Source of the DNA: Gammaproteobacteria bacterium
GTDB lineage: Bacteria; Gemmatimonadota; Gemmatimonadetes; Longimicrobiales; Gaopeijiaceae
Length of the DNA: 64,000 nucleotides
Assembly (NCBI GenBank): GCA_028819075.1
Contig: JAPPMM010000065.1
Coordinates: 19,067-83,066, forward strand
Direction of reading: 5' to 3'
Shown here in pieces: positions 1 to 64,000 of the stretch. The notes below the pieces were generated by a model. It had not been told where the DNA came from and made no database searches. It was given only the letters and a program-made list of their open reading frames with translations. The first letter of the stretch is position 1. The number at the start of each line of letters is the position of its first letter. A program made the translations under genes and the position numbers.

Positions 1-135
1 ATCCGGACCGAGGGCGGATACTCCATCATCTTCGACCTTTCCGGCCAGGCGATCGTCTCCGCGGATCCCGAACTCAACCTGACCCAGCAGGTCATCGACC
101 GGCTGATGCAGAATACGCCGCCCGGCAACCGGTGA
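1..135 (+). CDS. OmpH/Skp-family periplasmic chaperone, C-terminal fragment
   Basis: Only the last 44 codons are in the window; the gene begins before base 1. The peptide runs through YSIIFD, IVSADPELNLT and QQVIDRLM to a TGA at 133-135. This matches the usual end of the OmpH/Skp family, where a beta strand and a D-x-T-xx-V-xx-L motif close the protein. Skp-type proteins hold outer-membrane proteins soluble in the periplasm. They are often encoded next to lpxD, as here: the lpxD start lies 57 bases downstream. The family assignment rests on this tail and on the neighbour, so it is good but not certain. Confidence 0.65.
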   Translation: MRTEGGYSIIFDLSGQAIVSADPELNLTQQVIDRLMQNTPPGNR

Positions 136-191
136 GCCCGCCGTCCTCGACGACGGAGCCCGCCACAAGAGCAGCAGGACAGGAGACGACC

Positions 192-1226
192 ATGGACCTT
201 GCAGGAGCCGCCGCTCTCACCGGCGCGCGCCTGGAGGGGCAGTCCGGCTGGACCTTCGATCGAGTCGTGCCGGTGGACCAGGCCGGGCGCGGCAGGCTCG
301 GTTTCCTCGGCGACCGGCGCTACCTCAAGCACCTGGACTCGTCCTCGGCCGAGGCCCTGCTGGTGTCGGAGAGCCTCTCCGCCTCCGTTCGCGACCGCGT
401 GCCGAACCTGTTGATCGCCGGTCGGCCGCGCCTCGCCCTGGCCCGGTTGCTGGATCGGCTCCATCCCCCGGAGGAAGCGCTTCCGGGGATCCATCCCACG
501 GCCGTGCTGGGCAGGGGCGCCAGGCTCGGCCGGGACGTGCGCATCGATGCCTGCGCGGTGCTGGAGGAGGATGTCGAGGTCGGTGACCGCGCGCACATCG
601 GCGCCCACGTATCGGTGGGCGCGGGATCGCGCATCGGCGCCGACTCGCGCCTGCACCCGCATGTCGTGCTGTATCCGGGAACCCGGCTGGGTCGGCGCGT
701 CGTCCTGCATGCCGGGACCGTCGTGGGCTCCGACGGCTTCGGCTTCGTGATGAGCGAGGGCGGCCATGAGAAGATCCGCCAGGTAGGCGGCTGCATCATC
801 GGCGACGACGTGGAGATGGGCGCCCATTGCTGCGTCGACCGGGGATCCATCGGGGACACCGTGATCGGCCCGGGCACCAAGACCGACAACCTGGTCCACG
901 TCGCCCACAACGTGAACGTGGGCGACCACTCCCTCCTGATCGCCCAGGTGGGCATCTCCGGTTCCACGACCCTGGGAAAGGGCGTGGTGATGGCGGGGCA
1001 GTCGGGCGCGACCGGGCACCTCGAGATCGGCGACGGGGCACGCGTGGCCGTGCAGACCGGAGTGATCAGGGATGTCCCCGCCGGGACCAGCGTGGTCGGA
1101 TTTCCCGGGCGCCCGCGCGCGGAGTTCTGGAAGTCCATGGCGGCGATGCGCAGGCTCCCGGCGCTGAGGGAGCGGGTGAAGGAGCTGGAGGAACGCCTGT
1201 CCGCGCTGGAGGGGAAGGACGAGTGA
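192..1226 (+). CDS. lpxD: UDP-3-O-(3-hydroxyacyl)glucosamine N-acyltransferase LpxD
   Basis: LpxD adds the N-linked hydroxyacyl chain from acyl-ACP to UDP-3-O-acyl-GlcN, the third step of lipid A synthesis, in the cytosol. The 344-residue protein has an N-terminal uridine-binding domain (about 1-95), a left-handed beta-helix of hexapeptide repeats (about 95-300) and a C-terminal helix with a short coiled coil (RERVKELEERL). The DGFGF segment and the catalytic His region LVHVAHNVNVG are both present. I chose the ATG at 192 because AGGAG lies at 181-185 and LpxD proteins normally begin just before this point; an in-frame GTG at 132 would overlap the upstream stop. It heads the lipid A run and is followed after 22 bases by lpxC-fabZ. 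Confidence 0.96.
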   Translation: MDLAGAAALTGARLEGQSGWTFDRVVPVDQAGRGRLGFLGDRRYLKHLDSSSAEALLVSESLSASVRDRVPNLLIAGRPRLALARLLDRLHPPEEALPGIHPTAVLGRGARLGRDVRIDACAVLEEDVEVGDRAHIGAHVSVGAGSRIGADSRLHPHVVLYPGTRLGRRVVLHAGTVVGSDGFGFVMSEGGHEKIRQVGGCIIGDDVEMGAHCCVDRGSIGDTVIGPGTKTDNLVHVAHNVNVGDHSLLIAQVGISGSTTLGKGVVMAGQSGATGHLEIGDGARVAVQTGVIRDVPAGTSVVGFPGRPRAEFWKSMAAMRRLPALRERVKELEERLSALEGKDE

Positions 1227-1248
1227 TGACCGGCAGGGAGGAGCGTTC

Positions 1249-2532
1249 ATGAGCGGGAGCCGGCAGCGCACGATCGGCCGGGAGGTGAGCCTCGAGGGCA
1301 TCGGCATTCACCTGGGAGAGCATGCGGCCGTGTCGTTCCATCCGGCCGAACCCGGCGCCGGCATCGTCTTCCGGCGCATCGATCTGCCCGGCAAGCCCGA
1401 GATTCCCGCGACCCTGGATCACGTCGTGGACACCGAGCTGGGAACGAGCATCGGCCGGGGCGAAGCCCGGGTGCGCACCGTGGAGCACCTGATGGCGGCG
1501 TTGGGCGCCAGCGGGACTACCAACGTGCGGGTGGACGTTTCCGGACCCGAGATCCCCATCCGGGACGGGAGCTTCCTGGACTTCCTGGATGCCCTGGACG
1601 CAGCGGGAGTGGTGGAACAGAAAGCGGCCGCACGGGTGGCCGAACTCGATGAGCCGGTCGTGTTGCGCGCTACCGGCGGCCAATCGTACATCCTCGCGCC
1701 CGGCGCGGGACTGCGCATCACCGCGACCATCGACTTCGAACACCCCGCGATCGGCCGCCAGACCGGATCGTTCGACAGCTTCGGCGCCGGTTTTCGGGCC
1801 GACATCGCTCCGGCGCGCACCTTCGGCTTCCTCGCCGACGCGGAGGAGCTGCATGCACGCGGCCTCGCGCAGGGGGCATCGCTGGCCAACACCATCGTTC
1901 TGGACGACGAGGGCGTGGCCAACGACGGACTGCGGTTCCCCGACGAATTCCTGCGCCACAAGATCGGGGACGTGCTGGGCGATCTGACGCTGCTGGGCAG
2001 CCGGCTGCAGGGCCATCTGGTGGTGGAGCGGCCGAGTCACAGCGGTAACATCGAACTCGGCCGGCTGGTCGCGGAGCAGCTCGACCGCGCGCCTGCCGCG
2101 CCCGCGTTCGATGTCGAGCGGATTCGCAGCTACCTGCCGCACCGCTATCCGATGCTGCTCGTGGACCGGATCGCGGCTGTGGAAGGCGGTCGCCACATCA
2201 CGGGCATCAAGAACGTCACCATCAACGAACCCTTCTTTCAGGGACACTTTCCCGGACGGGCCATCATGCCGGGCGTGCTCATCGTGGAGGCGATGGCCCA
2301 GATCGGCGGGCTTCTGCTCATCGATTCCGTGGGCAACCCCCGCGACAAGCAGGTCTATCTCATGTCCATACAGAAGGCGCGCTTCCGGCGGCCGGTGGTG
2401 CCCGGCGACCAACTGGTGTGCGAGGTGGAGCTGCTGCGCTTCCGGCGCGGGACCTGCAAGATGAGAGGCAAGGGATACGTGGACGGGATGCTGGCCGCGG
2501 AGGCCGAATTCATGGCGAGGGTTGTGGACTGA
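1249..2532 (+). CDS. lpxC/fabZ: LpxC-FabZ fusion: UDP-3-O-acyl-GlcNAc deacetylase plus 3-hydroxyacyl-ACP dehydratase
   Basis: One 427-residue protein joins two enzymes. Residues 1 to about 275 are LpxC, the zinc deacetylase that commits UDP-acyl-GlcNAc to lipid A. The zinc ligands H80, H237 and D241 and the catalytic H264 fall at nearly the E. coli positions. Residues about 288-427 are FabZ, with catalytic H333 in GHFPG and E347 in VEAMAQ, which dehydrates 3-hydroxyacyl-ACP in fatty acid elongation. The two compete for the same hydroxyacyl-ACP pool, so the fusion links lipid A and phospholipid supply. Such fusions are known in Bacteroidota and some other diderms. LpxA starts at the base after its stop. 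Confidence 0.96.
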
Positions 2533-3345
2533 ATGGGGGATTCGCTGCTGGACCCTTCGCGAACCGTTCAGCCCGATGTCCACCCGACGGCGATCGTGGA
2601 CGACGGGGCCGTGCTGGGAGCGGAGGTGGTCGTAGGGCCCTATGCGATCGTTGGCCCGGGCGTGCGCGTCGGCGCGAGAACCCGAATCGGCCCACACGTC
2701 CTGATTGAACGGGATACCTCCGTGGGCGAGGGGTGCCGCCTTGGCCAGGGCGCGGTGCTGGGCACCGATCCGCAGGACCTCAAGTACAAGGGCGAGCGTT
2801 CCGAGCTGATCGTCGGCGACCGCACCGTCGTCCGCGAATACGCGACCCTCAACCGGGGCTCGGCCGCGTCCGGGCGCACGGTGGTGGGCAGCGACTGTCT
2901 ACTCATGGCGTATGTCCACGTGGCCCACGACTGCCGCCTGGGGAACCACGTCGTACTGTCCAACTCGGTCAACATGGCCGGCCACGTCACAATCGAGGAT
3001 TGGGTCATCGTCGGGGGCCTCGTGGGGATCCACCAGTACGTGCGCATCGGTGCCCATGTCTTCGTTGGCGGCGGCGCACGCGTCTCGAAGGACGTTCCGC
3101 CCTACTGCCGGGCCGCGGGGGGACGTCCAAGACTGTACGGGCTCAACACGGTCGGGCTGGAGAGGCGCGGGTTTCCGGAGGGTACCCGCCGGCATCTCAG
3201 GCAGGCATACCGCATCCTGTTCCAGTCCGGGCTGAACGTGTCCCAGGCCATGACCCGCGTCGAGGCCGACGTCGAGCAGATTCCGGAGGTTCGCCACCTT
3301 CTCGACTTCATCCGCAACAGCGCACGCGGATTAACCCTCGGATGA
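2533..3345 (+). CDS. lpxA: acyl-ACP--UDP-N-acetylglucosamine O-acyltransferase LpxA
   Basis: LpxA performs the first step of lipid A synthesis, moving a 3-hydroxyacyl group from ACP to the 3-OH of UDP-GlcNAc. The 270-residue protein is close to the usual 262. It shows hexapeptide beta-helix repeats over about residues 15-195, the catalytic His in VHVAHDCRLG, and a helical C-terminal domain ending in a LLDFIRNS segment. The ATG directly follows the lpxC-fabZ stop, and the lpxA stop overlaps the next ATG, so translation is probably coupled. The neighbouring oxidoreductase raises the question of whether the true acceptor is the 3-amino analogue of UDP-GlcNAc (see findings). Confidence 0.95.
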   Translation: MGDSLLDPSRTVQPDVHPTAIVDDGAVLGAEVVVGPYAIVGPGVRVGARTRIGPHVLIERDTSVGEGCRLGQGAVLGTDPQDLKYKGERSELIVGDRTVVREYATLNRGSAASGRTVVGSDCLLMAYVHVAHDCRLGNHVVLSNSVNMAGHVTIEDWVIVGGLVGIHQYVRIGAHVFVGGGARVSKDVPPYCRAAGGRPRLYGLNTVGLERRGFPEGTRRHLRQAYRILFQSGLNVSQAMTRVEADVEQIPEVRHLLDFIRNSARGLTLG

Positions 3346-4379
3346 ATCCGCCCACCCCGATCCGCATGGGGGTGGCCGGCGTCGGGAGCCTGGGGTTCCA
3401 TCACGCGCGGATTCTCGGCGATCTGCCGGAAGTCCGGATGGCGGGATTCTTCGATGTGGACGCGCGCCGGGCCGCGTTCGTGTCAAGGGAGCTCGGGCTT
3501 GCGCCGGCCCGCAGTCTGCCGGAGCTGCTGTCGGAGGTAGATGCGCTGGTGGTGGCGGTTCCCACCTACTCTCACGAGGAGGTGGCGCTCGCGGCGGCCG
3601 GGCGCGGTGTTCACCTTCTCATCGAGAAGCCCATCGCGCCTTCGCTCGAGGCCGCGGATCGCATCCTGGCCGCGGCCCGCCGGGCGGGCATCGTGGTGCA
3701 GACCGGGCATGTGGAGCGGTTCAACGGCGCGCTCCGGGCGGCGGCTCCGTACATCGACGCTCCGCTCTTCATCGAGTCGCAGCGCCTGGCGCCCTTTCGC
3801 CCCCGGGGCACGGACGTGGCCGTCGTGCTCGATCTGATGATTCACGACGTGGACCTGGTGCGCATGCTCGTGCAGGCGCCGCTGGCGGACATCGCCGCCG
3901 CCGGCATCCCGGTGCTGACTCCGTCGGTGGACATCGCCAACGCGCGCCTCACCTTCCGGAACGGGGCCGTGGCGAACCTGACCGCGAGCCGGGTGTCGAG
4001 CGAAGGGCAGCGCATGCTGCGGGTGTTCCAGCGGTCGGGATACCTGCGCGTCGATCTGGCGCGCGGGAGGGGAGAGTTCCTGCGGCTCCGGCGGGACCTG
4101 CCCGCCTTGCTTGAAGGCGTGCGGGAAGCCAGCGTGGAGGAAGGGAAGGGGGGACCGGACCCGAAGGCGGCTCCGGGGCTGGAGGACATCGTCGAGCGCA
4201 TTCCCTTCGAGGGTTTCCCTGAGGAACCGCTGCGGGTCGAACTCGAGGGGTTCAGGGATGCGGCGCTCGGGCGTTCGGATCCGGCCGTCTCCGGTGATGA
4301 AGGCCGGGCGGCTCTGGAGATCACGCTGTGCATCGAGAAGAGGATTCTGGACCATGTCGCTCATTCGCGTACGTCGTAA
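3342..4379 (+). CDS. Gfo/Idh/MocA-family oxidoreductase, possibly GnnA-like
   Basis: This 345-residue protein is an NAD(P)-dependent sugar oxidoreductase. It has an N-terminal Rossmann fold with GVAGVGSLGFHH near residue 10, the family's EKP motif in LIEKPIAPS, and a C-terminal alpha/beta substrate domain with the IHDVDL segment. Its start overlaps the lpxA stop (ATGA at 3342-3345). In Acidithiobacillus, a gene of this family (gnnA) lies between lpxA and lpxB and oxidises the 3-OH of UDP-GlcNAc before transamination by GnnB. Place and family fit that role, but no GnnB-type aminotransferase is in the window. The substrate is therefore inferred only. Confidence 0.85.
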   Translation: MNPPTPIRMGVAGVGSLGFHHARILGDLPEVRMAGFFDVDARRAAFVSRELGLAPARSLPELLSEVDALVVAVPTYSHEEVALAAAGRGVHLLIEKPIAPSLEAADRILAAARRAGIVVQTGHVERFNGALRAAAPYIDAPLFIESQRLAPFRPRGTDVAVVLDLMIHDVDLVRMLVQAPLADIAAAGIPVLTPSVDIANARLTFRNGAVANLTASRVSSEGQRMLRVFQRSGYLRVDLARGRGEFLRLRRDLPALLEGVREASVEEGKGGPDPKAAPGLEDIVERIPFEGFPEEPLRVELEGFRDAALGRSDPAVSGDEGRAALEITLCIEKRILDHVAHSRTS

Positions 4380-4488
4380 CCGCAAGAAGGACTGGATCGA
4401 CGCCAAGCGGGGCAAGCCCCCCACGAAGCTCATCGCCCTGCTGGTGGCGGTGCTGCTCGTCATCTGGTATCTGGGGTTCCGGTTCTGA
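4354..4488 (+). CDS. 44-residue single-pass membrane peptide in the lipid A run
   Basis: The peptide starts inside the end of the oxidoreductase gene (26-base overlap) and stops 3 bases before lpxB. It has a strongly basic N-terminus (RVRRNRKKDW), then a hydrophobic helix from about residue 25 to 40 (LIALLVAVLLVIWYLG) ending in FRF. That is the layout of a small inner-membrane protein with the basic end in the cytosol. It fills the only gap between two essential-type genes, which supports it being real. I recognise no family. An accidental open frame cannot be excluded at this length. Confidence 0.5.
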   Translation: MSLIRVRRNRKKDWIDAKRGKPPTKLIALLVAVLLVIWYLGFRF

Positions 4489-4491
4489 GCG

Positions 4492-5634
4492 ATGGCGCGC
4501 GACCCGGTGATCCTCATGCTCGCCGGGGAGCCCTCCGGTGACCTCCACGGGGCCGCCCTCGCCCGCTCGCTGCTCGACAAGTGGCCGTCCGCCCGGCTGC
4601 TGGGGCTGGGAGGCGAACGCATGGCCGCAGAGGGGGTCGAATGCATGGCGGGTCTCGATCGGCTTGCGGTCATGGGCTTCGCGGAAGTCGTGCGCCACCT
4701 CGGCTTCTTCCGGCGGCTCATGGGCCGGGTTCGCGCCGCGATGCATCGCCACGGTGTGAACCTCGTCATCCCGATCGACTATCCGGGGTTCAACCTGCGT
4801 GTCGCGAAATACGCCCGCGAGGTTGGCATCCGGGTGTTGTATTACATCGCTCCCCAGGTCTGGGCGTGGAGGCCGGCGCGCGCCCGGCGGCTGGCCCGCG
4901 ACACCGATCACGTCGCCGTGATTCTCCCCTTCGAGGCCGGATTTCTGCAGAGGGCAGGCGCGCGCGCGACCTTCGTGGGGCACCCGTTGCTCGAGCTCGA
5001 GCACGAGGTGCCGGCCCGGGCCGACTTCTGCCGCGCCCACGGTCTCGATGCGCGGCGGCCGCTGCTGGCGCTCTTTCCCGGATCCAGGCGCCAGGAACTC
5101 GACCGCCACCTGGAAGTGTTCCTGGGCACCGCCCGCCGGCTCGCGCGAGCGCGCCCCCAACTGCAGGCTGTGGTGGCGCGCGCTCCCGGTCTGCCCGCTC
5201 GCGCGTACTCAGGGGTGGCCGCCACCGTCGTCGACGATGGCCGGAGCCTGCTCCGTCATGCGCGCGCGGCGGTGCTGAAGTCGGGCACCTCCACCGTGGA
5301 GGCCGCGCTCGCGGGCGTACCCTTCGCCACCGCATACCGGACGCACCCGCTCACCTTCGCCCTTGCCCGCCGCCTGGTGCGCGTGGACCACATCGCCATG
5401 GCCAACCTCATCGCCGGCCGGCGGGTGGTGCCCGAACTGATTCAGCACGAAGCGACCCCGGCGAGGCTCGAGCGCGAGCTGCTCCCGCTCGTCGACGACA
5501 CGGAGGAGCGACGCGCCGTGGTCGCGGGGCTGGGCGAAGTCCGCCGAGCGCTCGGTTCGGCGGGCGCGGCCCGCAGGGTGGCCGCGATCGCGGAGTCCCT
5601 GCTGTTCCCGTCACAGCGGGCGGCGGCGGGATGA
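4492..5634 (+). CDS. lpxB: lipid-A-disaccharide synthase LpxB
   Basis: LpxB (glycosyltransferase family 19) joins UDP-2,3-diacylglucosamine and lipid X to give the beta-1,6-linked disaccharide at the inner face of the membrane. The 380-residue protein opens with the diagnostic AGEPSGDLHGA motif near residue 10. It also has the family segments IDYPGFNLR, YYIAPQVWAW and LFPGSRRQE, and the KSGTSTVEAAL segment near the C-terminus. Length matches the family (about 380). The stop overlaps the lpxK start as ATGA. Confidence 0.96.
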   Translation: MARDPVILMLAGEPSGDLHGAALARSLLDKWPSARLLGLGGERMAAEGVECMAGLDRLAVMGFAEVVRHLGFFRRLMGRVRAAMHRHGVNLVIPIDYPGFNLRVAKYAREVGIRVLYYIAPQVWAWRPARARRLARDTDHVAVILPFEAGFLQRAGARATFVGHPLLELEHEVPARADFCRAHGLDARRPLLALFPGSRRQELDRHLEVFLGTARRLARARPQLQAVVARAPGLPARAYSGVAATVVDDGRSLLRHARAAVLKSGTSTVEAALAGVPFATAYRTHPLTFALARRLVRVDHIAMANLIAGRRVVPELIQHEATPARLERELLPLVDDTEERRAVVAGLGEVRRALGSAGAARRVAAIAESLLFPSQRAAAG

Positions 5635-6671
5635 GACAGGCCGTGGAGGCGGGACTGGGCTGGGTGTGGGGGGCGTCCACCCGGCCGGCGGCGGCGGCCG
5701 GGCTGGCTCTGCTGCCGCTGGAAATGGCCTTCGCGGCGGGGGTGGCGGTCCGCAACCACCGCTACGACGCCGGACGGTTGCCGATCCGGTCGGCCGAGGT
5801 GCCGGTGGTGTCGGTCGGAAACCTGGCGGTGGGGGGGAGCGGCAAGACGCCTGTGGCGGCCTGGCTGGCCGCCTGGTTCCTGCGGCGCGGCGTGACCCCC
5901 GGCATCGTGACCAACGGGTACGGGCTCGACGAGATGCTGCTGCACCGGCAATGGAATCCCGAGGCGCCGGTCGCCGCCGATGGCCATCGGGCGCGTGCCG
6001 CCGCCGTTGTCGTGGAACGGGGCGCGCAGGTGGTGATCCTCGACGACGGCTTTCAGCACCGGGCCCTGGCGCGTGATCTGGATCTGGTGCTGGTCGCGGC
6101 GGAGCACCCTGTACCGCTGCGGCTTCTGCCGCGGGGGCCTTACCGGGAACCGGAGAAGGCCCTGGCGCGCGCGGGGGGTGTGATCGTAACCCGCCGAGTC
6201 GCTAGTTTTGGCGCGGCCCGGCGCCGAGCCCGGGCGCTGGAAGCGATGCACCGGCGGCGCTGTGCCCTTGTGAGCCTCGCGTTCTCGCGATGGAGCGATG
6301 TCGCGGGGGCTCCGGCCTCCGCTCCGACGGGCTCGGCGCTGGTCTTGTCAGGCATTGCGCGCCCGTGGGAGTTTCACGGGTTGCTGCAGCGGGAAATCCC
6401 CGGCATGGAGTTGGAGCCGATGATCTTCAGCGACCACCACTGCTACTCCGCGGCGGACATGGCCGCCATCGCGCGCCGCGCGCGCGGGCGCCCCGTCGTG
6501 ACCACCGCCAAGGATGCGGTGAAGCTGCCGCAGTTGGGCGAGCACGGGGTGGACGCGCGCGTCCTGCACCTTGAAGTCGTGGTCGAGAGGGGCCGGCGAT
6601 GGCTGGAAGACGCACTCGGTGAGCTGCCGGGGATCGTGCCGCCCAGCCTCGCGGGAAGGAGCGCCCGGTGA
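5631..6671 (+). CDS. lpxK: tetraacyldisaccharide 4'-kinase LpxK
   Basis: LpxK phosphorylates the 4'-position of the lipid A disaccharide at the inner membrane, giving lipid IVA. The 346-residue protein has an N-terminal hydrophobic region and a P-loop near residue 65 (GNLAVGGSGKTP). The family segment DDGFQHR follows, and the C-terminal part contains FSDHHCYS and TTAKDAVKL, both typical of LpxK. The start is fixed by the ATGA overlap with lpxB; the stop overlaps the GTG start of bshC. Confidence 0.95.
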   Translation: MRQAVEAGLGWVWGASTRPAAAAGLALLPLEMAFAAGVAVRNHRYDAGRLPIRSAEVPVVSVGNLAVGGSGKTPVAAWLAAWFLRRGVTPGIVTNGYGLDEMLLHRQWNPEAPVAADGHRARAAAVVVERGAQVVILDDGFQHRALARDLDLVLVAAEHPVPLRLLPRGPYREPEKALARAGGVIVTRRVASFGAARRRARALEAMHRRRCALVSLAFSRWSDVAGAPASAPTGSALVLSGIARPWEFHGLLQREIPGMELEPMIFSDHHCYSAADMAAIARRARGRPVVTTAKDAVKLPQLGEHGVDARVLHLEVVVERGRRWLEDALGELPGIVPPSLAGRSAR

Positions 6672-8311
6672 ACCTGGAGCTGCTCGTCGGCCATCCCTCC
6701 GGCTCCCGCCTGGTGGCCGACTACCTGACGCGGCGCCCCTCCGCCCTTGCCTTCTTCCAGGGCGACCCGACGCTTGCGGCCAGCTACACGGCCGCGGCCG
6801 AGGCGGTGGCGGCGCGCTTCGACCGCGCCGCCCGGGCCCGCGCCGTGGAGTGCGTCCACGCCCCCACGCCTGCGGTGCGGGCACGGCTGGATCGCCTGGT
6901 CGAGGAGGGTGGCTTCTTCGTCACCACCGGGCAGCAGCCCGGTCTCTTCACCGGCCCCCTGTACAGCGTCTACAAGGCGCTCACCGCGGTGCGACTGGCG
7001 GGCGCGCTGGAGGATGTCCTGGGAAGGCCCGTGATTCCCCTGTTCTGGGTGGCGTCCGAGGATCACGACTGGCGGGAGGTCGATCACACCTGGACCGTGA
7101 GCGTCTCCAACGAGCTGCGGCGCGTTGCACTCGCCGACGGTTCGGAGCGCGGGGACCGTCCCGTCCACCGCGTGCCGATGGGCGAAGCGATCGGGCCGGT
7201 GCTGGAGGAGTTTCTCTCGCTCTTTCCGGACAACGACTTCAAGCCCGCCTGCGCACGGCGTCTGCGTTCGGCGTACGCGCCCGGGAACTCGCTCGGCGAG
7301 GCCTTTACCCAGGTGCTCGCCGATTGGCTGGGGCCGCTGGGGATGGCCTTCGTCGACGCCTCTTCGCTCCCGCTCAAGCGCGCCTCGCGGAGGCTGTTCA
7401 CGGCGGTGCTGGACGGCGCGACCGAGCAGGAGGCGCTGCTGGGCAGAACCGCGGACCGGCTGAGGGCGGCCGGGTACCACGTACAGGTTCCCATTCTCGA
7501 CGGCGGGGTCAACCTGTTCTTCGAGGGAAGCTCGGGACGGGAGCGCGTGTACCGGAGCGGGGGCAACTTCCGGCTCAGGCACTCGCGCGAACTTCTTGCC
7601 CGCCGCCGGATCCTCGCCGAGTCGGATGCCGATCCCCGTGTGCTGAGCCCCAACGTTCTGCTCCGCCCCGTGGTCGAGGGCGCAGTGTTCCCGGTGGTAT
7701 CCTACGTCGCCGGACCGGGAGAAATCGCCTACTTCGCACAGCTCCGGGACCTGTTCGACCTCTGCGGGATCCGCATGCCGGTAGTCCACCCCCGGTTCTC
7801 GGTTACGGTCATCGAACCCAAGATCCGCAAGGTCCTCGACAAGCTGGACCTGTCCCTTCAGGACCTGGCTCGACCCTTCGGCGAACTCGCCGGACGCGTC
7901 GTGCAGGACGACGTACCCGAGGGCGTCCGTCAGGCACTTGCGGACTTGCGCGGGGGTATCGGCAGGGGCGTGGAGGAGCTGAGTCGCGCGGCGGCCACGC
8001 TGGATCCCACTCTGAAGGGACCCGCGAAGCACGTGCGCACGGTGGCCTTCGACGCACTCGAACAAATGCGGAAGAAGATCATCCACAGCCTTAAGCGGGA
8101 GAAGCAGACGAAGCTCCGCCAGCTCGAGAAGGCTCAGGTGCACCTGTATCCCCGGGGAGGTCCGCAGGAACGATCGTTGAACGCCTGCTACTACCTGATA
8201 CGCTACGGACGGGAATTCCTGGACGCGCTTCACGATCGTTTCTCAGTCCGGCTGGCCGGCGACGAGTCCCGCGCCGCGAACATCGCAGGTGTCGGGTCGC
8301 TCCGGGCCTGA
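6668..8311 (+). CDS. bshC: BshC, putative cysteine-adding enzyme of bacillithiol synthesis
   Basis: BshC is taken to join cysteine to glucosaminyl-malate in the last step of bacillithiol synthesis. The 547-residue protein matches the family in length (about 540) and carries its typical blocks: TTGQQPGLFTGPLY in the N-terminal nucleotide-fold domain, FWVASEDHDWREV, and a C-terminal YPRGGPQERSLNACYYL segment after a coiled-coil region. The GTG start at 6668 overlaps the lpxK stop (GTGA), placing it at the end of the lipid A run. bshA and bshB are not in the window. Bacillithiol is best known from Bacillota but also occurs in some diderm phyla. Confidence 0.92.
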   Translation: MNLELLVGHPSGSRLVADYLTRRPSALAFFQGDPTLAASYTAAAEAVAARFDRAARARAVECVHAPTPAVRARLDRLVEEGGFFVTTGQQPGLFTGPLYSVYKALTAVRLAGALEDVLGRPVIPLFWVASEDHDWREVDHTWTVSVSNELRRVALADGSERGDRPVHRVPMGEAIGPVLEEFLSLFPDNDFKPACARRLRSAYAPGNSLGEAFTQVLADWLGPLGMAFVDASSLPLKRASRRLFTAVLDGATEQEALLGRTADRLRAAGYHVQVPILDGGVNLFFEGSSGRERVYRSGGNFRLRHSRELLARRRILAESDADPRVLSPNVLLRPVVEGAVFPVVSYVAGPGEIAYFAQLRDLFDLCGIRMPVVHPRFSVTVIEPKIRKVLDKLDLSLQDLARPFGELAGRVVQDDVPEGVRQALADLRGGIGRGVEELSRAAATLDPTLKGPAKHVRTVAFDALEQMRKKIIHSLKREKQTKLRQLEKAQVHLYPRGGPQERSLNACYYLIRYGREFLDALHDRFSVRLAGDESRAANIAGVGSLRA

Positions 8312-8323
8312 GGCGGCGAATCG

Positions 8324-8353
8324 TTGTCAGGCTGGCTCCCCCAAACCTAGTTT
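8324..8353 (+). promoter_or_regulatory. predicted sigma70-type promoter, possibly for a leaderless transcript
   Basis: TTGTCA at 8324-8329 and TAGTTT at 8348-8353 are separated by 18 bases. The -10 element ends only 6 bases before the ATG at 8360, so transcription would begin at or next to the start codon, leaving no room for a ribosome binding site. It follows the end of bshC and would drive the small membrane protein, murJ and uvrC. Prediction from sequence only. Confidence 0.4.
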
Positions 8354-8359
8354 CGGACC

Positions 8360-8635
8360 ATGTTGCTCTGGCTACTCCTCCTCGTCCTGCTGATCCCGAT
8401 CCTCTCCATCGTACTGGATTCGCAGGTCGGCAAGGCGCTCGCGACACGCCTGGAACGGCGCGGGCTAGGCGACGGGGACCGTATCGCCGACGAGCGCATC
8501 GCCCTTCTGGAAAGCGAGACCGAGCGGCTCAGTTCGGAGGTCGACAGGCTGTCGGAGGAGAGCAGGTTCCTCCACCGGCTTCTCACCGAGCGCACTCCGG
8601 ACAGGGATCTTCCTTCCGGTGACCGGCAACGCTGA
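8360..8635 (+). CDS. small membrane protein with coiled coil
   Basis: This 91-residue protein starts with a hydrophobic helix (LLWLLLLVLLIPILSIVL, residues 2-19). A basic stretch and a heptad-like acidic region (about 45-75, ESETERLSSEVDRLSEES) follow, then FLHRLLTER and a polar tail. The layout resembles PspB-type and other short cytoplasm-facing coiled-coil proteins, but I assign no family. Its end overlaps the murJ start by 17 bases, suggesting coupling. A second protein with the same layout and a similar tail lies at 28779-29069. No function is assigned. Confidence 0.7.
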   Translation: MLLWLLLLVLLIPILSIVLDSQVGKALATRLERRGLGDGDRIADERIALLESETERLSSEVDRLSEESRFLHRLLTERTPDRDLPSGDRQR

Positions 8636-10187
8636 GTCGGGAGCGTCAGCCAGGAGAGACGGACGCCGCTCCGCGGCCTGGGTGGCGGCGGGCATTCTGG
8701 CGAGCCGCGTGGCCGGACTCGTCCGCGATGTGCTGTTCGCGTTCTTCTTCGGCAGCAGCGTGTTCGCCGAAGCGTGGCGAGCGGCGCTCCGAATCCCCAA
8801 CGTGGTGCAGAACCTGCTGGGCGAAGGCACGCTCACGGCGTCCTTCGTGCCCATCTACGCCGAGATGCTGGAGCGCGGCGAGACCGAGCGCGCAGGACGC
8901 TTTGCCGGGGCCGCCTTCGGGATCCTGACCGCAGTCGCCGGGCTGCTCGCCCTGCTCGGCGCTTCTCTGGCGCCGCTGGTCGTCACGGTGTTTGCGCCGG
9001 GCTTCGAAGGACAGACCCGGGAAGTCACCGTGCAACTGGTGCGCATTCTCTTTCCCATGACCGGCGTGCTGGTGCTCTCCGCGTGGGCCCTCGGGATCCT
9101 GAACAGCCATCGGCGCTTCTTCGTATCGTACGTGGCTCCCGTGCTCTGGAACGCGGCCATGATCGCGACAATGGTCGCGCTGGGCTGGATGTGGGCCTTC
9201 GAAGCGGACGATCTGATCGTGGCGCTGGGATGGGGCGCCCTTGCCGGAGGGGTGCTTCAGTTCGGTGTCCAGCTGCCGTTCCTGGCGGGGAAGCTGCAGC
9301 ACTTCCGGCCCTCGCTCGACGTGCGGGCGCCCGGCATCCGCGAAGCAATCCGCAACTTCGTTCCGGTGGTGTCGGCGCGGGGGGTGGTCAGCCTCAGCGC
9401 GCTGGTGGAACTCCAGCTGGCCAGCTTCCTCGCCGCCGGGGCGGTCGCGATCCTCGGCTACGCGCAGAGGCTCTACCTCCTGCCCATCTCGCTCTTCGGT
9501 CTCGCGGTCGCGGCTGCCGAACTCCCGGAACTCTCGCGTCAGCGGGGCCAGGCCAGGGAGGTGATTGCGGGACGGGTGTCCGAGGCGCTGGAGCGGGTGG
9601 CGTACTTCGTGATTCCGTCGACGTTGGCCTACCTGCTCTTCGGCGATCTCGTCACGGCGGCCATCTACCAGCGCGGCGAATTCGGCCCCATGGACACCAC
9701 GGCAACCTATGCCGTCCTGGCCGCCTACAGCCTCGGGCTGTTTGCCTCGGCCAACTCGCGCATGCTCTCTTCGGCGTTCTACGCGGTACGCGACCCGCGG
9801 TCGCCGGCCCGCGTGGCCGGGGTGCGCGTGGCTGTGTCGCTGCTGGTGGGCGGGGCGCTCATGTTTCCCTTCGACGCCTTCGAGGTGGGTCCCCTGCGTC
9901 TTGGCGCGGTTGGGCTCGGCCTGGGCACTTCGCTGGCGGCTTGGCTGGAGTACGTGCTGCTCCGCAGGAAGCTCGGACGCGCGCTGGGACCGCATGGGAT
10001 GGCACGAGGGCGGCTGCCCCGTCTGCTCGCGGCGGGACTGCTCGCAACCGCCGCCGGATATGGAGGAGAGCTGCTCTTCGGAGACCTCAACCCGGTTCTC
10101 GCGGCTGCGGGCACGCTCCTGTCCTTCGGGGCCGTGTATCTCGCCGCTACGCGACTGTTCGGACTCCGTCTGGGAGGCGGCGCATGA
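8619..10187 (+). CDS. murJ: lipid II flippase MurJ
   Basis: MurJ (MviN, MOP superfamily) moves lipid II across the inner membrane for peptidoglycan synthesis. The 522-residue protein has about 14 hydrophobic segments. It carries the N-terminal ASRVAGLVRDVLFA block with the conserved Arg residues, then RIPNVVQNLLGEGTLTASFVP and FSANSRMLSSAFYA-like segments typical of the family. The start is a GTG at 8619 overlapping the upstream gene; residues before the first helix are polar and short, which suits this start. The stop overlaps the uvrC ATG. Confidence 0.94.
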   Translation: MTGNAESGASARRDGRRSAAWVAAGILASRVAGLVRDVLFAFFFGSSVFAEAWRAALRIPNVVQNLLGEGTLTASFVPIYAEMLERGETERAGRFAGAAFGILTAVAGLLALLGASLAPLVVTVFAPGFEGQTREVTVQLVRILFPMTGVLVLSAWALGILNSHRRFFVSYVAPVLWNAAMIATMVALGWMWAFEADDLIVALGWGALAGGVLQFGVQLPFLAGKLQHFRPSLDVRAPGIREAIRNFVPVVSARGVVSLSALVELQLASFLAAGAVAILGYAQRLYLLPISLFGLAVAAAELPELSRQRGQAREVIAGRVSEALERVAYFVIPSTLAYLLFGDLVTAAIYQRGEFGPMDTTATYAVLAAYSLGLFASANSRMLSSAFYAVRDPRSPARVAGVRVAVSLLVGGALMFPFDAFEVGPLRLGAVGLGLGTSLAAWLEYVLLRRKLGRALGPHGMARGRLPRLLAAGLLATAAGYGGELLFGDLNPVLAAAGTLLSFGAVYLAATRLFGLRLGGGA

Positions 10188-12010
10188 CGATCGCACCCCG
10201 GAATCTCGACCACCTCCCGGTCCTCCCGGGGGTGTACATGCTGAAGGACGGCGACGGCGAGGTGCTCTATATCGGCAAGGCCAACGCTCTGCGCGCGCGC
10301 GTGCGCAGCTATTTCCGCCCGGATCGCGCGCAGTCGCTCCGAACGCGCGAGCTGGCCCGCCGCAGCGCCGCCGTGGAAACCATCGTGGTGGGCTCGGGCG
10401 CCGAAGCGCTCATCCTGGAGGCGAACCTCATCAAGGAATACCGTCCGCGGTTCAACATTCAGCTGCGCGACGACAAGAGCTATCCGCATATCAAGGTCAC
10501 CGTGGCCGAGCCCTTCCCGCGCGTATTCGTCACACGCCGGCTGCGCCAGGACGGATCGCGCTACTTCGGGCCCTATACTTCGGTGGGCCTGATGCGCCAG
10601 TCGCTCGAGGTCGTCAAGCGGCTTTACACGGTACGCTCCTGCCGCTACCGGCTGCCGAAGGAGGCTCCGGCGCGTCCCTGCCTGGACTACCATATCGGGC
10701 GTTGCCAGGCGCCGTGCGTGGGGTTGCAGAGCCGGCGCGCCTACCGCGAGATGATCGATGAGATACTGCGGGTGCTGGGGGGCGATACCGAGTCCGTGCG
10801 GACGCGCGTGGAGACGCGCATGCAGTCCGCCGCCGAGGCGCTGAACTTCGAGGCCGCCGCAAGGCACCGGAACGTGCTCCAGGGGCTGGATGCGCTGAGC
10901 CGCCACCAGCGGGCCTACCGCCTGGGAGGCGGCGATCAGGACGTGATCGGGCTGGCCCGGGACGGTGAACTCGGTACCGCAGTGGTTCTCCGCATCCGGG
11001 GCGGGATTCTGCTCGGCCGGGAGACCCGGCGGCTCTCGGGCCTATCCGACGAGGACGACGGCGCGCTACTGAGCGCGGTGGCCTCCCGGTTCTACCTCGG
11101 CTCGGGACGGGAGGGGCAGGCCGAGCTTCCCAGGGAGGTGCTCATTCCCGCCGAATTCGAGGATCGCCCCCTGATTGAGGGCATCCTCAGCCGGGCGGCC
11201 GGGCGCAAGGTGGTGTTCCACCGGCCTCAGCGGGGTGACAAGGTGCGGCTGATCGAGCTCGCCAGCGCCAATGCGCGCCACACCATGGAGGACCGGGTGA
11301 CCGCGCTCGAGTACGCCGCAGACCGCGCCGACGAGGTGCTGTACGATCTGCAGAACCGGCTCGGGCTCAAGGTGGTTCCGCGGCTGATGGCCTGCTTCGA
11401 CGTTTCCCACACCCAGGGAACGGATGTAGTTGCGAGCGTCGTGGTCTTCCGCAACGGCGAGCCCCGCAAGGCCGGGTATCGGCGCATGCGCATCCGGGGT
11501 GGCTGGGGCAACGACGACTACCGCTCCATGGGCGAAGCCGTTTCCCGTTACGCGAACAGGCTTGTCAAGGAAGGAGCCCCGGTGCCGGACCTCGTGCTGG
11601 TGGACGGCGGGAGGGGCCAGCTTTCGGTTGCGCGCGGGGCGCTCGGTTCGGCGGGACTGCGCGAGACGGCGGTGGCGTCGCTCGCGAAGCGCGAGGAGGA
11701 GGTGTTCCTGCCCGGCAGGCGCCGGCCGGTGCGCATGGGGCGCGCGGACCGGGCGCTCCATCTGCTGCAGCGCATGCGCGACGAAGCCCACCGCTTCGCA
11801 GTATCCTACACCCGCAAGCTCAGACGCAGACGCACGCTCACGAGCGAACTCGAGCGGATTCCCGGGATCGGCGACAAGCGGCGGCAAGCTCTGCTGGCGC
11901 GCTTCGGGTCGGTGCGCGGTGTACGTTCCGCGAGCCGGGCCGAGATCGCGAGGCTGCCCGGCTTCAGCGACGTGCTCGCGACGCGGGTGCTCACCTACCT
12001 GGGGAGTTGA
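10184..12010 (+). CDS. uvrC: excinuclease ABC subunit UvrC
   Basis: UvrC makes both cuts around a DNA lesion after UvrA/UvrB recognition. The 608-residue protein shows the GIY-YIG nuclease domain at the start (GVYML ... YIGKA). Next come the Cys-containing linker (RPCLDYHIGRCQAPC), the UvrB-binding coiled segment (EALNFEAAARHRNVL, about 205-235) and the RNase H-like nuclease domain (CFDVSHTQGTD, about 400). The C-terminus has helix-hairpin-helix motifs (IPGIGDKRRQALLARFGS). The ATG overlaps the murJ stop as ATGA. Length matches the family. Confidence 0.96.
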   Translation: MTIAPRNLDHLPVLPGVYMLKDGDGEVLYIGKANALRARVRSYFRPDRAQSLRTRELARRSAAVETIVVGSGAEALILEANLIKEYRPRFNIQLRDDKSYPHIKVTVAEPFPRVFVTRRLRQDGSRYFGPYTSVGLMRQSLEVVKRLYTVRSCRYRLPKEAPARPCLDYHIGRCQAPCVGLQSRRAYREMIDEILRVLGGDTESVRTRVETRMQSAAEALNFEAAARHRNVLQGLDALSRHQRAYRLGGGDQDVIGLARDGELGTAVVLRIRGGILLGRETRRLSGLSDEDDGALLSAVASRFYLGSGREGQAELPREVLIPAEFEDRPLIEGILSRAAGRKVVFHRPQRGDKVRLIELASANARHTMEDRVTALEYAADRADEVLYDLQNRLGLKVVPRLMACFDVSHTQGTDVVASVVVFRNGEPRKAGYRRMRIRGGWGNDDYRSMGEAVSRYANRLVKEGAPVPDLVLVDGGRGQLSVARGALGSAGLRETAVASLAKREEEVFLPGRRRPVRMGRADRALHLLQRMRDEAHRFAVSYTRKLRRRRTLTSELERIPGIGDKRRQALLARFGSVRGVRSASRAEIARLPGFSDVLATRVLTYLGS

Positions 12011-12042
12011 CCGTGTCCAGGCCAACGGAGGACCAGCCCGGT

Positions 12043-13461
12043 ATGACCGTCCGCACCCGTTTCGCCCCCAGTCCCACAGGCCGCCTGCACGCGGGAAACG
12101 CGCGCGTGGCCGTCTTCAACTGGGCGTTCGCGCGCCACCACCGCGGAACCTTCATCCTGCGCGTGGAGGACACCGACGTCGAGCGCAACGTGGAGAACTC
12201 GCTCGAGACCATCCTGGAAGACCTGCGCTGGCTCGGGACTCTCTGGGACGAAGGCCCTGAGGTGGGCGGCGGTTTCGGCCCGTACCGACAGAGCGAGCGG
12301 AAGCGCGGGTACGGCGAAGCCGCGGGTCGCCTGGTGGAGGCGGGGCTGGCCTACCCCTGCTATTGCGGTGTCGAGGGCGCGGGGGAACCGGGCTTCCGCT
12401 ACCCCGGGACCTGTCGGACCCTGACCCGGGACGAGCGGGGCCGGCGCGAGCGCGAAGGGACCCGCCCGGTGACGCGCTTTCACGTCCCCGCCGGCGAGAT
12501 CGTGGTGCGCGACGAGGTCTACGGAACGGTCTCGTTTCCGCCGGCCGAGTTCGGCGATTTCGTGATCGTCCGCGCGGACGGGCGCCCGACCTACAACTTC
12601 GCGGTGGTGGTGGATGACATCGCCATGCGGATCACGCACGTCATTCGCGGGGTGGGCCACCTGTCCAATACCCCCAGACAGGCAGTGCTCTTCGATGCGC
12701 TGGATGCCCCGCGGCCGGTCTTTGCCCACCTCCCGATGGTGCTGGGCACGGACCGCCGCAAGCTGTCGAAGCGCGAGGGCGCGTCCTCGCTGGCGCTGTT
12801 GCGCGAGGCGGGATACCCGGCTTCCGCGGTCATGAACTATCTCTCGCTGCTGGGGTGGTCCGCCCCCGATGGGAAAGAGATCCTTACGCCCGTTGAACTG
12901 GTCCGGGAGGTGGGACTCGAGCGCATCGGTGCCAGCAACACCGTGTACGACCCCGACAAGCTGCGCTGGGTGTCGGGGAGGCACATCGCCGACATGCCGC
13001 TCACGGAGCTGGCTCGCGCGGTCGCGCCTTTCGTCGATCCGGCGCGCGTTCCCGTGGACCGCTACGACCTGACCCGCGCCGTTGACGTGATCCGCGGGCG
13101 CATGACCACGTTCGCGGAGATCAACGACCATCTCTCGCTGTTCCTGGTGGCCCGTGGGCCGGAGCTGGACCGCCTTCAGACGGCTCTGCGGAACGACGCG
13201 GGTGCGGGCGCGGTGTTGCGCGCGGTGGCCGGCGGGCTTGCCGCCCTGCCCGAGTGGGAGCCTCGCGCCATCGGGGGGGCGATCCGCGCCGCGGGCAAGG
13301 AGGCGGGCGCCCGGGGCCCCGCGCTGTTCCATCCCGTGCGAGAGGCGGTGACCGGGCGGAAGAGCGGCCCGGATCTGGGACAGGTGCTGGGCGTCTACGG
13401 TCGCGACGAGACGCTGGAGCGCATCTCCGCGGCGCTTCCGGACGGGTTGGCGCAGGACTGA
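12043..13461 (+). CDS. gltX: glutamate--tRNA ligase
   Basis: A class I aminoacyl-tRNA synthetase that charges tRNA with glutamate. The 472-residue protein begins TVRTRFAPSPTG with the HIGH-type motif as LHAGN, and has the KMSKS-type motif as KLSKREG. The usual RVEDTDVERN and YNFAVVVDD segments are present. I chose the ATG at 12043: GGAGG lies at 12027-12031 and gltX proteins normally start here. TTG 12007 and GTG 12013 are in-frame alternatives that would touch the uvrC stop. I cannot tell from sequence whether it also charges tRNA-Gln in a Gln-amidotransferase route. Confidence 0.95.
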   Translation: MTVRTRFAPSPTGRLHAGNARVAVFNWAFARHHRGTFILRVEDTDVERNVENSLETILEDLRWLGTLWDEGPEVGGGFGPYRQSERKRGYGEAAGRLVEAGLAYPCYCGVEGAGEPGFRYPGTCRTLTRDERGRREREGTRPVTRFHVPAGEIVVRDEVYGTVSFPPAEFGDFVIVRADGRPTYNFAVVVDDIAMRITHVIRGVGHLSNTPRQAVLFDALDAPRPVFAHLPMVLGTDRRKLSKREGASSLALLREAGYPASAVMNYLSLLGWSAPDGKEILTPVELVREVGLERIGASNTVYDPDKLRWVSGRHIADMPLTELARAVAPFVDPARVPVDRYDLTRAVDVIRGRMTTFAEINDHLSLFLVARGPELDRLQTALRNDAGAGAVLRAVAGGLAALPEWEPRAIGGAIRAAGKEAGARGPALFHPVREAVTGRKSGPDLGQVLGVYGRDETLERISAALPDGLAQD

Positions 13462-13515
13462 GGCAACGATCGCCACAGGCCCGTCCCGAGCGGATCGTGA
13501 GGTCCGCCTCCGGGT

Positions 13516-13544
13516 TTGACGAGAGTCCCCCTTCATGTGATACT
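13516..13544 (+). promoter_or_regulatory. predicted sigma70-type promoter
   Basis: TTGACG at 13516-13521 and GATACT at 13539-13544 are 17 bases apart, with a TG one base before the -10 (extended -10 form). It lies in the 175-base gap after gltX and points at the TPR lipoprotein gene, giving a leader of about 85 bases. This is the best promoter match I see in the window. Confidence 0.55.
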
Positions 13545-13636
13545 GTCAGGTTCTACGGGTGCGATTATCTGGTACTCGGGAACCACGCGCGCAAGCGGGC
13601 AGTTCGGGCGCGCATCAATCGAGAGGAGGAAGCCGG

Positions 13637-15058
13637 ATGAAGTTCCTGCGTCGTGTCGTGCTGGCGGCGAGTATGGTGATCGTGGCGGGCGCATGCGCCG
13701 CCGGTTCAGGGGGTGGCGGAGGCGACACGCCCATGCCGCCGGGCATGGAAGAGGGAGTCCCGCCGCGCGACAACATGTTTACGCGCACGGCCGCGCTGGC
13801 ATTGTCCCAGGCAATGCAGAACGCCGACCCCGGGGAGCGCCAGTCGCGGTACCAGGAAGCGCTTCAGGCGGCCCTCGACGGCATCGAAAACGATCCTGGC
13901 AATCCTCAGTCGTACCGTCAGGCCGGAGAAGCCTTCGTCGGGCTGAACGACCTCGCCGGGGCCGACTCGATGTGGACCACGGCCGAAGATCTCTACCCGC
14001 TCTATTCGTTCGACCTGGATCCCCTCCGCGAGCAACAGTGGGTGAATCAGTACAACCTGGCGGTGAACCAGATCCAGACGGGCGACATGGAAGGGGCGAT
14101 TCCCCAGCTGGAGTCGGCCCACACGATCTACAAGGGACGCCCGGAGGCGATGCTCAATCTGGGCTCGCTTCACGCGCAGCTCGGGAACGACGGAGATGCG
14201 GTGGAGTGGTACAGGACCGCACTCGAACTGCTTCGAAGCGACGAATTCGACGCGCAGCCGGCAGACGTCCAGGCGACATGGTCGGAGAACGAGGAGATCG
14301 CGGCCTTCAATCTGGCCCAGATCCTCGCCAACGCCGGCCGCAACGAGGAGGCCGAGGTCGCCTACCGCACCTATCTCGAGCGAAGCCCGGACAACGTCAC
14401 CGCGCTCAGCAACCTCGCCGTGGTCCTGATGGCCATGGACCGCAACGAGGAGGCTGCAGAGATCTACCAGGGGCTTCTGGCGCGCACCGACCTGGATGCG
14501 CGCGACTACTACGTTACCGGCATCGGCCTCTACAACGCCGAGAACTATTCGATGGCGGCGCAGGCCTTCGGCCGGTCGTACGAGCTCATTCCCGAGAGCC
14601 GGGACGCGCTCTACAACTACGCCCAGGCCCTCTACCTCGCCGGTGAGCTGGACGAGCTGTACCCGGCCGCGGTATCGCTCGCGGAGATGGACCCGTACAA
14701 CAACAACGTCTACCGGCTGCTCGCGCAGGGTCTCATGGCCCAGGGCGACACGGCTGAGGCGGCGCGGGTGCTGGAAGAGGAGATGGCGACCCTGGAGTTC
14801 GAGATCGACGGCACCATCCTGCAGCCCTTCGGCGGCGGCGGTGGGGTCGTCAACGGGGAGCTCCTCAACCACTCTCTGGAAGGCGGCTCCGTCGACATCC
14901 GCGTGTTCTTCTACGGCGTGGACGGACTCGAAATCGGAACCCAGGATGTCTCGGTGCCGGTGCCTGCGGCGGATATGAGGGAGGTGTTCCGAGTCGAACT
15001 CGACACCGACCAGGATGTGGTCGCCTATCGATACGAGGTCATTTCGCCGGAGCCATAA
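13637..15058 (+). CDS. TPR-repeat lipoprotein
   Basis: The 473-residue protein starts with a lipoprotein signal (basic MKFLRR, hydrophobic core, lipobox VAGAC with Cys20) and a Gly-rich spacer, so it should be anchored in an envelope membrane. Residues about 60-400 form helical repeats of TPR type; NPQSYRQAGEAFVGLNDLAGA, RPEAMLNLGSLHAQLGNDGDA and NVTALSNLAVVLMAMDRNEEA fit the TPR pattern. The last 70 residues are predicted beta-rich (FGGGGGVVNGELLNH onward), like a small Ig-type domain. Start chosen for GAGGAGG at 13623-13629. The partner and role are unknown. Confidence 0.85.
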   Translation: MKFLRRVVLAASMVIVAGACAAGSGGGGGDTPMPPGMEEGVPPRDNMFTRTAALALSQAMQNADPGERQSRYQEALQAALDGIENDPGNPQSYRQAGEAFVGLNDLAGADSMWTTAEDLYPLYSFDLDPLREQQWVNQYNLAVNQIQTGDMEGAIPQLESAHTIYKGRPEAMLNLGSLHAQLGNDGDAVEWYRTALELLRSDEFDAQPADVQATWSENEEIAAFNLAQILANAGRNEEAEVAYRTYLERSPDNVTALSNLAVVLMAMDRNEEAAEIYQGLLARTDLDARDYYVTGIGLYNAENYSMAAQAFGRSYELIPESRDALYNYAQALYLAGELDELYPAAVSLAEMDPYNNNVYRLLAQGLMAQGDTAEAARVLEEEMATLEFEIDGTILQPFGGGGGVVNGELLNHSLEGGSVDIRVFFYGVDGLEIGTQDVSVPVPAADMREVFRVELDTDQDVVAYRYEVISPEP

Positions 15059-15078
15059 TTCCCAGGGCCTGCGGGAGC

Positions 15079-15113
15079 CCCGGGCGACGAGGCGGACGAC
15101 GCGTCGCCCCGGG
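15079..15113 (+). terminator. GC-rich hairpin after the TPR lipoprotein gene
   Basis: Arms 15079-15089 and 15102-15113 pair over 11 bp with one bulged C and a 12-base loop. It lies 21 bases after the stop and 23 bases before tRNA-Gly. No T-run follows, so it may stop or stabilise the transcript in another way. Confidence 0.35.
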
Positions 15114-15136
15114 CCGCTGCCCGGTCAGGTCCGCCC

Positions 15137-15209
15137 GCGGGCGTAGCTCAGTTGGTAGAGCATCAGCTTCCCAAGCTGAGGGTCGCCGGTTCGAGCCCGG
15201 TCGCCCGCT
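15137..15209 (+). tRNA. tRNA-Gly (anticodon CCC)
   Basis: The 73 bases fold as a standard tRNA. The acceptor GCGGGCG pairs with CGCCCGC (15202-15208), the D-arm GCTC pairs with GAGC, and the anticodon stem TCAGC/GCTGA encloses loop TTCCCAA. The T-arm GCCGG/CCGGT (last pair imperfect) carries loop TTCGAGC. The discriminator base is T at 15209. CCA is not encoded. Confidence 0.93.
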
Positions 15210-15288
15210 TCCTTCCCGGGTGACGAATCCGCCACCCGTTCCTCGCCGGCGCGAGGCCCGCCTGCCCCCAGACCTGGAGACGAGCATC

Positions 15289-15696
15289 ATGAAGGCCATG
15301 CTGACCGCGACCTCCGCCATCGCCCTGCTGGTTGCCGCCTGCGGGCCCGGAGCCGGGCCCCCGGGAGAGCCGGAGCAGACGACCGGACGCACGCCCCAGT
15401 TCGAGAACGAGTATGTCGAGGTCTGGAAGAGCGTGATCGTGCCCAACCAGCCGCTGGAGATGCACCGTCACGACAATCCCCGCGCCATCATCGCGCTCAG
15501 GGGTGGAACCCTGACGGTCGTGAACGACGCGGGCGAGCGGCGCGACATGACCTGGGAGACCGGCAGCGCCTACTGGCTGGAGGCGGACCCGCCGGGCGAA
15601 CTGCATGGGGACGTGAACGAGGGACCCGAGCCGGTGGAAGTGATCGTCGTGCAGCTCAAGCGTCCGGCGATGGAGGGGGCGCCGGGCGGCCGCTGA
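15289..15696 (+). CDS. cupin-like lipoprotein
   Basis: This 135-residue protein has a lipoprotein signal (MKAMLTATSAIALLVAAC, Cys18) and a short Pro/Gly linker. A single beta-barrel domain follows with a cupin-type metal site: PLEMHRHDNPRAIIALRGG near residue 60 gives the first motif, and a Gly-His (ELHGDV) near residue 105 gives the second. It is probably anchored in the envelope and binds a metal or small ligand; no substrate can be named. An in-frame upstream start at 15220 would put a charged 23-residue extension before the signal peptide, so I rejected it. It stands between tRNA-Gly and the DUF512 gene. Confidence 0.75.
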   Translation: MKAMLTATSAIALLVAACGPGAGPPGEPEQTTGRTPQFENEYVEVWKSVIVPNQPLEMHRHDNPRAIIALRGGTLTVVNDAGERRDMTWETGSAYWLEADPPGELHGDVNEGPEPVEVIVVQLKRPAMEGAPGGR

Positions 15697-15727
15697 CCGA
15701 CGGCGGAGCGGCCGGAGGACGACAGGG

Positions 15728-16999
15728 ATGGTTCGGATAGCCGGGGTCGAGAGCGGGAGCATCGCCGACGAGCTCCGGCTGGAGATCGGTACCCGCATCG
15801 TGCGCATCAACGGACAGCGCGTGCGCGACGGCATCGACCTCGCCTTCCTGCTCGGAGACCCGGACCTGGCCGTCGAGACGGTCTCTCCCGCGGGCGACCG
15901 CTTCGTGTACGAGATCGAACGGGATCCGGGGACGCCGGTCGGGCTGGTCCCGGAACCCGACAAGATCCGCGAATGCGCCAACAAGTGCGTCTTCTGCTTC
16001 ATCGACGGGAACCCGAAGGACGCCCGCCAGAGCCTGTGGCTGCGGGATGACGACTTCCGGCTCTCCTTCACCTACGGCAGCTACGTCACCCTGACCAACC
16101 TGGGACCGCGCGGCCTTCAGCGGCTCGTGGACCAGCGCATCTCGCCACTTTACGTGAGCGTGCACGCCACCGAACCGGCGGTCCGCGAACGTCTGCTGGT
16201 CAACCGGCGAGCGGGGCTCATCATGGAACAGCTCTCCTTCCTGCTCGATGGGGGGCTGGAGGTGCACACCCAGGTGGTGCTCTGCCCGGAATGGAACGAC
16301 GGCGCGCACCTCGACCGGACCATCGACGACCTCTGGTCGCTGGGGCCGGGGGTGCGGTCTCTGTCGGTGGTTCCGGTGGGGCTGACCAGGTACAACGAGA
16401 ACCGGCCGGTGCGACGCCTCACCGCGGCCGGGGCCGCGTCCGCGATCGAGCAGGTCGAGCGGGCCCGGCAGCGGACGCCCGGGCGGCGCGAGACGCGGTG
16501 GGCCTACGCCGCCGACGAGATGTTCCTGATCGCGGGGATGGGGGTTCCAGGTGTTGCCTACTACGACGACTTGTCGCTCATGGAAAACGGGGTCGGCGCG
16601 GTGCGCCGCTTCCTGGACGACCTGGACGCCGGGATGGGCACGCTTCCCGATTTCTCCGGGCACCGCATCCGGATAGTGACGGGCCGGTCGATGGCGCCCT
16701 GGATCGAAGCCCGCGCCGGGCAGCTGGAATCCGCCACGCGGGCGGAAGTCGAGGTGCTGGCCGTGACCAACCGCTACTTCGGAGACGGGGTCACGGTGGC
16801 GGGCCTGCTTGCGGGGCGCGACATGCGCGCGGCGCTGGGGGAGGGAAGGCGGGAGGACGTCGTCCTGCTTCCGGCGGAGGCCGTCAACGCCGACGGAATG
16901 TTTGTCGACGACTATCCCCTCGCGCGCCTGGAGCGCGAACTGGCGCCGGCGAAGGTGCTCGCAGGCCACGAGATCACGCGCCTGCTGTCGGAAACATGA
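15728..16999 (+). CDS. DUF512 family protein with N-terminal PDZ and Fe-S (radical SAM-like) site
   Basis: The 423-residue protein begins with a PDZ-like fold (VESGSIADELRLEIGTRI). A cysteine cluster C-x3-C-x2-C follows at C83, C87 and C90 (RECANKCVFCF), then FIDGNPKDAR and a TIM-barrel-like region. The C-terminal part with NRYFGDGVTVAGLLAG matches DUF512. The family is predicted to be an Fe-S or radical SAM-type oxidoreductase, and its reaction is not known to me. It commonly lies next to der, as here: the stop overlaps the der ATG as ATGA. Confidence 0.88.
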   Translation: MVRIAGVESGSIADELRLEIGTRIVRINGQRVRDGIDLAFLLGDPDLAVETVSPAGDRFVYEIERDPGTPVGLVPEPDKIRECANKCVFCFIDGNPKDARQSLWLRDDDFRLSFTYGSYVTLTNLGPRGLQRLVDQRISPLYVSVHATEPAVRERLLVNRRAGLIMEQLSFLLDGGLEVHTQVVLCPEWNDGAHLDRTIDDLWSLGPGVRSLSVVPVGLTRYNENRPVRRLTAAGAASAIEQVERARQRTPGRRETRWAYAADEMFLIAGMGVPGVAYYDDLSLMENGVGAVRRFLDDLDAGMGTLPDFSGHRIRIVTGRSMAPWIEARAGQLESATRAEVEVLAVTNRYFGDGVTVAGLLAGRDMRAALGEGRREDVVLLPAEAVNADGMFVDDYPLARLERELAPAKVLAGHEITRLLSET

Positions 17000-18333
17000 T
17001 CGGCACCCGGCTCCCGGTGGTCGCGGTCGTCGGCCGTCCCAACGTGGGCAAATCCACCCTCTTCAATCGTGTTCTGGGACAGCGCAAGGCGATCGTTGAC
17101 GACACCCCGGGCGTGACGCGGGACCGGCACTTCGCCCGCGCCGACTGGGCGGGAAGGGATTTCTTCCTCGTCGACACGGGCGGGGTGGTGGAGGGCAGCG
17201 ACAGCCCGCTCGACCGGGCGGTGCGCGCCCAGGCGCTGGCGGCGGTCGAGGAAGCCGACCTGATTCTCTTCGTTGTCGACGCCAGGGACGGCATCCATCC
17301 GCTGGACGAGAAGCTCGCCACGCTGCTGCGGCTGAGCGAGCGCCCGGTCCTGCTGGTGGCGAACAAGGTGGACAACCTTCCGCGCGAGACCTCCCACCAC
17401 GAGTTCTGGGCGCTGGGCGTCGGCGAGCCGGTCCCGGTGAGCGCGATCTCCGGGAAGGGAAGCGGCGACCTGCTGGACGTGGTGCTCGAGGCGCTGCCCG
17501 ACCCCGAAGCCGCCCCTGCGGAACCGGACACGGTGCGGGTGGCGGTGATCGGCAAGCCCAACGTGGGCAAGTCGAGCTTCGTCAACCGGCTCTTCGGCGA
17601 GGAGCGCATGGTGGTCAGCGAGACGGCCGGCACCACGCGCGACGCCGTGGACTCGACGATGCGCTACCACGGCCGCAACCTGGTCTTCGTGGACACCGCC
17701 GGGCTCCGCCGCCAGGCCCGCATCCACGACTCCATCGAGTACTACGCGTGGCTGCGGGCGACCCGGGTGATCCGCGAGGCGGACGTCTGCCTGGTTCTGA
17801 CGGACGCCGCCTCCGGCATCCACATGCAGGACGTGAAGGTCGCCGAGGCCGCGTGGGACTCGGGCTGCGGGGTCATCCTGGTCGTAAACAAGTGGGATCT
17901 GGTCGAGAGAAACGGCTCTACGGCGCCCGGAATAGAGAAGGTCGTGCGCGCGCGAACCCCCTTTCTTCGCTGGGTGCCCTTCGTCTTCACCTCGGCGCTC
18001 ACCGGCCAGCGGGTGCGCAGGACCCTCGATCTCGTGCTCCGGGTCCAGGCCGAGCGGGAGCGGCGCATCCCGACCGCCGAGTTGAACCGGGAGCTGGGGC
18101 GGCTCGTGGCACGGCATCCGCCGGCGCACTCGCGCGGGCGCGCGGTGAAGGTTCGCTACGGCACGCAGGTGGGCGTCGCCCCTCCGGCCTTCGTCCTCTT
18201 CAGCAATCTGCCGAGGGAGATTCAGCCGGCCTACGTTCGCTATCTTGAGAACGGGTTCCGCAGCCGGTGGCCGTTGGCCGGCTCCCCGCTGCGGATGCGC
18301 TTCAAGGCGGATGGAGGCTCGGGCAGACGATGA
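16996..18333 (+). CDS. der: ribosome biogenesis GTPase Der (EngA)
   Basis: Der is a double GTPase needed to mature the 50S ribosomal subunit. The 445-residue protein has two G domains in tandem. G1 has GRPNVGKST near residue 14, DTGG and NKVDN; G2 has GKPNVGKSS near residue 185, DTAG and NKWDLVE. A KH-like C-terminal domain (about 350-445) completes the family architecture. The ATG overlaps the DUF512 stop and the TGA overlaps the plsY ATG, so der sits in a coupled trio. Confidence 0.97.
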   Translation: MIGTRLPVVAVVGRPNVGKSTLFNRVLGQRKAIVDDTPGVTRDRHFARADWAGRDFFLVDTGGVVEGSDSPLDRAVRAQALAAVEEADLILFVVDARDGIHPLDEKLATLLRLSERPVLLVANKVDNLPRETSHHEFWALGVGEPVPVSAISGKGSGDLLDVVLEALPDPEAAPAEPDTVRVAVIGKPNVGKSSFVNRLFGEERMVVSETAGTTRDAVDSTMRYHGRNLVFVDTAGLRRQARIHDSIEYYAWLRATRVIREADVCLVLTDAASGIHMQDVKVAEAAWDSGCGVILVVNKWDLVERNGSTAPGIEKVVRARTPFLRWVPFVFTSALTGQRVRRTLDLVLRVQAERERRIPTAELNRELGRLVARHPPAHSRGRAVKVRYGTQVGVAPPAFVLFSNLPREIQPAYVRYLENGFRSRWPLAGSPLRMRFKADGGSGRR

Positions 18334-18965
18334 CCCCGCTGATCTGGGTGCTGGCCGCCTATCTTGCGGGATCGCTCCCCACCAGCTTCGTGGTGGGGAA
18401 GATGATCGGCGGAATGGACCTGCGGCGCGAGGGGAGCGGCAACCTGGGCGCGACCAACGTCTACCGCGCGATGGGATTGCGCGTGGCAGTGCCGGTGGGA
18501 CTGGTGGACGTCGCCAAGGGCTGGCTGCCGGCCTGGCTGTTTCCGATGCTTGACGGCGGCGCCGCGGACGGATGGGCCGCAGCCTACGGGGCGGCCGCGA
18601 TCCTCGGCCACACCTTCTCCTGCTGGGTGCGCTTCCGGGGCGGGAAGGGCGTGGCCACCGCCGCCGGAGCCTTTCTCGCGCTGTCGCCGCTCGCCGTGTT
18701 GGCCGCCGCGCTGGTCTGGGCGATGGTCCTGGCGATGCGGGGCATCGTCTCGCTGGCATCGATCGCGGCGGCGGTCGCGCTTCCGGCGACGGTGCTGGCT
18801 GGGAATGCAGCGGGTCGCGCGGCGGATCCCTGGGTCACGGGGTTTGCGATCCTGGCCGGCGCCTTCGTCATCTGGGCGCACCGGTCCAACATCGGCCGGC
18901 TGCTGCGGGGGGAGGAAAAGCGCATACACGCCGATCGCCGGGCCCGGCGAGACGAAGGTGGCTGA
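18330..18965 (+). CDS. plsY: glycerol-3-phosphate acyltransferase PlsY
   Basis: PlsY is a membrane enzyme that acylates glycerol-3-phosphate from acyl-phosphate, the first step of phospholipid synthesis. The 211-residue protein has about five hydrophobic helices. It shows the motifs GSLPTSFVVGK, GSGNLGATNVYRA and FRGGKGVATAAGAFLAL, which hold the active-site residues. The start overlaps the der stop as ATGA. Together with gpsA downstream it supplies phosphatidic acid precursors. Confidence 0.96.
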   Translation: MTPLIWVLAAYLAGSLPTSFVVGKMIGGMDLRREGSGNLGATNVYRAMGLRVAVPVGLVDVAKGWLPAWLFPMLDGGAADGWAAAYGAAAILGHTFSCWVRFRGGKGVATAAGAFLALSPLAVLAAALVWAMVLAMRGIVSLASIAAAVALPATVLAGNAAGRAADPWVTGFAILAGAFVIWAHRSNIGRLLRGEEKRIHADRRARRDEGG

Positions 18966-19977
18966 TTCGGCCTGCAGGATCGGCGTGCTGGGGGCCGGCA
19001 GCTGGGGGACGGCGCTGGCGGCGCTTGCCGCCGACAGGGGGCACGATGTCTGCCTGTGGGCGCGCGAGCCGGAGGTCGTGCAGCAGATCCGGGAGGGCGG
19101 CGAGAACCAGTGCTTCCTGCCCGGCATCGAACTTCCGCGCGAACTGGACGCGACCGGCAAGATGGAACGGGCCGTCGCCGGCGCGGAGATCGTCATGTCG
19201 GTGAGCCCGGCCCAGTACGCCGGGGCTGTGGTGGGTGGCGCCGCCCGCTTCCTGGAACCCGATGCCGTGGTCGTGTCCGCCTCCAAGGGGATCGAGATCG
19301 CGACCTTGCGGCGCATGGACGAGGTGATGGCCGAGCTGCTCACGCCGCGACAGAGCGAGCGCCTGACCGTGCTCTCGGGTCCGAGCTTCGCGGCGGAGGT
19401 GGTGCGCGGCCAGCCCACCGCGGTGGTGGCGGCGAGCCGGTCGGAGGAAGCCCGCCTGCTGGTCCAGGCCGCCCTGCAGGGGCCCAGCTTTCGCGTCTAC
19501 ACCAACGACGACGTGATCGGCGTCGAACTGGGCGGCGCGCTCAAGAACGTGATCGCGCTCGCCGCCGGGGTGGTGGCTGGCCACGGCTTCGGGCACAACA
19601 CGCTCTGTGCGCTGATCACCCGCGGCTTGGCCGAAATAACCCGGCTCGGGGTTGCCATGGGCGCCCGTCCACCCACCTTTTTCGGACTGGCGGGAATGGG
19701 CGATCTGGTCCTTACCTGCACCGGCCACGTGAGCCGCAACCGCACCGTGGGCTACGAGCTCGGACGGGGGCGCACCCTGGACGACATCCTGGGCGGGATG
19801 ACGGCGGTGGCGGAGGGGGTGAAGACGGCCGAAGCCGTGCACGAGCTGGCCGCCAGGTATCGGGTGGAGATGCCGATCTGCGACCAGGTTTACGATATCC
19901 TGATGGGGAGAACAGACCCTGCCGAGGCGGCGAACAACCTCATGATGCGGGATCCCAAGCCGGAGCACTGGTCGTGA
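18958..19977 (+). CDS. gpsA: glycerol-3-phosphate dehydrogenase [NAD(P)+]
   Basis: GpsA reduces dihydroxyacetone phosphate to sn-glycerol-3-phosphate, the substrate of PlsY encoded just upstream. The 339-residue protein has the nucleotide-binding motif GVLGAGSWGTALA near residue 10, SASKGIE, LSGPSFAAEV and the active-site LGGALKNVIALAAG. I chose the GTG at 18958, which overlaps the plsY end by 8 bases; no later start would keep the Rossmann fold. The length matches the family. Confidence 0.95.
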   Translation: MADSACRIGVLGAGSWGTALAALAADRGHDVCLWAREPEVVQQIREGGENQCFLPGIELPRELDATGKMERAVAGAEIVMSVSPAQYAGAVVGGAARFLEPDAVVVSASKGIEIATLRRMDEVMAELLTPRQSERLTVLSGPSFAAEVVRGQPTAVVAASRSEEARLLVQAALQGPSFRVYTNDDVIGVELGGALKNVIALAAGVVAGHGFGHNTLCALITRGLAEITRLGVAMGARPPTFFGLAGMGDLVLTCTGHVSRNRTVGYELGRGRTLDDILGGMTAVAEGVKTAEAVHELAARYRVEMPICDQVYDILMGRTDPAEAANNLMMRDPKPEHWS

Positions 19978-20011
19978 CCGCGTCTCCGGTCCCGGGGCCC
20001 GGGAGGAGCCA

Positions 20012-20383
20012 TTGAACGAACCGATCGCGCAACGCGCGTACTATTCCATCGGCGAAGTATGCGACCTCACCGGCATCCAGGCGCATGTGCTGCGCTACTG
20101 GGAAACACGATTCGAGCTGCTTCGACCCGTGAAGAACCAGGCCGGCAACCGGGTCTATCGGCCGCGGGAGGTCGAACTGGTGCTCCTGCTCAAGCGTCTG
20201 CTCTACGAAGACAAGTACACCGTGGAGGGTGCCCGCCAGGAACTGGCCCGGATGCGCAGGACGGGAGGCCTCCAGGAGGCCCGCAAGGCGGCGCTCGCTC
20301 CCGAACTTCGCGGCCAGCTCAAGAGCGACCTGGCGGAGTTGATGGACATCCTCTCCGTCCCCGGCCAGACCGGCGATTCCTGA
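20012..20383 (+). CDS. MerR-family transcriptional regulator
   Basis: A 123-residue DNA-binding protein whose first 75 residues are a MerR-type winged helix-turn-helix (YYSIGEVCDLTG, VLRYWETRFELLRP, GNRVYRPREVELVLLLKRLL). A short helical tail follows, with no effector-binding domain and no cysteine cluster for metal sensing. Similar short MerR proteins are common in many phyla and their ligand is often unknown. The start is TTG at 20012, supported by GGGAGGAG at 20001-20008. It lies between gpsA and surE, 34 bases after gpsA. Its targets are unknown. Confidence 0.88.
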   Translation: MNEPIAQRAYYSIGEVCDLTGIQAHVLRYWETRFELLRPVKNQAGNRVYRPREVELVLLLKRLLYEDKYTVEGARQELARMRRTGGLQEARKAALAPELRGQLKSDLAELMDILSVPGQTGDS

Positions 20384-20393
20384 CCGGACGCGC

Positions 20394-21152
20394 ATGCACA
20401 TCCTGTGCACGAACGATGACGGCTACATGGCTCCGGGCCTGGCCATTCTTCAGAGCGCCGCACGACGGCTCGGCTCGGTGCATGTTGTGGCGCCCGACCG
20501 CGAGCAGAGCGCGACCAGCCACTCGCTCACGCTGCACCTTCCGCTACGCGCCCGAACGGGCCCCGGGGGCGTTTCCGTAGTCGACGGCACGCCCACGGAC
20601 TGCGTCATCCTGGCGCTGAGCGCGCTGCTGGAGGAGCGTCCCACGGTCTGCTTCTCCGGCGTCAACCACGGGTCGAACATGGGAGAGGATGTCCTCTATT
20701 CGGGAACGGTGGCGGCCGCAATGGAAGCGACCGTGCTCGGCATTCCGTCGGTCGCGGTGTCGTACGCCGGACGCGACCTGACGGAGGGACTGGGCTGGTC
20801 CGAGCCTCTGTCCGACCTCCTGAAGCAGGTGCTTGACAGACCTTTCCCCACCGACACGCTCTTCAACGTCAACCTCCCCCCGATTCCGCCGGCGGAGGCG
20901 AAGGGGGTGCGGGTCACCCGGCTGGGCCGCCGCAGGTACAGCGATTCGCTGATGCGCGGCCACGATCCGATGGGAAAGGAGTACTACTGGATCGGGGCGT
21001 CCACGCCGGCGTGGAGCGGCTCCGCCGATTCGGATTTCCGTGCCGTGGAGGAGGGCTACGTTTCGGTGACCCCCCTCCATCTCGACCTCACCAACTACAG
21101 GCTTCTCGAGGAGGTGCGGGCGTGGGACCTGACGATGGATCCCGCTCCCTGA
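20394..21152 (+). CDS. surE: 5'-nucleotidase SurE
   Basis: SurE is a metal-dependent phosphatase acting on nucleoside monophosphates and short polyphosphates. The 252-residue protein has the metal site near the start (LCTNDDGYMAPGL), the conserved APDREQSATSHSLTL loop, the GTPTDCV segment and SGVNHGSNMGEDVLYSGTV. The start lies 10 bases after the regulator's stop. The end overlaps the next gene by 31 bases. Confidence 0.95.
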   Translation: MHILCTNDDGYMAPGLAILQSAARRLGSVHVVAPDREQSATSHSLTLHLPLRARTGPGGVSVVDGTPTDCVILALSALLEERPTVCFSGVNHGSNMGEDVLYSGTVAAAMEATVLGIPSVAVSYAGRDLTEGLGWSEPLSDLLKQVLDRPFPTDTLFNVNLPPIPPAEAKGVRVTRLGRRRYSDSLMRGHDPMGKEYYWIGASTPAWSGSADSDFRAVEEGYVSVTPLHLDLTNYRLLEEVRAWDLTMDPAP

Positions 21153-21736
21153 TACGCCGTCTCTACGACTGGGTGCTGAGCTGGGCCGGGACGCCGTACG
21201 GCGCCTGGGCGCTTGCGGTGCTCGCGCTGGCCGAGTCGTCGGTGTTCCCGATTCCGCCCGATCCGCTGCTGCTGGCGCTCTGCCTGGGCGCTCCGGCGGC
21301 GTCCATGCGCTTTGCGGCGCTGACCACGGCGGCGTCGGTCATTGGTGGCGTGATCGGCTACGGCATCGGGGCGGGCGCGTGGCACCTCTTCGACCAGTTC
21401 TTCTTCGACCATGTCCCGGGAGTGTCGCCGGAGAGCTTCGCGCGCGTCCAGGAACTCTACGGGCGCTACGACTTCTGGGTGATCTTCCTGGCGGGCCTGA
21501 CTCCGCTTCCGTACAAGGTGTTCACGCTCTCGGCCGGGGTCTTCGCCATCGATTTCCCGGTGTTCGTGCTGGCCAGTTGCGTCTCGCGGGGACTGCGCTT
21601 CTTCGTGCTCGGAGGTCTGGTCTACCGATGGGGCTCCGCGTTGCGGGGCGCGATCGATCGCCATTTCAACACCTTCACCTGGCTCTTCGGCATTCTGCTG
21701 GTGGCGGGCTTCGCGGTGGTGGCGTTGCTCCGCTGA
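21122..21736 (+). CDS. YqaA-family membrane protein (SNARE-associated/DedA-like)
   Basis: A 204-residue inner-membrane protein with about five hydrophobic segments and the DedA-related signature. LAESSVFPIPPDPLLLAL carries the conserved acidic and proline residues, and FLAGLTPLPYKVFTLSAGVF is the re-entrant loop with a Pro pair. The family belongs with DedA proteins linked to lipid or polyprenyl carrier recycling; this member's substrate is unknown. I chose the GTG at 21122, inside the end of surE, with GAGGAGG just upstream. Upstream in-frame residues are polar and match no family. Confidence 0.85.
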   Translation: MGPDDGSRSLIRRLYDWVLSWAGTPYGAWALAVLALAESSVFPIPPDPLLLALCLGAPAASMRFAALTTAASVIGGVIGYGIGAGAWHLFDQFFFDHVPGVSPESFARVQELYGRYDFWVIFLAGLTPLPYKVFTLSAGVFAIDFPVFVLASCVSRGLRFFVLGGLVYRWGSALRGAIDRHFNTFTWLFGILLVAGFAVVALLR

Positions 21737-21754
21737 AGCGGACGGCGGTAGAAT
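21725..21754 (+). promoter_or_regulatory. predicted promoter of tRNA-Arg
   Basis: TTGCTC at 21725-21730 and TAGAAT at 21749-21754 are 18 bases apart. Transcription would start about 5 bases before the tRNA at 21766. The -35 element lies inside the last codons of the YqaA-family gene. Confidence 0.45.
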
Positions 21755-21765
21755 GGGGTTCGCGC

Positions 21766-21839
21766 GCCTCCGTAGCTCAGGTGGACAGAGCACCGGATTC
21801 CTAATCCGGGGGCCGCAGGTTCGAGTCCTGCCGGGGGCA
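21766..21839 (+). tRNA. tRNA-Arg (anticodon CCT)
   Basis: The 74 bases fold as a tRNA. Acceptor GCCTCCG pairs with CGGGGGC (21832-21838, one G-T pair), and the D-arm is GCTC/GAGC. The anticodon stem CCGGA/TCCGG encloses loop TTCCTAA, and the T-arm GCAGG/CCTGC carries loop TTCGAGT. Discriminator A at 21839; CCA is not encoded. The CCT anticodon reads AGG, a minor arginine codon in high-GC genomes. Confidence 0.93.
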
Positions 21840-21904
21840 CTTCGAGAGGTCGCGGGCCGCAAGAGGCAGCCTGCCATCACGTTCCGTCATCCGAGGTAAA
21901 CCAG

Positions 21905-23812
21905 ATGATGTCCTTCGCTCATGTGTTCGCATTGGCCGTCGCGGTTCAGGCCGCGCCGGATCGCGTGGAAGTGCTCCCCGCCAGCGCGGAAGTCGGCGTC
22001 GACGCGGTGCTGCCGCTCACCGCCCGGGTCCTGGACGCCGAAGGGGCGGTCATCGAGGGCGCCGCCGTCACCTGGGTGGCCGTCACCCCCGAGCTGGTGT
22101 CGGTGGATGCGTCCGGCCAGGTGACCGGCCTCAGGCCGGGGAAGGCCCAGGTGGCCGCCATGGTCGGGGGCACGGTGGTGGGGTTCGCCGACCTGACGGT
22201 GCCGCAGCTGGGGGCCGCCACCCTGGAGGTGGCCGCGCCCGGGGCGATCGTCGTGGGCACCAGCGCGCCCATATCGCTCGCGGCCACCACCCGGCTGGGG
22301 GAGGCGCTGACCGCGCCGGTGGCATCCTTCACCTCCGACGCGCCCGCGGTGGCCAGCGTGGACGCGCTCGGGCGCGTGTACGGCCTCGCCCCCGGAAGCG
22401 CGACCATCACGGTCCGGTCGGGCGTCGCGGAGGAGGAAGTGGAAGTCAGCGTGGAGGCGGACCCGGGATTCTCGTACTCGCTCGAGCCCGCGGCCTCCAC
22501 GGTGCGCACCGGCGACGTGGTGCGCTTCCGGGCCGGTGCGAACCTGCCTTCGGGCGCGGGCGGCCCCGAGCTGCTGCCCGCGTGGACGGTGGCGGGGGTG
22601 GGGGCCCAGATCGACGCCGACGGAGCCGAGGGCGTGTTCGTGGCCGAGGACCCGGGACGCTACGTCGTCTACGCGGTTATCGGGGAAGGCGTGGTGCGCA
22701 CCGCCAACGTCGAGGTGACCGAGCGCATCTCGGATTCGGAGCTGATCCAGGTGGGGAGGGGACCGATCTCCTCGCACCACTCGGGTGACATGTGGGTGTT
22801 CGAGGGCGTGGACGGGCGCGACTACGTCTACGTGGGTACCTACATGCACGACTGGATGAAGGTGTGGGACGTCACCGACAGCGGCGCGCCCGTCCTCACG
22901 GACTCGATCCAGCTGGACGCGCGCCGCATCAACGACGTGAAGATCCATCCCGACAACCACATCGGGATCGTCACCCGCGAGGGCGCCTCCAATCGCCGCA
23001 ACGGCATGGTGCTCCTCGACCTCGCCGACCCGGCCCACCCGGAGATCATCTCCCGCTACGACGAGACCCTGACCGGAGGGGTGCACAACGTCTGGATCCT
23101 GGGCGACGAGAACCTCGTCTACGCCTGCCACAACGGCACCTCCGAGATGCACATCATCGACATCTCCGACCCGGCCAACCCGGTCGAGGTGGGCCGCTGG
23201 GGGCTCGACAAGCAGGGCAAGACGCTGCACGACGTCATCGTGCAGGACGGCTACGCCTACCTCTCGTACTGGAACGACGGCGTGATCATGCTGGACGTGG
23301 GGGCGGGCACCCATCAGGGCACCGCGCGCGAGCCCGCCTTCGTGAGCCAGTTCAAGTACCCGATCGGCAACACCCACGTGGCCTGGCGCCACGGCCGCTA
23401 TCTGTATCTCGGCGACGAGATCTTCCCGCCGGGATGGGACCCGGAGCGGCCCATCGAGGCGCGCGGCTTCATCCACGTGGTGGACTACTCCGACATCGAG
23501 AACCCGGTCGAGGTGGCCTGGTACGAGGTGCCGGAGGCGGGAGTGCACAACGTCTGGGCCGAGGGTGATCGCCTTTACCTTGGCTACTACCAGGCGGGGC
23601 TGCGCGTCCTGGACATCTCCGGGGAGCTGCGCGGCAACCTCTACGAGCAGGGCAGGGAGGTCGCAGCGTTCGTGCCCCGGGACGGTGACATGGTGGTGCC
23701 CAACTGGCCCATGACCTGGGGAGCTCAGATCTACAAGGGCCGCATCTACTCGTCGGATCTCAACTCGGGAATCTGGATCACGGAGCTGAGGCCGAAACGG
23801 GTCGTGTTCTAG
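21905..23812 (+). CDS. secreted protein with Ig-like (BIG2) domains and LVIVD beta-propeller
   Basis: The 635-residue protein has an N-terminal signal-like segment (SFAHVFALAVAVQA, cut likely near residue 17). Two bacterial Ig-like repeats follow (about 18-110 and 110-190; each has V-x-G-L-xPG-x-A, as in VTGLRPGKAQVAA and VYGLAPGSATITV). Another Ig-like domain spans about 190-280. From about 285 to the end is an LVIVD-type propeller with repeated DVTD/DISDPANPVEVGRW blocks. Such proteins are exported and probably bind glycans or other surface partners; no enzyme residues stand out. The start could be either ATG of a tandem pair (21905 or 21908). It ends in a hairpin shared with the gene opposite. 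Confidence 0.82.
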   Translation: MMSFAHVFALAVAVQAAPDRVEVLPASAEVGVDAVLPLTARVLDAEGAVIEGAAVTWVAVTPELVSVDASGQVTGLRPGKAQVAAMVGGTVVGFADLTVPQLGAATLEVAAPGAIVVGTSAPISLAATTRLGEALTAPVASFTSDAPAVASVDALGRVYGLAPGSATITVRSGVAEEEVEVSVEADPGFSYSLEPAASTVRTGDVVRFRAGANLPSGAGGPELLPAWTVAGVGAQIDADGAEGVFVAEDPGRYVVYAVIGEGVVRTANVEVTERISDSELIQVGRGPISSHHSGDMWVFEGVDGRDYVYVGTYMHDWMKVWDVTDSGAPVLTDSIQLDARRINDVKIHPDNHIGIVTREGASNRRNGMVLLDLADPAHPEIISRYDETLTGGVHNVWILGDENLVYACHNGTSEMHIIDISDPANPVEVGRWGLDKQGKTLHDVIVQDGYAYLSYWNDGVIMLDVGAGTHQGTAREPAFVSQFKYPIGNTHVAWRHGRYLYLGDEIFPPGWDPERPIEARGFIHVVDYSDIENPVEVAWYEVPEAGVHNVWAEGDRLYLGYYQAGLRVLDISGELRGNLYEQGREVAAFVPRDGDMVVPNWPMTWGAQIYKGRIYSSDLNSGIWITELRPKRVVF

Positions 23813-23836
23813 CTTGGCTTAGCTTAGCTAGAACAC
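23804..23836. terminator. bidirectional hairpin between convergent genes
   Basis: Arms 23804-23814 and 23826-23836 pair perfectly over 11 bp with an 11-base loop. The left arm contains the TAG stop of the propeller gene. The DUF423 gene ends at 23874 on the other strand, so the hairpin can serve both transcripts. It is AT-rich compared with the surroundings. Confidence 0.65.
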
Positions 23837-23873
23837 TCGACATCCTGGAGCAGGGAAGGGCAAGCCGCCGGGG

Positions 23874-24257
23874 TCAGACGCTGCTGCGCAGGATCGCTAC
23901 CACCAGCAGCAGCCAGCCGGCGATGAGCAGCACGCCGCCGATGGGCGTGACGGCGCCGAGCCAGCGGGGTCCGGTCAGTACGAGCAGGTAGAGGCTGCCC
24001 GAGAAGACCGCCGTCCCGGCCACCATCAGCCATCCCGCCCAGCCTGTCAGAGGACCTGTCAGGCGCGTCGACAGCCACGCGACTCCCAGCAGCGCGAGCG
24101 CGTGGTACATCTGGTAGCGCACGGCGGTCTCGAAGATCTCGAGGTCGCGCGCCTCCAGGCGTTCGCGCAGGGCATGGGCTCCGAATGCCCCCAGCGCCAC
24201 CGCGAGGAGCGCCAGCGTGGCCCCGCTCGCGGCCAGGGTGCGCGCCAGGGCGGTCAT
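23874..24257 (-). CDS. DUF423 family membrane protein
   Basis: A 127-residue protein with four hydrophobic helices and the family's typical segments: ALGAFGAHALRERL near residue 25, FETAVRYQMYHALALLGVAW, and FSGSLYLLVLTG with GAVTPIGGVLLIAGWL toward the end. It is of the YgdD/YwdK type, an inner-membrane family without a firm function. It starts 12 bases after the ggt stop on the same strand, so the two are probably cotranscribed. Confidence 0.9.
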   Translation of the reverse strand: MTALARTLAASGATLALLAVALGAFGAHALRERLEARDLEIFETAVRYQMYHALALLGVAWLSTRLTGPLTGWAGWLMVAGTAVFSGSLYLLVLTGPRWLGAVTPIGGVLLIAGWLLLVVAILRSSV

Positions 24258-24269
24258 GGGCTGTTCTCC

Positions 24270-26048
24270 TCAGTACGCAATGGCGTAGGCCTCCCTCCTC
24301 GGGTCGGACGCGGCGGTAAGGGTGCCGTCCCGGTCCCGGAGGATCATGTGGGCGCCCCCGAAGGTGGCCGTCCACCCATGCACGATCTCGACCTGGTGGC
24401 CCAGGGCGCCGAGTTCCCCCAGAACGGACGCGCCGACGCGATCCTCGAAGGCCACCCCGAGCCCGTTGTAGCTGCGGAAGCGGGGCGCTTCGATGGCTGC
24501 CTGGGGCGTCATCCCGAAGAGCACCATGTTGTTGACGATCTGGATCAGGCTCTGCGGCTGGCTGTCGCCTCCGGGCGTGCCCAGGGTGAAAGCGAAGCTG
24601 CCGTCGCCGTGGAGCGCCATCATGGGCGAGAGCGTGTGATAGGGGCGCTTGCCGGGCGCTATGATGTTGGGATGGCCCGCCTGCAGGTTGAACAGGGCGC
24701 CCCGGTTGTGGAGCACGATCCCCGTTTCGGGCTCGAGCAGACCCGAGCCGAAGCCGGCGAACAGGCTCTGGATCCAGCTTACCGCGTTGCCCCACTGGTC
24801 CACGGCGGTGAGATAGACGGTGTCGCCGGAGTCGTCCGCCGACGCGCCGCCGCCCGCGGCCATCTCCGCGCCCACGCCCGCCGCGCGCGACTCGGCCGCG
24901 GAGCCCGCGTCGACCATGCCCGCACGGCGGGCCAGGTAGTCGGGGTCGAGCAGGCGATCGAGCGGGATGTCGCTGAATTCCGGGTCGGCGGCCCACTGGT
25001 CGCGGTCGGCGAAGGCCAGCTTCTTCATCTCGATGAGGGTGTGGAGATACCCCGCCGAGTTGTGGCCCAGCTCCTTCATGTCGAACGATTTCGCCATCTC
25101 GAAAAGCTGCAGCTGGGCGATGCCCTGGGTGTTCGGCGGCATCACCAGCATGGTGTGGTCCTCGTAGTCGCCGCGCAGGGGCTCCACCCAGGTGGTAGTG
25201 TGTGCCGCCAGATCGGGAGCGCGCACGTAGCCTCCCTCCGCCTCCAGAAAGGCGCCGATGCGGTCGGCCACGAAGCCCTGGTAGAACCCGTCTCTTCCGT
25301 CGCGGGCGATGCGCTCCAGGGTGGTGGCCAGCGCCGGGTTCCGCAGCAGGCTGCCCACCGGCGGGGGTGCCCCACCCGGCAGATAGAGCGCCCGTGCGTG
25401 GTCGTTCAGCGACCGCGAAGAGCCCGCGATGTCGCGGGCCAGCCGGGTGGACACGGGGAAGCCGTCGCGGGCATAGCCGATGGCGGGCTCCAGCAGCTCC
25501 GCCATTGGCCGGGTGCCGAAGCGGTCAAGTGCGTCCACCCAGGCGGCCACGGCGCCGGGCACCGACACCGAGAGAGGGCCGTTGCCGGGCATCCGGTCGA
25601 GCTCGCGTTCGGCGAAGAGGGCCGGCGTGGCCAGCGCGCCGGCGCGCCCGCTGCCGTTCATCGCATACACGCGCCCACTCTCGGCCTCGTAGTAGATCAT
25701 GAACGCGTCACCCCCGACGCCGTTCATGTGCGGACGCACCACGGCCAGCACCCCCGCCATGGCGATCGTCGCATCGATGGCGTTGCCGCCCCGGCGCAGC
25801 ACCTCGTGACCCGCCGCCGCCGCCAGCGGATGGCCGGCCGACACGGCCGCGGTCACGCCGCGCACGTCGGGGCGGTTGGTGGCGGGGAAGACCACCTCCC
25901 CGGAGCTCTGTCCGGCCGTGCTGGCCTGCGCCGGCGCCTCCGCGGTTTCGCACGCGGTCACGGCAAGGGAGACGCAGGTGATCGCGAGGGTGGCGGCCAT
26001 TGCGGCGCCCGCAGTGCGACGTCGAGCTGTTGCGGGAATTTCGCGCAT
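24270..26048 (-). CDS. ggt: gamma-glutamyltransferase (lipoprotein form)
   Basis: The enzyme cleaves or transfers the gamma-glutamyl group of glutathione and related compounds outside the cytosol. The 592-residue precursor has a lipoprotein-type signal with Cys33 in VTAC. The catalytic Thr that becomes the N-terminus after self-cleavage aligns with T410 in SGDTVYLTAVDQWGNAVS. Other family blocks are GGNAIDATIA, HMNGVGGDAF, PYHTLSPMM and TLGTPGGDSQPQ. The start has AGGAG eight bases upstream. In a cell that may use bacillithiol, the natural substrate could be other gamma-glutamyl peptides. Confidence 0.94.
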   Translation of the reverse strand: MREIPATARRRTAGAAMAATLAITCVSLAVTACETAEAPAQASTAGQSSGEVVFPATNRPDVRGVTAAVSAGHPLAAAAGHEVLRRGGNAIDATIAMAGVLAVVRPHMNGVGGDAFMIYYEAESGRVYAMNGSGRAGALATPALFAERELDRMPGNGPLSVSVPGAVAAWVDALDRFGTRPMAELLEPAIGYARDGFPVSTRLARDIAGSSRSLNDHARALYLPGGAPPPVGSLLRNPALATTLERIARDGRDGFYQGFVADRIGAFLEAEGGYVRAPDLAAHTTTWVEPLRGDYEDHTMLVMPPNTQGIAQLQLFEMAKSFDMKELGHNSAGYLHTLIEMKKLAFADRDQWAADPEFSDIPLDRLLDPDYLARRAGMVDAGSAAESRAAGVGAEMAAGGGASADDSGDTVYLTAVDQWGNAVSWIQSLFAGFGSGLLEPETGIVLHNRGALFNLQAGHPNIIAPGKRPYHTLSPMMALHGDGSFAFTLGTPGGDSQPQSLIQIVNNMVLFGMTPQAAIEAPRFRSYNGLGVAFEDRVGASVLGELGALGHQVEIVHGWTATFGGAHMILRDRDGTLTAASDPRREAYAIAY

Positions 26049-26298
26049 GGGTGGAACTCCTGGATTCCTGTTAATCGGTGGCTTGCCGGGAGCGGGAACG
26101 CCCGTATGATCTCCGCGTGCACGATGCCACCGCGAGGCGGTCCCGCGCCAGCCCCGCCGCCATCAGGTGCCACGCCACGTCCCGGCCCCGCAGCAATCGG
26201 CCCGGTCCGCCACCAGGGCTATGGGCGGAGGGAACCGCACATCCACCGAGTGGTACGCGCGGCTGGTGCGGACGCCCGGCCGCGGACAGGTTCAGACC

Positions 26299-27666
26299 AT
26301 GACGGGCAAGAGAAAACTCGGGCTTTGGATGTGCACCTCCCTGGTGGCGGGGAGCATGATCGGTTCAGGCGTCTTCCTCCTCCCGGCCTCGCTGGCCCCG
26401 TTCGGGGGCATCAGCATCCTGGGGTGGCTGGTGAGCGCCGGAGGCGCGATGTGCCTGGCGCTGGTGCTCGCGCGGCTCGGAGCGACGCTGCCCAGGGTCG
26501 GGGGACCGTATGCGTACGGCCGGGAGGGGTTCGGGGACTTCGTGGGCTTCTGGATCGCGTGGTCCTACTGGATCTCGCTGCTCACCGGAAACGCCGCCCT
26601 CGCCGTCGCCACCGCAAGCTACGCTACCGTCTTCTGGCCGGTGCTGGGGGTTTCGCCGGCGGCAGGCCTGGCCACGGCGCTGGCCGCCCTCTGGACCCTC
26701 GCGCTCGTCAACGCCCACGGCGTGCGCACGGCGGGACTGGTCCAGCTCGTCACCACCGTCCTGAAGCTGTTGCCGCTGGCGGCGGTCGGGACGGTCGGGT
26801 TCCTCTACTTCCAGGCCGACCACTTTCAGCCCTTCAATCCCGCGGGCGAGAGCGCCTTCAGCGCCGTAACGGCTACGGTCGCGCTCACTCTGTGGGCGTT
26901 TCTCGGACTCGAAGCGGGAACCGTCCCCGCCGGCGACGTGCGCGACCCCGCCCGCACCATTCCGAAGGCGACGATCCTGGGGACGTCCATCGCCGCCGTC
27001 GTCTACATTGCGTGCACGGCCGCGGTGATGGGCATCATCGCGCCGGGGGAGCTGGCGCTGTCCACGGCGCCGTTCGCCGACGCGGCGGGCTCCATCTGGG
27101 GCACCTGGGGCCGCTGGATCATCGGGGCGGGCGCCACCATTTCCTGCTTCGGGGCTCTCAACGGCTGGGTTCTGCTCACCGGCCAGATCCCGCGCGCCGC
27201 CGCCCTCGACGGGCTGCTCCCGGCGCGCTTCGCGCACCTGAGCCCGCGAGGCACGCCCGTCGTGGGGATCTTTCTGTCGGCCGTCCTCGCGACGATCCTG
27301 ATCGCGATGAACTACACCAGGGGCCTGGTGCAGGCCTTCACCTTCCTCATCCTGCTGGCCACCCTGGCGACGCTGCTGCCCTACGTCTTCACGAGCATGA
27401 CCGGGCTCATGATGGCCCTCCGCGAGCGCTCCAGGTCACGAGCGGGGGACCGTGCGGCTGCAAGGTCCCTCGCGCGGGCGGTCGTGAGCGTGTTGGCGTT
27501 CGGGTTTTCGCTCTGGGCGGTTGTGGGCGCGGGCGCGGAGACGGTCTTCTGGGGATTCCTGATGCTCCTGGCCGGCGTACCGGTGTTCGTTGCGATGCGG
27601 TGGCGGGCGGGCGATTCCACCCGGGAGGGGTCGGCCGCCGGCGATGGAACCGGCGCTGCTGCATGA
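26299..27666 (+). CDS. APC-superfamily amino acid permease or antiporter
   Basis: A 455-residue membrane protein with 12 predicted helices. The first helix has the substrate-binding GSMIGSGVFLLPASL motif typical of AdiC-like amino acid/polyamine antiporters. PRVGGPYAYGREGFGDFVGFWIAW and LWAFLGLEAGTVPAGDVRDPART also match that group. Which amino acid it carries cannot be read from sequence. The DDAH/deiminase-like gene that follows almost directly suggests arginine or a related guanidino compound. It diverges from ggt across a 250-base gap. Confidence 0.9.
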   Translation: MTGKRKLGLWMCTSLVAGSMIGSGVFLLPASLAPFGGISILGWLVSAGGAMCLALVLARLGATLPRVGGPYAYGREGFGDFVGFWIAWSYWISLLTGNAALAVATASYATVFWPVLGVSPAAGLATALAALWTLALVNAHGVRTAGLVQLVTTVLKLLPLAAVGTVGFLYFQADHFQPFNPAGESAFSAVTATVALTLWAFLGLEAGTVPAGDVRDPARTIPKATILGTSIAAVVYIACTAAVMGIIAPGELALSTAPFADAAGSIWGTWGRWIIGAGATISCFGALNGWVLLTGQIPRAAALDGLLPARFAHLSPRGTPVVGIFLSAVLATILIAMNYTRGLVQAFTFLILLATLATLLPYVFTSMTGLMMALRERSRSRAGDRAAARSLARAVVSVLAFGFSLWAVVGAGAETVFWGFLMLLAGVPVFVAMRWRAGDSTREGSAAGDGTGAAA

Positions 27667-27688
27667 GCGAAGGGCCGGGAAGCGCGCG

Positions 27689-28663
27689 GTGAGCCCGGCA
27701 CAGCAGGCGGCCGGGCCGGGAAGCGGGTCCACGTCGACGGACGGCTTCGGCGTGGCGAGCATGACGGATCCTCTCCGGCGCGTCGCGATGCGCCGTCCCG
27801 GCCGGGCTACCCGCGAAGCCGATCCCGCGCTCTGGCACTACGCGGGTCCCCTCGACGCGGGTCGCCTGGTGCGCCAGTACGACGCGTTCGCCGCGTGCGT
27901 CGCCGAGTCGGGGGCGGAGATCGAGTGGATGGATGACACGGACGATGGCCTCTCCGACTCGATCTTCGTCTTCGACCCCTCCTTCATGACCCCCGCGGGC
28001 GCGATCCTGCTTCGTCCCGGCAAATCGCTCCGGCGCCCCGAAGTGGCCCTTCACGATACACTCTACCAGCGGCTGGGCGTGCCGGTCATCGGGGGAGTCG
28101 AGCCACCTGGCCTGGCCGAAGGCGGAGACCTGCTCTGGATCGACGAAACAACGCTCGCGGCGGCACGCTCGTTCCGCACCAACCAGGCCGGTATCGATCA
28201 GTTGCGGGACATCCTCGCGCCCCTCGGCACCAGGGTTGTGACGTTCGATCTTCCCGTATGGAACGGCAGCGCCGCCTGCCTGCACCTCCTGTCGGTGATC
28301 AGCCCGCTGGATCGCGATCTGGCGCTGGTCTACCCCCGTCTGCTGCCGGTCGCGCTGCGCCAACTGCTGCGGGACCGGGGCATCCGGTGCCTGGAGGCGA
28401 GCGACGAGGAGTTCGAGGCCTCCAACGGACTGAACCTCAACGTGCTCGCGACGGCGCCCCGGAGGTGCATCGCGGTCGACGGGTTCGCGCACACGGCGAG
28501 ATTGATGCGTGATGCCGGGTGCGCGGTGACATGCTTCGCAGCGGATGCGCTCTGCATGCCGTGCGAAGGCGGGCCGACATGCCTTACGCTGCCTCTGTGG
28601 CGGACCAGGAGAACACCGCCCGCCCACGCCACCAGGAGAACACCGCCTGCCCACGCCGGCTGA
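27689..28663 (+). CDS. DDAH/arginine deiminase-like amidinohydrolase
   Basis: A 324-residue protein of the guanidino-modifying enzyme superfamily, which hydrolyses arginine-like substrates through a Cys-His-acid site. It shows LRRVAMRRPG near the start, DSIFVFDP, the catalytic His in CLHLLSVISPL, ASNGLNLNVLA, and the catalytic Cys in EGGPTCLTLPL at the end. These resemble dimethylarginine dimethylaminohydrolases more than classical ArcA. I chose GTG 27689; ATG 27644 (inside the permease gene) and ATG 27761 are alternatives, the latter cutting into the conserved N-terminus. The protein ends with a 9-residue motif in tandem (TRRTPPAHA twice). Confidence 0.82.
   Translation: MSPAQQAAGPGSGSTSTDGFGVASMTDPLRRVAMRRPGRATREADPALWHYAGPLDAGRLVRQYDAFAACVAESGAEIEWMDDTDDGLSDSIFVFDPSFMTPAGAILLRPGKSLRRPEVALHDTLYQRLGVPVIGGVEPPGLAEGGDLLWIDETTLAAARSFRTNQAGIDQLRDILAPLGTRVVTFDLPVWNGSAACLHLLSVISPLDRDLALVYPRLLPVALRQLLRDRGIRCLEASDEEFEASNGLNLNVLATAPRRCIAVDGFAHTARLMRDAGCAVTCFAADALCMPCEGGPTCLTLPLWRTRRTPPAHATRRTPPAHAG
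28604..28657 (+). repeat. 27-bp tandem duplication at the 3' end of the amidinohydrolase gene
   Basis: Two adjacent 27-base units, 28604-28630 and 28631-28657, differ at one position. Each encodes TRRTPPAHA, so the reading frame is kept and the protein tail is lengthened by nine residues. Confidence 0.9.
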
Positions 28664-28778
28664 TTCCCTCGGGCTCGGGCGGCCCCGTGCAACACCTCTG
28701 GTCCGATTCCGTATTCGATTGCCGGACGGGCGGTTGATTCCGCTACCCGCGACACCACCAACCACGGAGGCTCAGCCA

Positions 28779-29069
28779 ATGGACTGGGAAGCCCTCGTCG
28801 CCCTCGTCGTTCCTTCCCTGTTCATCGTCACGGCGGGGGGCGTACTCATCCTGCGTCCCATTGCAGCCAAACTCGGCACCCTCCTCGACGCGATGGCCCG
28901 CGAGAAATCCAGTTCAGCGCTGGAAGAGACCCGGCGCCTGCGCGAGACGGTCGAGTCGATGAACGAAAGACTCTCGCTGCTGGAAGAGCGTCAGGACTTC
29001 ACCGAACGGCTCATCGAGCCTCGCACGTCCGGCGGCACCGGCCCCGCCGAGGGCGACAAGAACCGATAG
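28779..29069 (+). CDS. small membrane protein with coiled coil
   Basis: This 96-residue protein has one hydrophobic helix (VALVVPSLFIVTAGGVLIL, residues 7-25), then a heptad-like region (about 45-75, ALEETRRLRETVESMNERLSLLEERQ). It ends with FTERLIEPR and a polar Gly/Asp tail. CGGAGG lies about 10 bases before the ATG. Layout and tail resemble the protein at 8360-8635, and PspB in general form. No function is assigned. It stands alone between the amidinohydrolase gene and the convergent ppk2. Confidence 0.65.
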   Translation: MDWEALVALVVPSLFIVTAGGVLILRPIAAKLGTLLDAMAREKSSSALEETRRLRETVESMNERLSLLEERQDFTERLIEPRTSGGTGPAEGDKNR

Positions 29070-29072
29070 CCT

Positions 29073-29090
29073 AAGACTCCAGAGAGTCTT
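29073..29090. terminator. short hairpin between convergent genes
   Basis: AAGACTC (29073-29079) and GAGTCTT (29084-29090) form a 7-bp stem with a 4-base loop, starting 4 bases after the small membrane protein's stop. It could stop transcription on either strand; no clear T-run. Confidence 0.4.
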
Positions 29091-29180
29091 CCATGGCTTC
29101 CCTGGCAGCCGCTTCAATCGACTCGCCCCTCGTGAACGGCCCGGTGATTGCCGGATGCGAATCCCGGGGCAACCGACAGC

Positions 29181-30104
29181 CTACCGGCCGATCACGGCGC
29201 CGGGCGCGCCCGGGTCGGCAGTCATCGGTTCGTCGCGGCTCACCACGACCGTGGCCGATTCCGCGATCAGCGGGTCGGGACCGGTCACGACGTCGTGGTC
29301 CTTGTCCGGATAGTCGAGCCGGGAGAGGAAAAACTGCATCGCGGCGACGCGCGCGCGCTTCTTGTCATCCGACTTGATCACCGTCCAGGGCGCGTCCGCC
29401 GTGTCGGTATAGAAGAACATCGCCTCCTTGGCCTGGGTGTAGCTGTCCCATTTGTTCAGCGACGCCAGGTCGACCGGAGAGATCTTCCATTGTTTGAGGG
29501 GGTCGGTGCTGCGGCGCTCGAAGCGGTACGCCTGTTCGTCCTGCGACACCGAGAAATAGAACTTGAAGAGCAGGATGCCGCTGTTGACCAGCATGCGCTC
29601 CATCTCCGGGCACTGGCGCAGGAACTCGAGGTATTCCTGGCCGGTGCAGAATCCCATGACCCGCTCGACCCCGGCGCGGTTGTACCACGACCGGTCGAAG
29701 AGCACCATTTCCCCCGCGGTCGGCAGGTGCCGGATGTAGCGCTGGAAGTACCACTGCCCACGCTCCACATCGCTTGGCTTGTCGAGTGCGACGACGCGCG
29801 CGCCACGCGGATTCAGATGCTCCATGAACCGCTTGATGGTCCCGCCCTTGCCCGCAGCGTCCCTGCCCTCGAACAGGATGACCACTTTCCTCCCGGAGCG
29901 TCTCACCCAGCGCTGGACCTTCAGCAGCTCGACCTGGAGACCGGCCTTGAGCCGCTCGTATTCCTTCCGCTTCATCTTGTCGCGGTAGGGATAGACGCCA
30001 TCGCGGAAGATGCGCTCGGTGGTGACCCGACCCCGCAGGTCGCCGGTACGTGCATCGGACGCGCGAGCATTGTCGCTGTTTGCTCCGATCATGTTGTCTG
30101 CCAT
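29181..30104 (-). CDS. ppk2: polyphosphate kinase 2 family protein
   Basis: PPK2 enzymes move phosphate between polyphosphate and nucleotides (AMP, ADP or GDP). The 307-residue protein has the Walker A EGRDAAGKGGTIKR at about 79-92, the lid DKPSDVERGQWYFQRY, Walker B VLFDRSWYNRAGVE at about 134-147, and the family's C-terminal FFYTDTADAPW and KKRARVAAM segments. I chose the ATG at 30104, which has GGGAGAAA upstream; a longer frame to 30203 has no family match. It follows the TPR protein gene by 35 bases on the same strand. Nucleotide preference cannot be read here. Confidence 0.93.
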   Translation of the reverse strand: MADNMIGANSDNARASDARTGDLRGRVTTERIFRDGVYPYRDKMKRKEYERLKAGLQVELLKVQRWVRRSGRKVVILFEGRDAAGKGGTIKRFMEHLNPRGARVVALDKPSDVERGQWYFQRYIRHLPTAGEMVLFDRSWYNRAGVERVMGFCTGQEYLEFLRQCPEMERMLVNSGILLFKFYFSVSQDEQAYRFERRSTDPLKQWKISPVDLASLNKWDSYTQAKEAMFFYTDTADAPWTVIKSDDKKRARVAAMQFFLSRLDYPDKDHDVVTGPDPLIAESATVVVSRDEPMTADPGAPGAVIGR

Positions 30105-30139
30105 GATGCTTTCTCCCGTGTCCTGAACGGGCCCCACTG

Positions 30140-31714
30140 CTACCGTGAACCGCCGGCGCGCGCTTCCACCAGCCCGGGGACCTCTTCGTCGGCTGTGGAC
30201 CACGCCTGCGCCAGGGCGGCGTAGGTCTCGCGCGCGGCGGCGTTATCTCCGAGGGCCGTCGCCGTGCGCGCCAGCCCCAGCAGCGACTGCGTGCGCTGGG
30301 GCGTGCGGGCAAGCTGGTCGCGCCACGCCGGGAACGCCTCCTGATGGCGGCCGAGAGCCGCGAGCTCCACTGCAAGCAGTTCGTGGGGCGGCATGAACGT
30401 GGCCGGAGGGCCGAACTCATAGGGAAGGGTTTCTTCCCGCCGGGCCGCCTCCCTGAGGAGCGCGATGCCCGCCTCCGAATCGCCCGCGGCCAGCGCGAGG
30501 ACGGCGTCCAGTGCCATCAGGAGGATGGCGTGCCGCGGGTTGCCCTCGTCGCCGGGTTCTCCGTGGCGCGCCCGCAGCTGCCGCGCGCGCTCGGCGTCCC
30601 CCGCGCGCAGCGCGGCGAGGGCGTCGACGAAGTCGTTGGGGAGGGCCAGCGCGGGGAACGCCGTCAGGTCGGCCGAAATCTCTCCGGCCCGCGCCCAGTG
30701 GCCGGGGTCGATCACCGCGCGCGCCTTCATCTGCACGAAGTACGCGGCTTCGTCCGGGGCCGGCCCGTCCGCCATGCGCGCCATGCACGCCGCCATCCCG
30801 GCGGCGGCGTCATCGAGGCGTCCCAGCTGCAGATATCCGTAGTGCAACCACGAAGTATAGTGACCGCACACGTTGCCGCGCTGTCCCCGGCGCGCCCGCG
30901 CCGCATTCTGCACGTCGCGGGCGCGCACGTTCGCCGAGACCACGTCTTCCCACAGGCCCATGGCCACGAAGATGTGGGACGTCATGTGCTGCGCGTGGCC
31001 GGCATCCGGCGCGATCTGCGAGTACGCCCGTGCGGCGGGGAGGCCCAGGGGAGCGTGGATGGGGTCGTCGAAGGCGTGGATGACGTAGTGCGCGGCGCCC
31101 GGGTGCAACGGGTTCTCCTCGAGCACCGGCTGGGCCACGGCGGCCGCCTTCATGTAGATGGCGAAGTCGCGCCCGCCATGCGCCGTGCCGAGCAGCGAAA
31201 GCGCGTAGAAGGTGCGCGCGTCCTCGTCCTCGGGGTACTTCTCGGCCAGCCGTCTCATCGCGTCGCGATACCGGAAATCCCGCTCCTCCTTGGAGCCTTC
31301 GCCGTAGAGCACCTCCACCGTCTCCAGCCAGTCCCTCTCGCGCTGGGTGGGAACGCGGGCAAGCCGGTCGGCGGCGGTCGGCGCGAAGGCGGCGAGCACG
31401 GCCAGCGCCGCCTCCCGGTCCTGCTCCATCCAGATCGGATGGTTGAAGGTCTGGGCTTCGCCCCAGTACGCCATCGCGAAATCGGGATCGACCTCGCGTG
31501 CCCGCCTGAAGCGGGCCGCGGCATCCTCGTATTCGAAGTTGTGCAGGAGCAGCAGCCCGGCTTCGAAGTGCGGCTGCGCCTCGGGGGACCCCGACGTGGG
31601 GAAGTTCACGGTTCCGAGTTCCTGCGCGCGTGCCGGCGCCGGGGCGAGGAGGCAACACAGGGCACCGAGGACCAGGATGGTCTTCCCGGAAACCGTCCAG
31701 GCACGAGCGTTCAT
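30140..31714 (-). CDS. exported TPR-repeat protein
   Basis: The 524-residue protein begins with a signal peptide (TILVLGALCCLLAPAPARAQ, cut near residue 30). TPR-like helical hairpins cover most of the rest: HFEAGLLLLHNFEYEDAAARFRRA and PDFAMAYWGEAQ start the first, and QTFNHPIW follows. A central segment with conserved His residues (HPGAAHYVIHAFDDP and HAQHMTSHIFVAMGLW) is typical of a family of secreted TPR proteins seen in soil and marine bacteria. Function is unknown. It leads a two-gene unit with ppk2. Confidence 0.85.
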   Translation of the reverse strand: MNARAWTVSGKTILVLGALCCLLAPAPARAQELGTVNFPTSGSPEAQPHFEAGLLLLHNFEYEDAAARFRRAREVDPDFAMAYWGEAQTFNHPIWMEQDREAALAVLAAFAPTAADRLARVPTQRERDWLETVEVLYGEGSKEERDFRYRDAMRRLAEKYPEDEDARTFYALSLLGTAHGGRDFAIYMKAAAVAQPVLEENPLHPGAAHYVIHAFDDPIHAPLGLPAARAYSQIAPDAGHAQHMTSHIFVAMGLWEDVVSANVRARDVQNAARARRGQRGNVCGHYTSWLHYGYLQLGRLDDAAAGMAACMARMADGPAPDEAAYFVQMKARAVIDPGHWARAGEISADLTAFPALALPNDFVDALAALRAGDAERARQLRARHGEPGDEGNPRHAILLMALDAVLALAAGDSEAGIALLREAARREETLPYEFGPPATFMPPHELLAVELAALGRHQEAFPAWRDQLARTPQRTQSLLGLARTATALGDNAAARETYAALAQAWSTADEEVPGLVEARAGGSR

Positions 31715-31915
31715 CTGGCTGATTCCTTCGGGTGGTTTGAGGATCGGGCTTAATCTAATGTCTGCCGACCTCGGGAGAGGCGCCAGAGCGCGTGGTTGCG
31801 CAGGTTTGGTCGATTCCGCCGGCAGGCTTAGGTTCCTGACGCTCGCGATGGACGCAGCCGGCGCTGGTCAACCTGCGGAGAGCCCGATGTCCGAAGTATC
31901 TCTGGGTTGTTTCCC

Positions 31916-32434
31916 GTGACGCGTCCCGCATTCGCGCGGGTCACCTTTCGTCCCCTGGTTCCGGCGGACTGGCCGGAGGTGGCCGAGATCTACCGGCAGG
32001 GAATCGAATCCGGCGACGCCACCTTCGAGACCGAGGTCCCGACCTGGGATTCCTGGAACGCGGGCCGCAGCCCCGATTGCCGGATCGTCGCCGAGATGGA
32101 CGGCCGGACCGTTGGGTTCGCCGCGCTCAGTCCGCTATCGGGCCGCTGCGTCTACGGCGGCGTGCGCGAGGTGACGATCTACATTGCGGAATCGGCCCAG
32201 GGCCGGGGCGTGGGCAGCGCACTGCTGCGCGAGCTCGTCGCCGACACCGAGGCATCGGGCATCTGGACCCTCGAGGCGGGCATCTTCCCGGAGAACGGGG
32301 CCTCGATCCGGATTTTCGAGCGGTGCGGATTCCGCATTCTCGGCACGCACGAGCGCCTGGGCCGGTTTCATGACGGCCGCTGGCGCGATGTCGTGCTCAT
32401 GGAGCGGCGAAGCCGGGTCGCGGGAGTGGACTGA
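31916..32434 (+). CDS. GNAT-family N-acetyltransferase
   Basis: A 172-residue acetyltransferase of the phosphinothricin/methionine-sulfoximine acetyltransferase type. It has FRPLVPADWPEVAEIYRQGI at the start, GFAALSPLSGRCVYGGVREVTIYI, the acetyl-CoA loop QGRGVGSALL, and GIFPENGASIRIFERCGFR near the end. The likely substrate is a free amino group of an amino-acid-like compound. I chose GTG 31916; TTG 31907 is an in-frame alternative. The MFS exporter gene starts 8 bases after the stop. Confidence 0.85.
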   Translation: MTRPAFARVTFRPLVPADWPEVAEIYRQGIESGDATFETEVPTWDSWNAGRSPDCRIVAEMDGRTVGFAALSPLSGRCVYGGVREVTIYIAESAQGRGVGSALLRELVADTEASGIWTLEAGIFPENGASIRIFERCGFRILGTHERLGRFHDGRWRDVVLMERRSRVAGVD

Positions 32435-32442
32435 CGATTCCG

Positions 32443-33669
32443 ATGGCAGCCTCCCCCCCGGCGTCGTCCCGGTCGCCTGCGAGCGGCCGGAGCGCGCTCA
32501 CGGTCGCGGTCACGCTGACCGTGGCCCACTTGGCGAACGACGCCTACGTCGCCTTCCTGCACCCGCTCCTGCCGCGTCTGATGGACAAGCTGGGTCTGTC
32601 CATCGCAGCCGCGGCCTTGCTGAGCGTGATCCTCTCCTTGGCGTCGTCCCTCCCTCAGCCGCTCATGGGATACCTCGCCGACCGCGTGGGCCGGCGCTGG
32701 CTGGTGGCGCTCGGGCCCATCGTCTCCGGCATCTTCCTCAGCCTCATCGGACTCGCGCCAACTTTCGGCGTGCTGGTTGCGCTATTGACGCTGGGTGGGC
32801 TCGGGAGCGCCTTCTTCCATCCGCCGGCGGTGTCCCTTGCAGGCCGAGTATCGGAGGGGAAGGGGAGCGGTCTGCGCGTGTCCATCTTTTCGTTTGGCGG
32901 ACACCTGGGCTTTGCGATCGGACCGGTCACCGCAGTGGCCATCGTCGGTGCCTTCACCCTGGAGGGCCTCTGGGTGGCGATGTTCCCCGGCATCCTGATC
33001 GGGCTCGCGACCCTGGCGTTTCTTCCTCGCCCGGTGCGAGGCCGCGTGCCGGTGCCGCCGCCCTCGCCGCGACAGGTCCTGCGCGCGCTCGCCGGCCCCC
33101 TCGGCCTGGTCTTCGGCATCAGCGCGCTGGGCGCCTTCGTCCAGCGCACCCTCCTGACCCTGTACCCCATCGTCGTCGACCAGACCGGCGGCTCGGAAGC
33201 TCTCGGGGCGGCTTCGCTCAGCGTCTACCTGGCACTTCAGGCGGGCGGGACCATCTTCGCCGGCCTGCTGACCGACCGGATCGACCGTACCCGCCTGCTG
33301 GCGGGGATTTGCATGCTTGCCGCCCCCGCGCACTTCCTGGCGGTCTACCTTCCTCCAGGGGGTGTCGCGGCCTTCATGGCTCTGGGTTTCGCGGGGCTGC
33401 TCAACATGGCCGTACTCCCGCCGACGGTGGTCATCGCCCAGGAGATCCTTCCCACCGGGGCCAGCATCGGCTCCGGAATCGTCATGGGACTGGCGTGGGG
33501 CGCGGGCGCGCTGGGGGTGGCGTTCGTGGGCGCCCTCGGAGACGTGGTGGGGCCGCGGGAGGCGGCGCTCACCGTCATGCCGATGTTCCTGTTGGGCGCG
33601 GTGCTGGCCCTCCACCCGGCGCTTCGCCCACACGCCCGCTCGGGTGCGTCGGCGGCATCGAGGCGCTGA
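32443..33669 (+). CDS. MFS transporter, Fsr (fosmidomycin resistance)-like
   Basis: The 408-residue protein has 12 hydrophobic helices and the MFS loop motif (GYLADRVGRRW) between helices 2 and 3. The N-terminal VAHLANDAYVAFLHPLLPRL and the mid-protein ALGSAFFHPPAVSLAG-like segment place it near Fsr-type exporters. It probably exports a drug or metabolite by proton exchange. It is closely spaced behind a GNAT acetyltransferase, a pairing that would suit modification and export of a toxic amino compound; this is inference. Confidence 0.85.
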   Translation: MAASPPASSRSPASGRSALTVAVTLTVAHLANDAYVAFLHPLLPRLMDKLGLSIAAAALLSVILSLASSLPQPLMGYLADRVGRRWLVALGPIVSGIFLSLIGLAPTFGVLVALLTLGGLGSAFFHPPAVSLAGRVSEGKGSGLRVSIFSFGGHLGFAIGPVTAVAIVGAFTLEGLWVAMFPGILIGLATLAFLPRPVRGRVPVPPPSPRQVLRALAGPLGLVFGISALGAFVQRTLLTLYPIVVDQTGGSEALGAASLSVYLALQAGGTIFAGLLTDRIDRTRLLAGICMLAAPAHFLAVYLPPGGVAAFMALGFAGLLNMAVLPPTVVIAQEILPTGASIGSGIVMGLAWGAGALGVAFVGALGDVVGPREAALTVMPMFLLGAVLALHPALRPHARSGASAASRR

Positions 33670-33760
33670 CGCGTGCGGGTGTGGTAGGTTGCCCTGGCGG
33701 CCGTCTCGCCGGTCCACCACTCACACGCGAATGTCCCCAGCTCTCAGGAGGGAATCCCCC

Positions 33761-34696
33761 ATGCGCCGTGCCGTCCCGATCCTCGCCCTCTGGTTCGCGC
33801 TCCCGGCCAGCTTCGCCGTCGCGCAGGAACCCGAACTGCCGCCGATTCTCAAGGTCCGCAACTATCTTCCCCACATGACCCGGCCCGAGGTCGAAGACCT
33901 CCTCACCCGGACGGACATGGTCATCTTTCCGGTGGGCGCGCTCGAGCAGCACGGCACCCACCTGCCGATCGGCACCGACTACCTGAACGGAGTGGAGCGC
34001 GCCAAGAGGATAGCCCAGCGGGCCGACGTGCTGGTGGCGCCCATCCTGCTGCCCGGGCAGTCACCCTACCACATGGAATTCGCGGGCACCGTGACCTTGT
34101 CTTCGACGCTGATTCAGGAGGTTTATGTTGAATCTGCAAAAAGTCTTATGCGTCATGGTTTCAAGCGCTTTCTCGTCCTCAATGCCCATGGTGGCAACCG
34201 AGCCATTACGACCTTCATCGTTGATCGCATCAATCAGGAGACCGAGGGAATCGCGGTCGATCTGGGTGCCGTTTCCGGCCCGTTCAGGGTTCGCGATCCG
34301 GATCCGCAGCCGACTCTGGCGCCTGCCGTGCTCGACCGCCATGGAGGCACCGGAGAGACCTCCAGATCGCTCTACCTGATCCCCGAGCTGGTGGATATGG
34401 ACGCCGTCGAGGTCGCGCAGGTGAACATGCCTGCGCACCTGGAAGCCATACTGCCCGAGGTGATCGCCGGAGATCCGACCGCGCTCGCGGTGTTCCTGGC
34501 GGAGGGACTCAAGGACGAATCCACGGGGAAGGGGACGTCGGCCGCGCAGATGTCGACAACGGGCGTCTGGGGGGAGCGCGACCCCGCCGAGGCGACCGCC
34601 GAACGGGGGCGGAACATGACCGAAGCCTCCGTGGACGCGGCTGTGGCGTTCATCGAGCGATGGAACGAGCTGAGGCCCCCGGGCACGGGGCGGTAA
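33761..34696 (+). CDS. secreted creatininase-family amidohydrolase
   Basis: A 311-residue protein with a signal peptide (MRRAVPILALWFALPASFAVAQ) and a creatininase domain. Metal ligands are seen in VGALEQHGTHLPIGTD, in the LLPGQSPYHMEF segment, in LVLNAHGGNR and in HGGTGETSRSLYL. Members of this family cleave cyclic amides or formamides (creatinine, mycofactocin peptide, FAPy pyrimidine intermediates); most are cytosolic, so export is unusual. CAGGAGGG precedes the ATG. Codons in about 34105-34220 differ sharply from the rest of the gene (see findings). Confidence 0.88.
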   Translation: MRRAVPILALWFALPASFAVAQEPELPPILKVRNYLPHMTRPEVEDLLTRTDMVIFPVGALEQHGTHLPIGTDYLNGVERAKRIAQRADVLVAPILLPGQSPYHMEFAGTVTLSSTLIQEVYVESAKSLMRHGFKRFLVLNAHGGNRAITTFIVDRINQETEGIAVDLGAVSGPFRVRDPDPQPTLAPAVLDRHGGTGETSRSLYLIPELVDMDAVEVAQVNMPAHLEAILPEVIAGDPTALAVFLAEGLKDESTGKGTSAAQMSTTGVWGERDPAEATAERGRNMTEASVDAAVAFIERWNELRPPGTGR

Positions 34697-34705
34697 CGTC
34701 CGGCG

Positions 34706-34735
34706 TTGACCCGAACGGAGCCCAAGGATTAGGTT
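34706..34735 (+). promoter_or_regulatory. predicted sigma70-type promoter
   Basis: TTGACC at 34706-34711 and TAGGTT at 34730-34735 are separated by 18 bases, in the gap after the creatininase-family gene. They point at the TPR membrane protein starting at 34825, leaving a leader of about 80 bases. Confidence 0.45.
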
Positions 34736-34824
34736 TTGCGCGGCGTTCCCGGGCTTGCCTGCGAATCCGTGCCAGCCATGGATGAACGCGACGGAGTCCC
34801 GCACCATCCCCACACACGCGCTTC

Positions 34825-35535
34825 ATGTCCAAGTATTCCCGACGTCCTGGCCCGGGAGGGCCGGCCCCCAGCGCCCCCGACGAGGACGATCTTTTTACCA
34901 GCCGGGTCCTCGAACTCACGGTCTGGGCGCAGAACAACGCCCAGACCCTGATCTTCGCGGGCATCGTGGTCGCCCTCGCCATAGGCGCCACCGTCTACTA
35001 CTTCAATTTCAGCGAGACGCGCGAAGACCAGAGCGCTCTCGAGCTTGAGCAGATCCACCAGGTCGTGGGAGTGGTCAGCACCGAAGAAACTCTCGCCGAG
35101 CTGAACCGGTTCCTGGAACGCTTCGAAGACGCCGCCAGTACGGCCGAAGCCCGGCTTCTCCTGGGTCAGGTCCAGCTCGAGAACGGCAATGTCCAGGGCG
35201 CCATCGACGCGCTGCAGCCGCTCCGCGGCCGTCTCGGGGAACCGGTGGCGCTGCAGGCCGGCTTCCTTCTGGGCGCCGCCTACGAGCAGCAGGGCCTGCA
35301 GGACGAAGCCGTGGCAACCTATCTCGATATCGCCGACGAGACCGACCTGGGCTTCCAGTTGCGCAACGCCCTCTCCGACGCGGCCCGCGTGCGCGCGGCG
35401 CAGGGTCGCTACGCCGAGGCCGAGGATCTGCTGGGCACTCTCCTGGACGAACTGGACGCAGCCGACCCCGGCCGCGGCGTCATCGAGATGCGCCTGGCTG
35501 AGATGCGCGCTCGCCGGACGTCGTCCGGGGGTTGA
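34825..35535 (+). CDS. membrane-anchored TPR protein (YfgM-like layout)
   Basis: The 236-residue protein has a 35-residue polar N-terminus and a single membrane helix (TLIFAGIVVALAIGATVYYF, about 42-61). A periplasmic helical region with TPR-like repeats follows (AEARLLLGQVQLENGNVQGAI, LQAGFLLGAAYEQQGLQDEAV). This is the layout of YfgM and other TPR_21 proteins that assist envelope chaperones. The stop lies inside the 3' end of the convergent M23 peptidase gene, a 56-base overlap. Partners are unknown. Confidence 0.8.
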   Translation: MSKYSRRPGPGGPAPSAPDEDDLFTSRVLELTVWAQNNAQTLIFAGIVVALAIGATVYYFNFSETREDQSALELEQIHQVVGVVSTEETLAELNRFLERFEDAASTAEARLLLGQVQLENGNVQGAIDALQPLRGRLGEPVALQAGFLLGAAYEQQGLQDEAVATYLDIADETDLGFQLRNALSDAARVRAAQGRYAEAEDLLGTLLDELDAADPGRGVIEMRLAEMRARRTSSGG

Positions 35536-36976
35536 ACTCCCGGGGCGCCTCGGCGAGCGACTGCCCAGGCCCGAGCCAACCCGTCTCTCCGCTCGCCGTC
35601 CGCACGTACAGGTAGTCGCCGAAGCGGCCAATCACCGGCACTTCGGTTCCCGCGTCCAGTCGAGCCAGCCAGGCCGAGTCGTCCGTGGGCGCGGCAAGCA
35701 CCGAGCGCGCCGCCGCCACGGTTTCCCGCGCGAAGGGAGCCGCGACTGGTTCGATCAGGCGTGCGGCCACGTAACCTGTTGTGCCGTCGGGCAGACGGGC
35801 CCGGAAGAAGCTCCCCGTGCCGGCGAGAACCCGGAGCGGCGTGTACCGGTCCAGTTCACGCATCACCTCGCCCCGCGGGCCGGGCGCCGCCCGCAGCCGG
35901 ACCCCTCCGTTGCGCACCCGGTTCCATGTGCCCAGCCGCTCCGTGTCGACGGTGAGTTCCGGAACGGTGACGCGCACGGGATCGATGAACGGGAAGGGAT
36001 CGACGGCGCCCTCGCCGCGCCGATAGAGGCCCAGGTGCAGGTGGGGCGGGGTGGTGCGGGCGTTTCCGGTGTTTCCCACGAAGCCGACGGTGTCGCCGGC
36101 TTCGACGAACTGTCCGTCGCGGACATACTGGCTGTCCAGATGGGCGTAGTAGAGGCTGGCGTTGCGCACCGGGTCGCGAACCCATACCACCTTGCCGCCG
36201 ATAGCCGTATCCCGCACGCGGCTGACCCGTCCTGCCGATGCCGCGAGCACGGGAGTTCCACGGCGCGCGAAGATGTCGACGCCGCGGTGGCTCCGCCGGC
36301 CGCCGTCCCGCGCGGCGCCAAACCAGCTGTAGATGTACTGCGGGCCATGTCCCTCGACGGGAAACGCCAGCTGCGCCTCGAGATCCAGAGTGACGGAGTA
36401 GCTGCCTCCGCGCAGCAGCTCGGGCTGGAGCCGCAGGATGAATTCGCCACCGCGCCAGGGCTCGTGCGAGAACGTCTCCACGGGCGATTCCGACGAGAAC
36501 ACCGGCCTCATCGGGTCGGCGGGATCCGCGGGCACGCGAAACAGGTCCACGAATACCCGCGCCGGCTCGCCGGAGTCGACCGCAACTTCGACCGTCAGCC
36601 TTCTACCTCGTTCGAGGCGAAAACCGTACCCGGCGGCCTCCGGAGCGTCGGGGCTGATGTAGCTTTCCTCCGCGTAGGGCAGCGATACCGGAAGCGGCGC
36701 GGCGAGCGCCACGCGTCCGGCCGCCTCCCAGTCCCTCGCGAGCGCCGATTCTCCGAGTCCGGCGACGTTCAGCCGAGCCTGGTAGGCTTCGTGTGGCGTC
36801 AGGTCCCGGAAATGGTCCCGGGCCTGCTCGATCTGCTCGCATCCGGAGACAACCAGGAGCCCGGCCAACACGGAAGGGAGGACGACAGTTTTTCGGCGTA
36901 GATCCCTCCAGGCGTCCAGCTCCGGCGCGACGCCCGAGCAGAACCCGGTGATGTTCGAGCGCAATCGTTCCGACAT
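35480..36976 (-). CDS. M23-family metallopeptidase lipoprotein with two SH3 domains
   Basis: A 498-residue envelope protein. It has a lipobox LLVVSGC with Cys46, a beta-rich N-terminal region to about residue 220, then an M23 (LytM/DD-endopeptidase) domain. Zinc-site residues are seen in RSHRGVDIFA and PPHLHLGLY. The C-terminus carries two bacterial SH3-type modules (GVRLRAAPGPRGEVM and the WLARLDAGTEVPVI region). It probably cuts or binds peptidoglycan cross-links. I chose ATG 36976, which has GAGGTGG upstream; the 30 residues before the signal core are longer than usual, and a frame to 37075 exists. Confidence 0.86.
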   Translation of the reverse strand: MSERLRSNITGFCSGVAPELDAWRDLRRKTVVLPSVLAGLLVVSGCEQIEQARDHFRDLTPHEAYQARLNVAGLGESALARDWEAAGRVALAAPLPVSLPYAEESYISPDAPEAAGYGFRLERGRRLTVEVAVDSGEPARVFVDLFRVPADPADPMRPVFSSESPVETFSHEPWRGGEFILRLQPELLRGGSYSVTLDLEAQLAFPVEGHGPQYIYSWFGAARDGGRRSHRGVDIFARRGTPVLAASAGRVSRVRDTAIGGKVVWVRDPVRNASLYYAHLDSQYVRDGQFVEAGDTVGFVGNTGNARTTPPHLHLGLYRRGEGAVDPFPFIDPVRVTVPELTVDTERLGTWNRVRNGGVRLRAAPGPRGEVMRELDRYTPLRVLAGTGSFFRARLPDGTTGYVAARLIEPVAAPFARETVAAARSVLAAPTDDSAWLARLDAGTEVPVIGRFGDYLYVRTASGETGWLGPGQSLAEAPREFNPRTTSGERASQPGASR

Positions 36977-37137
36977 CAATCCACCTCTCCCGCATCCCAA
37001 ACACGCCTCCGTCATCCCATCCCGCAGCCATTCTAGCGAGCCTGAGCCGAAGAGGAAAACCGCGTGGCCGCGCAATCGTGCAACGCGCCATCTTCGCCGG
37101 GGGCTGGCTGAGGGCTTGAAGGCGCCCCAAACCTGCG

Positions 37138-37165
37138 CATAATATGTATTATGTATAGTTACGGA
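37138..37165 (-). promoter_or_regulatory. AT-rich promoter-like island upstream of the M23 gene
   Basis: On the minus strand TTCCGT is followed after 16 bases by TATTAT. CATAAT/ATTATG (37138-37143 and 37148-37153) also form a near-palindrome. It lies about 160 bases upstream of the M23 start and is the lowest-GC patch nearby. A regulator site is possible. Confidence 0.4.
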
Positions 37166-37217
37166 ATCTCGCCGTCCCCTCTCAGAAATCCGTGGCGGCC
37201 AAAACCCGCCGATGACA

Positions 37218-37257
37218 CATCAGAATTCCGTGGATTCCAGCAGTCGGAATTCTGATG
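37218..37257. terminator. perfect 13-bp inverted repeat downstream of the glycosyltransferase run
   Basis: Arms 37218-37230 and 37245-37257 are exact reverse complements around a 14-base loop; each contains GAATTC. It lies 45 bases past the last gene of the 13-kb minus-strand series, so a terminator or mRNA-end hairpin is likely. No T-run follows directly, and an operator or element remnant is the alternative. Confidence 0.5.
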
Positions 37258-37301
37258 CGAGGGGATTTGGGGCTCTCGGTCAGGATCCTGACGGGAGGTC
37301 G

Positions 37302-38027
37302 TTACAGCCGGCCGATCACGTCGAGGATTCGGAGCATCCACACGCGCCACACTGCCTCTCGAACGATCTTCCCCGACATCTTCGACTCACCGGAATCGCG
37401 CTCGGTGAAGACGATCGGGACTTCGACCAGGCGAAAGCCCTTCCGTGCCGCGCGGAACTTCAGCTCGATCTGGAAGGCGTATCCGTTGGAGACGATGCGA
37501 TCGAGGTCGAGGGCCTCGAGGACTTCCCTGCGCCAGCAGTTGAAGCCACCCGTGGCATCGGCGACCGGCAGACCGGTGATGGTTCGCGCGTACCAGCAGC
37601 CGAAATAGCTGATCAGCAGCCGGCTCATGGGCCAGTCGACCACGGTGACCCGGCCGTGGAGGTAGCGGGAACCGATGACGACATCCGCGTGCCGCGTCTG
37701 TTCGATGAACGCCGGCAGCATCTCCGGCGAATGCGACAGGTCGGCGTCCATCTCGCAGAGCAGCGGATAGCCGCGGGCGAGGCCCCATTTGAACCCTGCT
37801 AGGTACGCGGGGCCGAGACCGAGCTTTTCGGTTCGATGAAGGACGTGGATACGGGGTTCGCCGGCGGCCATCTCATCGGCCAGCTGCCCCGTGCCGTCCG
37901 GTGATCCGTCGTCGATGACCAGGATCTCGATGCCTGGATGCTGCTCCAGCACCAAGGGTACGATCCGCGGGAGATTCTCCCGCTCGTTGTAGGTGGGAAT
38001 CAGGACGAGGAGTCGCGGGTCAGGCAT
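37302..38027 (-). CDS. family 2 glycosyltransferase, polyprenol-phosphate mannose synthase-like
   Basis: A 241-residue GT2 enzyme of the Dpm1 type. It has VLIPTYNERENLPRIV at the start, VIDDGSPDGT, the metal-binding EMDADLSHSPEML, GSRYLHG and a C-terminal FTERDSGESKMS segment. Such enzymes move a sugar (often mannose or glucose) from a nucleotide sugar to polyprenyl phosphate at the inner membrane. No membrane helices follow the catalytic domain. I chose ATG 38027, which overlaps the preceding gene's stop by 8 bases; upstream in-frame residues have no match. Confidence 0.9.
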   Translation of the reverse strand: MPDPRLLVLIPTYNERENLPRIVPLVLEQHPGIEILVIDDGSPDGTGQLADEMAAGEPRIHVLHRTEKLGLGPAYLAGFKWGLARGYPLLCEMDADLSHSPEMLPAFIEQTRHADVVIGSRYLHGRVTVVDWPMSRLLISYFGCWYARTITGLPVADATGGFNCWRREVLEALDLDRIVSNGYAFQIELKFRAARKGFRLVEVPIVFTERDSGESKMSGKIVREAVWRVWMLRILDVIGRL

Positions 38028-39144
38028 GGGGCGCTCTCTTCCCCGCTCGCAGGGCTTCGTAGACCTCCAGGTGCCGTTCCACGAGCCGGTCGTTGCTCCA
38101 GCGGGTGGCGACGCGCTCGCGCGCTCGGCGTCCGGCCTCCTGCAGCAGATCGGTTCGGCGCAGGAGGGCGACAAGCCGCCTGGCCAGATCGGCGGGATCC
38201 CCGGGCTCGAAAAGGGTTCCCACCGATTCGTCCACGATTTCAGGCAGTCCTCCTACCCGGGAAGCGGCCACCGGAAGCTCGCACGCCATGGCCTCCAGCG
38301 CCGCGATCGAGGTTGCCTCCATGAGCGAGGGAACGACCGCAACGGCGGCGGAAGAGAGAATGCCCGGCATCTCGGCATTGGGCCGTGCGCCGAGGAAGCG
38401 GACTCGTTCGGCCAGGCCCAACTGCGCGCTCAGGCTCTCCAGCTCCCCCCGCTCCGGTCCGTCGCCTACCAGAATCGCCTCCACCCCGGGAACCGCCGCG
38501 GCGATTTCGGGCATCGCCTGCACGAAAAACCGCACTCCGTTCTTGGGAAACAGACGGCGCGGAACGACCAGCAGAGGTCCGGACACGGGCGGGAGCGATG
38601 GTTCGCAGCGGCGGAAGACCGATGTGTCCACCCCGTTGGTCACCGGCTCGGTGGACAGACCCGGGAGCAGGCCGTCGGCGACATCTGCGATCTCGACGCT
38701 GGTGGCGAAGGTATGGTCGGACGCGCGCAGGAGGGTGCGCAGGCCCGGCCGCCAATGCGTTTTCGCCGCCAGCCGAAGGAAGTGGGAGGTGTGCAGGGTG
38801 GTAATCACCGGTCGCGCGCGGAGCCGGCCGGCAATCCATGCCGGCGGGATGGAGGCGATGGCCTGCGCGTGCACCACGTCGACCTCCGCGCTCGCCCGGG
38901 TGGTGCGTGGTGTCGAGCACATCGAGTGCAGGAACCACCCTCCCGGGTTGCGCGCCGGCAGCCATGTTCTCCGGACGTGGATGTCCCCCATGAACTGCTC
39001 GCGCGGAAGATTGGGACGGGACCGCGAGGTGACCACATCCACGCGGTGTCCGCGGGCCACAAGCCCCCGGCACAGGTTGAAGACGTGGCTCTCCAGTCCG
39101 CCCACTTCCGGCGGGAAGTAGATGCAGTGCATCAGGATGTTCAT
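38020..39144 (-). CDS. family 4 glycosyltransferase
   Basis: A 374-residue GT-B fold enzyme. The N-terminal half has YFPPEVGGLESHVFNLCRGL and a DVVHAQAIAS segment. The C-terminal half has the nucleotide-sugar site with VPRRLFPKNG, GDGPERGEL, PNAEMPGILSSA and the E-x7-E motif in EATSIAALEAMACELP. It probably adds a sugar to a cell-surface glycan or lipid. It overlaps wecB upstream (ATGA at 39141-39144) and the GT2 gene downstream. Donor and acceptor are unknown. Confidence 0.9.
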   Translation of the reverse strand: MNILMHCIYFPPEVGGLESHVFNLCRGLVARGHRVDVVTSRSRPNLPREQFMGDIHVRRTWLPARNPGGWFLHSMCSTPRTTRASAEVDVVHAQAIASIPPAWIAGRLRARPVITTLHTSHFLRLAAKTHWRPGLRTLLRASDHTFATSVEIADVADGLLPGLSTEPVTNGVDTSVFRRCEPSLPPVSGPLLVVPRRLFPKNGVRFFVQAMPEIAAAVPGVEAILVGDGPERGELESLSAQLGLAERVRFLGARPNAEMPGILSSAAVAVVPSLMEATSIAALEAMACELPVAASRVGGLPEIVDESVGTLFEPGDPADLARRLVALLRRTDLLQEAGRRARERVATRWSNDRLVERHLEVYEALRAGKRAPHA

Positions 39145-40307
39145 GGCGCTTCCGGAAGCCAGTCGCGCGTCCGGCGCGGCACTCCGGTGAGCCGCTGCGC
39201 CACGATGTCGGCGATGCGCTCCGCCGCGTCGCCGTCGCCGTAGGGGTTGGCGAAACCGCCCTCCCGGTCCCCTTCCCCGTTTCCGCCGGCCAGCGCGGCC
39301 AGGGCCTCGGCGACGATGCGGGCGCGGTCGGTTCCCACCAGCCTGGCAACCCCCGCGGCCACACCTTCCGGGCGCTCCGTCACCTCCCGCAGCACGAGGA
39401 CCGGCGTGCCGAAGGTGGGCGCCTCCTCCTGGATTCCCCCGGAGTCGGTGAGCACGAGGCTCGCCCGCTTGAGCGCACGCAGGAGATCCGGGTACGCCAG
39501 CGGGTCTGTCAGGTGAACCCGGGGATGGTCGGCCAGATGCTCGCGCGCCGGGCGGACGACCTGCGGATTCGGGTGCACGGGATAGATGACCTGGACATCC
39601 GGACATCGGTCCGCAATCTCGCGGACGGCTCGGAAGACCCGACACAGAGGTTCGCCGAACGACTCGCGCCGATGGGCCGTGAGCAGCACGAGTGGGCCAC
39701 CTCCCGCCAGAAGTTCGGCCAGCACCCGGTCTTCGATTTCGGCTTCGCGGTGAGCCAGCCGCAGAAGAGCGTCGACCACGGTATTGCCCGTGACGTGAAT
39801 CGAAGCTTCGGAGATCCCTTCATCCAGCAGGTTTTGCCGCGCCAGCGCGGTGGGCGCGAAGTGAAGTTCGGCGAGCGTGTCCGTCATCTGCCGGAACAGC
39901 TCCTCGGGATACGGAGCCCACCGATTGCGGCTGCGCAATCCGGCCTCGACGTGCCCCACCTGGATGCGTTCGAAGAATCCCACCAGCGAACCGAAGAAGA
40001 CGCTGGCCGTGTCGCCCTGCACCAGCATCATGGCCGGCGCGAACTCGCGGATCATGTCCCTCAGCCCTTCCATGCAGCCCCGCCCGACGTCGTAGAGGGT
40101 CTGGCCGGACTTCATGATGTCCAGGTCGAAGTCGGGGATGATGGAGAAAGCTTCGAGCGCCTGGTCGACCATGTCGGTGTGCTGGCCGGTCAGGGCGACT
40201 GCGCTCTCCACCAGGTCGGCACGACTGCGCAGCGCCTCTGCCACCGGGGCCATCTTGATCGCCTCCGGCCGGGTGCCGATGACCACCAGGACGCGCGGAC
40301 GCGTCAT
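39141..40307 (-). CDS. wecB: UDP-N-acetylglucosamine 2-epimerase (non-hydrolysing)
   Basis: WecB interconverts UDP-GlcNAc and UDP-ManNAc, supplying ManNAc for surface polysaccharides. The 388-residue protein has IGTRPEAIKMAPV at the start, QGDTASVFFG, HVEAGLRS, PYPEELFRQ, TAHRRES and TDSGGIQEEAP, which together include the expected active-site residues. No wecC dehydrogenase is in the window. It starts 61 bases after the rpoN stop. Confidence 0.95.
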   Translation of the reverse strand: MTRPRVLVVIGTRPEAIKMAPVAEALRSRADLVESAVALTGQHTDMVDQALEAFSIIPDFDLDIMKSGQTLYDVGRGCMEGLRDMIREFAPAMMLVQGDTASVFFGSLVGFFERIQVGHVEAGLRSRNRWAPYPEELFRQMTDTLAELHFAPTALARQNLLDEGISEASIHVTGNTVVDALLRLAHREAEIEDRVLAELLAGGGPLVLLTAHRRESFGEPLCRVFRAVREIADRCPDVQVIYPVHPNPQVVRPAREHLADHPRVHLTDPLAYPDLLRALKRASLVLTDSGGIQEEAPTFGTPVLVLREVTERPEGVAAGVARLVGTDRARIVAEALAALAGGNGEGDREGGFANPYGDGDAAERIADIVAQRLTGVPRRTRDWLPEAP

Positions 40308-40368
40308 CCCCGGGGCCGGCTGCCGCGGAGGAGGATGGCATCGGCGCGGTCGACGCGGGGCGATCCGC

Positions 40369-41847
40369 TCACAGGCGCTTGCGCATGCGCGCCGGGAGGA
40401 TGCCGAGCTGGTCGCGGTACTTGGCCACCGTCCGGCGCGCGATGCGGACGCCGTCGGCGCGCAGGAGCTTGACGAGTGCCATGTCGGTGAGGGGCTTGCG
40501 AACGTCCTCCCCGGAGATGAGTGCCTCCATCTTCGCCTTGACTCCGCGAGCGGAAATGTCGGTGCCGCTGGTGGTTGAGAGCCCGCTCGAAAAGAAGTAC
40601 TTGAGGCTGAAGACGCCGCGCGGCGTCTGGACGAACTTCTCGTTGGTCACGCGCGACACGGTCGATTCGTGCATCTCGATGTGGTCGGCCACCTCACGCA
40701 AGGTGAGCGGCCGCAGATGCTGAACCCCGTTTTCGAAGAAACCGCGCTGACGCTCGACGATGTACTGCATCACCTTGAGCATCGTCTGGCGCCGCTGTTC
40801 GATGGCCTGGATCATCCAGCTGGCGGAATTCAGCTTGTCCTTGATGAACGTCTTGTTCTCTCCCTGGAACAGGCGCTTGTCGCGGGCGACTTCCTGGTAC
40901 GAGCGCGCCAGCCTCAGCTGGGGCATGCTGGTGTCGTTGGCGAACACCATGTACTCGCCGGAGATCTTCTCCACGATCAGGTCCGGGACGATGTAGTGCT
41001 CGGGTTCGGGCGAGTACCTGAGTCCCGGCTTCGGGTCCAGGCGGGCGAGCCGATCGGCGGCATCCTGGACCAACCGGGGCGCTACTCCGAGAGCGCGGGC
41101 GATGTTGGCCCAGCGGTGACTCAGGAGGTCGTCGAAGTGCTCGTCGACCATGACCCCGATGAGTTCATTCTCCTCCCTCGATTCGCGCAGCTGGATGAGG
41201 AGGCATTCGCGCAGATCGCGCGCGCCCACACCCGGCGGATCCATGTCCTGCACGATTTCGAGCATCGCCTCCACTTCCCCCACGTCGAAGGGCGCAAGCA
41301 TCGCGGCCAGCTCCTCCGGAGACTCGTCCTCGGCGGCTTCGAGGGCGAGGTCGCGCACGTCTTCGAGCCAGCCGTTGAGGTCGTCGGTGATGGTTTCCAG
41401 CGGACAGCGCAGGAGGCCGTCGTCATCGATGTTGCCGATGATCTCCTGCGCGATCCTCTGCTCGCGGCCGGAGAGCGTCAGCAGCTGAGTCTGGTTCTCG
41501 AGATGATCGCGGAGGTCGGGAGCCTTGGACGGCGTGGGGAAGTCGAAGTCACGGGCTTCGTACTGGGCGCGGCGTCCGCCGGCGTCGAATCCGTCGAGCA
41601 GGATCGACTCCCAGTCGACCTCGTCCCCGTCCTCGTCCACGCCATCCTGGTCGAGTTCCACTTCCTGCTCGGTGTCGCCCTCTACCACCTCCAGGAACGG
41701 GTTTTCCGTCATCTCCTGCTTCAGACGCTGCTGGAGGTCGAGCAGCGGAAGATGAAGCAACTCCATTGCCTGGTACAGGCGCGGGTTGATCTTCATCTCC
41801 TGCCTGAGCTCCGGGCTCTGGATGAGCCGCGCGCCGAGTCCGCTCAT
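40369..41847 (-). CDS. rpoN: RNA polymerase sigma-54 factor RpoN
   Basis: RpoN directs polymerase to -24/-12 promoters and needs enhancer-binding ATPases. The 492-residue protein has the N-terminal activator region (LIQSPELRQEMKINPRLYQAMELL), an acidic stretch (about 55-80), and the core-binding domain. The helix-turn-helix region includes RPLTLREVADHIEMHESTVSR, and the RpoN box is ARRTVAKYR near the end. The start overlaps the lptB stop as ATGA; lptB-rpoN adjacency is common in diderms. No sigma-54 activator is in the window. Confidence 0.96.
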   Translation of the reverse strand: MSGLGARLIQSPELRQEMKINPRLYQAMELLHLPLLDLQQRLKQEMTENPFLEVVEGDTEQEVELDQDGVDEDGDEVDWESILLDGFDAGGRRAQYEARDFDFPTPSKAPDLRDHLENQTQLLTLSGREQRIAQEIIGNIDDDGLLRCPLETITDDLNGWLEDVRDLALEAAEDESPEELAAMLAPFDVGEVEAMLEIVQDMDPPGVGARDLRECLLIQLRESREENELIGVMVDEHFDDLLSHRWANIARALGVAPRLVQDAADRLARLDPKPGLRYSPEPEHYIVPDLIVEKISGEYMVFANDTSMPQLRLARSYQEVARDKRLFQGENKTFIKDKLNSASWMIQAIEQRRQTMLKVMQYIVERQRGFFENGVQHLRPLTLREVADHIEMHESTVSRVTNEKFVQTPRGVFSLKYFFSSGLSTTSGTDISARGVKAKMEALISGEDVRKPLTDMALVKLLRADGVRIARRTVAKYRDQLGILPARMRKRL

Positions 41848-43037
41848 GCCGCCACGGGGGGATTGAAGCGCTTGCGCATGCGGTCGGTCAGGACGGGGCC
41901 GAGGTAGATCTCGGCGACTTCGTCGTTCCAGACCAGTTCGGAGACCGTGCCGACGACTCGTATGCGGCCCTCGTGCATGATGTAGGCGCGGTCGACGATC
42001 TCGAGCGTCTGTTCCACGCTGTGGTCCGTGATGATGACCCCGATGCCGCGGTGCCTCAACCCGGCCACGATCTGCTGGATGTCGTTGACGGCGATGGGAT
42101 CGATTCCGGCGAAGGGCTCGTCGAGGAGCATGAACTTGGGACGCTGGACGAGCGCGCGCGTGATCTCCAGACGACGCCGTTCCCCGCCGGAGAGCGAAAA
42201 CGCCTTCGAGTGGCGAAGGTGGCCGATGGAGAGCTCCGACAGCAACTCGTCGAGGCGCTGCTTGCGCTCCGCCCTCGGCAGCGGCAGCGTCTCAAGGATC
42301 GCCATTACGTTCTGTTCTACGGTCAGGCGCCGGAAGACCGAAGGCTCCTGGGCGAGATAGCCGACCCCGAGGCGCGCGCGCCTGTACATGGGAATGCCGG
42401 TCAGCATCCGGTCGTCCAGCCGCACCTGCCCGGCCTGGGGCGAAATCAGCCCGACCATCATGTAGAAGGTCGTGGTCTTGCCGGCGCCGTTCGGCCCTAG
42501 CAGCCCGACGATCTCGCCCTGCTCCACCGCGATGTCGACATCGTTCACCACCTTGCGGCCGCCGTAGCTCTTGGTCAGCCCGGTCGCGACCAGCCGGCTG
42601 GCAGGCGGCGAGGCGCCGTTGTCCGGGGACTCGCTGGCCAGGACGCCGAACTTGTGCTGCAGCACCACCGCCATCGCCTCGATATTCTCGACCAGCGGGT
42701 CGCGGTCGACGGATATCTCTTCCCACAGCTCGGCGTCGAGGGTCAGCCGTTCCCAGCCGTCTTCGCGGGGATCACGGCCGGCGATGCCGACCGCCTCCAG
42801 CCGCCCGATCACCTGTTCCTCCAGGTAGCCGCCGAGTTCGCCGCCGCGCTCGCGCCAGGATGCCTGCAGGTGGAGTTCGAGTTCCTCGTACTCGCGGCGC
42901 ACCGACGACACCCAGTCGTCCCGGCCGACGGATCCCGAATCGTCCGCGCCCCGGATGAGTTCCAGAACCGCCACCGCCACCGAGACATCGTGCGGCTCGA
43001 GTTCCTGCATGAGCTCCAGAAAGCGTTCCAGCGTCAT
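41844..43037 (-). CDS. lptB: LPS export ABC transporter ATPase LptB with a long N-terminal extension
   Basis: LptB is the ATPase that drives LPS extraction from the inner membrane through LptFG. Residues about 148-397 form a complete LptB: Walker A GPNGAGKTTT at 181-190, signature LSGGERRRLEI, Walker B FMLLDEPFAGID, and the switch His in ITDHSV. Residues 1-147 are an added acidic, mainly helical region (ELMQELEPHDVSVAVAVLEL, REYEELELHLQASWRER) with no membrane segment and no family I know. LptB is usually about 240 residues. GGAG lies just before the ATG at 43037, which is one base after the lptA-like stop; an internal start at residue 122 is possible. Confidence 0.9.
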   Translation of the reverse strand: MTLERFLELMQELEPHDVSVAVAVLELIRGADDSGSVGRDDWVSSVRREYEELELHLQASWRERGGELGGYLEEQVIGRLEAVGIAGRDPREDGWERLTLDAELWEEISVDRDPLVENIEAMAVVLQHKFGVLASESPDNGASPPASRLVATGLTKSYGGRKVVNDVDIAVEQGEIVGLLGPNGAGKTTTFYMMVGLISPQAGQVRLDDRMLTGIPMYRRARLGVGYLAQEPSVFRRLTVEQNVMAILETLPLPRAERKQRLDELLSELSIGHLRHSKAFSLSGGERRRLEITRALVQRPKFMLLDEPFAGIDPIAVNDIQQIVAGLRHRGIGVIITDHSVEQTLEIVDRAYIMHEGRIRVVGTVSELVWNDEVAEIYLGPVLTDRMRKRFNPPVAA

Positions 43038-43038
43038 T

Positions 43039-45042
43039 TCATCTCCGTGTGGCAGGGGGTGCCGCGGTCGTGTCGGCCGTCGCGGTGGTGTCGGCGGGCG
43101 GGGGGGCGAGGGGCTCAAGCTGCACGCCCTGTGCGTTGCCTTCCACGATGACCGAGGTCACTTCGCCGTCCTGCATGAAGATAGTGATCAGGTCTCCCCG
43201 GACGTAGTGAAGGGCGAGCCGGATGTCCGGCTCCGGCTGCGCGGCCGCTTCTTCTCCCCCGGCCTCTCCCGTGGGTTCCCGCGCGCCGGGGTCTTCCTCC
43301 GTTGCGGCTTCCTGCGCGGGGTCCCCGGAGACTTCCTCCTCGGCGACAGCTTCCTCGGCGGCTTGCTCCTCCCCTTCCCCCGCGACCTGCTCGCCGGCCT
43401 CGGCCCCCGCCGCGTCCGGCTGCGGGGGCTCGCCTTCCCCGCCGCCCTCGGAGGGGATCAAGCGGTAGAGGCTGGCCGCTTGGCCGCGAGCCACCAGACG
43501 ATCGAGCTGGTAGCCCCCGGACGACTCGTCCGTGGCCGGTTGGGCGCCGGCTGCAGCCGACGTGTCGGCGCCGACGGGCTGGAAGACCGCGGTAATGGTG
43601 TCGCCCGACACCCAGTCCGAGCGCGCGATCTCCGGCGTGTCTTCGGTGTTGAGCGAATCGCGCGCGAGCGACTCGCCGCGCGCGTCGCCTACGGCGACCA
43701 CTCGCTCCAGCACCTCGTCGGGGGCCAGAACGTGGATGGAATCCCCTTCCAGTTCGAACGTCTCGGCCACGGCACGGGGCCGGGCGGGCGGAAGCACGGC
43801 AGCCGAGTCCGCGGTCTCGCCCGAAGCGTCACGCGGAGCGTCCGCGTCTCCGGGGACCGACTCGTCGGTGAGCGGAATGGCTTCGCCAAGCACCACTTCG
43901 GTGGGCTCGGCTTGGACGTCGCCGGCGGCCTGCTCTTCCGACGCAGCAGCGGTGGCCGCTGCCGAGTCCCCCGACGGGCCTTCGACTTCCTCCGGCAGCC
44001 CGGGCGGCTCCGGTTCCGGCGGCCGTTCGTTCATCGCCACGATGCGGTCGAGCACGCCGTCCACCATCAACACCCGGATTTCGGGCGCGGTCAGGTCGAT
44101 CTCGCTACCGGAGAGTGCGGCGTCACCGCGCGCCGCGACCTGGTTGCCGTTCATGTCCAGGTCCACCGCGTCACCGCTCAGCACGTATTCGGCGCCGTAC
44201 CCGAAAACGCGCGGCGCCGTCCCCCGCAGAAAGAGCTTGCCGGTGGTTTCCCGGTATTCGATGGAATCGGCGAGGGCGCGAAACTCATCGTTGTAGAGCT
44301 CCGCGTTGCCGGTGGCCAGCATGTAGTCCGCGCCGCTCAGGTAGATGCGCTCGGCATCGATGTCGTAGGGGACGGGCGTGGTGTCGGGGGGTGATGGTTC
44401 CGGTTCCGGAGCCATTTCCCCGCCGGTCCCGGCGGCGTCAGCCGGATCGTTCTCCGTCGCTGCGGAATCCGGCGGGGCTTCGGGCGAGTCCGCGGCCTCG
44501 GTCGAATCGCTTTCCGCTGCGGCGGAGTCCGGCGGGGGTTCGGTCGAATCCGCCGCGCCCGCCTGCGGCGTTACCAGGATCACCGCGTGCGCGCGCCGCC
44601 CGTCCAGGCCGAGGATGGTCATCTCCCCGTCCTCGCGCCGGGAGCTGGAGCCGACCAGCACGGTACTGTCGCCTTCGAAGGTGGCGCCCGAGGCCCCGTC
44701 GATGATGTGGACGTTGCCGACTCCGATCAGCCGGCCCTCGGAGGCGAAGTGGTCGGCGCGGTCGGCGGTCATGGACGCCGCCGAGTCGCTGTACTCGAAG
44801 TTGCCGATGAAGCGGGTGTAGCCCGAGACGTCATCGAGCACGGCGCTGTCGGCGCGGATGATGACGCCTCCCTCGCAGCCGAACACGGGGTCGGAGATGA
44901 AGTTGAAGAAGCCGTCCCCCGTCACCTGCACGGTGGAGGAGCGGGACTGGAGCAGGTCGCAGCTGCCCTGAGCCGCAACGCCCGTCGCCAGGCACAGGGC
45001 CGAGCCTGCGATCAGGGCCGCCAGAACCGGGGACGGGCGCAA
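43039..45042 (-). CDS. LptA/OstA-like periplasmic protein, outsized, with acidic linkers
   Basis: A 667-residue exported protein with a signal peptide (PVLAALIAGSALCLATGVAAQ) and several OstA/LptA-type beta-jellyroll segments: about 35-158, 225-340, 428-494 and 605-645. These are split by Ala/Asp/Glu/Pro/Ser-rich linkers (about 160-225, 340-428, 530-605). LptA normally has about 180 residues and bridges LPS across the periplasm; this protein resembles the longer OstA-like proteins of some non-proteobacterial diderms. The start is a TTG at 45042, one base after the lptC stop, so it relies on coupling. Linkers carry imperfect repeats (PPDSAA units). Confidence 0.82.
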   Translation of the reverse strand: MRPSPVLAALIAGSALCLATGVAAQGSCDLLQSRSSTVQVTGDGFFNFISDPVFGCEGGVIIRADSAVLDDVSGYTRFIGNFEYSDSAASMTADRADHFASEGRLIGVGNVHIIDGASGATFEGDSTVLVGSSSRREDGEMTILGLDGRRAHAVILVTPQAGAADSTEPPPDSAAAESDSTEAADSPEAPPDSAATENDPADAAGTGGEMAPEPEPSPPDTTPVPYDIDAERIYLSGADYMLATGNAELYNDEFRALADSIEYRETTGKLFLRGTAPRVFGYGAEYVLSGDAVDLDMNGNQVAARGDAALSGSEIDLTAPEIRVLMVDGVLDRIVAMNERPPEPEPPGLPEEVEGPSGDSAAATAAASEEQAAGDVQAEPTEVVLGEAIPLTDESVPGDADAPRDASGETADSAAVLPPARPRAVAETFELEGDSIHVLAPDEVLERVVAVGDARGESLARDSLNTEDTPEIARSDWVSGDTITAVFQPVGADTSAAAGAQPATDESSGGYQLDRLVARGQAASLYRLIPSEGGGEGEPPQPDAAGAEAGEQVAGEGEEQAAEEAVAEEEVSGDPAQEAATEEDPGAREPTGEAGGEEAAAQPEPDIRLALHYVRGDLITIFMQDGEVTSVIVEGNAQGVQLEPLAPPPADTTATADTTAAPPATRR

Positions 45043-45043
45043 T

Positions 45044-45592
45044 TCAGGGCCCTCCGCCGCTCCGCGTTCGCTGGTTCTGGATGAAGATGCTCTCGAAGTT
45101 GGCGTCGGACAGGAACGCGGATCCCTCGACCACCCGGCCTCCCTCGGTCATCGTCATGACCGTGGCCGAGTCGCTCCAGATGCGGTCCCGCTGGGGCTCG
45201 TAGTGGATCTCCGCGCTCTCGATGCGCCGGTCCGCCATTACGAGAACGGCGTCGCCGCGCGCGACCATGTGCTGGGTGTCCTCGTTCATCAGTCCGGTCC
45301 GCGAGGTCACGCGCGCGCGCTCCTCTCCGCCTTCGTCGTACATGATCAGGTTCAACGTGCGGAGCGCCACGGATGTCGAGTCCTGCCAGATATAGGCGGT
45401 GTCGGCCTGGATGCGGGCCTCGCGAATGCCGTCGACCGTCACATGGGTCACGATGTCGAAAAGGACCTGGTCGGCCTGGAGCGCGCGCAGCTCTTCCGGA
45501 AGCGACGTCGTCGCCACCTGCTCCTCGCATCCCGCGGCCGCCATCGCCGCGAACGCCAGCAGTACCGCCATCTTCCTGTTTTTCAACATCAT
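45044..45592 (-). CDS. lptC: LPS export protein LptC
   Basis: LptC receives LPS from LptBFG and hands it to LptA. The 182-residue protein has a short N-terminal hydrophobic segment ending in a lipobox (AMAAAGC, Cys22) and one OstA-like beta domain with repeated short strands (VTVDGIREARIQADTAY, DTQHMVARGDAVLV). Proteobacterial LptC has a membrane helix instead of a lipid anchor. The start is one of two adjacent ATGs (45592 or 45589), and the first overlaps the kdsD stop. Position between kdsD and the LptA-like gene matches the classic order. Confidence 0.88.
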   Translation of the reverse strand: MMLKNRKMAVLLAFAAMAAAGCEEQVATTSLPEELRALQADQVLFDIVTHVTVDGIREARIQADTAYIWQDSTSVALRTLNLIMYDEGGEERARVTSRTGLMNEDTQHMVARGDAVLVMADRRIESAEIHYEPQRDRIWSDSATVMTMTEGGRVVEGSAFLSDANFESIFIQNQRTRSGGGP

Positions 45593-46644
45593 AGGACTCC
45601 CGATCTCATCAGGTCGTGAAGGTGCACGACGCCGCTCAGCCTGTCTTTTCCGTCTACCACGGGCAATGCCATGACCCCGTGCTGCTCCATCTCCCGGGCG
45701 GACGCCGAGGCCAGGGTTCCTAGGCGTGCCAGCCTGGGCTCGGGGCTCATGATGGCGCGGATCGGAATATGCAGAAAGTCCGGTTCGCGCTCCATGAGGC
45801 GCGTGAGATCGCCGGCGGTCACGACGCCCACGACCCGGTCCTGTCCGTCCACGATGGGCACGGTGCCGCGCATGTGTGCAAGCGGCACGATGCAGTCGCG
45901 TACGAGTGCGTCCTGAAGGAGGGACGGGTACCCTTCCCCGACCATCACGTCGTCGACCAGAAGGGTGAGCGTGCGCCCGAGCGCGCCCCCCGGGTGCAGG
46001 CGGGCGAAGTCCGCGGGCTCGAATCCCCGCCGCCGCAGAAGGACGATCGCCAGCGCGTCGCCCATGGCCATGGCGGCGGTGGTGGAGGTGGTGGGCGCCA
46101 GGTCCAGGGGGCAGGCCTCCTCGGCCACCGAGCAGTCGAGGAGCGCGGTCGCATGCCGGGCCAGCGGCGAGCGCGGACTGCCGGTTATCAGCACGATGGG
46201 CACTCCGAAGCGCAGCAGGTACGCGGCGAGCTCGGCGAGTTCGCCGGTATCGCCGCTCTTCGAAACCAGGATCGCGACGTCCTCGCGCGAGACGATGCCC
46301 AGGTCCCCGTGAAGCCCCTCCACCGGGTGGAGGAAGAAGGCGGGGGTGCCTGTGGACGTGAGTGTAGCCGCAATCTTGCGCCCGACGATGCCGCTCTTGC
46401 CGATCCCCGAGACGATGACCCGGCCGGAAGCGGCCAGCACGACTTCGGCCGCCTCGACGAAGGGGTGGTCGATGCGGTTGGCGAGATGGAGGAGCGCGCC
46501 GCCCTCCGCGCGAAGCACCCGGGCAGCTTCGGCCATGGCAGCGGCGGTCGCGCCGCCGTCCCTCCCTGGCAACGACGGCGCACGCGTATGGCTCCCGCCG
46601 GCGTCAGCCTCTCCGGCCGCGCGCGTCTTCGGCGGGGACGTCAT
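45589..46644 (-). CDS. kdsD: arabinose-5-phosphate isomerase KdsD (KpsF/GutQ family)
   Basis: KdsD converts ribulose-5-phosphate to arabinose-5-phosphate, the first step to Kdo. The protein (351 residues from this start) has an SIS domain with VSGIGKSGIVGRKIAATLTSTGTPAFFLHP, HGDLGIV and SKSGDTGELAEL, then two CBS domains (DALVRDCIVPL onward and IMSPEPRLARLGT to the end). The start is unsure: ATG 46644 overlaps kdsC by 41 bases and is preceded by a close AGGAG. ATG 46536 would give 315 residues and lose only sequence outside the fold. Confidence 0.93.
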   Translation of the reverse strand: MTSPPKTRAAGEADAGGSHTRAPSLPGRDGGATAAAMAEAARVLRAEGGALLHLANRIDHPFVEAAEVVLAASGRVIVSGIGKSGIVGRKIAATLTSTGTPAFFLHPVEGLHGDLGIVSREDVAILVSKSGDTGELAELAAYLLRFGVPIVLITGSPRSPLARHATALLDCSVAEEACPLDLAPTTSTTAAMAMGDALAIVLLRRRGFEPADFARLHPGGALGRTLTLLVDDVMVGEGYPSLLQDALVRDCIVPLAHMRGTVPIVDGQDRVVGVVTAGDLTRLMEREPDFLHIPIRAIMSPEPRLARLGTLASASAREMEQHGVMALPVVDGKDRLSGVVHLHDLMRSGVL

Positions 46645-47206
46645 CGCTCCTGGCATCGCAGTAACCCTGGACCACGTTTTCCCATTCACCGCGCGCGATC
46701 AGCAGGGCGCGCACGAATTCACGAACCGCTCCCCTGCCCCCCTGCGCGCGCGTCTGCCAGATCGCGTCCCGCACCAGCTCCGGTGTGGCGTTCCCGACCG
46801 CCACCGGCAGTCCGACACGCCGAAAGACGGGAAGGTCGGGCAGGTCGTCGCCAAGCATGGCGACTTCGTCCCATGAAACCCCGTTGCGGGCAAGCAAGTT
46901 TCGTACCACGGGCATCTTCATGGCGCCGGGCACCTGATGACACTCCTCGATGCCGAGTTCCCGGGCGCGCAGCGCAGTCGCCGCCGATACTCGGCCCGAC
47001 ACCAGCGCCACCTGCATCCCGGTTCCGATCAGGAGCTTGATCGCCAGGCCGTCCTGTATGTCGAAGCGCTTGAACTCCACGGCCGACCCGTCCGGCATTT
47101 CGCCCACGTAGACACCGGAGTCGGTGAGCACCCCGTCCACGTCGAAGATGACGAGTCGGACCCGGCGCGCAGCCTCGTCGGGGAATCTCCCGTCCGGCGT
47201 GTTCAT
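46604..47206 (-). CDS. kdsC: Kdo-8-phosphate phosphatase KdsC
   Basis: KdsC removes phosphate from Kdo-8-phosphate. The 200-residue HAD-family protein has the nucleophile motif FDVDGVLTDSGVY near residue 20, then FDIQDGLAIKLL, SGR in motif II, KMPVV with the motif III Lys, and GDDLPDLPVF as motif IV, all typical of KdsC. ATG 47206 overlaps the kdsA stop (ATGA). The C-terminal 20 residues are a polar tail over the kdsD start. Confidence 0.95.
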   Translation of the reverse strand: MNTPDGRFPDEAARRVRLVIFDVDGVLTDSGVYVGEMPDGSAVEFKRFDIQDGLAIKLLIGTGMQVALVSGRVSAATALRARELGIEECHQVPGAMKMPVVRNLLARNGVSWDEVAMLGDDLPDLPVFRRVGLPVAVGNATPELVRDAIWQTRAQGGRGAVREFVRALLIARGEWENVVQGYCDARSDDVPAEDARGRRG

Positions 47207-47985
47207 GAAAGCGCCCGCCGGATGGCGAGAACATCCTCCAGGAGCGGTGCGAGCGCCGTGAGCTCGAGCATGTTGGAGGAATCCGAAGGAGCGGTGGCGG
47301 GAGCCGGATGCACCTCGAGGAACAGCCCGTCGCAACCGGCGGCGACGGCCGCCCGCACCAGGCAGCCGATGAACTCGGGGTTTCCGCCCGTGCCTCCGCC
47401 GGCCTGTCCCTGGCGCTGCACGGAGTGGGTGCCGTCGAACACCACCGGAGTGCCGCACGCGCTTCGCACCCGGGCGAAGGAGCGCATGTCGACGATCTGG
47501 TCGCCATATCCGAAGAACGTGCCCCGCTCGGTCACGGCCACCTCCCCGGCCCCGGCGGCGCGCGCCTTGTGCACGGCGTGCGCCATCTGCTCTGGAGACA
47601 TCCACTGTCCCTTCTTGATGTTGATCGCCGCGCCGGTGCGGCCCGCGGCCGTGAGCAGGTCCGTCTGCCGGCAGAGGAAGGCAGGGATCTGGACTACATC
47701 CGCCACCTCGGCGGCGGGCCCCGCCTGTGCGGGCTCATGGATGTCGGTGAGCACCGGGAGGCCGCAGTGTGCCTTTACGCGGTCCAGCGCCCGCAGGCCC
47801 TCCTCAAGCCCCGGTCCCCTCGCCGAAGCCAGCTGCGAGCGGTTGGCCTTGTCGAACGAGGACTTGAAGAACACCGGAAGACGGTGCCGGGCGGAGAGGG
47901 ACGCCAGGGTTTCGCCGACCGCGAGGTTCACGTCGTCGCCCTCGAGCACGCAGGGTCCGGCGATGAGGAAGAAGTTCTCAAACAC
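47203..47985 (-). CDS. kdsA: 3-deoxy-8-phosphooctulonate synthase KdsA
   Basis: KdsA condenses phosphoenolpyruvate with arabinose-5-phosphate to give Kdo-8-phosphate. The 260-residue protein starts FENFFLIAGPCVLEG; the Cys at position 12 marks the metal-dependent class, unlike E. coli. FFKSSFDKANRS, DIHEPAQ, VQIPAFLCRQTDLL, INIKKGQWMSP and FDGTHSVQ are all present. The start is GTG 47985, 12 bases after the pyrG stop, with a GAAGGA-type ribosome site. Confidence 0.95.
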   Translation of the reverse strand: MFENFFLIAGPCVLEGDDVNLAVGETLASLSARHRLPVFFKSSFDKANRSQLASARGPGLEEGLRALDRVKAHCGLPVLTDIHEPAQAGPAAEVADVVQIPAFLCRQTDLLTAAGRTGAAINIKKGQWMSPEQMAHAVHKARAAGAGEVAVTERGTFFGYGDQIVDMRSFARVRSACGTPVVFDGTHSVQRQGQAGGGTGGNPEFIGCLVRAAVAAGCDGLFLEVHPAPATAPSDSSNMLELTALAPLLEDVLAIRRALS

Positions 47986-47997
47986 CGCTGGCGTCCT

Positions 47998-50450
<2,453 letters not shown>

Positions 50451-50815
50451 GCGCACTCGGTCATGCTTGAGGGACGGCCTCCACGTTCACGTCGGTTCCA
50501 TCCGGTTCGCCGGGAGTCGCTCGTTCAACGCCCGGTCCCTCCGCCAACAGGATGCAAGATAGCGCGCGGGACGGGTTAACTCCAGAAGAGAGAAGCCGGC
50601 GAGGTTGCGCCCCACGATGTCTTGATGACATCTACTGTGATCTACTGGTGACTTCTTCGGGAATCCCCACCGGGGTCGAGAATCAGGTCTCCGCTGCGGC
50701 GCGCCGGTCTGAAGGCGACCTTGCCGCGATTCGGCGAGCAACCATACTTCGACTGAGAGCAATCGATCGGTCAGACCACACCCGGACGGCCGGAGCCGGC
50801 GCCGCAGGTGCGACA
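50451..50815. other. 365-base gene-free divergent region between kdsB and the propeller lipoprotein
   Basis: No gene or structured RNA that I recognise. It must hold the promoter for the long kdsB series (not clearly seen) and one for the rightward lipoprotein gene (predicted at 50721-50749). The frame of the lipoprotein is open back to 50552 but that part lacks any signal or domain. Confidence 0.55.
50721..50749 (+). promoter_or_regulatory. predicted sigma70-type promoter
   Basis: TTGCCG at 50721-50726 is followed after 16-17 bases by CATACT or ATACTT (50743-50749). The start codon at 50816 is about 60 bases beyond the expected transcription start. Confidence 0.4.
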
Positions 50816-52123
50816 ATGCGAACGACCCCTCGGGAAGCGAAGCAGGCGAGAGCCGACCGGCCACCAAACCTGCGTGTGCGTTTCAGCGGGCTGGTGACCG
50901 CGGCCTCCGTCGCTCTCCTAACCGCTTGCGGACCCGATGCGCGCTCTTCCGACGCCACCCCTGACGCGGTCGTCGAAGCCATCGGCGACACTACCGTCGT
51001 CCGCACACTGTCTGGCAGCGTGTGGGGCGCGGAGGCTTCACTGGTGCCGGAGATCACGATCGGTCTGCTCGACGGTCCCGAGGAGTATCTCTTCGGCCGC
51101 ATCTGGTCGCTCGCCGTGAACGATGACGGGACGGTGTACGTCCTGGACCGGCTGGAGCAGCATGTGCGCGTCTTCGACTCGCTCGGGGTCCATCTCGAAA
51201 CGCTGGGACGCCGGGGTGAGGGTCCCGGCGAGTTCACCAGCCCCGAAGCCATAGCCGTACTGCCCGATGGACGGCTTGCCGTGCGCGACCCCGAGAATCA
51301 GCGCGTCACGGTATTCGGCCCCGGCCCGGGCGAGACGGCCGAATGGGGGTACACTGGCGGCGCCGGTACGCGGTCACCGCTGTACACTGATGCACGCGGC
51401 CGTACCTTTCTGCTCGCCAGCACCCCGGCCCGCGAGCGCGGGTTTGTCATGCAGATCATCGTTCTGAGCCCCGACGGGACGCCTCTCGACACGCTTCCGG
51501 AACCGTCCAGCGACTACCAACCCCCCCTTGTGAGGGCTGAAGCTCCCGGGATCCTGGTGAGCTATGGCGTCCCCTTCACTCCCCGGTATCACTGGACCGT
51601 TCACCCGAGCGGCCACTTCCTCACGGGTCTCTCCTCCGACTACCGAATCGACCTCGCCCGGGATGACGGCGTACTCCGCATCGAGCGCAGGCGGGATCCG
51701 GTCCCTGCGTCGACCGCGGAGCGGGCTTACCAGCGCGAACGCGTCGTCGGGAGCATACGCAGGTCCCTCCCCGGCTGGGACTGGGACGGTCCGGCGATTC
51801 CGAGCGGGAAACCGTTCTTCCAGGAGCTGCTGGCCGGCCGGGACGGGCGCATCTGGGTGCGGCTGTGGACCGAAGGACGACCGGTGGACAACGTGGATCA
51901 CGATCCCGACGATCCCGGCTCGCTGCCGGTGATCTGGGAGGAAGAGACCCGGTACGATGTCTTTGAGCCGGACGGGACCTATCTGGGCGTCGTGGTGGCG
52001 CCGGACGAATTTGCCACTTTCCCGGCCCCGGTATTCGACGGCGACCGTGTGTGGGCCGTAACGGCGGACGAGCTGGGAGTGGAACGGGTGGTCCGCTACC
52101 GGATCTCACACGGAGCGCCCTGA
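50816..52123 (+). CDS. beta-propeller lipoprotein (6-bladed NHL-like)
   Basis: A 435-residue protein with a long basic N-terminus, a hydrophobic core and a lipobox (ALLTAC). A propeller of NHL/6-bladed type follows: the early blades show IWSLAVNDDGTVYVLDRLEQHVRVFDS and then GRRGEGPGEFTSPEAIAVLPDG, with LAVRDPENQRVTVF next. Similar exported proteins are common in Gemmatimonadota-like genomes and their ligands are unknown. ATG 50816 gives a 30-residue n-region before the signal core; a GTG about 20 codons later (VRFSGLVTAAS) would be more usual. The last part (RYDVFEPDGTYLGVV) is another blade. Confidence 0.82.
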   Translation: MRTTPREAKQARADRPPNLRVRFSGLVTAASVALLTACGPDARSSDATPDAVVEAIGDTTVVRTLSGSVWGAEASLVPEITIGLLDGPEEYLFGRIWSLAVNDDGTVYVLDRLEQHVRVFDSLGVHLETLGRRGEGPGEFTSPEAIAVLPDGRLAVRDPENQRVTVFGPGPGETAEWGYTGGAGTRSPLYTDARGRTFLLASTPARERGFVMQIIVLSPDGTPLDTLPEPSSDYQPPLVRAEAPGILVSYGVPFTPRYHWTVHPSGHFLTGLSSDYRIDLARDDGVLRIERRRDPVPASTAERAYQRERVVGSIRRSLPGWDWDGPAIPSGKPFFQELLAGRDGRIWVRLWTEGRPVDNVDHDPDDPGSLPVIWEEETRYDVFEPDGTYLGVVVAPDEFATFPAPVFDGDRVWAVTADELGVERVVRYRISHGAP

Positions 52124-52221
52124 ACCAGGCCCACAGCCAACTGGGCCATCGCATTGCCCGAGACAGGCCCCGGCCTACCTTTGTTGCGTCCCATTGGTAG
52201 CCCCTCCTTTGGAGTTTCTCC

Positions 52222-55200
52222 ATGACTGTCAGGCATCCCACCCGTGCGTTCGCCCGCGCGTTCATCCTGTCCCTCCTGGCAGCCGGCGTCGCGGCCCGCG
52301 GGCTCGCCGCCCAACTGACCGCTCCCGGCGAGCTTCCGGACGAGTTCTTCGCCGACGCCGACTTCCGCCACGTGGGCCCGGTGGGCAACCGGGTGAGCGC
52401 GGTGGTGGGCGAACCCGGCAACCGCAACGTCTACTACCTCGGGGCCGCGTCGGGAGGCGTTTTCAAGAGCGAGGACGGCGGGCACACCTGGCGTCCCGTC
52501 TTCGACGACCAGCCGGCGCAGTCGATCGGCGCGCTGGCAGTCGCGCCCTCCGACGCCAACGTGGTGTGGGCGGGGACGGGCGAGTCGTTCATCCGCTCCA
52601 ACGTCTCCATCGGCAACGGCGTGTACCGCTCCACCGACGCGGGCCGCACCTGGCGGCACATGGGGCTCGACGAGACGGGAAGGATCGGGCGCATCGTCAT
52701 CCATCCCGACGATCCGGACATGGTGTACGTTGCGGCGGCCGGCCACCTCTACGGCCCGCAGCAGGAGCGGGGGCTGTTCCGCACCACCGACGGCGGGGAG
52801 AACTGGGAGCGGGTGCTCTTCTCCGGCGAGAACTCCGGCGCGATCGACGTGGTGATGGATCCCACCAACCCGCGCATCCTCTTCGCCGCGACCTGGCAGA
52901 TGCAGATCTGGACCTGGGGGCGCGAGAGCGGAGGCCCGGAAAGCGGCCTCTGGACCAGCCGCGACGGGGGCGACACCTGGACCCGGCTCGAGGGCGCCGG
53001 GCTGCCCCGCGGCACCATGGGCCGGATCGGCCTCGCCATGACCGCGGCGGACCCGGACCGCGTCTACGCGCTCATCGAAACCAACTCCAACCGGGAGTAC
53101 GAGGAGCTGGAGGAGCACGAAGGCACGCTCTGGCGGTCCGACGACGGCGGGCGCTCCTGGACGATGGTGAACGCCGACCACGCGCTGGCGCAGCGGCCCC
53201 TCTACTACTCGCGCATGGCGGTCGCGCCGGACGATCCCGACGAGGTTCACTTCATGTCCACGGTGCACACGCGCTCGCTGGACGGGGGCGTGTCCTTCGA
53301 GGTCATCTCCGGGGGCGACAACCACGACATGTGGATCGACCCGCGCGACCCGGCGCGCATGATCATCGGCAACGACCAGGGGGTGCGCATCTCCACCAAC
53401 CGGGGGCGCAACTGGTACCGGCCGCTCCTGCCCATCGCCCAGATGTACCACGTCCACACCGACACCCGGGTCCCCTACAACCTGTACGGCAACCGCCAGG
53501 ACGGGCCCTCGACGGGCGGGCCCTCCAACACCCTCACCGGGGGCGCGATTCCGGTGGGGGCGTGGCGCTCCGTTGGCGGCTGCGAGGTCGGGTTCGCCAT
53601 CCCCGACACGGTGACCAACGATGTCGTCTGGTCGGGGTGCTACGAGGGCATCCTCGAGCGGCACCAGCTCTCCACCGGGATCACCCGCACAGTAAGCGTG
53701 TGGCCCGACAACCCCGAAGGCTGGGCGGCCGCCGACGTGCGCTACCGCTTTCAGTGGACCTTTCCCGTCCACATCTCGCCGCACGACAACAACGTGGTCT
53801 ACGCGGGCAGCCAGCACGTGCACCGCACCACCGACGGGGGGCACAGCTGGAGCGTGATCAGCCCCGACCTCACGCGCGCCGACACCACCCGCATGCAGAA
53901 GACGGGCGGGCTCACCACCGAGGACGTGAGCCCCACCTACGCCTCGGTGCTCTTCGCCCTCGCCGAATCCCCCATCGAGGCCGGCACCATCTGGGCGGGC
54001 TCGAACGATGGCCTCGTGCACGTGACGCGCGACGGCGGCGAGAGCTGGATCGAGGTGGCCGGCAACATCTCCGGGCTCCCCGAGTGGGGCACGGTGAGCA
54101 ACATCGAGCCCTCCCGCTACAGCCCGGCGGCGGCGTACATCACCGTCGACTTCCACCAACTGGGCGGCACCGATCCCTTCGTCTACAAGACGGAGGACTA
54201 CGGGGCGTCCTGGCGCTCGCTCGCCGGCGACATCCCGCGTAGCGTGTTCAGCTACGCCCACGTCGTGCGCGAGGACCCGGTGCGTCCCGGCCTGCTCTAC
54301 CTCGGCACCGAAAACTCGCTCTACGTCTCCTTCGACGACGGGGTGACCTGGAGCTCGCTGCAGGGCGATCTGCCGCATGCGCCCGTGCACTGGCTGGAGA
54401 TCCAGCCGCACTTCAACGACCTGGTGGTCGGCACCTACGGGCGGGGATTCTGGATCCTGGACGACATCACGCCGCTTCAGCAGTTGAGCGCGGAGACGGT
54501 GGCGGACGGCGTGCATCTGTTCGCACCGCGTCCGGCGTACCGCTTCCTCCCCCGGGAGGCGCGCAACGCCCAGCCGGACGACCCGGCCGCCGGGGAGAAC
54601 CCCGACTACGGGGCCTCGATCAACTTCCATCTGGGCGAGGATCTGGCCGGACCCGTCACCATCGAGGTGGAGACGATGGACGGAGCGCCGGTCCGCACCC
54701 TGTCCGGCAGCTTCGGCCCCGGAATGAACCGTGCGATGTGGGATCTCCGCTACACGGCCTCTGCGACTCCGCGGCTCCGCACCCCGCCGCTCGAGCACTC
54801 GCATCGCGGCGTGGGCCAGGAGGGGTGGCGGCCTCCGCCGGACGGCGGCCCGGTTCGGCCCCTTGCCATCCCCGGACGCTACCGGGTGCGTCTTACCGCA
54901 GGCGCCGAAGAGCGCACCGCCGAGTTCGAGATCCTGCAGGATCCGGCCTCCATGGCGTCCGCCGAGGACATGCGCGCGCAGCTGGCCCTTCAGCTGGAAC
55001 TGCGTGAGATGAGCGATTCGACGGCCGAGCTCATCAACCGCATCGAATGGACCCGCCGGGGGTTGGCGGACCTGGAGGAACGGGTGCGCGGGAATCCGCT
55101 CTACGCGGAGATCGCGGAAGTGGGAGAGGAGCTCGCGCTGGCGCTCATCGAGCTCGAAATGGAGCTCTTCGACCTGAGGCTTACGGGCGGTTCGGCCCGG

Positions 55201-55428
55201 CAGGACACCATCCGCTGGCCCCGCCGGCTTTGGGCGAAGATCGCGAGCCTCGCGGGGTATTCGGCCGGCTCGGACGACCCGCCCACGGAGTCGATGAGCG
55301 AGGTCGGAGGGATCTACCGGCTCCAGTTGGAGGAGTATCTGAGACGCTGGGCGGAGCTGGCCGCGGACGACATCACCGACTTCAACCGCCTTCTCGCGGA
55401 GCGGGGGCTGCCGCCGATCATCTCCTAG
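52222..55428 (+). CDS. large secreted BNR/sortilin-like repeat protein
   Basis: The 1068-residue protein has a signal peptide (FARAFILSLLAAGVAARGLAAQ) and two seven-to-ten-blade propellers built on BNR/Asp-box motifs (S-x-DGG-x-TW; for example KSEDGGHTWRPV, RTTDGGENWERV, RSDDGGRSWTMV, RTTDGGHSWSVI). They cover about residues 45-760. An Ig/FlgD-like beta segment (about 800-880) and a helical C-terminal region (about 910-1068) follow. Such proteins are often labelled glycosyl hydrolases, but no catalytic residues are evident, so binding is more likely. GGAG precedes the ATG. The TAG stop shares CTAG with the convergent trpG stop. Confidence 0.88.
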   Translation: MTVRHPTRAFARAFILSLLAAGVAARGLAAQLTAPGELPDEFFADADFRHVGPVGNRVSAVVGEPGNRNVYYLGAASGGVFKSEDGGHTWRPVFDDQPAQSIGALAVAPSDANVVWAGTGESFIRSNVSIGNGVYRSTDAGRTWRHMGLDETGRIGRIVIHPDDPDMVYVAAAGHLYGPQQERGLFRTTDGGENWERVLFSGENSGAIDVVMDPTNPRILFAATWQMQIWTWGRESGGPESGLWTSRDGGDTWTRLEGAGLPRGTMGRIGLAMTAADPDRVYALIETNSNREYEELEEHEGTLWRSDDGGRSWTMVNADHALAQRPLYYSRMAVAPDDPDEVHFMSTVHTRSLDGGVSFEVISGGDNHDMWIDPRDPARMIIGNDQGVRISTNRGRNWYRPLLPIAQMYHVHTDTRVPYNLYGNRQDGPSTGGPSNTLTGGAIPVGAWRSVGGCEVGFAIPDTVTNDVVWSGCYEGILERHQLSTGITRTVSVWPDNPEGWAAADVRYRFQWTFPVHISPHDNNVVYAGSQHVHRTTDGGHSWSVISPDLTRADTTRMQKTGGLTTEDVSPTYASVLFALAESPIEAGTIWAGSNDGLVHVTRDGGESWIEVAGNISGLPEWGTVSNIEPSRYSPAAAYITVDFHQLGGTDPFVYKTEDYGASWRSLAGDIPRSVFSYAHVVREDPVRPGLLYLGTENSLYVSFDDGVTWSSLQGDLPHAPVHWLEIQPHFNDLVVGTYGRGFWILDDITPLQQLSAETVADGVHLFAPRPAYRFLPREARNAQPDDPAAGENPDYGASINFHLGEDLAGPVTIEVETMDGAPVRTLSGSFGPGMNRAMWDLRYTASATPRLRTPPLEHSHRGVGQEGWRPPPDGGPVRPLAIPGRYRVRLTAGAEERTAEFEILQDPASMASAEDMRAQLALQLELREMSDSTAELINRIEWTRRGLADLEERVRGNPLYAEIAEVGEELALALIELEMELFDLRLTGGSARQDTIRWPRRLWAKIASLAGYSAGSDDPPTESMSEVGGIYRLQLEEYLRRWAELAADDITDFNRLLAERGLPPIIS

Positions 55429-56000
55429 AGGCGCAGGAAGTTCTCCAGCAGCCGCGGGCCCGCGTCGGAGAAGTAGGACTCCGGGTGGAACTGAACCCCC
55501 CAGACGGGCATCGTCCGGTGGCGCATGGCCTGGATTTCGTCGTCCTCGCCGGGGAGATCGGTCCAGGCCACGGGTTCGAGTTCGGGGGGGAGCGCCGCGG
55601 GATCCGTGACCAGGGAGTGATAGCGGGCCACGGTCATCGGCGAGGGAAGCCCCTGGAAGACCCCGAGACCATTGTGGCGGATGGGTGCGGTCTTGCCGTG
55701 CATGACGCGCCGGGCCCGGACGGTCGCGCCCCCGAACGCCTCGCCGATGGCCTGGTGTCCCAGGCAGACCCCCAGAATCGGTGTGCTCGGACCCAGGGCC
55801 CGCACCAGCTTGGTGCTGATACCCGCTTCCCCCGGCGTGCAGGGTCCGGGAGAGATGACGACGCGTTCGGGAGCCTGCCGCTCGATCTCCTGGACGGTGC
55901 GCTCGTCGTTGCGCACGACCTCGGTTCGGGCACCCAGGGCCTCCAGCATCTGGACCAGGTTCCAGGTGAAGGAGTCGTAGTTGTCGAGAACCAGGATCAT
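55425..56000 (-). CDS. trpG/pabA: glutamine amidotransferase of anthranilate or aminodeoxychorismate synthase
   Basis: A 191-residue class I glutaminase that provides ammonia to TrpE (tryptophan) or PabB (folate). It has LVLDNYDSFTWNLVQML at the start, VISPGPCTPGEAG, the nucleophile C79 in GVCLGHQAIGEAFGG, and the His-Glu pair in VQFHPESYFS. No trpE or pabB is next to it, so one protein may serve both pathways. ATG 56000 is the natural start. It diverges from the CxxC membrane protein gene across 172 bases. Confidence 0.93.
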   Translation of the reverse strand: MILVLDNYDSFTWNLVQMLEALGARTEVVRNDERTVQEIERQAPERVVISPGPCTPGEAGISTKLVRALGPSTPILGVCLGHQAIGEAFGGATVRARRVMHGKTAPIRHNGLGVFQGLPSPMTVARYHSLVTDPAALPPELEPVAWTDLPGEDDEIQAMRHRTMPVWGVQFHPESYFSDAGPRLLENFLRL

Positions 56001-56172
56001 CGGGCGCGGAGGTTCGGTAGGATGAAGTCGGGTGGCGGGGCGCACGCCCGCGATGCACGCATTGTGCCCCGGCGGCTTCCAGGTGCCGGGAATGTGCCGC
56101 GCCGGAGGGCATTCGCCAAGCCCCGTCTTCCCGCCCCCGGATAACGTCGACTCCTGCCGGAGTGTCGCGCCG

Positions 56173-57201
56173 GTGTACACACGCTGCCTGGTCTGCCAGG
56201 CCCCCTTCCCCGAGAACGACACGCTCGAGCACCTGCCGCGCGGGCGACGCGTGGCCTTCGATGCGGAGCGAGGTCGTCTCTGGATTGTGTGCCTCCGCTG
56301 CAAACGATGGTCGCTGGTGCCGCTGATCGACCGCTGGGAGGCGCTCGAGGAGCTGGAGAAAGTTTCGGTCGACCAGGGGCGCCTGCTGTCCCGCACCGAC
56401 AACATCGCCCTCCTCGCCGCCGGTCCGCTCGAGATCGTGCGCGTCGGACGCTGCGAGCGCCGGGAGGAGGCCTGGTGGCGCTACGGGCGCGAACTACGGG
56501 CGCGCAGGAAGCGGTTCAAGCAGGTGTCGCTCGCGGGCACGGCGGTGGGAGCCGCCGCCGTCGGTGGCTGGCTGACCGGCGGCATCGGCCTGCTGGGCGC
56601 GTGGGTGCTCTGGGAGCACGCGCCGCGGTGGACGACCCGGAGCGCCCGATGGCTGCGCTTCGGCGCGGCGGCGTGGCGGGGCCGGCGCGAGTGCGGCCGC
56701 TGCGGATACGTCATGCGGGTGCTCTCCTACGACGCACGCGCGGGGCTGATGATCCGTCCCACCGAGGGCGACGCGCCTCTGGTGGTGTCGCGCGCCTGTC
56801 CGGTCTGCGGGGCTGCCCCGGATGCCGACGAGGGCCTGCGCCTGACGGGCCCGGACGCGGAGCGCACCCTGCGCAGGGTCCTCGCCTATCATCACTTCGA
56901 GGGAGCCTCCGAGAGGCGGATCGCCTCCGCAACCCGCCTGATCGAGGAGGTCGGGGGCACCGGCGGCCTCTCCCGGGTGCTCGTCAAGAAGGGCGCGCGC
57001 CTCGGGAATCTGCCGCGCACGGGCACCATCGCCCTGGAGATCGCGGCCGGCGAGGACGCCGAGCGACGGCTGCTGGAGCTCGAGCTGGCCAGCTTGGAGG
57101 CGCACTGGAAGCGGGAGGAGGAACTCGCCGCCATCATCGACGGCGAGCTGACGCCGGTGCCTCTGCTGGAGACGCTGCGCCGGAAGGTCGCCGGGCTGTG
57201 A
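56173..57201 (+). CDS. CxxC-rich membrane protein of unknown function
   Basis: A 342-residue protein with two pairs of CxxC motifs, each a probable zinc ribbon: C5/C8 with C40/C43, and C174/C177 with C209/C212. Between them is a hydrophobic region (about 118-148, with AVGAAAVGGWLTGGIGLLGAWVLW). The first ribbon encloses RGRRVAFDAERGRLWIVC, a block I associate with an uncharacterised family in Gemmatimonadota; that link is from memory. The C-terminal third is helical and charged. I chose GTG 56173, four codons before the first Cys; the frame is open to 56032 but without similarity. No function can be assigned. Confidence 0.8.
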   Translation: MYTRCLVCQAPFPENDTLEHLPRGRRVAFDAERGRLWIVCLRCKRWSLVPLIDRWEALEELEKVSVDQGRLLSRTDNIALLAAGPLEIVRVGRCERREEAWWRYGRELRARRKRFKQVSLAGTAVGAAAVGGWLTGGIGLLGAWVLWEHAPRWTTRSARWLRFGAAAWRGRRECGRCGYVMRVLSYDARAGLMIRPTEGDAPLVVSRACPVCGAAPDADEGLRLTGPDAERTLRRVLAYHHFEGASERRIASATRLIEEVGGTGGLSRVLVKKGARLGNLPRTGTIALEIAAGEDAERRLLELELASLEAHWKREEELAAIIDGELTPVPLLETLRRKVAGL

Positions 57202-57226
57202 GGGGCGCGGCCCTTGGACCTGATGC

Positions 57227-59035
57227 CTAGTAGTCCACCGGCCTCAGGTACGATTCCCCGATCGCCGTGGACGAAAGCACCGCCACCGTTGGCAGCTCAC
57301 GCTTCCAGTGGGTCGCGTTAAGGCGGCTCCAGACGATGTCAACCTGCGATTCATCGAAGCCCCGCCGCACCAGGTCGGCGGGCGAGTAGCCCCGCAGGAA
57401 CCAGTGCAGGATGGGGTCGGCGTCGTGGTAGGAGATGCCCAGCTCGTCGTGATCGTGGATGCCCTGCACCAGATCGGCGCTGGCCGGCTTCTCGACGATT
57501 TCGGAGGGAACGCCGAGATGGCGCGCGAGCGCCCACACTTGGGTCTTGAACAGGTCGCCGAGCGGGTTGACCGGGGGCGAGTCGTCGGCGTGCCAGGTGT
57601 AGTAGCCGAACAGCCGTTCGCTCTTGTTGCCGGTGCCGAGAGGGAGCGCCCTCAGCAGCGCCGACTGGTCGAAGATGGTGAGGGCGCGGAAGCGGGCGGC
57701 GAGGTTGCCGCGGCGGAGCGGGCTTATGTCCGGCTCGTGGCGCGCGATGTAGCCGTCCACCGAAGCCGTGATGTCCAGGGTGCGGCCCACGGCACCGGTC
57801 GCCTCCAGCACCATCGCCGCGTGCTCCAGGCTTTCCGGTGACGAGGTGGCGTAGGGCAGCCGCAGCCCGGTGACGTTCTCCGGACCGAGCGCACGCACGG
57901 CCAGGCAGAGCGACACGGCGGAATCGACGCCTCCCGACACGCCGATCACGACCTTCTCGAAGCCGCGCCGGCGCACGATCTCTTCGCGGATGAACTCCAC
58001 AAGGGCGCGTTCGATGAGCTCGAGGTTGAGGTCGAGCATCGAGGCGTCGCCGGGAATCGGACCGTGGGTCGCGGCGGCTCGGTGGCTCCGTACCCCAACT
58101 GCGCCGCCTCCTGTCCCGGAATCCTCCTCTTCTGGCGCCGCGGCCGCTGCTTCCCTGCCCCGCCCGCGGCCGGCGCGCGCCAGTGCGTGGCGCAGGTTCG
58201 GCAACTGCTGTTCGAGATCGGAGAGCAGCGGCGACTCGAAGCGGTGCCGGTCGATCGCCGTGCGGTCGAGGACGGCGGTCACCACGCCCTCCTCGAACAG
58301 CGGAGCGCGTGCCAGAGTGGTGCCGTCGGGCGCGATCGCCACCGAGCCGCCCGCGAACAGCTTGCCGCCCTCCGAGCCCACCAGCTGGCTGACCAGGACG
58401 AAGACGCCGTGTTCCATCGCCGGTCCCTCGAGGATCGGGTCCCAGCGCCGGATGCTGGCGGGACGGTCGCTTCCGGCGACGAATCCACGCGCCGGCGAGG
58501 CGCCGGGCACCAGGATGACCTCCGCGTCGTCGAGGGCCAGCACGGCCGGGGCCAGCGAGTGCCAGATGTCTTCGCAGATCAACATCCCCATTCGGCCCAG
58601 GGGCGTGTCGAAGGCGCGCAGTTCGCGCCCCGGCTTCACGAAACGGGCCTCGTCGAAGAGCCCGTAGGTCGGCAGGAACATCTTGCGGTGGACGTGCAGC
58701 GGCAGGTAGCGGCCACCGCTCGCGGAAAAATAGACGACGCTGTTGTAGATCCGGCGGCGGTGCCGCTCGTAGAAGCCGACGACCAGGTCCGGCGCCCCAT
58801 CCGGCGCCCGGCCCAGCATGTCCGCCACCTCGTCCGCGCCGAAGGCGAGTTCCGCGACCGCCCCCTGCAGGAAGTACCCGGTCAGGCAGGTCTCCGGAAA
58901 GACGAGGAGGTCGTGGTCGCTCGCCGCTTCGGCCACCAGCGAGCCGATCCTGTCGAGATTCGCGCGCACGTCTCCCTTGCGCGGCTTCATCTGGACCAGT
59001 CCCGCAACGAGCGGGGACGAATGTCTCGGGCTCAT
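57227..59035 (-). CDS. nadE: NAD(+) synthetase fused to an N-terminal nitrilase (glutaminase) domain
   Basis: The enzyme amidates nicotinic acid adenine dinucleotide to NAD, taking ammonia from glutamine. Residues 1 to about 285 are a carbon-nitrogen hydrolase with the Glu-Lys-Cys triad E48 (FPETCLTGY), K118 (HRKMFLP) and C154 (MLICEDIWHS). A low-complexity linker (about 288-330, GRGRGREAAAAAPEEEDSG) leads to the synthetase, with the pyrophosphate loop GVSGGVDSAVSL at 365-376 and the LGTGNKSERLFGYYT and GDLFKTQVW segments. ATG 59035 starts five residues before the conserved core. It converges with the CxxC membrane protein, 25 bases apart. Confidence 0.94.
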   Translation of the reverse strand: MSPRHSSPLVAGLVQMKPRKGDVRANLDRIGSLVAEAASDHDLLVFPETCLTGYFLQGAVAELAFGADEVADMLGRAPDGAPDLVVGFYERHRRRIYNSVVYFSASGGRYLPLHVHRKMFLPTYGLFDEARFVKPGRELRAFDTPLGRMGMLICEDIWHSLAPAVLALDDAEVILVPGASPARGFVAGSDRPASIRRWDPILEGPAMEHGVFVLVSQLVGSEGGKLFAGGSVAIAPDGTTLARAPLFEEGVVTAVLDRTAIDRHRFESPLLSDLEQQLPNLRHALARAGRGRGREAAAAAPEEEDSGTGGGAVGVRSHRAAATHGPIPGDASMLDLNLELIERALVEFIREEIVRRRGFEKVVIGVSGGVDSAVSLCLAVRALGPENVTGLRLPYATSSPESLEHAAMVLEATGAVGRTLDITASVDGYIARHEPDISPLRRGNLAARFRALTIFDQSALLRALPLGTGNKSERLFGYYTWHADDSPPVNPLGDLFKTQVWALARHLGVPSEIVEKPASADLVQGIHDHDELGISYHDADPILHWFLRGYSPADLVRRGFDESQVDIVWSRLNATHWKRELPTVAVLSSTAIGESYLRPVDY

Positions 59036-59271
59036 GAGCGGCACGTCGTCAGGGCGATGGGTTCCGTTCGCGGTGCGGCAAGCGGGATGCCTCCCGACAA
59101 GGTATGATATCCGTGCCGTCCGCCAAACGCCGCAACGGTTGCCGGGTGGTCCATCCGGGTGCACGATAACTGGTCGCGTGACGCCAATGGGGTTTGAACC
59201 GGCTCCGGGAACGAGTCCGTGACCTCCGGGGTCTACCCTGCAGCCATCGACATCTCCTCCGACGAGTCGCC

Positions 59272-61068
59272 ATGAGCCGCACGAGATTCATCCTTGCAGC
59301 GTTCCTGCTCTTTCTGCCGGTCCGGGCCTCGGACCTCGCGGGTCAGGATACGGGATCGACCGGCCAGCCCGATGCGGAAGCGTCGGCAACGCTGGACGGC
59401 CAGCACTTCCTGCGCGCCTTCGAGGTCATCAAGCGCTACAGCTGGAGCACTCCCTCGGACTCGACGCTCTGGAGGGGAGCTCTCGACGGGTTGCTGGGGG
59501 CGGCGGCCCTGCTGGAGCGGCGCGCCGACGCGGCCGACTCGATCGCGGATTCGGATCCGATCCCTCCGGAGACGGAAGTCCCGTCGAGCCAGGGCACGGT
59601 GGACGACCAGCGGTTCCTCAGCAACTTCGACAGCATCCGCCGGTCCGGTCTGGACGAACCCGACGATCCGATGTTGTGGAGCGGCGCGGTCGGGGGGCTG
59701 ATCACGGCTTTGAACGACCCCTATGGCCAGGTGCTCAGCCCGCGCCGGGTGGACGCATTTCAGGAAGCCACCACCGGCAACTACGCGGGCATCGGGGTAG
59801 CGATCCAGTTGCTGAACGACCAGATCACGGTCACCGCGGTCTTCCGCGGGTTTCCGGCGGAGCGGGTGGGAATCCAGGTGGGCGACGTGATCGTGGGCGT
59901 GGACGGCGAGAGCGCCGCAGAGTGGACTACCGGCGAAGCCTCGCAGCGCATTCGCGGCACCCCCGGCACCAGGGTCACCGTGTCGGTTGAGCGCGACGGG
60001 TTTTCCGCTCCCATTCCCCACGAGATCGAACGCGACAACATTCACGTCTCGTCGGTCCATGCCGGATACGTGGAAGAGGGCATAGGCTACATCGAGCTGG
60101 ACCGGGTGGCTCGCGGTTCCACCGCGGAGATGGACTCCGCCTTCGCTCTGCTCGCGGACGCCAGCGGGATCATACTGGATCTGCGCCGCAATCCGGGGGG
60201 CTACCTGGACGAATCCCTCACCCTGACCGACCTCTTCCTCGACCGCGGCAAGCGCGTGGTCAGCACCCGCGGCCGCAACCCGCGCCGCGGGCCCGGCGAG
60301 CACGAGGATGCGGCGTACACCCGGGACGGGGCGAGCCTCGGAGACAAGCCGCTGGTGGTGCTGGTCGACGGCTTTACCGCCTCGGCCGGGGAGATCCTTT
60401 CCGGAGCCCTGCAGGACCACGACCGCGCGCTGGTGTTGGGCGAGCGCACCTTCGGAAAGGGGGTGGTGCAGTCCGTCGTACCGCTCCCGGAGGGCTGGCA
60501 GCTGCAGCTGACCACCGGGGAGTGGTACACTCCGCTGGGCCGGTCGCTGCACCGTCAGCGGGACGCACACGGGACGCCGCTGCCCGAGGACTCCACCGCC
60601 TTTCCGGTCTTCACCACCGAAGGGGGGCGCGAACTGAGGGGCGGCGGCGGGGTCTTTCCGGATCTGGAGATCGACGGCGACACGCTGCTGGCCGTCGAGC
60701 GCCAGCTTCTGGAGGAAGCAGCGGCTGCCGAATTCCCCCTTGGGCTCAGACTGGCCGAGATCGGGTTCGATCGCGCGCAGGCCGTCGGCAATGACGGCGC
60801 CGAGGCGACGATCACCGAGGAGAGGCTTGAGGCGTTCATCGCCGAACTGCGCGAGGCGGGTGTCCCCGACGCCACCCTCGACGATCCGGCGGCCCGGCGC
60901 TACCTGCTCTGGCGGCTCGAGATCAACCTGTCTCAACGCATGGCAGACGACGGGCGCCTGTTGCGGTTCCGCATCCAGCGCGATCCTGTCCTGGCGGAAG
61001 CCGCCCGGCTCCTGCGCGAGGCCGACGACCAGGCGGAACTTTTCAGGCTCACGGGCAGCGGAAGCTAG
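59272..61068 (+). CDS. S41-family C-terminal processing-like protease with PDZ domain
   Basis: A 598-residue exported serine protease. It has a signal peptide (FILAAFLLFLPVRASDLAGQ), two copies of a helical N-terminal unit (about 41-79 and 110-150), a PDZ domain (about 168-258) and the S41 catalytic domain. The nucleophile S371 is in GFTASAGEIL and the general base K396 in GKGVVQSVVPL. The C-terminal 130 residues are an extra helical domain. CtpA-type proteases trim or degrade envelope proteins. The second N-terminal copy ends with the usual LNDPYGQVLSP; the first does not. Confidence 0.91.
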   Translation: MSRTRFILAAFLLFLPVRASDLAGQDTGSTGQPDAEASATLDGQHFLRAFEVIKRYSWSTPSDSTLWRGALDGLLGAAALLERRADAADSIADSDPIPPETEVPSSQGTVDDQRFLSNFDSIRRSGLDEPDDPMLWSGAVGGLITALNDPYGQVLSPRRVDAFQEATTGNYAGIGVAIQLLNDQITVTAVFRGFPAERVGIQVGDVIVGVDGESAAEWTTGEASQRIRGTPGTRVTVSVERDGFSAPIPHEIERDNIHVSSVHAGYVEEGIGYIELDRVARGSTAEMDSAFALLADASGIILDLRRNPGGYLDESLTLTDLFLDRGKRVVSTRGRNPRRGPGEHEDAAYTRDGASLGDKPLVVLVDGFTASAGEILSGALQDHDRALVLGERTFGKGVVQSVVPLPEGWQLQLTTGEWYTPLGRSLHRQRDAHGTPLPEDSTAFPVFTTEGGRELRGGGGVFPDLEIDGDTLLAVERQLLEEAAAAEFPLGLRLAEIGFDRAQAVGNDGAEATITEERLEAFIAELREAGVPDATLDDPAARRYLLWRLEINLSQRMADDGRLLRFRIQRDPVLAEAARLLREADDQAELFRLTGSGS

Positions 61069-61128
61069 CGGGCTTCGCCTCCGCTCGGCATCTCCGCCGG
61101 GGCCCTCCGCCGGGCTCGCTCTGATGAG

Positions 61129-62046
61129 TCATCCCCTGGGGTGGTGGGTCCGGTGCATCTCGTGCACGTATTCCCGGTCCACGTGCGTGTAGATCTCGGT
61201 GGTGGCGATGTCGACGTGGCCGAGCAGTTCCTGTACCGCGGCCAGGTCCGCGCCTCCCTCCAGCAGATGGGTCGCGCAGCTGTGTCGGAGCGTGTGCGGG
61301 GACACGGGTCTTTCGATCCCCGCACGGTCGCGCGCCTTGCGCACGACGGTCCACACCGCCATGCGGGTGAGCGGGCGGCCTCTGGCGCTGAGGAAGAACA
61401 TCCCTTCGCCCCTGCCCCGCTCCAGCTCCGGCCGCACATCCCGCAGATAGCGCATCAGCGCGCGCCGGGCGGCGCGGCCGAAGGGCACCATGCGCTCCTT
61501 CGCGCCCTTCCCGTACACCAGGCAGGTGCGATCCTCGAGGTCGACGCCCTGCAGGGGAAGCCCCGTCAGCTCGGAGACGCGCATGCCGGTCGCGTACAGC
61601 AGCTCCAGGACGGCCCGGTTGCGCCAGCACAGCGGATCGGATAGATCCGGCGCCTCCAGCAGGCGTTCGGCCTCCCGCATGCTCAGCACTCCGGGGAGAG
61701 TTCTCCAGACGCGCGGTGACTCGATCTGCTCGGTAGGATCCGTCTCTATGACCTCTTCTTCCAGAAGGAAGGCGAAGTACGCCCGCATCGACGACAGGGC
61801 GCGCCGGATGGAGGTCGGCGCCAGTCCCCTGTCCTTGAGCGAGTACACATAGTCCCGGAGTTCGACGCGGGTGACGTCATCCGGGCGCACGATGCCCCGA
61901 TCCGACAGGTACCCGATAAGCCGCGCGACATCGCGCCCGTAGGCTTCCATGGTCCTCGCCGAGAGCCCCCGCTCGAAGGCCAGGTAGTCCGCGAAGAGCT
62001 CCTCCCTGAAGGTCCTCGCGACCGAATCGTCCCGTTCCCCGGTCAT
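61129..62046 (-). CDS. xerD: tyrosine recombinase XerD-like
   Basis: A 305-residue site-specific recombinase of the XerC/D type used to resolve chromosome dimers. The N-terminal core-binding domain has YLAFERGLSARTMEAYGRD. The catalytic domain has R in TGMRVSEL, K in GKGAKERMVPF, HxxR in SPHTLRHSCATHLL, H in LGHVDIATTE and the nucleophile Tyr in IYTHV. No phage or integron genes are nearby, so a housekeeping role is likely. ATG 62046 overlaps the upstream stop (ATGA). Confidence 0.92.
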   Translation of the reverse strand: MTGERDDSVARTFREELFADYLAFERGLSARTMEAYGRDVARLIGYLSDRGIVRPDDVTRVELRDYVYSLKDRGLAPTSIRRALSSMRAYFAFLLEEEVIETDPTEQIESPRVWRTLPGVLSMREAERLLEAPDLSDPLCWRNRAVLELLYATGMRVSELTGLPLQGVDLEDRTCLVYGKGAKERMVPFGRAARRALMRYLRDVRPELERGRGEGMFFLSARGRPLTRMAVWTVVRKARDRAGIERPVSPHTLRHSCATHLLEGGADLAAVQELLGHVDIATTEIYTHVDREYVHEMHRTHHPRG

Positions 62047-62663
62047 TCCCCGGAACCGGATGCCTGCCTGCGGGTGCGCAGCCACGCCAGCAGAATCACC
62101 ACGACGATCGCGGCCGCGATGGCCAGCAGGAGGCGGTTGGCGGTCGCGTACCAGTCGAGCATGGTGTCGACGTTCTCTCCGGCAATCGACCCCAGCCAGA
62201 CCAGCCCGCCGTACCAGATGGCGGAGGCCACGGCTACCGGCACGGCGACGGAGGCAAACGACAGCCGGGCGACCCCCGCGAAGGCGGGCACCACCGCGCG
62301 CAGCCCGGGGAGAAAGCGGGCGAAGAAGATGGCGGGCGTTCCCCGTCGCCGATAGAAGCGCCGCAGGCGCGAAAGCTGCTCCGGCTGAAGCAGCAGTCGG
62401 CCGAACCGGGTGTCGAAGAAGGGCGGACCGAAGCGGCGCCCTGCTCCGTAGACCAGCAGGGCCCCCGAGGTGTTGGCCAGCCAGGTCACCAGGAAGACCA
62501 CCGCCACATCCGCCGGGCCGCGCACGGCCAGGAAGCCTCCCAGCAGGATGAACGTGTCGGCGGGAACCGGGGGCACGATGTTCTCGAGGGCCGCCCCCGC
62601 CCCCAGCACCAGGTAGGTCAGCCCGGCGGGGAGCGATGCGAGGAAGTCGAGCGCCGCGTCCAT
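62043..62663 (-). CDS. DedA-family membrane protein
   Basis: A 206-residue inner-membrane protein with the DedA/VTT signature. It has the ENIVPPVPADTFILLGGFLA segment with acidic residue and Pro pair, FFARFLPGLRAVVPAFAG with the conserved Arg residues, and further hydrophobic helices to the end. DedA proteins help recycle polyprenyl phosphate or lipids across the membrane. GGGAGGAG precedes the ATG at 62663. It overlaps the ispF 3' end by 46 bases. Confidence 0.9.
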   Translation of the reverse strand: MDAALDFLASLPAGLTYLVLGAGAALENIVPPVPADTFILLGGFLAVRGPADVAVVFLVTWLANTSGALLVYGAGRRFGPPFFDTRFGRLLLQPEQLSRLRRFYRRRGTPAIFFARFLPGLRAVVPAFAGVARLSFASVAVPVAVASAIWYGGLVWLGSIAGENVDTMLDWYATANRLLLAIAAAIVVVILLAWLRTRRQASGSGE

Positions 62664-63139
62664 GGTTTCTCCTCCCCGATGAGCGCCACGGCGTGCACGG
62701 CGATCCCTTCGCCGGCCCCGATCCAGCCCATTCCCTCGTTCGTCTTCCCCTTGATCGATACCGCGTCGGAGCCGATCCCGAGCACATCGGCGATGCGCGC
62801 GCGCATTCCTGCCGCGTGCGGTCCGATGCGGGGTGCTTCGCAGATCACGGTCACGTCCACGTTGATCGTCCGCAGCCCGCGCTCCCGGAGGAGAGCGACC
62901 ACCCCTCCGAGCAGATCCATGGAGTCGGCGTCGCGCCAGCGCGGATCGCCCGGGGGAAAGTGGCTTCCGATGTCGCCTTCGGCCGCGGCTCCGAGCAGGG
63001 CGTCGGTGACGGCGTGGGCCACCGCATCGCCATCGGAATGGCCGGTCAGGCCCGGAACCCCGGGGATCTCGACGCCCCCCAGCATCAGTTTCCGCTCCGG
63101 GTCGAAGCGGTGCGAGTCGTATCCGGTGCCCACCCTCAT
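62618..63139 (-). CDS. ispF: 2-C-methyl-D-erythritol 2,4-cyclodiphosphate synthase
   Basis: IspF closes the cyclodiphosphate ring in the MEP route to isoprenoids. The 173-residue protein has the metal-binding GYDSHRF (D8, H10) and LTGHSDGDAVAHA, FPPGDPRW and KGKTNEGMGWIGAGEGIAVHA, all conserved. The usual length is about 160, and the extra C-terminal residues (from about 158) overlap the start of the DedA gene. No ispD is next to it. Confidence 0.95.
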   Translation of the reverse strand: MRVGTGYDSHRFDPERKLMLGGVEIPGVPGLTGHSDGDAVAHAVTDALLGAAAEGDIGSHFPPGDPRWRDADSMDLLGGVVALLRERGLRTINVDVTVICEAPRIGPHAAGMRARIADVLGIGSDAVSIKGKTNEGMGWIGAGEGIAVHAVALIGEEKPWTRRSTSSHRSPPG

Positions 63140-63194
63140 GGCGGGGGGAGTTCATTCACGGACTGCTACCCCCGGGAGGCGCGAAAGGGCTCGC

Positions 63195-64000
63195 TCAGGC
63201 GTGCCAGCGCCGGAAGGCGAGACATACGTTGTGCCCTCCGAAACCAAACGAGTTGGAGAGGGCCGCCTCGACAGGTCTTTCGACCATGCCGTCGGTGGCG
63301 TAGTCGAGGTCGCATTCGGGGTCGGGGTGCTCGTAGTTGGTCGTGGGCGGGATCCGGCCCTCCATCAGCACCATCACCGAGATGACCGACTCGATGGCGC
63401 CCGCCGCGCCCAGCGTGTGCCCCGTCATCGACTTGGTGCTGCCAACGATGGCCGCCCGGGCCGCTTCTTCCCCCAGCACCGCCTTAATGGCGGCCGTCTC
63501 GACCTCGTCGTTGTAGGGGGTCGACGTGCCGTGCGCGTTGATGTAGCCGACCTCCTCCGGCGCGATTCCCCCGTCCTCCAGCGCCAGCCGCATGGCCTGC
63601 TGGGCTCCTGCGCCTCCCGGAACCGGCGCGGTGATGTGGTAGGCGTCCGCGGTGGCCCCGCAGCCCGCGACTTCCCCCAGAATGCGCGCCCCCCGCGCCT
63701 CGGCGGTGTCGAGCGACTCGAGCACCAGGCAGCCCGCGCCCTCTCCGATGACGAAGCCGTCACGGGTGGCGTCGAAGGGGCGGCTCGCGGTCTCCGGGGT
63801 GTCGTTGCGTCTGGACATCGCCTTCATGGAGGCGAAGCCGGCGATGGAGATGGGCACGATGGCGGCTTCCGCCCCCCCGGCCACCATCACGTCAGCGTCG
63901 CCTCGCTGGATGACGCGAAGGGCGTCGCCGATGGCGTGCGCCCCGGAGGAACACGCCGACACGGTGGAGTGGTTCGGACCCTGGGCGCCGTAACGAATCG
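63195..64000 (-). CDS. fabF: 3-oxoacyl-ACP synthase II (FabF), 3' part
   Basis: The last 267 or so residues of FabF are present; the gene starts beyond the window. FabF condenses malonyl-ACP with acyl-ACP in fatty acid elongation. The catalytic Cys is in [16 protein letters not shown] near the window edge, and the two active-site His residues are in [11 protein letters not shown] and [27 protein letters not shown] and [15 protein letters not shown] are also typical. The ispF start lies 55 bases downstream on the same strand. Confidence 0.95.

What the first reader, a model, noticed from the sequence alone, without database searches (positions are those of the whole stretch)
3342..4379. GnnA-like oxidoreductase between lpxA and lpxB with no aminotransferase partner
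In Acidithiobacillus, gnnA and gnnB lie between lpxA and lpxB and make UDP-GlcNAc3N, giving lipid A with amide-linked chains at position 3. Here the Gfo/Idh gene holds that place and is coupled to lpxA, but GnnB is missing. Either the partner lies elsewhere, or the oxidoreductase has a different role in lipid A sugar chemistry.
Basis: partly seen in the sequence, partly recalled or inferred. Interest (0 to 1): 0.5.

Follow-up and report, generated by a model that had tools for sequence, protein, structure and literature searches.

The report
Lipid A gene whose partner moved
A gene that probably helps build an unusual, amide-linked form of the outer-membrane lipid of a Gemmatimonadota-like bacterium looked as if it lacked its partner enzyme, but a likely partner sits elsewhere in the genome, and a change in a third enzyme of the same pathway suggests that this chemistry may be common in little-studied phyla.

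Summary
'No partner' fails genome-wide: one full-length DegT aminotransferase lies on another contig. gnnA without a neighbouring gnnB is widespread in several phyla. In the window's family the DegT is present in 49 of 50 gnnA+ but 3 of 24 gnnA- genomes, and in the class of a Desulfobacterales genome in 86 of 126 against 3 of 68. Against this, 13 of 16 gnnA- genomes in other families of the phylum keep it. New here: one LpxB residue beside the donor-lipid groove (window Q122, E. coli S124) is Gln in 119 of 120 lpxB genes near gnnA but in 4 of 36 without gnnA nearby (otherwise Lys or Ser). Best reading: a split GnnA/GnnB pathway making UDP-GlcNAc3N, hence lipid A with amide-linked chains at position 3. 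No enzyme or lipid was tested; the DegT's relation to WbpE is unresolved, LpxA residues are uninformative, and gnnA losses are too few for a tree-corrected test.

The parts
132..1226 (+). lpxD
   Evidence: TIGR01853 1.1e-98
1249..2532 (+). lpxC-fabZ fusion
   Evidence: LpxC 3.4e-87 and FabA-like 1.2e-36 in one ORF; PRK13188 3.4e-137, 457.9 bits, just under its cut-off of 465
2533..3345 (+). lpxA; conserved catalytic His and ruler Gly (residue roles recalled)
   Evidence: TIGR01852 1e-100; residue comparison
3342..4379 (+). gnnA-like dehydrogenase (NAD use recalled for the family); EKP 95-97, GHVERFN 122-128, RLAPFRPR 148-155, DLMIHD 164-169
4354..4488 (+). conserved 44-aa small protein with one hydrophobic span, unnamed, overlaps the end of gnnA
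4492..5634 (+). lpxB
   Evidence: TIGR00215 2.1e-87; E. coli LpxB 5w8n/5w8s
4855..4857 (+). codon CAG of LpxB Gln122, the residue that varies with gnnA (motif P-Q-V-W-A-W)
5634..6671 (+). lpxK (start uncertain)
   Evidence: PF02606 1.2e-61

Best explanation
The window protein is the 3-dehydrogenase (GnnA) of a split GnnA/GnnB pathway. It would oxidise the 3-OH of UDP-GlcNAc with NAD. The 3-keto sugar would then be transaminated by the genome's only full-length DegT aminotransferase (378 aa, contig C17:164032-165165), acting as GnnB. LpxA would put the first 3-hydroxyacyl chain on the 3-amino group; LpxC, LpxD, LpxB (with Gln122 beside the donor acyl groove) and LpxK would complete a lipid A with a 2,3-diaminoglucose backbone and amide-linked chains at position 3. 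Shown here: gene content, operon order, phylogeny, co-occurrence and residue variation. Inferred: every enzymatic step and the final lipid structure. The two-step reaction is that reported for A. ferrooxidans, as summarised in passages of PMC8036547 and in section 13 of PMC5644692.
For: (1) Closest solved structure is 7bvj (E 2.1e-49), far ahead of 3q2k (8.2e-7; WlbA by recall). Signature residues (ERFN, R..R, LDLMIHD, SR) match those of 22 gnnB-linked GnnAs with few or no exceptions in 27 orphans of other phyla and 16 Gemmatimonadota, and differ from the second Gfo/Idh types. (2) Own genome: one full DegT and no WlbA-like protein (24-31% hits only). (3) Co-occurrence in the window's family: DegT at E<=2e-73 in 49 of 50 gnnA+ genomes (29 of the 49 also placed in the clade on a tree) against GnnB-clade DegT in 3 of 24 gnnA- genomes. 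In another class: stand-alone DegT in 86 of 126 gnnA+ and 3 of 68 gnnA- genomes. (4) P0002, other Gemmatimonadota DegTs and 15 of 30 DegTs from orphan-gnnA genomes of other phyla form one clade (95/89). (5) LpxB residue: Gln in 119 of 120 lpxB genes near gnnA and 4 of 36 others; Lys in both separate gnnA-less groups of family f1. (6) Precedents: M. loti gnnA and gnnB lie apart from each other and from lpx (PMC5644692, section 13 read); Legionella lipid A is GlcN3N (PMC7867332, passages), and L. adelaidensis has a GnnA-like gene directly before lpxB, no DegT annotated in the 9 kb shown, and Gln in LpxB.
Against: Outside the window's family the DegT does not follow lpx gnnA: of 16 gnnA- lpxA+ genomes there, 13 have it at E<=1e-115 (absence of gnnA seen at the locus only for G223 of those 13). 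Phylum-wide a DegT at E<=1e-30 is in 239 of 246 gnnA+ and 25 of 39 gnnA- genomes with lpxA. In those families it lies beside WlbA-like or 3c1a-like Gfo/Idh genes in 7 of the loci read, and near nucleotide-sugar dehydrogenases also in family f1, a WbpABE-like setting. The DegT is not shown to be GnnB: WbpE falls between it and lpx-linked GnnB in the denser tree (85/94; the tree that keeps WbpE out is not rejected, p-AU 0.096), and the clade node used has support 60. Some gnnA+ genomes have no full DegT: G006 (99% complete), G206, G092, G287 and G207 (only a 70-position fragment), and 4 of 40 re-searched in the other class, where 40 of 126 gnnA+ genomes lack the stand-alone DegT. Twelve genomes of one f7 genus have gnnA and only a weak DegT match (four of these DegTs placed outside the clade). 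Three f1 gnnA- genomes keep the DegT, and four gnnA- genomes keep Gln in LpxB. LpxA acceptor residues do not differ. The tree needs about 4 gnnA changes, so paired sign tests cannot reach significance (p 0.5).
Confidence: 0.7

Rival explanations
1. P0001 and the C17 DegT make a 3-amino sugar (UDP-GlcNAc3N or its uronic acid) for a surface polysaccharide in a WlbA/WbpE-like pathway; the place of gnnA in the lpx operon is incidental. Or the DegT alone serves such a pathway.
For: The DegT gene lies near a nucleotide-sugar dehydrogenase in the window's family, and beside WlbA-type (PDB 3q2k E 1.7e-131) or 3c1a-type Gfo/Idh genes in other families. Outside family f1, 13 of 16 gnnA- genomes keep the DegT. 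WbpE is not excluded as its near relative. In 5 or 6 of 15 orphan-gnnA genomes of other phyla its neighbours look like sugar genes.
Against: gnnA overlaps lpxA and stays with lpx genes across phyla. LpxB varies with gnnA. P0001 is closer to GnnA than to WlbA. In 9 of 15 orphan-gnnA genomes the DegT is not in an evident sugar cluster, by my reading of ORF beginnings.
Confidence: 0.15
2. The orphan GnnA acts without any aminotransferase, for example making a 3-keto or 3-epimer sugar nucleotide, and the DegT correlation is indirect.
For: lpx-embedded gnnA persists in some genomes where no full DegT was found (G006, G206, G092, G207, G287; G328, G400, G402, G425).
Against: Most are drafts, and only 7 of 246 gnnA+ lpxA+ genomes of the phylum lack a DegT match at E<=1e-30, within what incompleteness could give. 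LpxB has Gln in those examined, and GnnA residues are kept in those aligned.
Confidence: 0.06
3. GnnA works as in the best explanation, but another aminotransferase (another DegT clade or a different fold-type I enzyme) is its partner in this genome or in some lineages.
For: Twelve genomes of one genus of family f7 have gnnA but only a weak DegT match, four of them placed outside the clade (L207-L210); 36 of 40 gnnA+ genomes of the other class without the stand-alone clade have other DegTs. The Legionellaceae genome of L148 has a DegT in the WbpE group (L353).
Against: The window's genome has just one full-length DegT, and that DegT follows gnnA in its family.
Confidence: 0.08

Closest known systems
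GnnA/GnnB of Acidithiobacillus ferrooxidans (UDP-GlcNAc3N synthesis)
   Same: Gfo/Idh dehydrogenase of the GnnA type in the lpxA-lpxB interval; a DegT aminotransferase of the sugar C3 kind in the genome.
   Different: The aminotransferase gene is on another contig and belongs to a clade separate from lpx-linked GnnB. The A. ferrooxidans locus itself was not fetched; its layout is from the finding and recall.
Split gnnA and gnnB of Mesorhizobium loti MAFF303099
   Same: Putative gnnA and gnnB lie apart from each other; its lipid A backbone is reported as identical to the GlcN3N one of Phyllobacterium trifolii (PMC5644692, abstract and section 13 read).
   Different: In M. loti both genes are also away from the lpx cluster; here gnnA stays in the lpx operon.
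Legionella gnnA-lpxB arrangement
   Same: GnnA-like gene directly upstream of lpxB, no DegT annotated in the 9 kb shown, LpxB Gln; Legionella lipid A is GlcN3N (PMC7867332, passages).
   Different: Different phylum; lpxA is not in the Legionella stretch shown.
WlbA/WbpB with WlbC/WbpE (UDP-GlcNAc3NA pathway; roles recalled)
   Same: 3-dehydrogenase plus DegT 3-aminotransferase logic; related DegT family.
   Different: No WlbA-like protein found in this genome; the window gene has GnnA residues.

Membership tests
GnnA (UDP-GlcNAc 3-dehydrogenase) | Gfo/Idh/MocA two-domain protein | tested here: met
   PF01408 1.2e-23 and PF22725 4.1e-9
GnnA (UDP-GlcNAc 3-dehydrogenase) | Groups with 7bvj and gnnB-linked GnnA, away from WlbA and other Gfo/Idh | tested here: met
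   94 GnnA-like loci and 7bvj on one side of 11 outsiders, SH-aLRT 93, under the tool's starred level. The window protein is outside the nested 36-row group that holds 7bvj.
GnnA (UDP-GlcNAc 3-dehydrogenase) | Active-region residues of gnnB-linked GnnA conserved | tested here: met
   Position by position in 22 gnnB-linked, 27 orphan and 16 Gemmatimonadota proteins; which of them are catalytic was not tested
GnnA (UDP-GlcNAc 3-dehydrogenase) | gnnB adjacent | tested here: not met
   No DegT match on the window's contig. Not treated as defining, because M. loti has the genes apart (PMC5644692).
GnnA (UDP-GlcNAc 3-dehydrogenase) | NAD-dependent oxidation of UDP-GlcNAc at C3 | not testable with these tools
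   Needs an enzyme assay
GnnB (3-aminotransferase), candidate P0002 | DegT/DnrJ/EryC1 family with a lysine in the FFPTK motif (PLP role recalled) | tested here: met
   PF01041 1.4e-103; K195
GnnB (3-aminotransferase), candidate P0002 | Groups with lpx-linked GnnB to the exclusion of WbpE | tested here: inconclusive
   Sister at 99/89 in 99 rows; WbpE falls between at 85/94 in 77 rows, alternative not rejected, p-AU 0.096
GnnB (3-aminotransferase), candidate P0002 | Occurs with gnnA | tested here: inconclusive
   Met in family f1 (49 of 50 against 3 of 24) and for a related clade in another class (86 of 126 against 3 of 68); not met in other families of the phylum, where 13 of 16 gnnA- genomes keep it. 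Shared ancestry not removed.
WlbA/WbpE pathway | WlbA-type 3-dehydrogenase in the genome | tested here: not met
   Own Gfo/Idh proteins match the WlbA-type queries (L181, L183, L184) only at 24-31%
GlcNAc3N-selective LpxA | Acceptor-site residues of a selective LpxA | tested here: inconclusive
   Named positions aligned to the 2jf2 chain are the same or nearly so in 30 gnnA+ and 20 gnnA- relatives; the L. interrogans sequence was not compared

The most novel reading that the evidence does not exclude
The LpxB residue next to the donor-lipid groove (Gln, against Ser or Lys) is a specificity determinant, or at least a genomic marker, for 3-N-acylated (GlcN3N) against 3-O-acylated (GlcN) precursors. 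By this marker GlcN3N lipid A, made by an lpx-embedded GnnA and a roaming GnnB, would be the usual backbone in many little-studied phyla, with the E. coli type a derived or parallel state.
Probability: 0.45. Interest if true: 0.75.

Novelty: new variant of a known kind. Interest (0 to 1): 0.55.

Why it matters
It gives the likely answer to the finding's question (the partner lies elsewhere) and turns the layout into a testable prediction: phyla with no lipid A structure known to me (Gemmatimonadota, Omnitrophota, Zixibacteria and others) should make amide-linked, 2,3-diaminoglucose lipid A. The LpxB residue, if it holds, would let the lipid A backbone type be read from one motif in metagenomes and gives a concrete target for asking how LpxB tells amide-linked from ester-linked sugars.

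Tried and rejected
LpxA acceptor-site comparison: no informative difference between gnnA+ and gnnA- relatives. Scan of LpxD, LpxC-FabZ, LpxA, LpxB and LpxK for columns that follow gnnA: LpxD gave no scorable column. By my score two other columns ranked above LpxB 122 (-0.67): LpxK 668 of its ORF (-0.77, a variable column) and LpxA 256 (-0.70, Phe or Leu, mixed in other gnnA+ genomes). LpxB 122 was kept because it is invariant in the gnnA+ sets; it was thus picked after looking at many columns, and the loci of other phyla and the named species are the check made afterwards. Independent-pairs tests: too few gnnA losses. The first DegT tree made P0002 a sister of GnnB with strong support; the denser tree weakened this, so I do not claim strict orthology. 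One of the two one-clade tests split the WbpE group unfairly and is disregarded. Literature: one search with Gemmatimonas and lipid A showed no lipid A structure paper for the phylum (listing; passages of PMC11651109). No paper linking an LpxB residue to GlcN3N was noticed in searches (listings), nor in passages of PMC5785501. PMC3087551 has no occurrence of 'gnn'. Passages of PMC12228718 and PMC5006992 on Bdellovibrio did not give the backbone sugar.

Caveats on counts: one search scored at most 7 candidates per genome and at most 6. Of the 24 gnnA- genomes of family f1, lpxA followed by lpxB without gnnA was read in 21; 2 (G163, G224) are cut by contig ends there, and G108 was not looked at; G296 (no gnnA, DegT or lpxA match) was left out. 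G101 is counted gnnA- because its match (8.8e-32) is not at the lpx locus. In one search three f11 genomes (G001, G007, G009) were labelled gnnA- because their lpx locus lacks it (in G009 the contig ends soon after lpxA), although one search found matches in them. In one search two genomes with split copies (G336, G454) were counted as having the DegT. Note 5 says 19 of 22 Lys; the right figure is 18 of 21. 'gnnA-less' for the 14 named species means none within about 2.5 kb of lpxB where the record allows. Eight of the 47 gnnA-alone loci end within 1.5 kb of gnnA. Fisher p values ignore shared ancestry; the LpxB one used 118 of 119 and 4 of 37, mended to 119 of 120 and 4 of 36. Odds changed on recheck: best explanation 0.75 to 0.70, polysaccharide rival 0.13 to 0.15, other-partner rival 0.06 to 0.08, because I had left out the 13 of 16 gnnA- genomes outside f1 that keep the DegT.
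Full report
What is there. The window begins with a lipid A operon: lpxD, an lpxC-fabZ fusion, lpxA, a Gfo/Idh gene, a 44-aa ORF, lpxB and lpxK, followed by bshC. The Gfo/Idh gene at 3342-4379 overlaps lpxA by ATGA. Its nearest solved relative is 7bvj (E 2.1e-49), which I recall as Acidithiobacillus ferrooxidans GnnA; the next hit is at 9.1e-17, and 3q2k, recalled as WlbA, at 8.2e-7.

The organism. Two named records, an uncultured Gemmatimonadetes bacterium (L106) and a Gemmatimonadaceae bacterium (L115), carry a like operon, and their GnnA proteins fall in one 16-row branch with the window's (SH-aLRT 100). I take the phylum to be Gemmatimonadota; this is an inference.

The partner. A search of the genome with PF01041 gave one full-length DegT protein (C17:164086-165144, E 1.5e-103) and nine weak partial matches. 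This protein, P0002 (378 aa), is closest in the PDB to 7b0d, 2oga (DesV), QdtB and, a little lower, WbpE; the last three I recall as C3 aminotransferases. Its gene is downstream of a nucleotide-sugar dehydrogenase, between two ORFs that I read as TPR-like. No WlbA-like dehydrogenase was found in the genome (24-31% hits only), so P0001 is the only evident 3-dehydrogenase of this type there.

Co-occurrence in the phylum. In 297 genomes, GnnA-like matches were found in 247, P0002-like in 270 and LpxA in 285, at E<=1e-30. Twenty genomes without a GnnA match were read at the lpx locus: in 20 of 20 gnnA is missing next to lpxA; 17 of these (family f1) and G223 keep lpxB downstream. In family f1, GnnA is in 50 genomes and the DegT at E<=2e-73 in 49 of them (G287, 86% complete, lacks it); 29 of the 49 were also placed in the clade on a tree (28, G033). 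Of 24 gnnA- genomes, 13 have no DegT at E<=1e-30, 8 have DegTs that fall outside the GnnB clade (node support only 60 in that quick tree), and 3 (G152, G248, G269) have the clade. Under a loss-only reading of the tree I count about seven DegT losses in f1, all on gnnA- branches (my own count). Shared ancestry is strong, and the tool's paired sign test had only 4 pairs (p 0.5).

A result against this. Outside f1 the pattern does not hold: of 16 gnnA- genomes with lpxA, 13 (mostly family f4) have the DegT at E<=1e-115. In the f4 and f5 loci read, 7 have their own second Gfo/Idh next to the DegT (4 of the 3c1a type, 3 of the WlbA type). So in those families the DegT may have another partner, and the dependence on lpx gnnA is a claim about f1 only. 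Phylum-wide, a DegT at E<=1e-30 is in 239 of 246 gnnA+ and 25 of 39 gnnA- genomes with lpxA.

Co-occurrence elsewhere. A collection scan gave 80 GnnA loci from many phyla. With 14 further phylum loci, 47 of 94 have gnnA near lpx genes with no DegT nearby (8 of them close to a contig end), and 22 have both. In 29 orphan-gnnA genomes of other phyla, 28 have a DegT and 27 have one at E<=1e-80 to a Geobacter lpx-linked GnnB. In a tree, 15 of 30 DegTs of these genomes and 18 Gemmatimonadota DegTs form one clade (95/89); the other 15 fall elsewhere, four of them in the WbpE group, among these the Legionellaceae genome's. By my reading of ORF beginnings, 9 of the 15 are not in an evident sugar cluster, the others are or may be, and two of those have a 3c1a-type Gfo/Idh next door. 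In 194 genomes of the class of L149's genome (a Desulfobacterales bacterium), gnnA is in 126; the stand-alone DegT (bimodal, E<1e-135, plus two split copies) is in 86 of the 126 and in 3 of the 68 others. So there the DegT almost implies gnnA, but gnnA does not imply this DegT. Of the 40 without it, 36 have another DegT and 4 have none at E<=1e-20. All 20 gnnA loci of this class that I read have gnnA just before lpxB and no DegT beside it within the stretch.

The LpxB residue. Comparing Lpx proteins of gnnA+ and gnnA- relatives, one position in a conserved motif stood out: window LpxB Q122 in P-Q-V-W-A-W (it ranked third by score, see Tried and rejected). Counting loci once, it is Gln in 50 of 50 Gemmatimonadota gnnA+ loci, 20 of 20 of the Desulfobacterales-class loci, 30 of 30 loci of other phyla with gnnA and no DegT, 18 of 19 with both, and in Legionella adelaidensis: 119 of 120. 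The exception, L084 (Thr), has a second lpxA on the other strand, and it is the lpxB beside that one which has Thr. In lpxB genes without gnnA nearby it is Lys in 18 and Gln in 3 of 21 f1 relatives, Gln in G223, and Ser in 10 and Lys in 4 of 14 named species: Gln in 4 of 36. A tree built without LpxB places the two gnnA-less groups of f1 apart; one is 3 of 3 Lys, the other 15 Lys and 3 Gln of 18. The E. coli residue is S124 by alignment; in the E. coli structure paper, V125, W126 and W128 line the groove into which docked donor acyl chains extend (PMC5785501, passages). Fusobacterium animalis has Lys, and the lipid A published for F. nucleatum ssp. animalis has a glucosamine backbone with O- and N-linked primary chains (PMC8048906, passages). 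Legionella, with Gln, has GlcN3N lipid A (PMC7867332, passages). This ties gnnA to the lipid A backbone rather than to a polysaccharide. It also suggests that lineages such as G006, G206, G092 and the f7 genus, where no GnnB-clade DegT was found, still make the same kind of lipid A, since their LpxB has Gln.

What remains open. The DegT clade is not resolved from WbpE. LpxA residues give no answer. No enzyme or lipid was measured. Species known to make GlcN3N with unlinked genes (Brucella, Mesorhizobium) were not available for the LpxB test.

Verdict. The gene is real and GnnA-like; the missing partner is most likely the DegT gene on another contig. Split gnnA and gnnB genes are already in print for M. 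loti (PMC5644692, section 13). The breadth of the gnnA-in-operon, gnnB-elsewhere layout and the LpxB residue pattern are what I did not see in the papers listed by searches, of which I opened the few named here.

Noticed in passing
window 4354-4488 (+): A 44-aa protein with one hydrophobic span (begins MSLIRVRR, ends near IWYLG) lies between gnnA or lpxA and lpxB: a tblastn hit at E<1e-3 in 26 of 29 gnnA+ and 22 of 22 gnnA- loci examined of family f1, also in f2, f3 and f7 loci; no Pfam match. A conserved small protein of the lipid A operon, function unknown.
   Followed up: partly
L178-L180, L190 and L181, L183, L184: In other families of the phylum the DegT gene is beside a nucleotide-sugar dehydrogenase and a second Gfo/Idh gene: WlbA-type in f5, 3c1a-type in f4. 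G223 (f4) has no lpx gnnA but keeps the DegT and LpxB Gln; a dehydrogenase of the f4 type might replace GnnA there.
   Followed up: partly
G118, G123, G174 (family f7, genus g81): No LpxA match at E<=1e-30 in any of three genomes of this genus, one of them a single contig: a possible loss of lipopolysaccharide.
   Followed up: no
L084: An Ectothiorhodospiraceae locus with lpxA-gnnA-DegT and, on the other strand, a second lpxA beside an lpxB with Thr in the motif; a possible hybrid-backbone lipid A, as suggested for two lpxA genes in Capnocytophaga (PMC3342949, passages).
   Followed up: no
window 6668-8311: bshC (bacillithiol synthesis) follows lpxK directly; bshC is also downstream of lpxK in 15 of the 17 f1 loci.
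   Followed up: no
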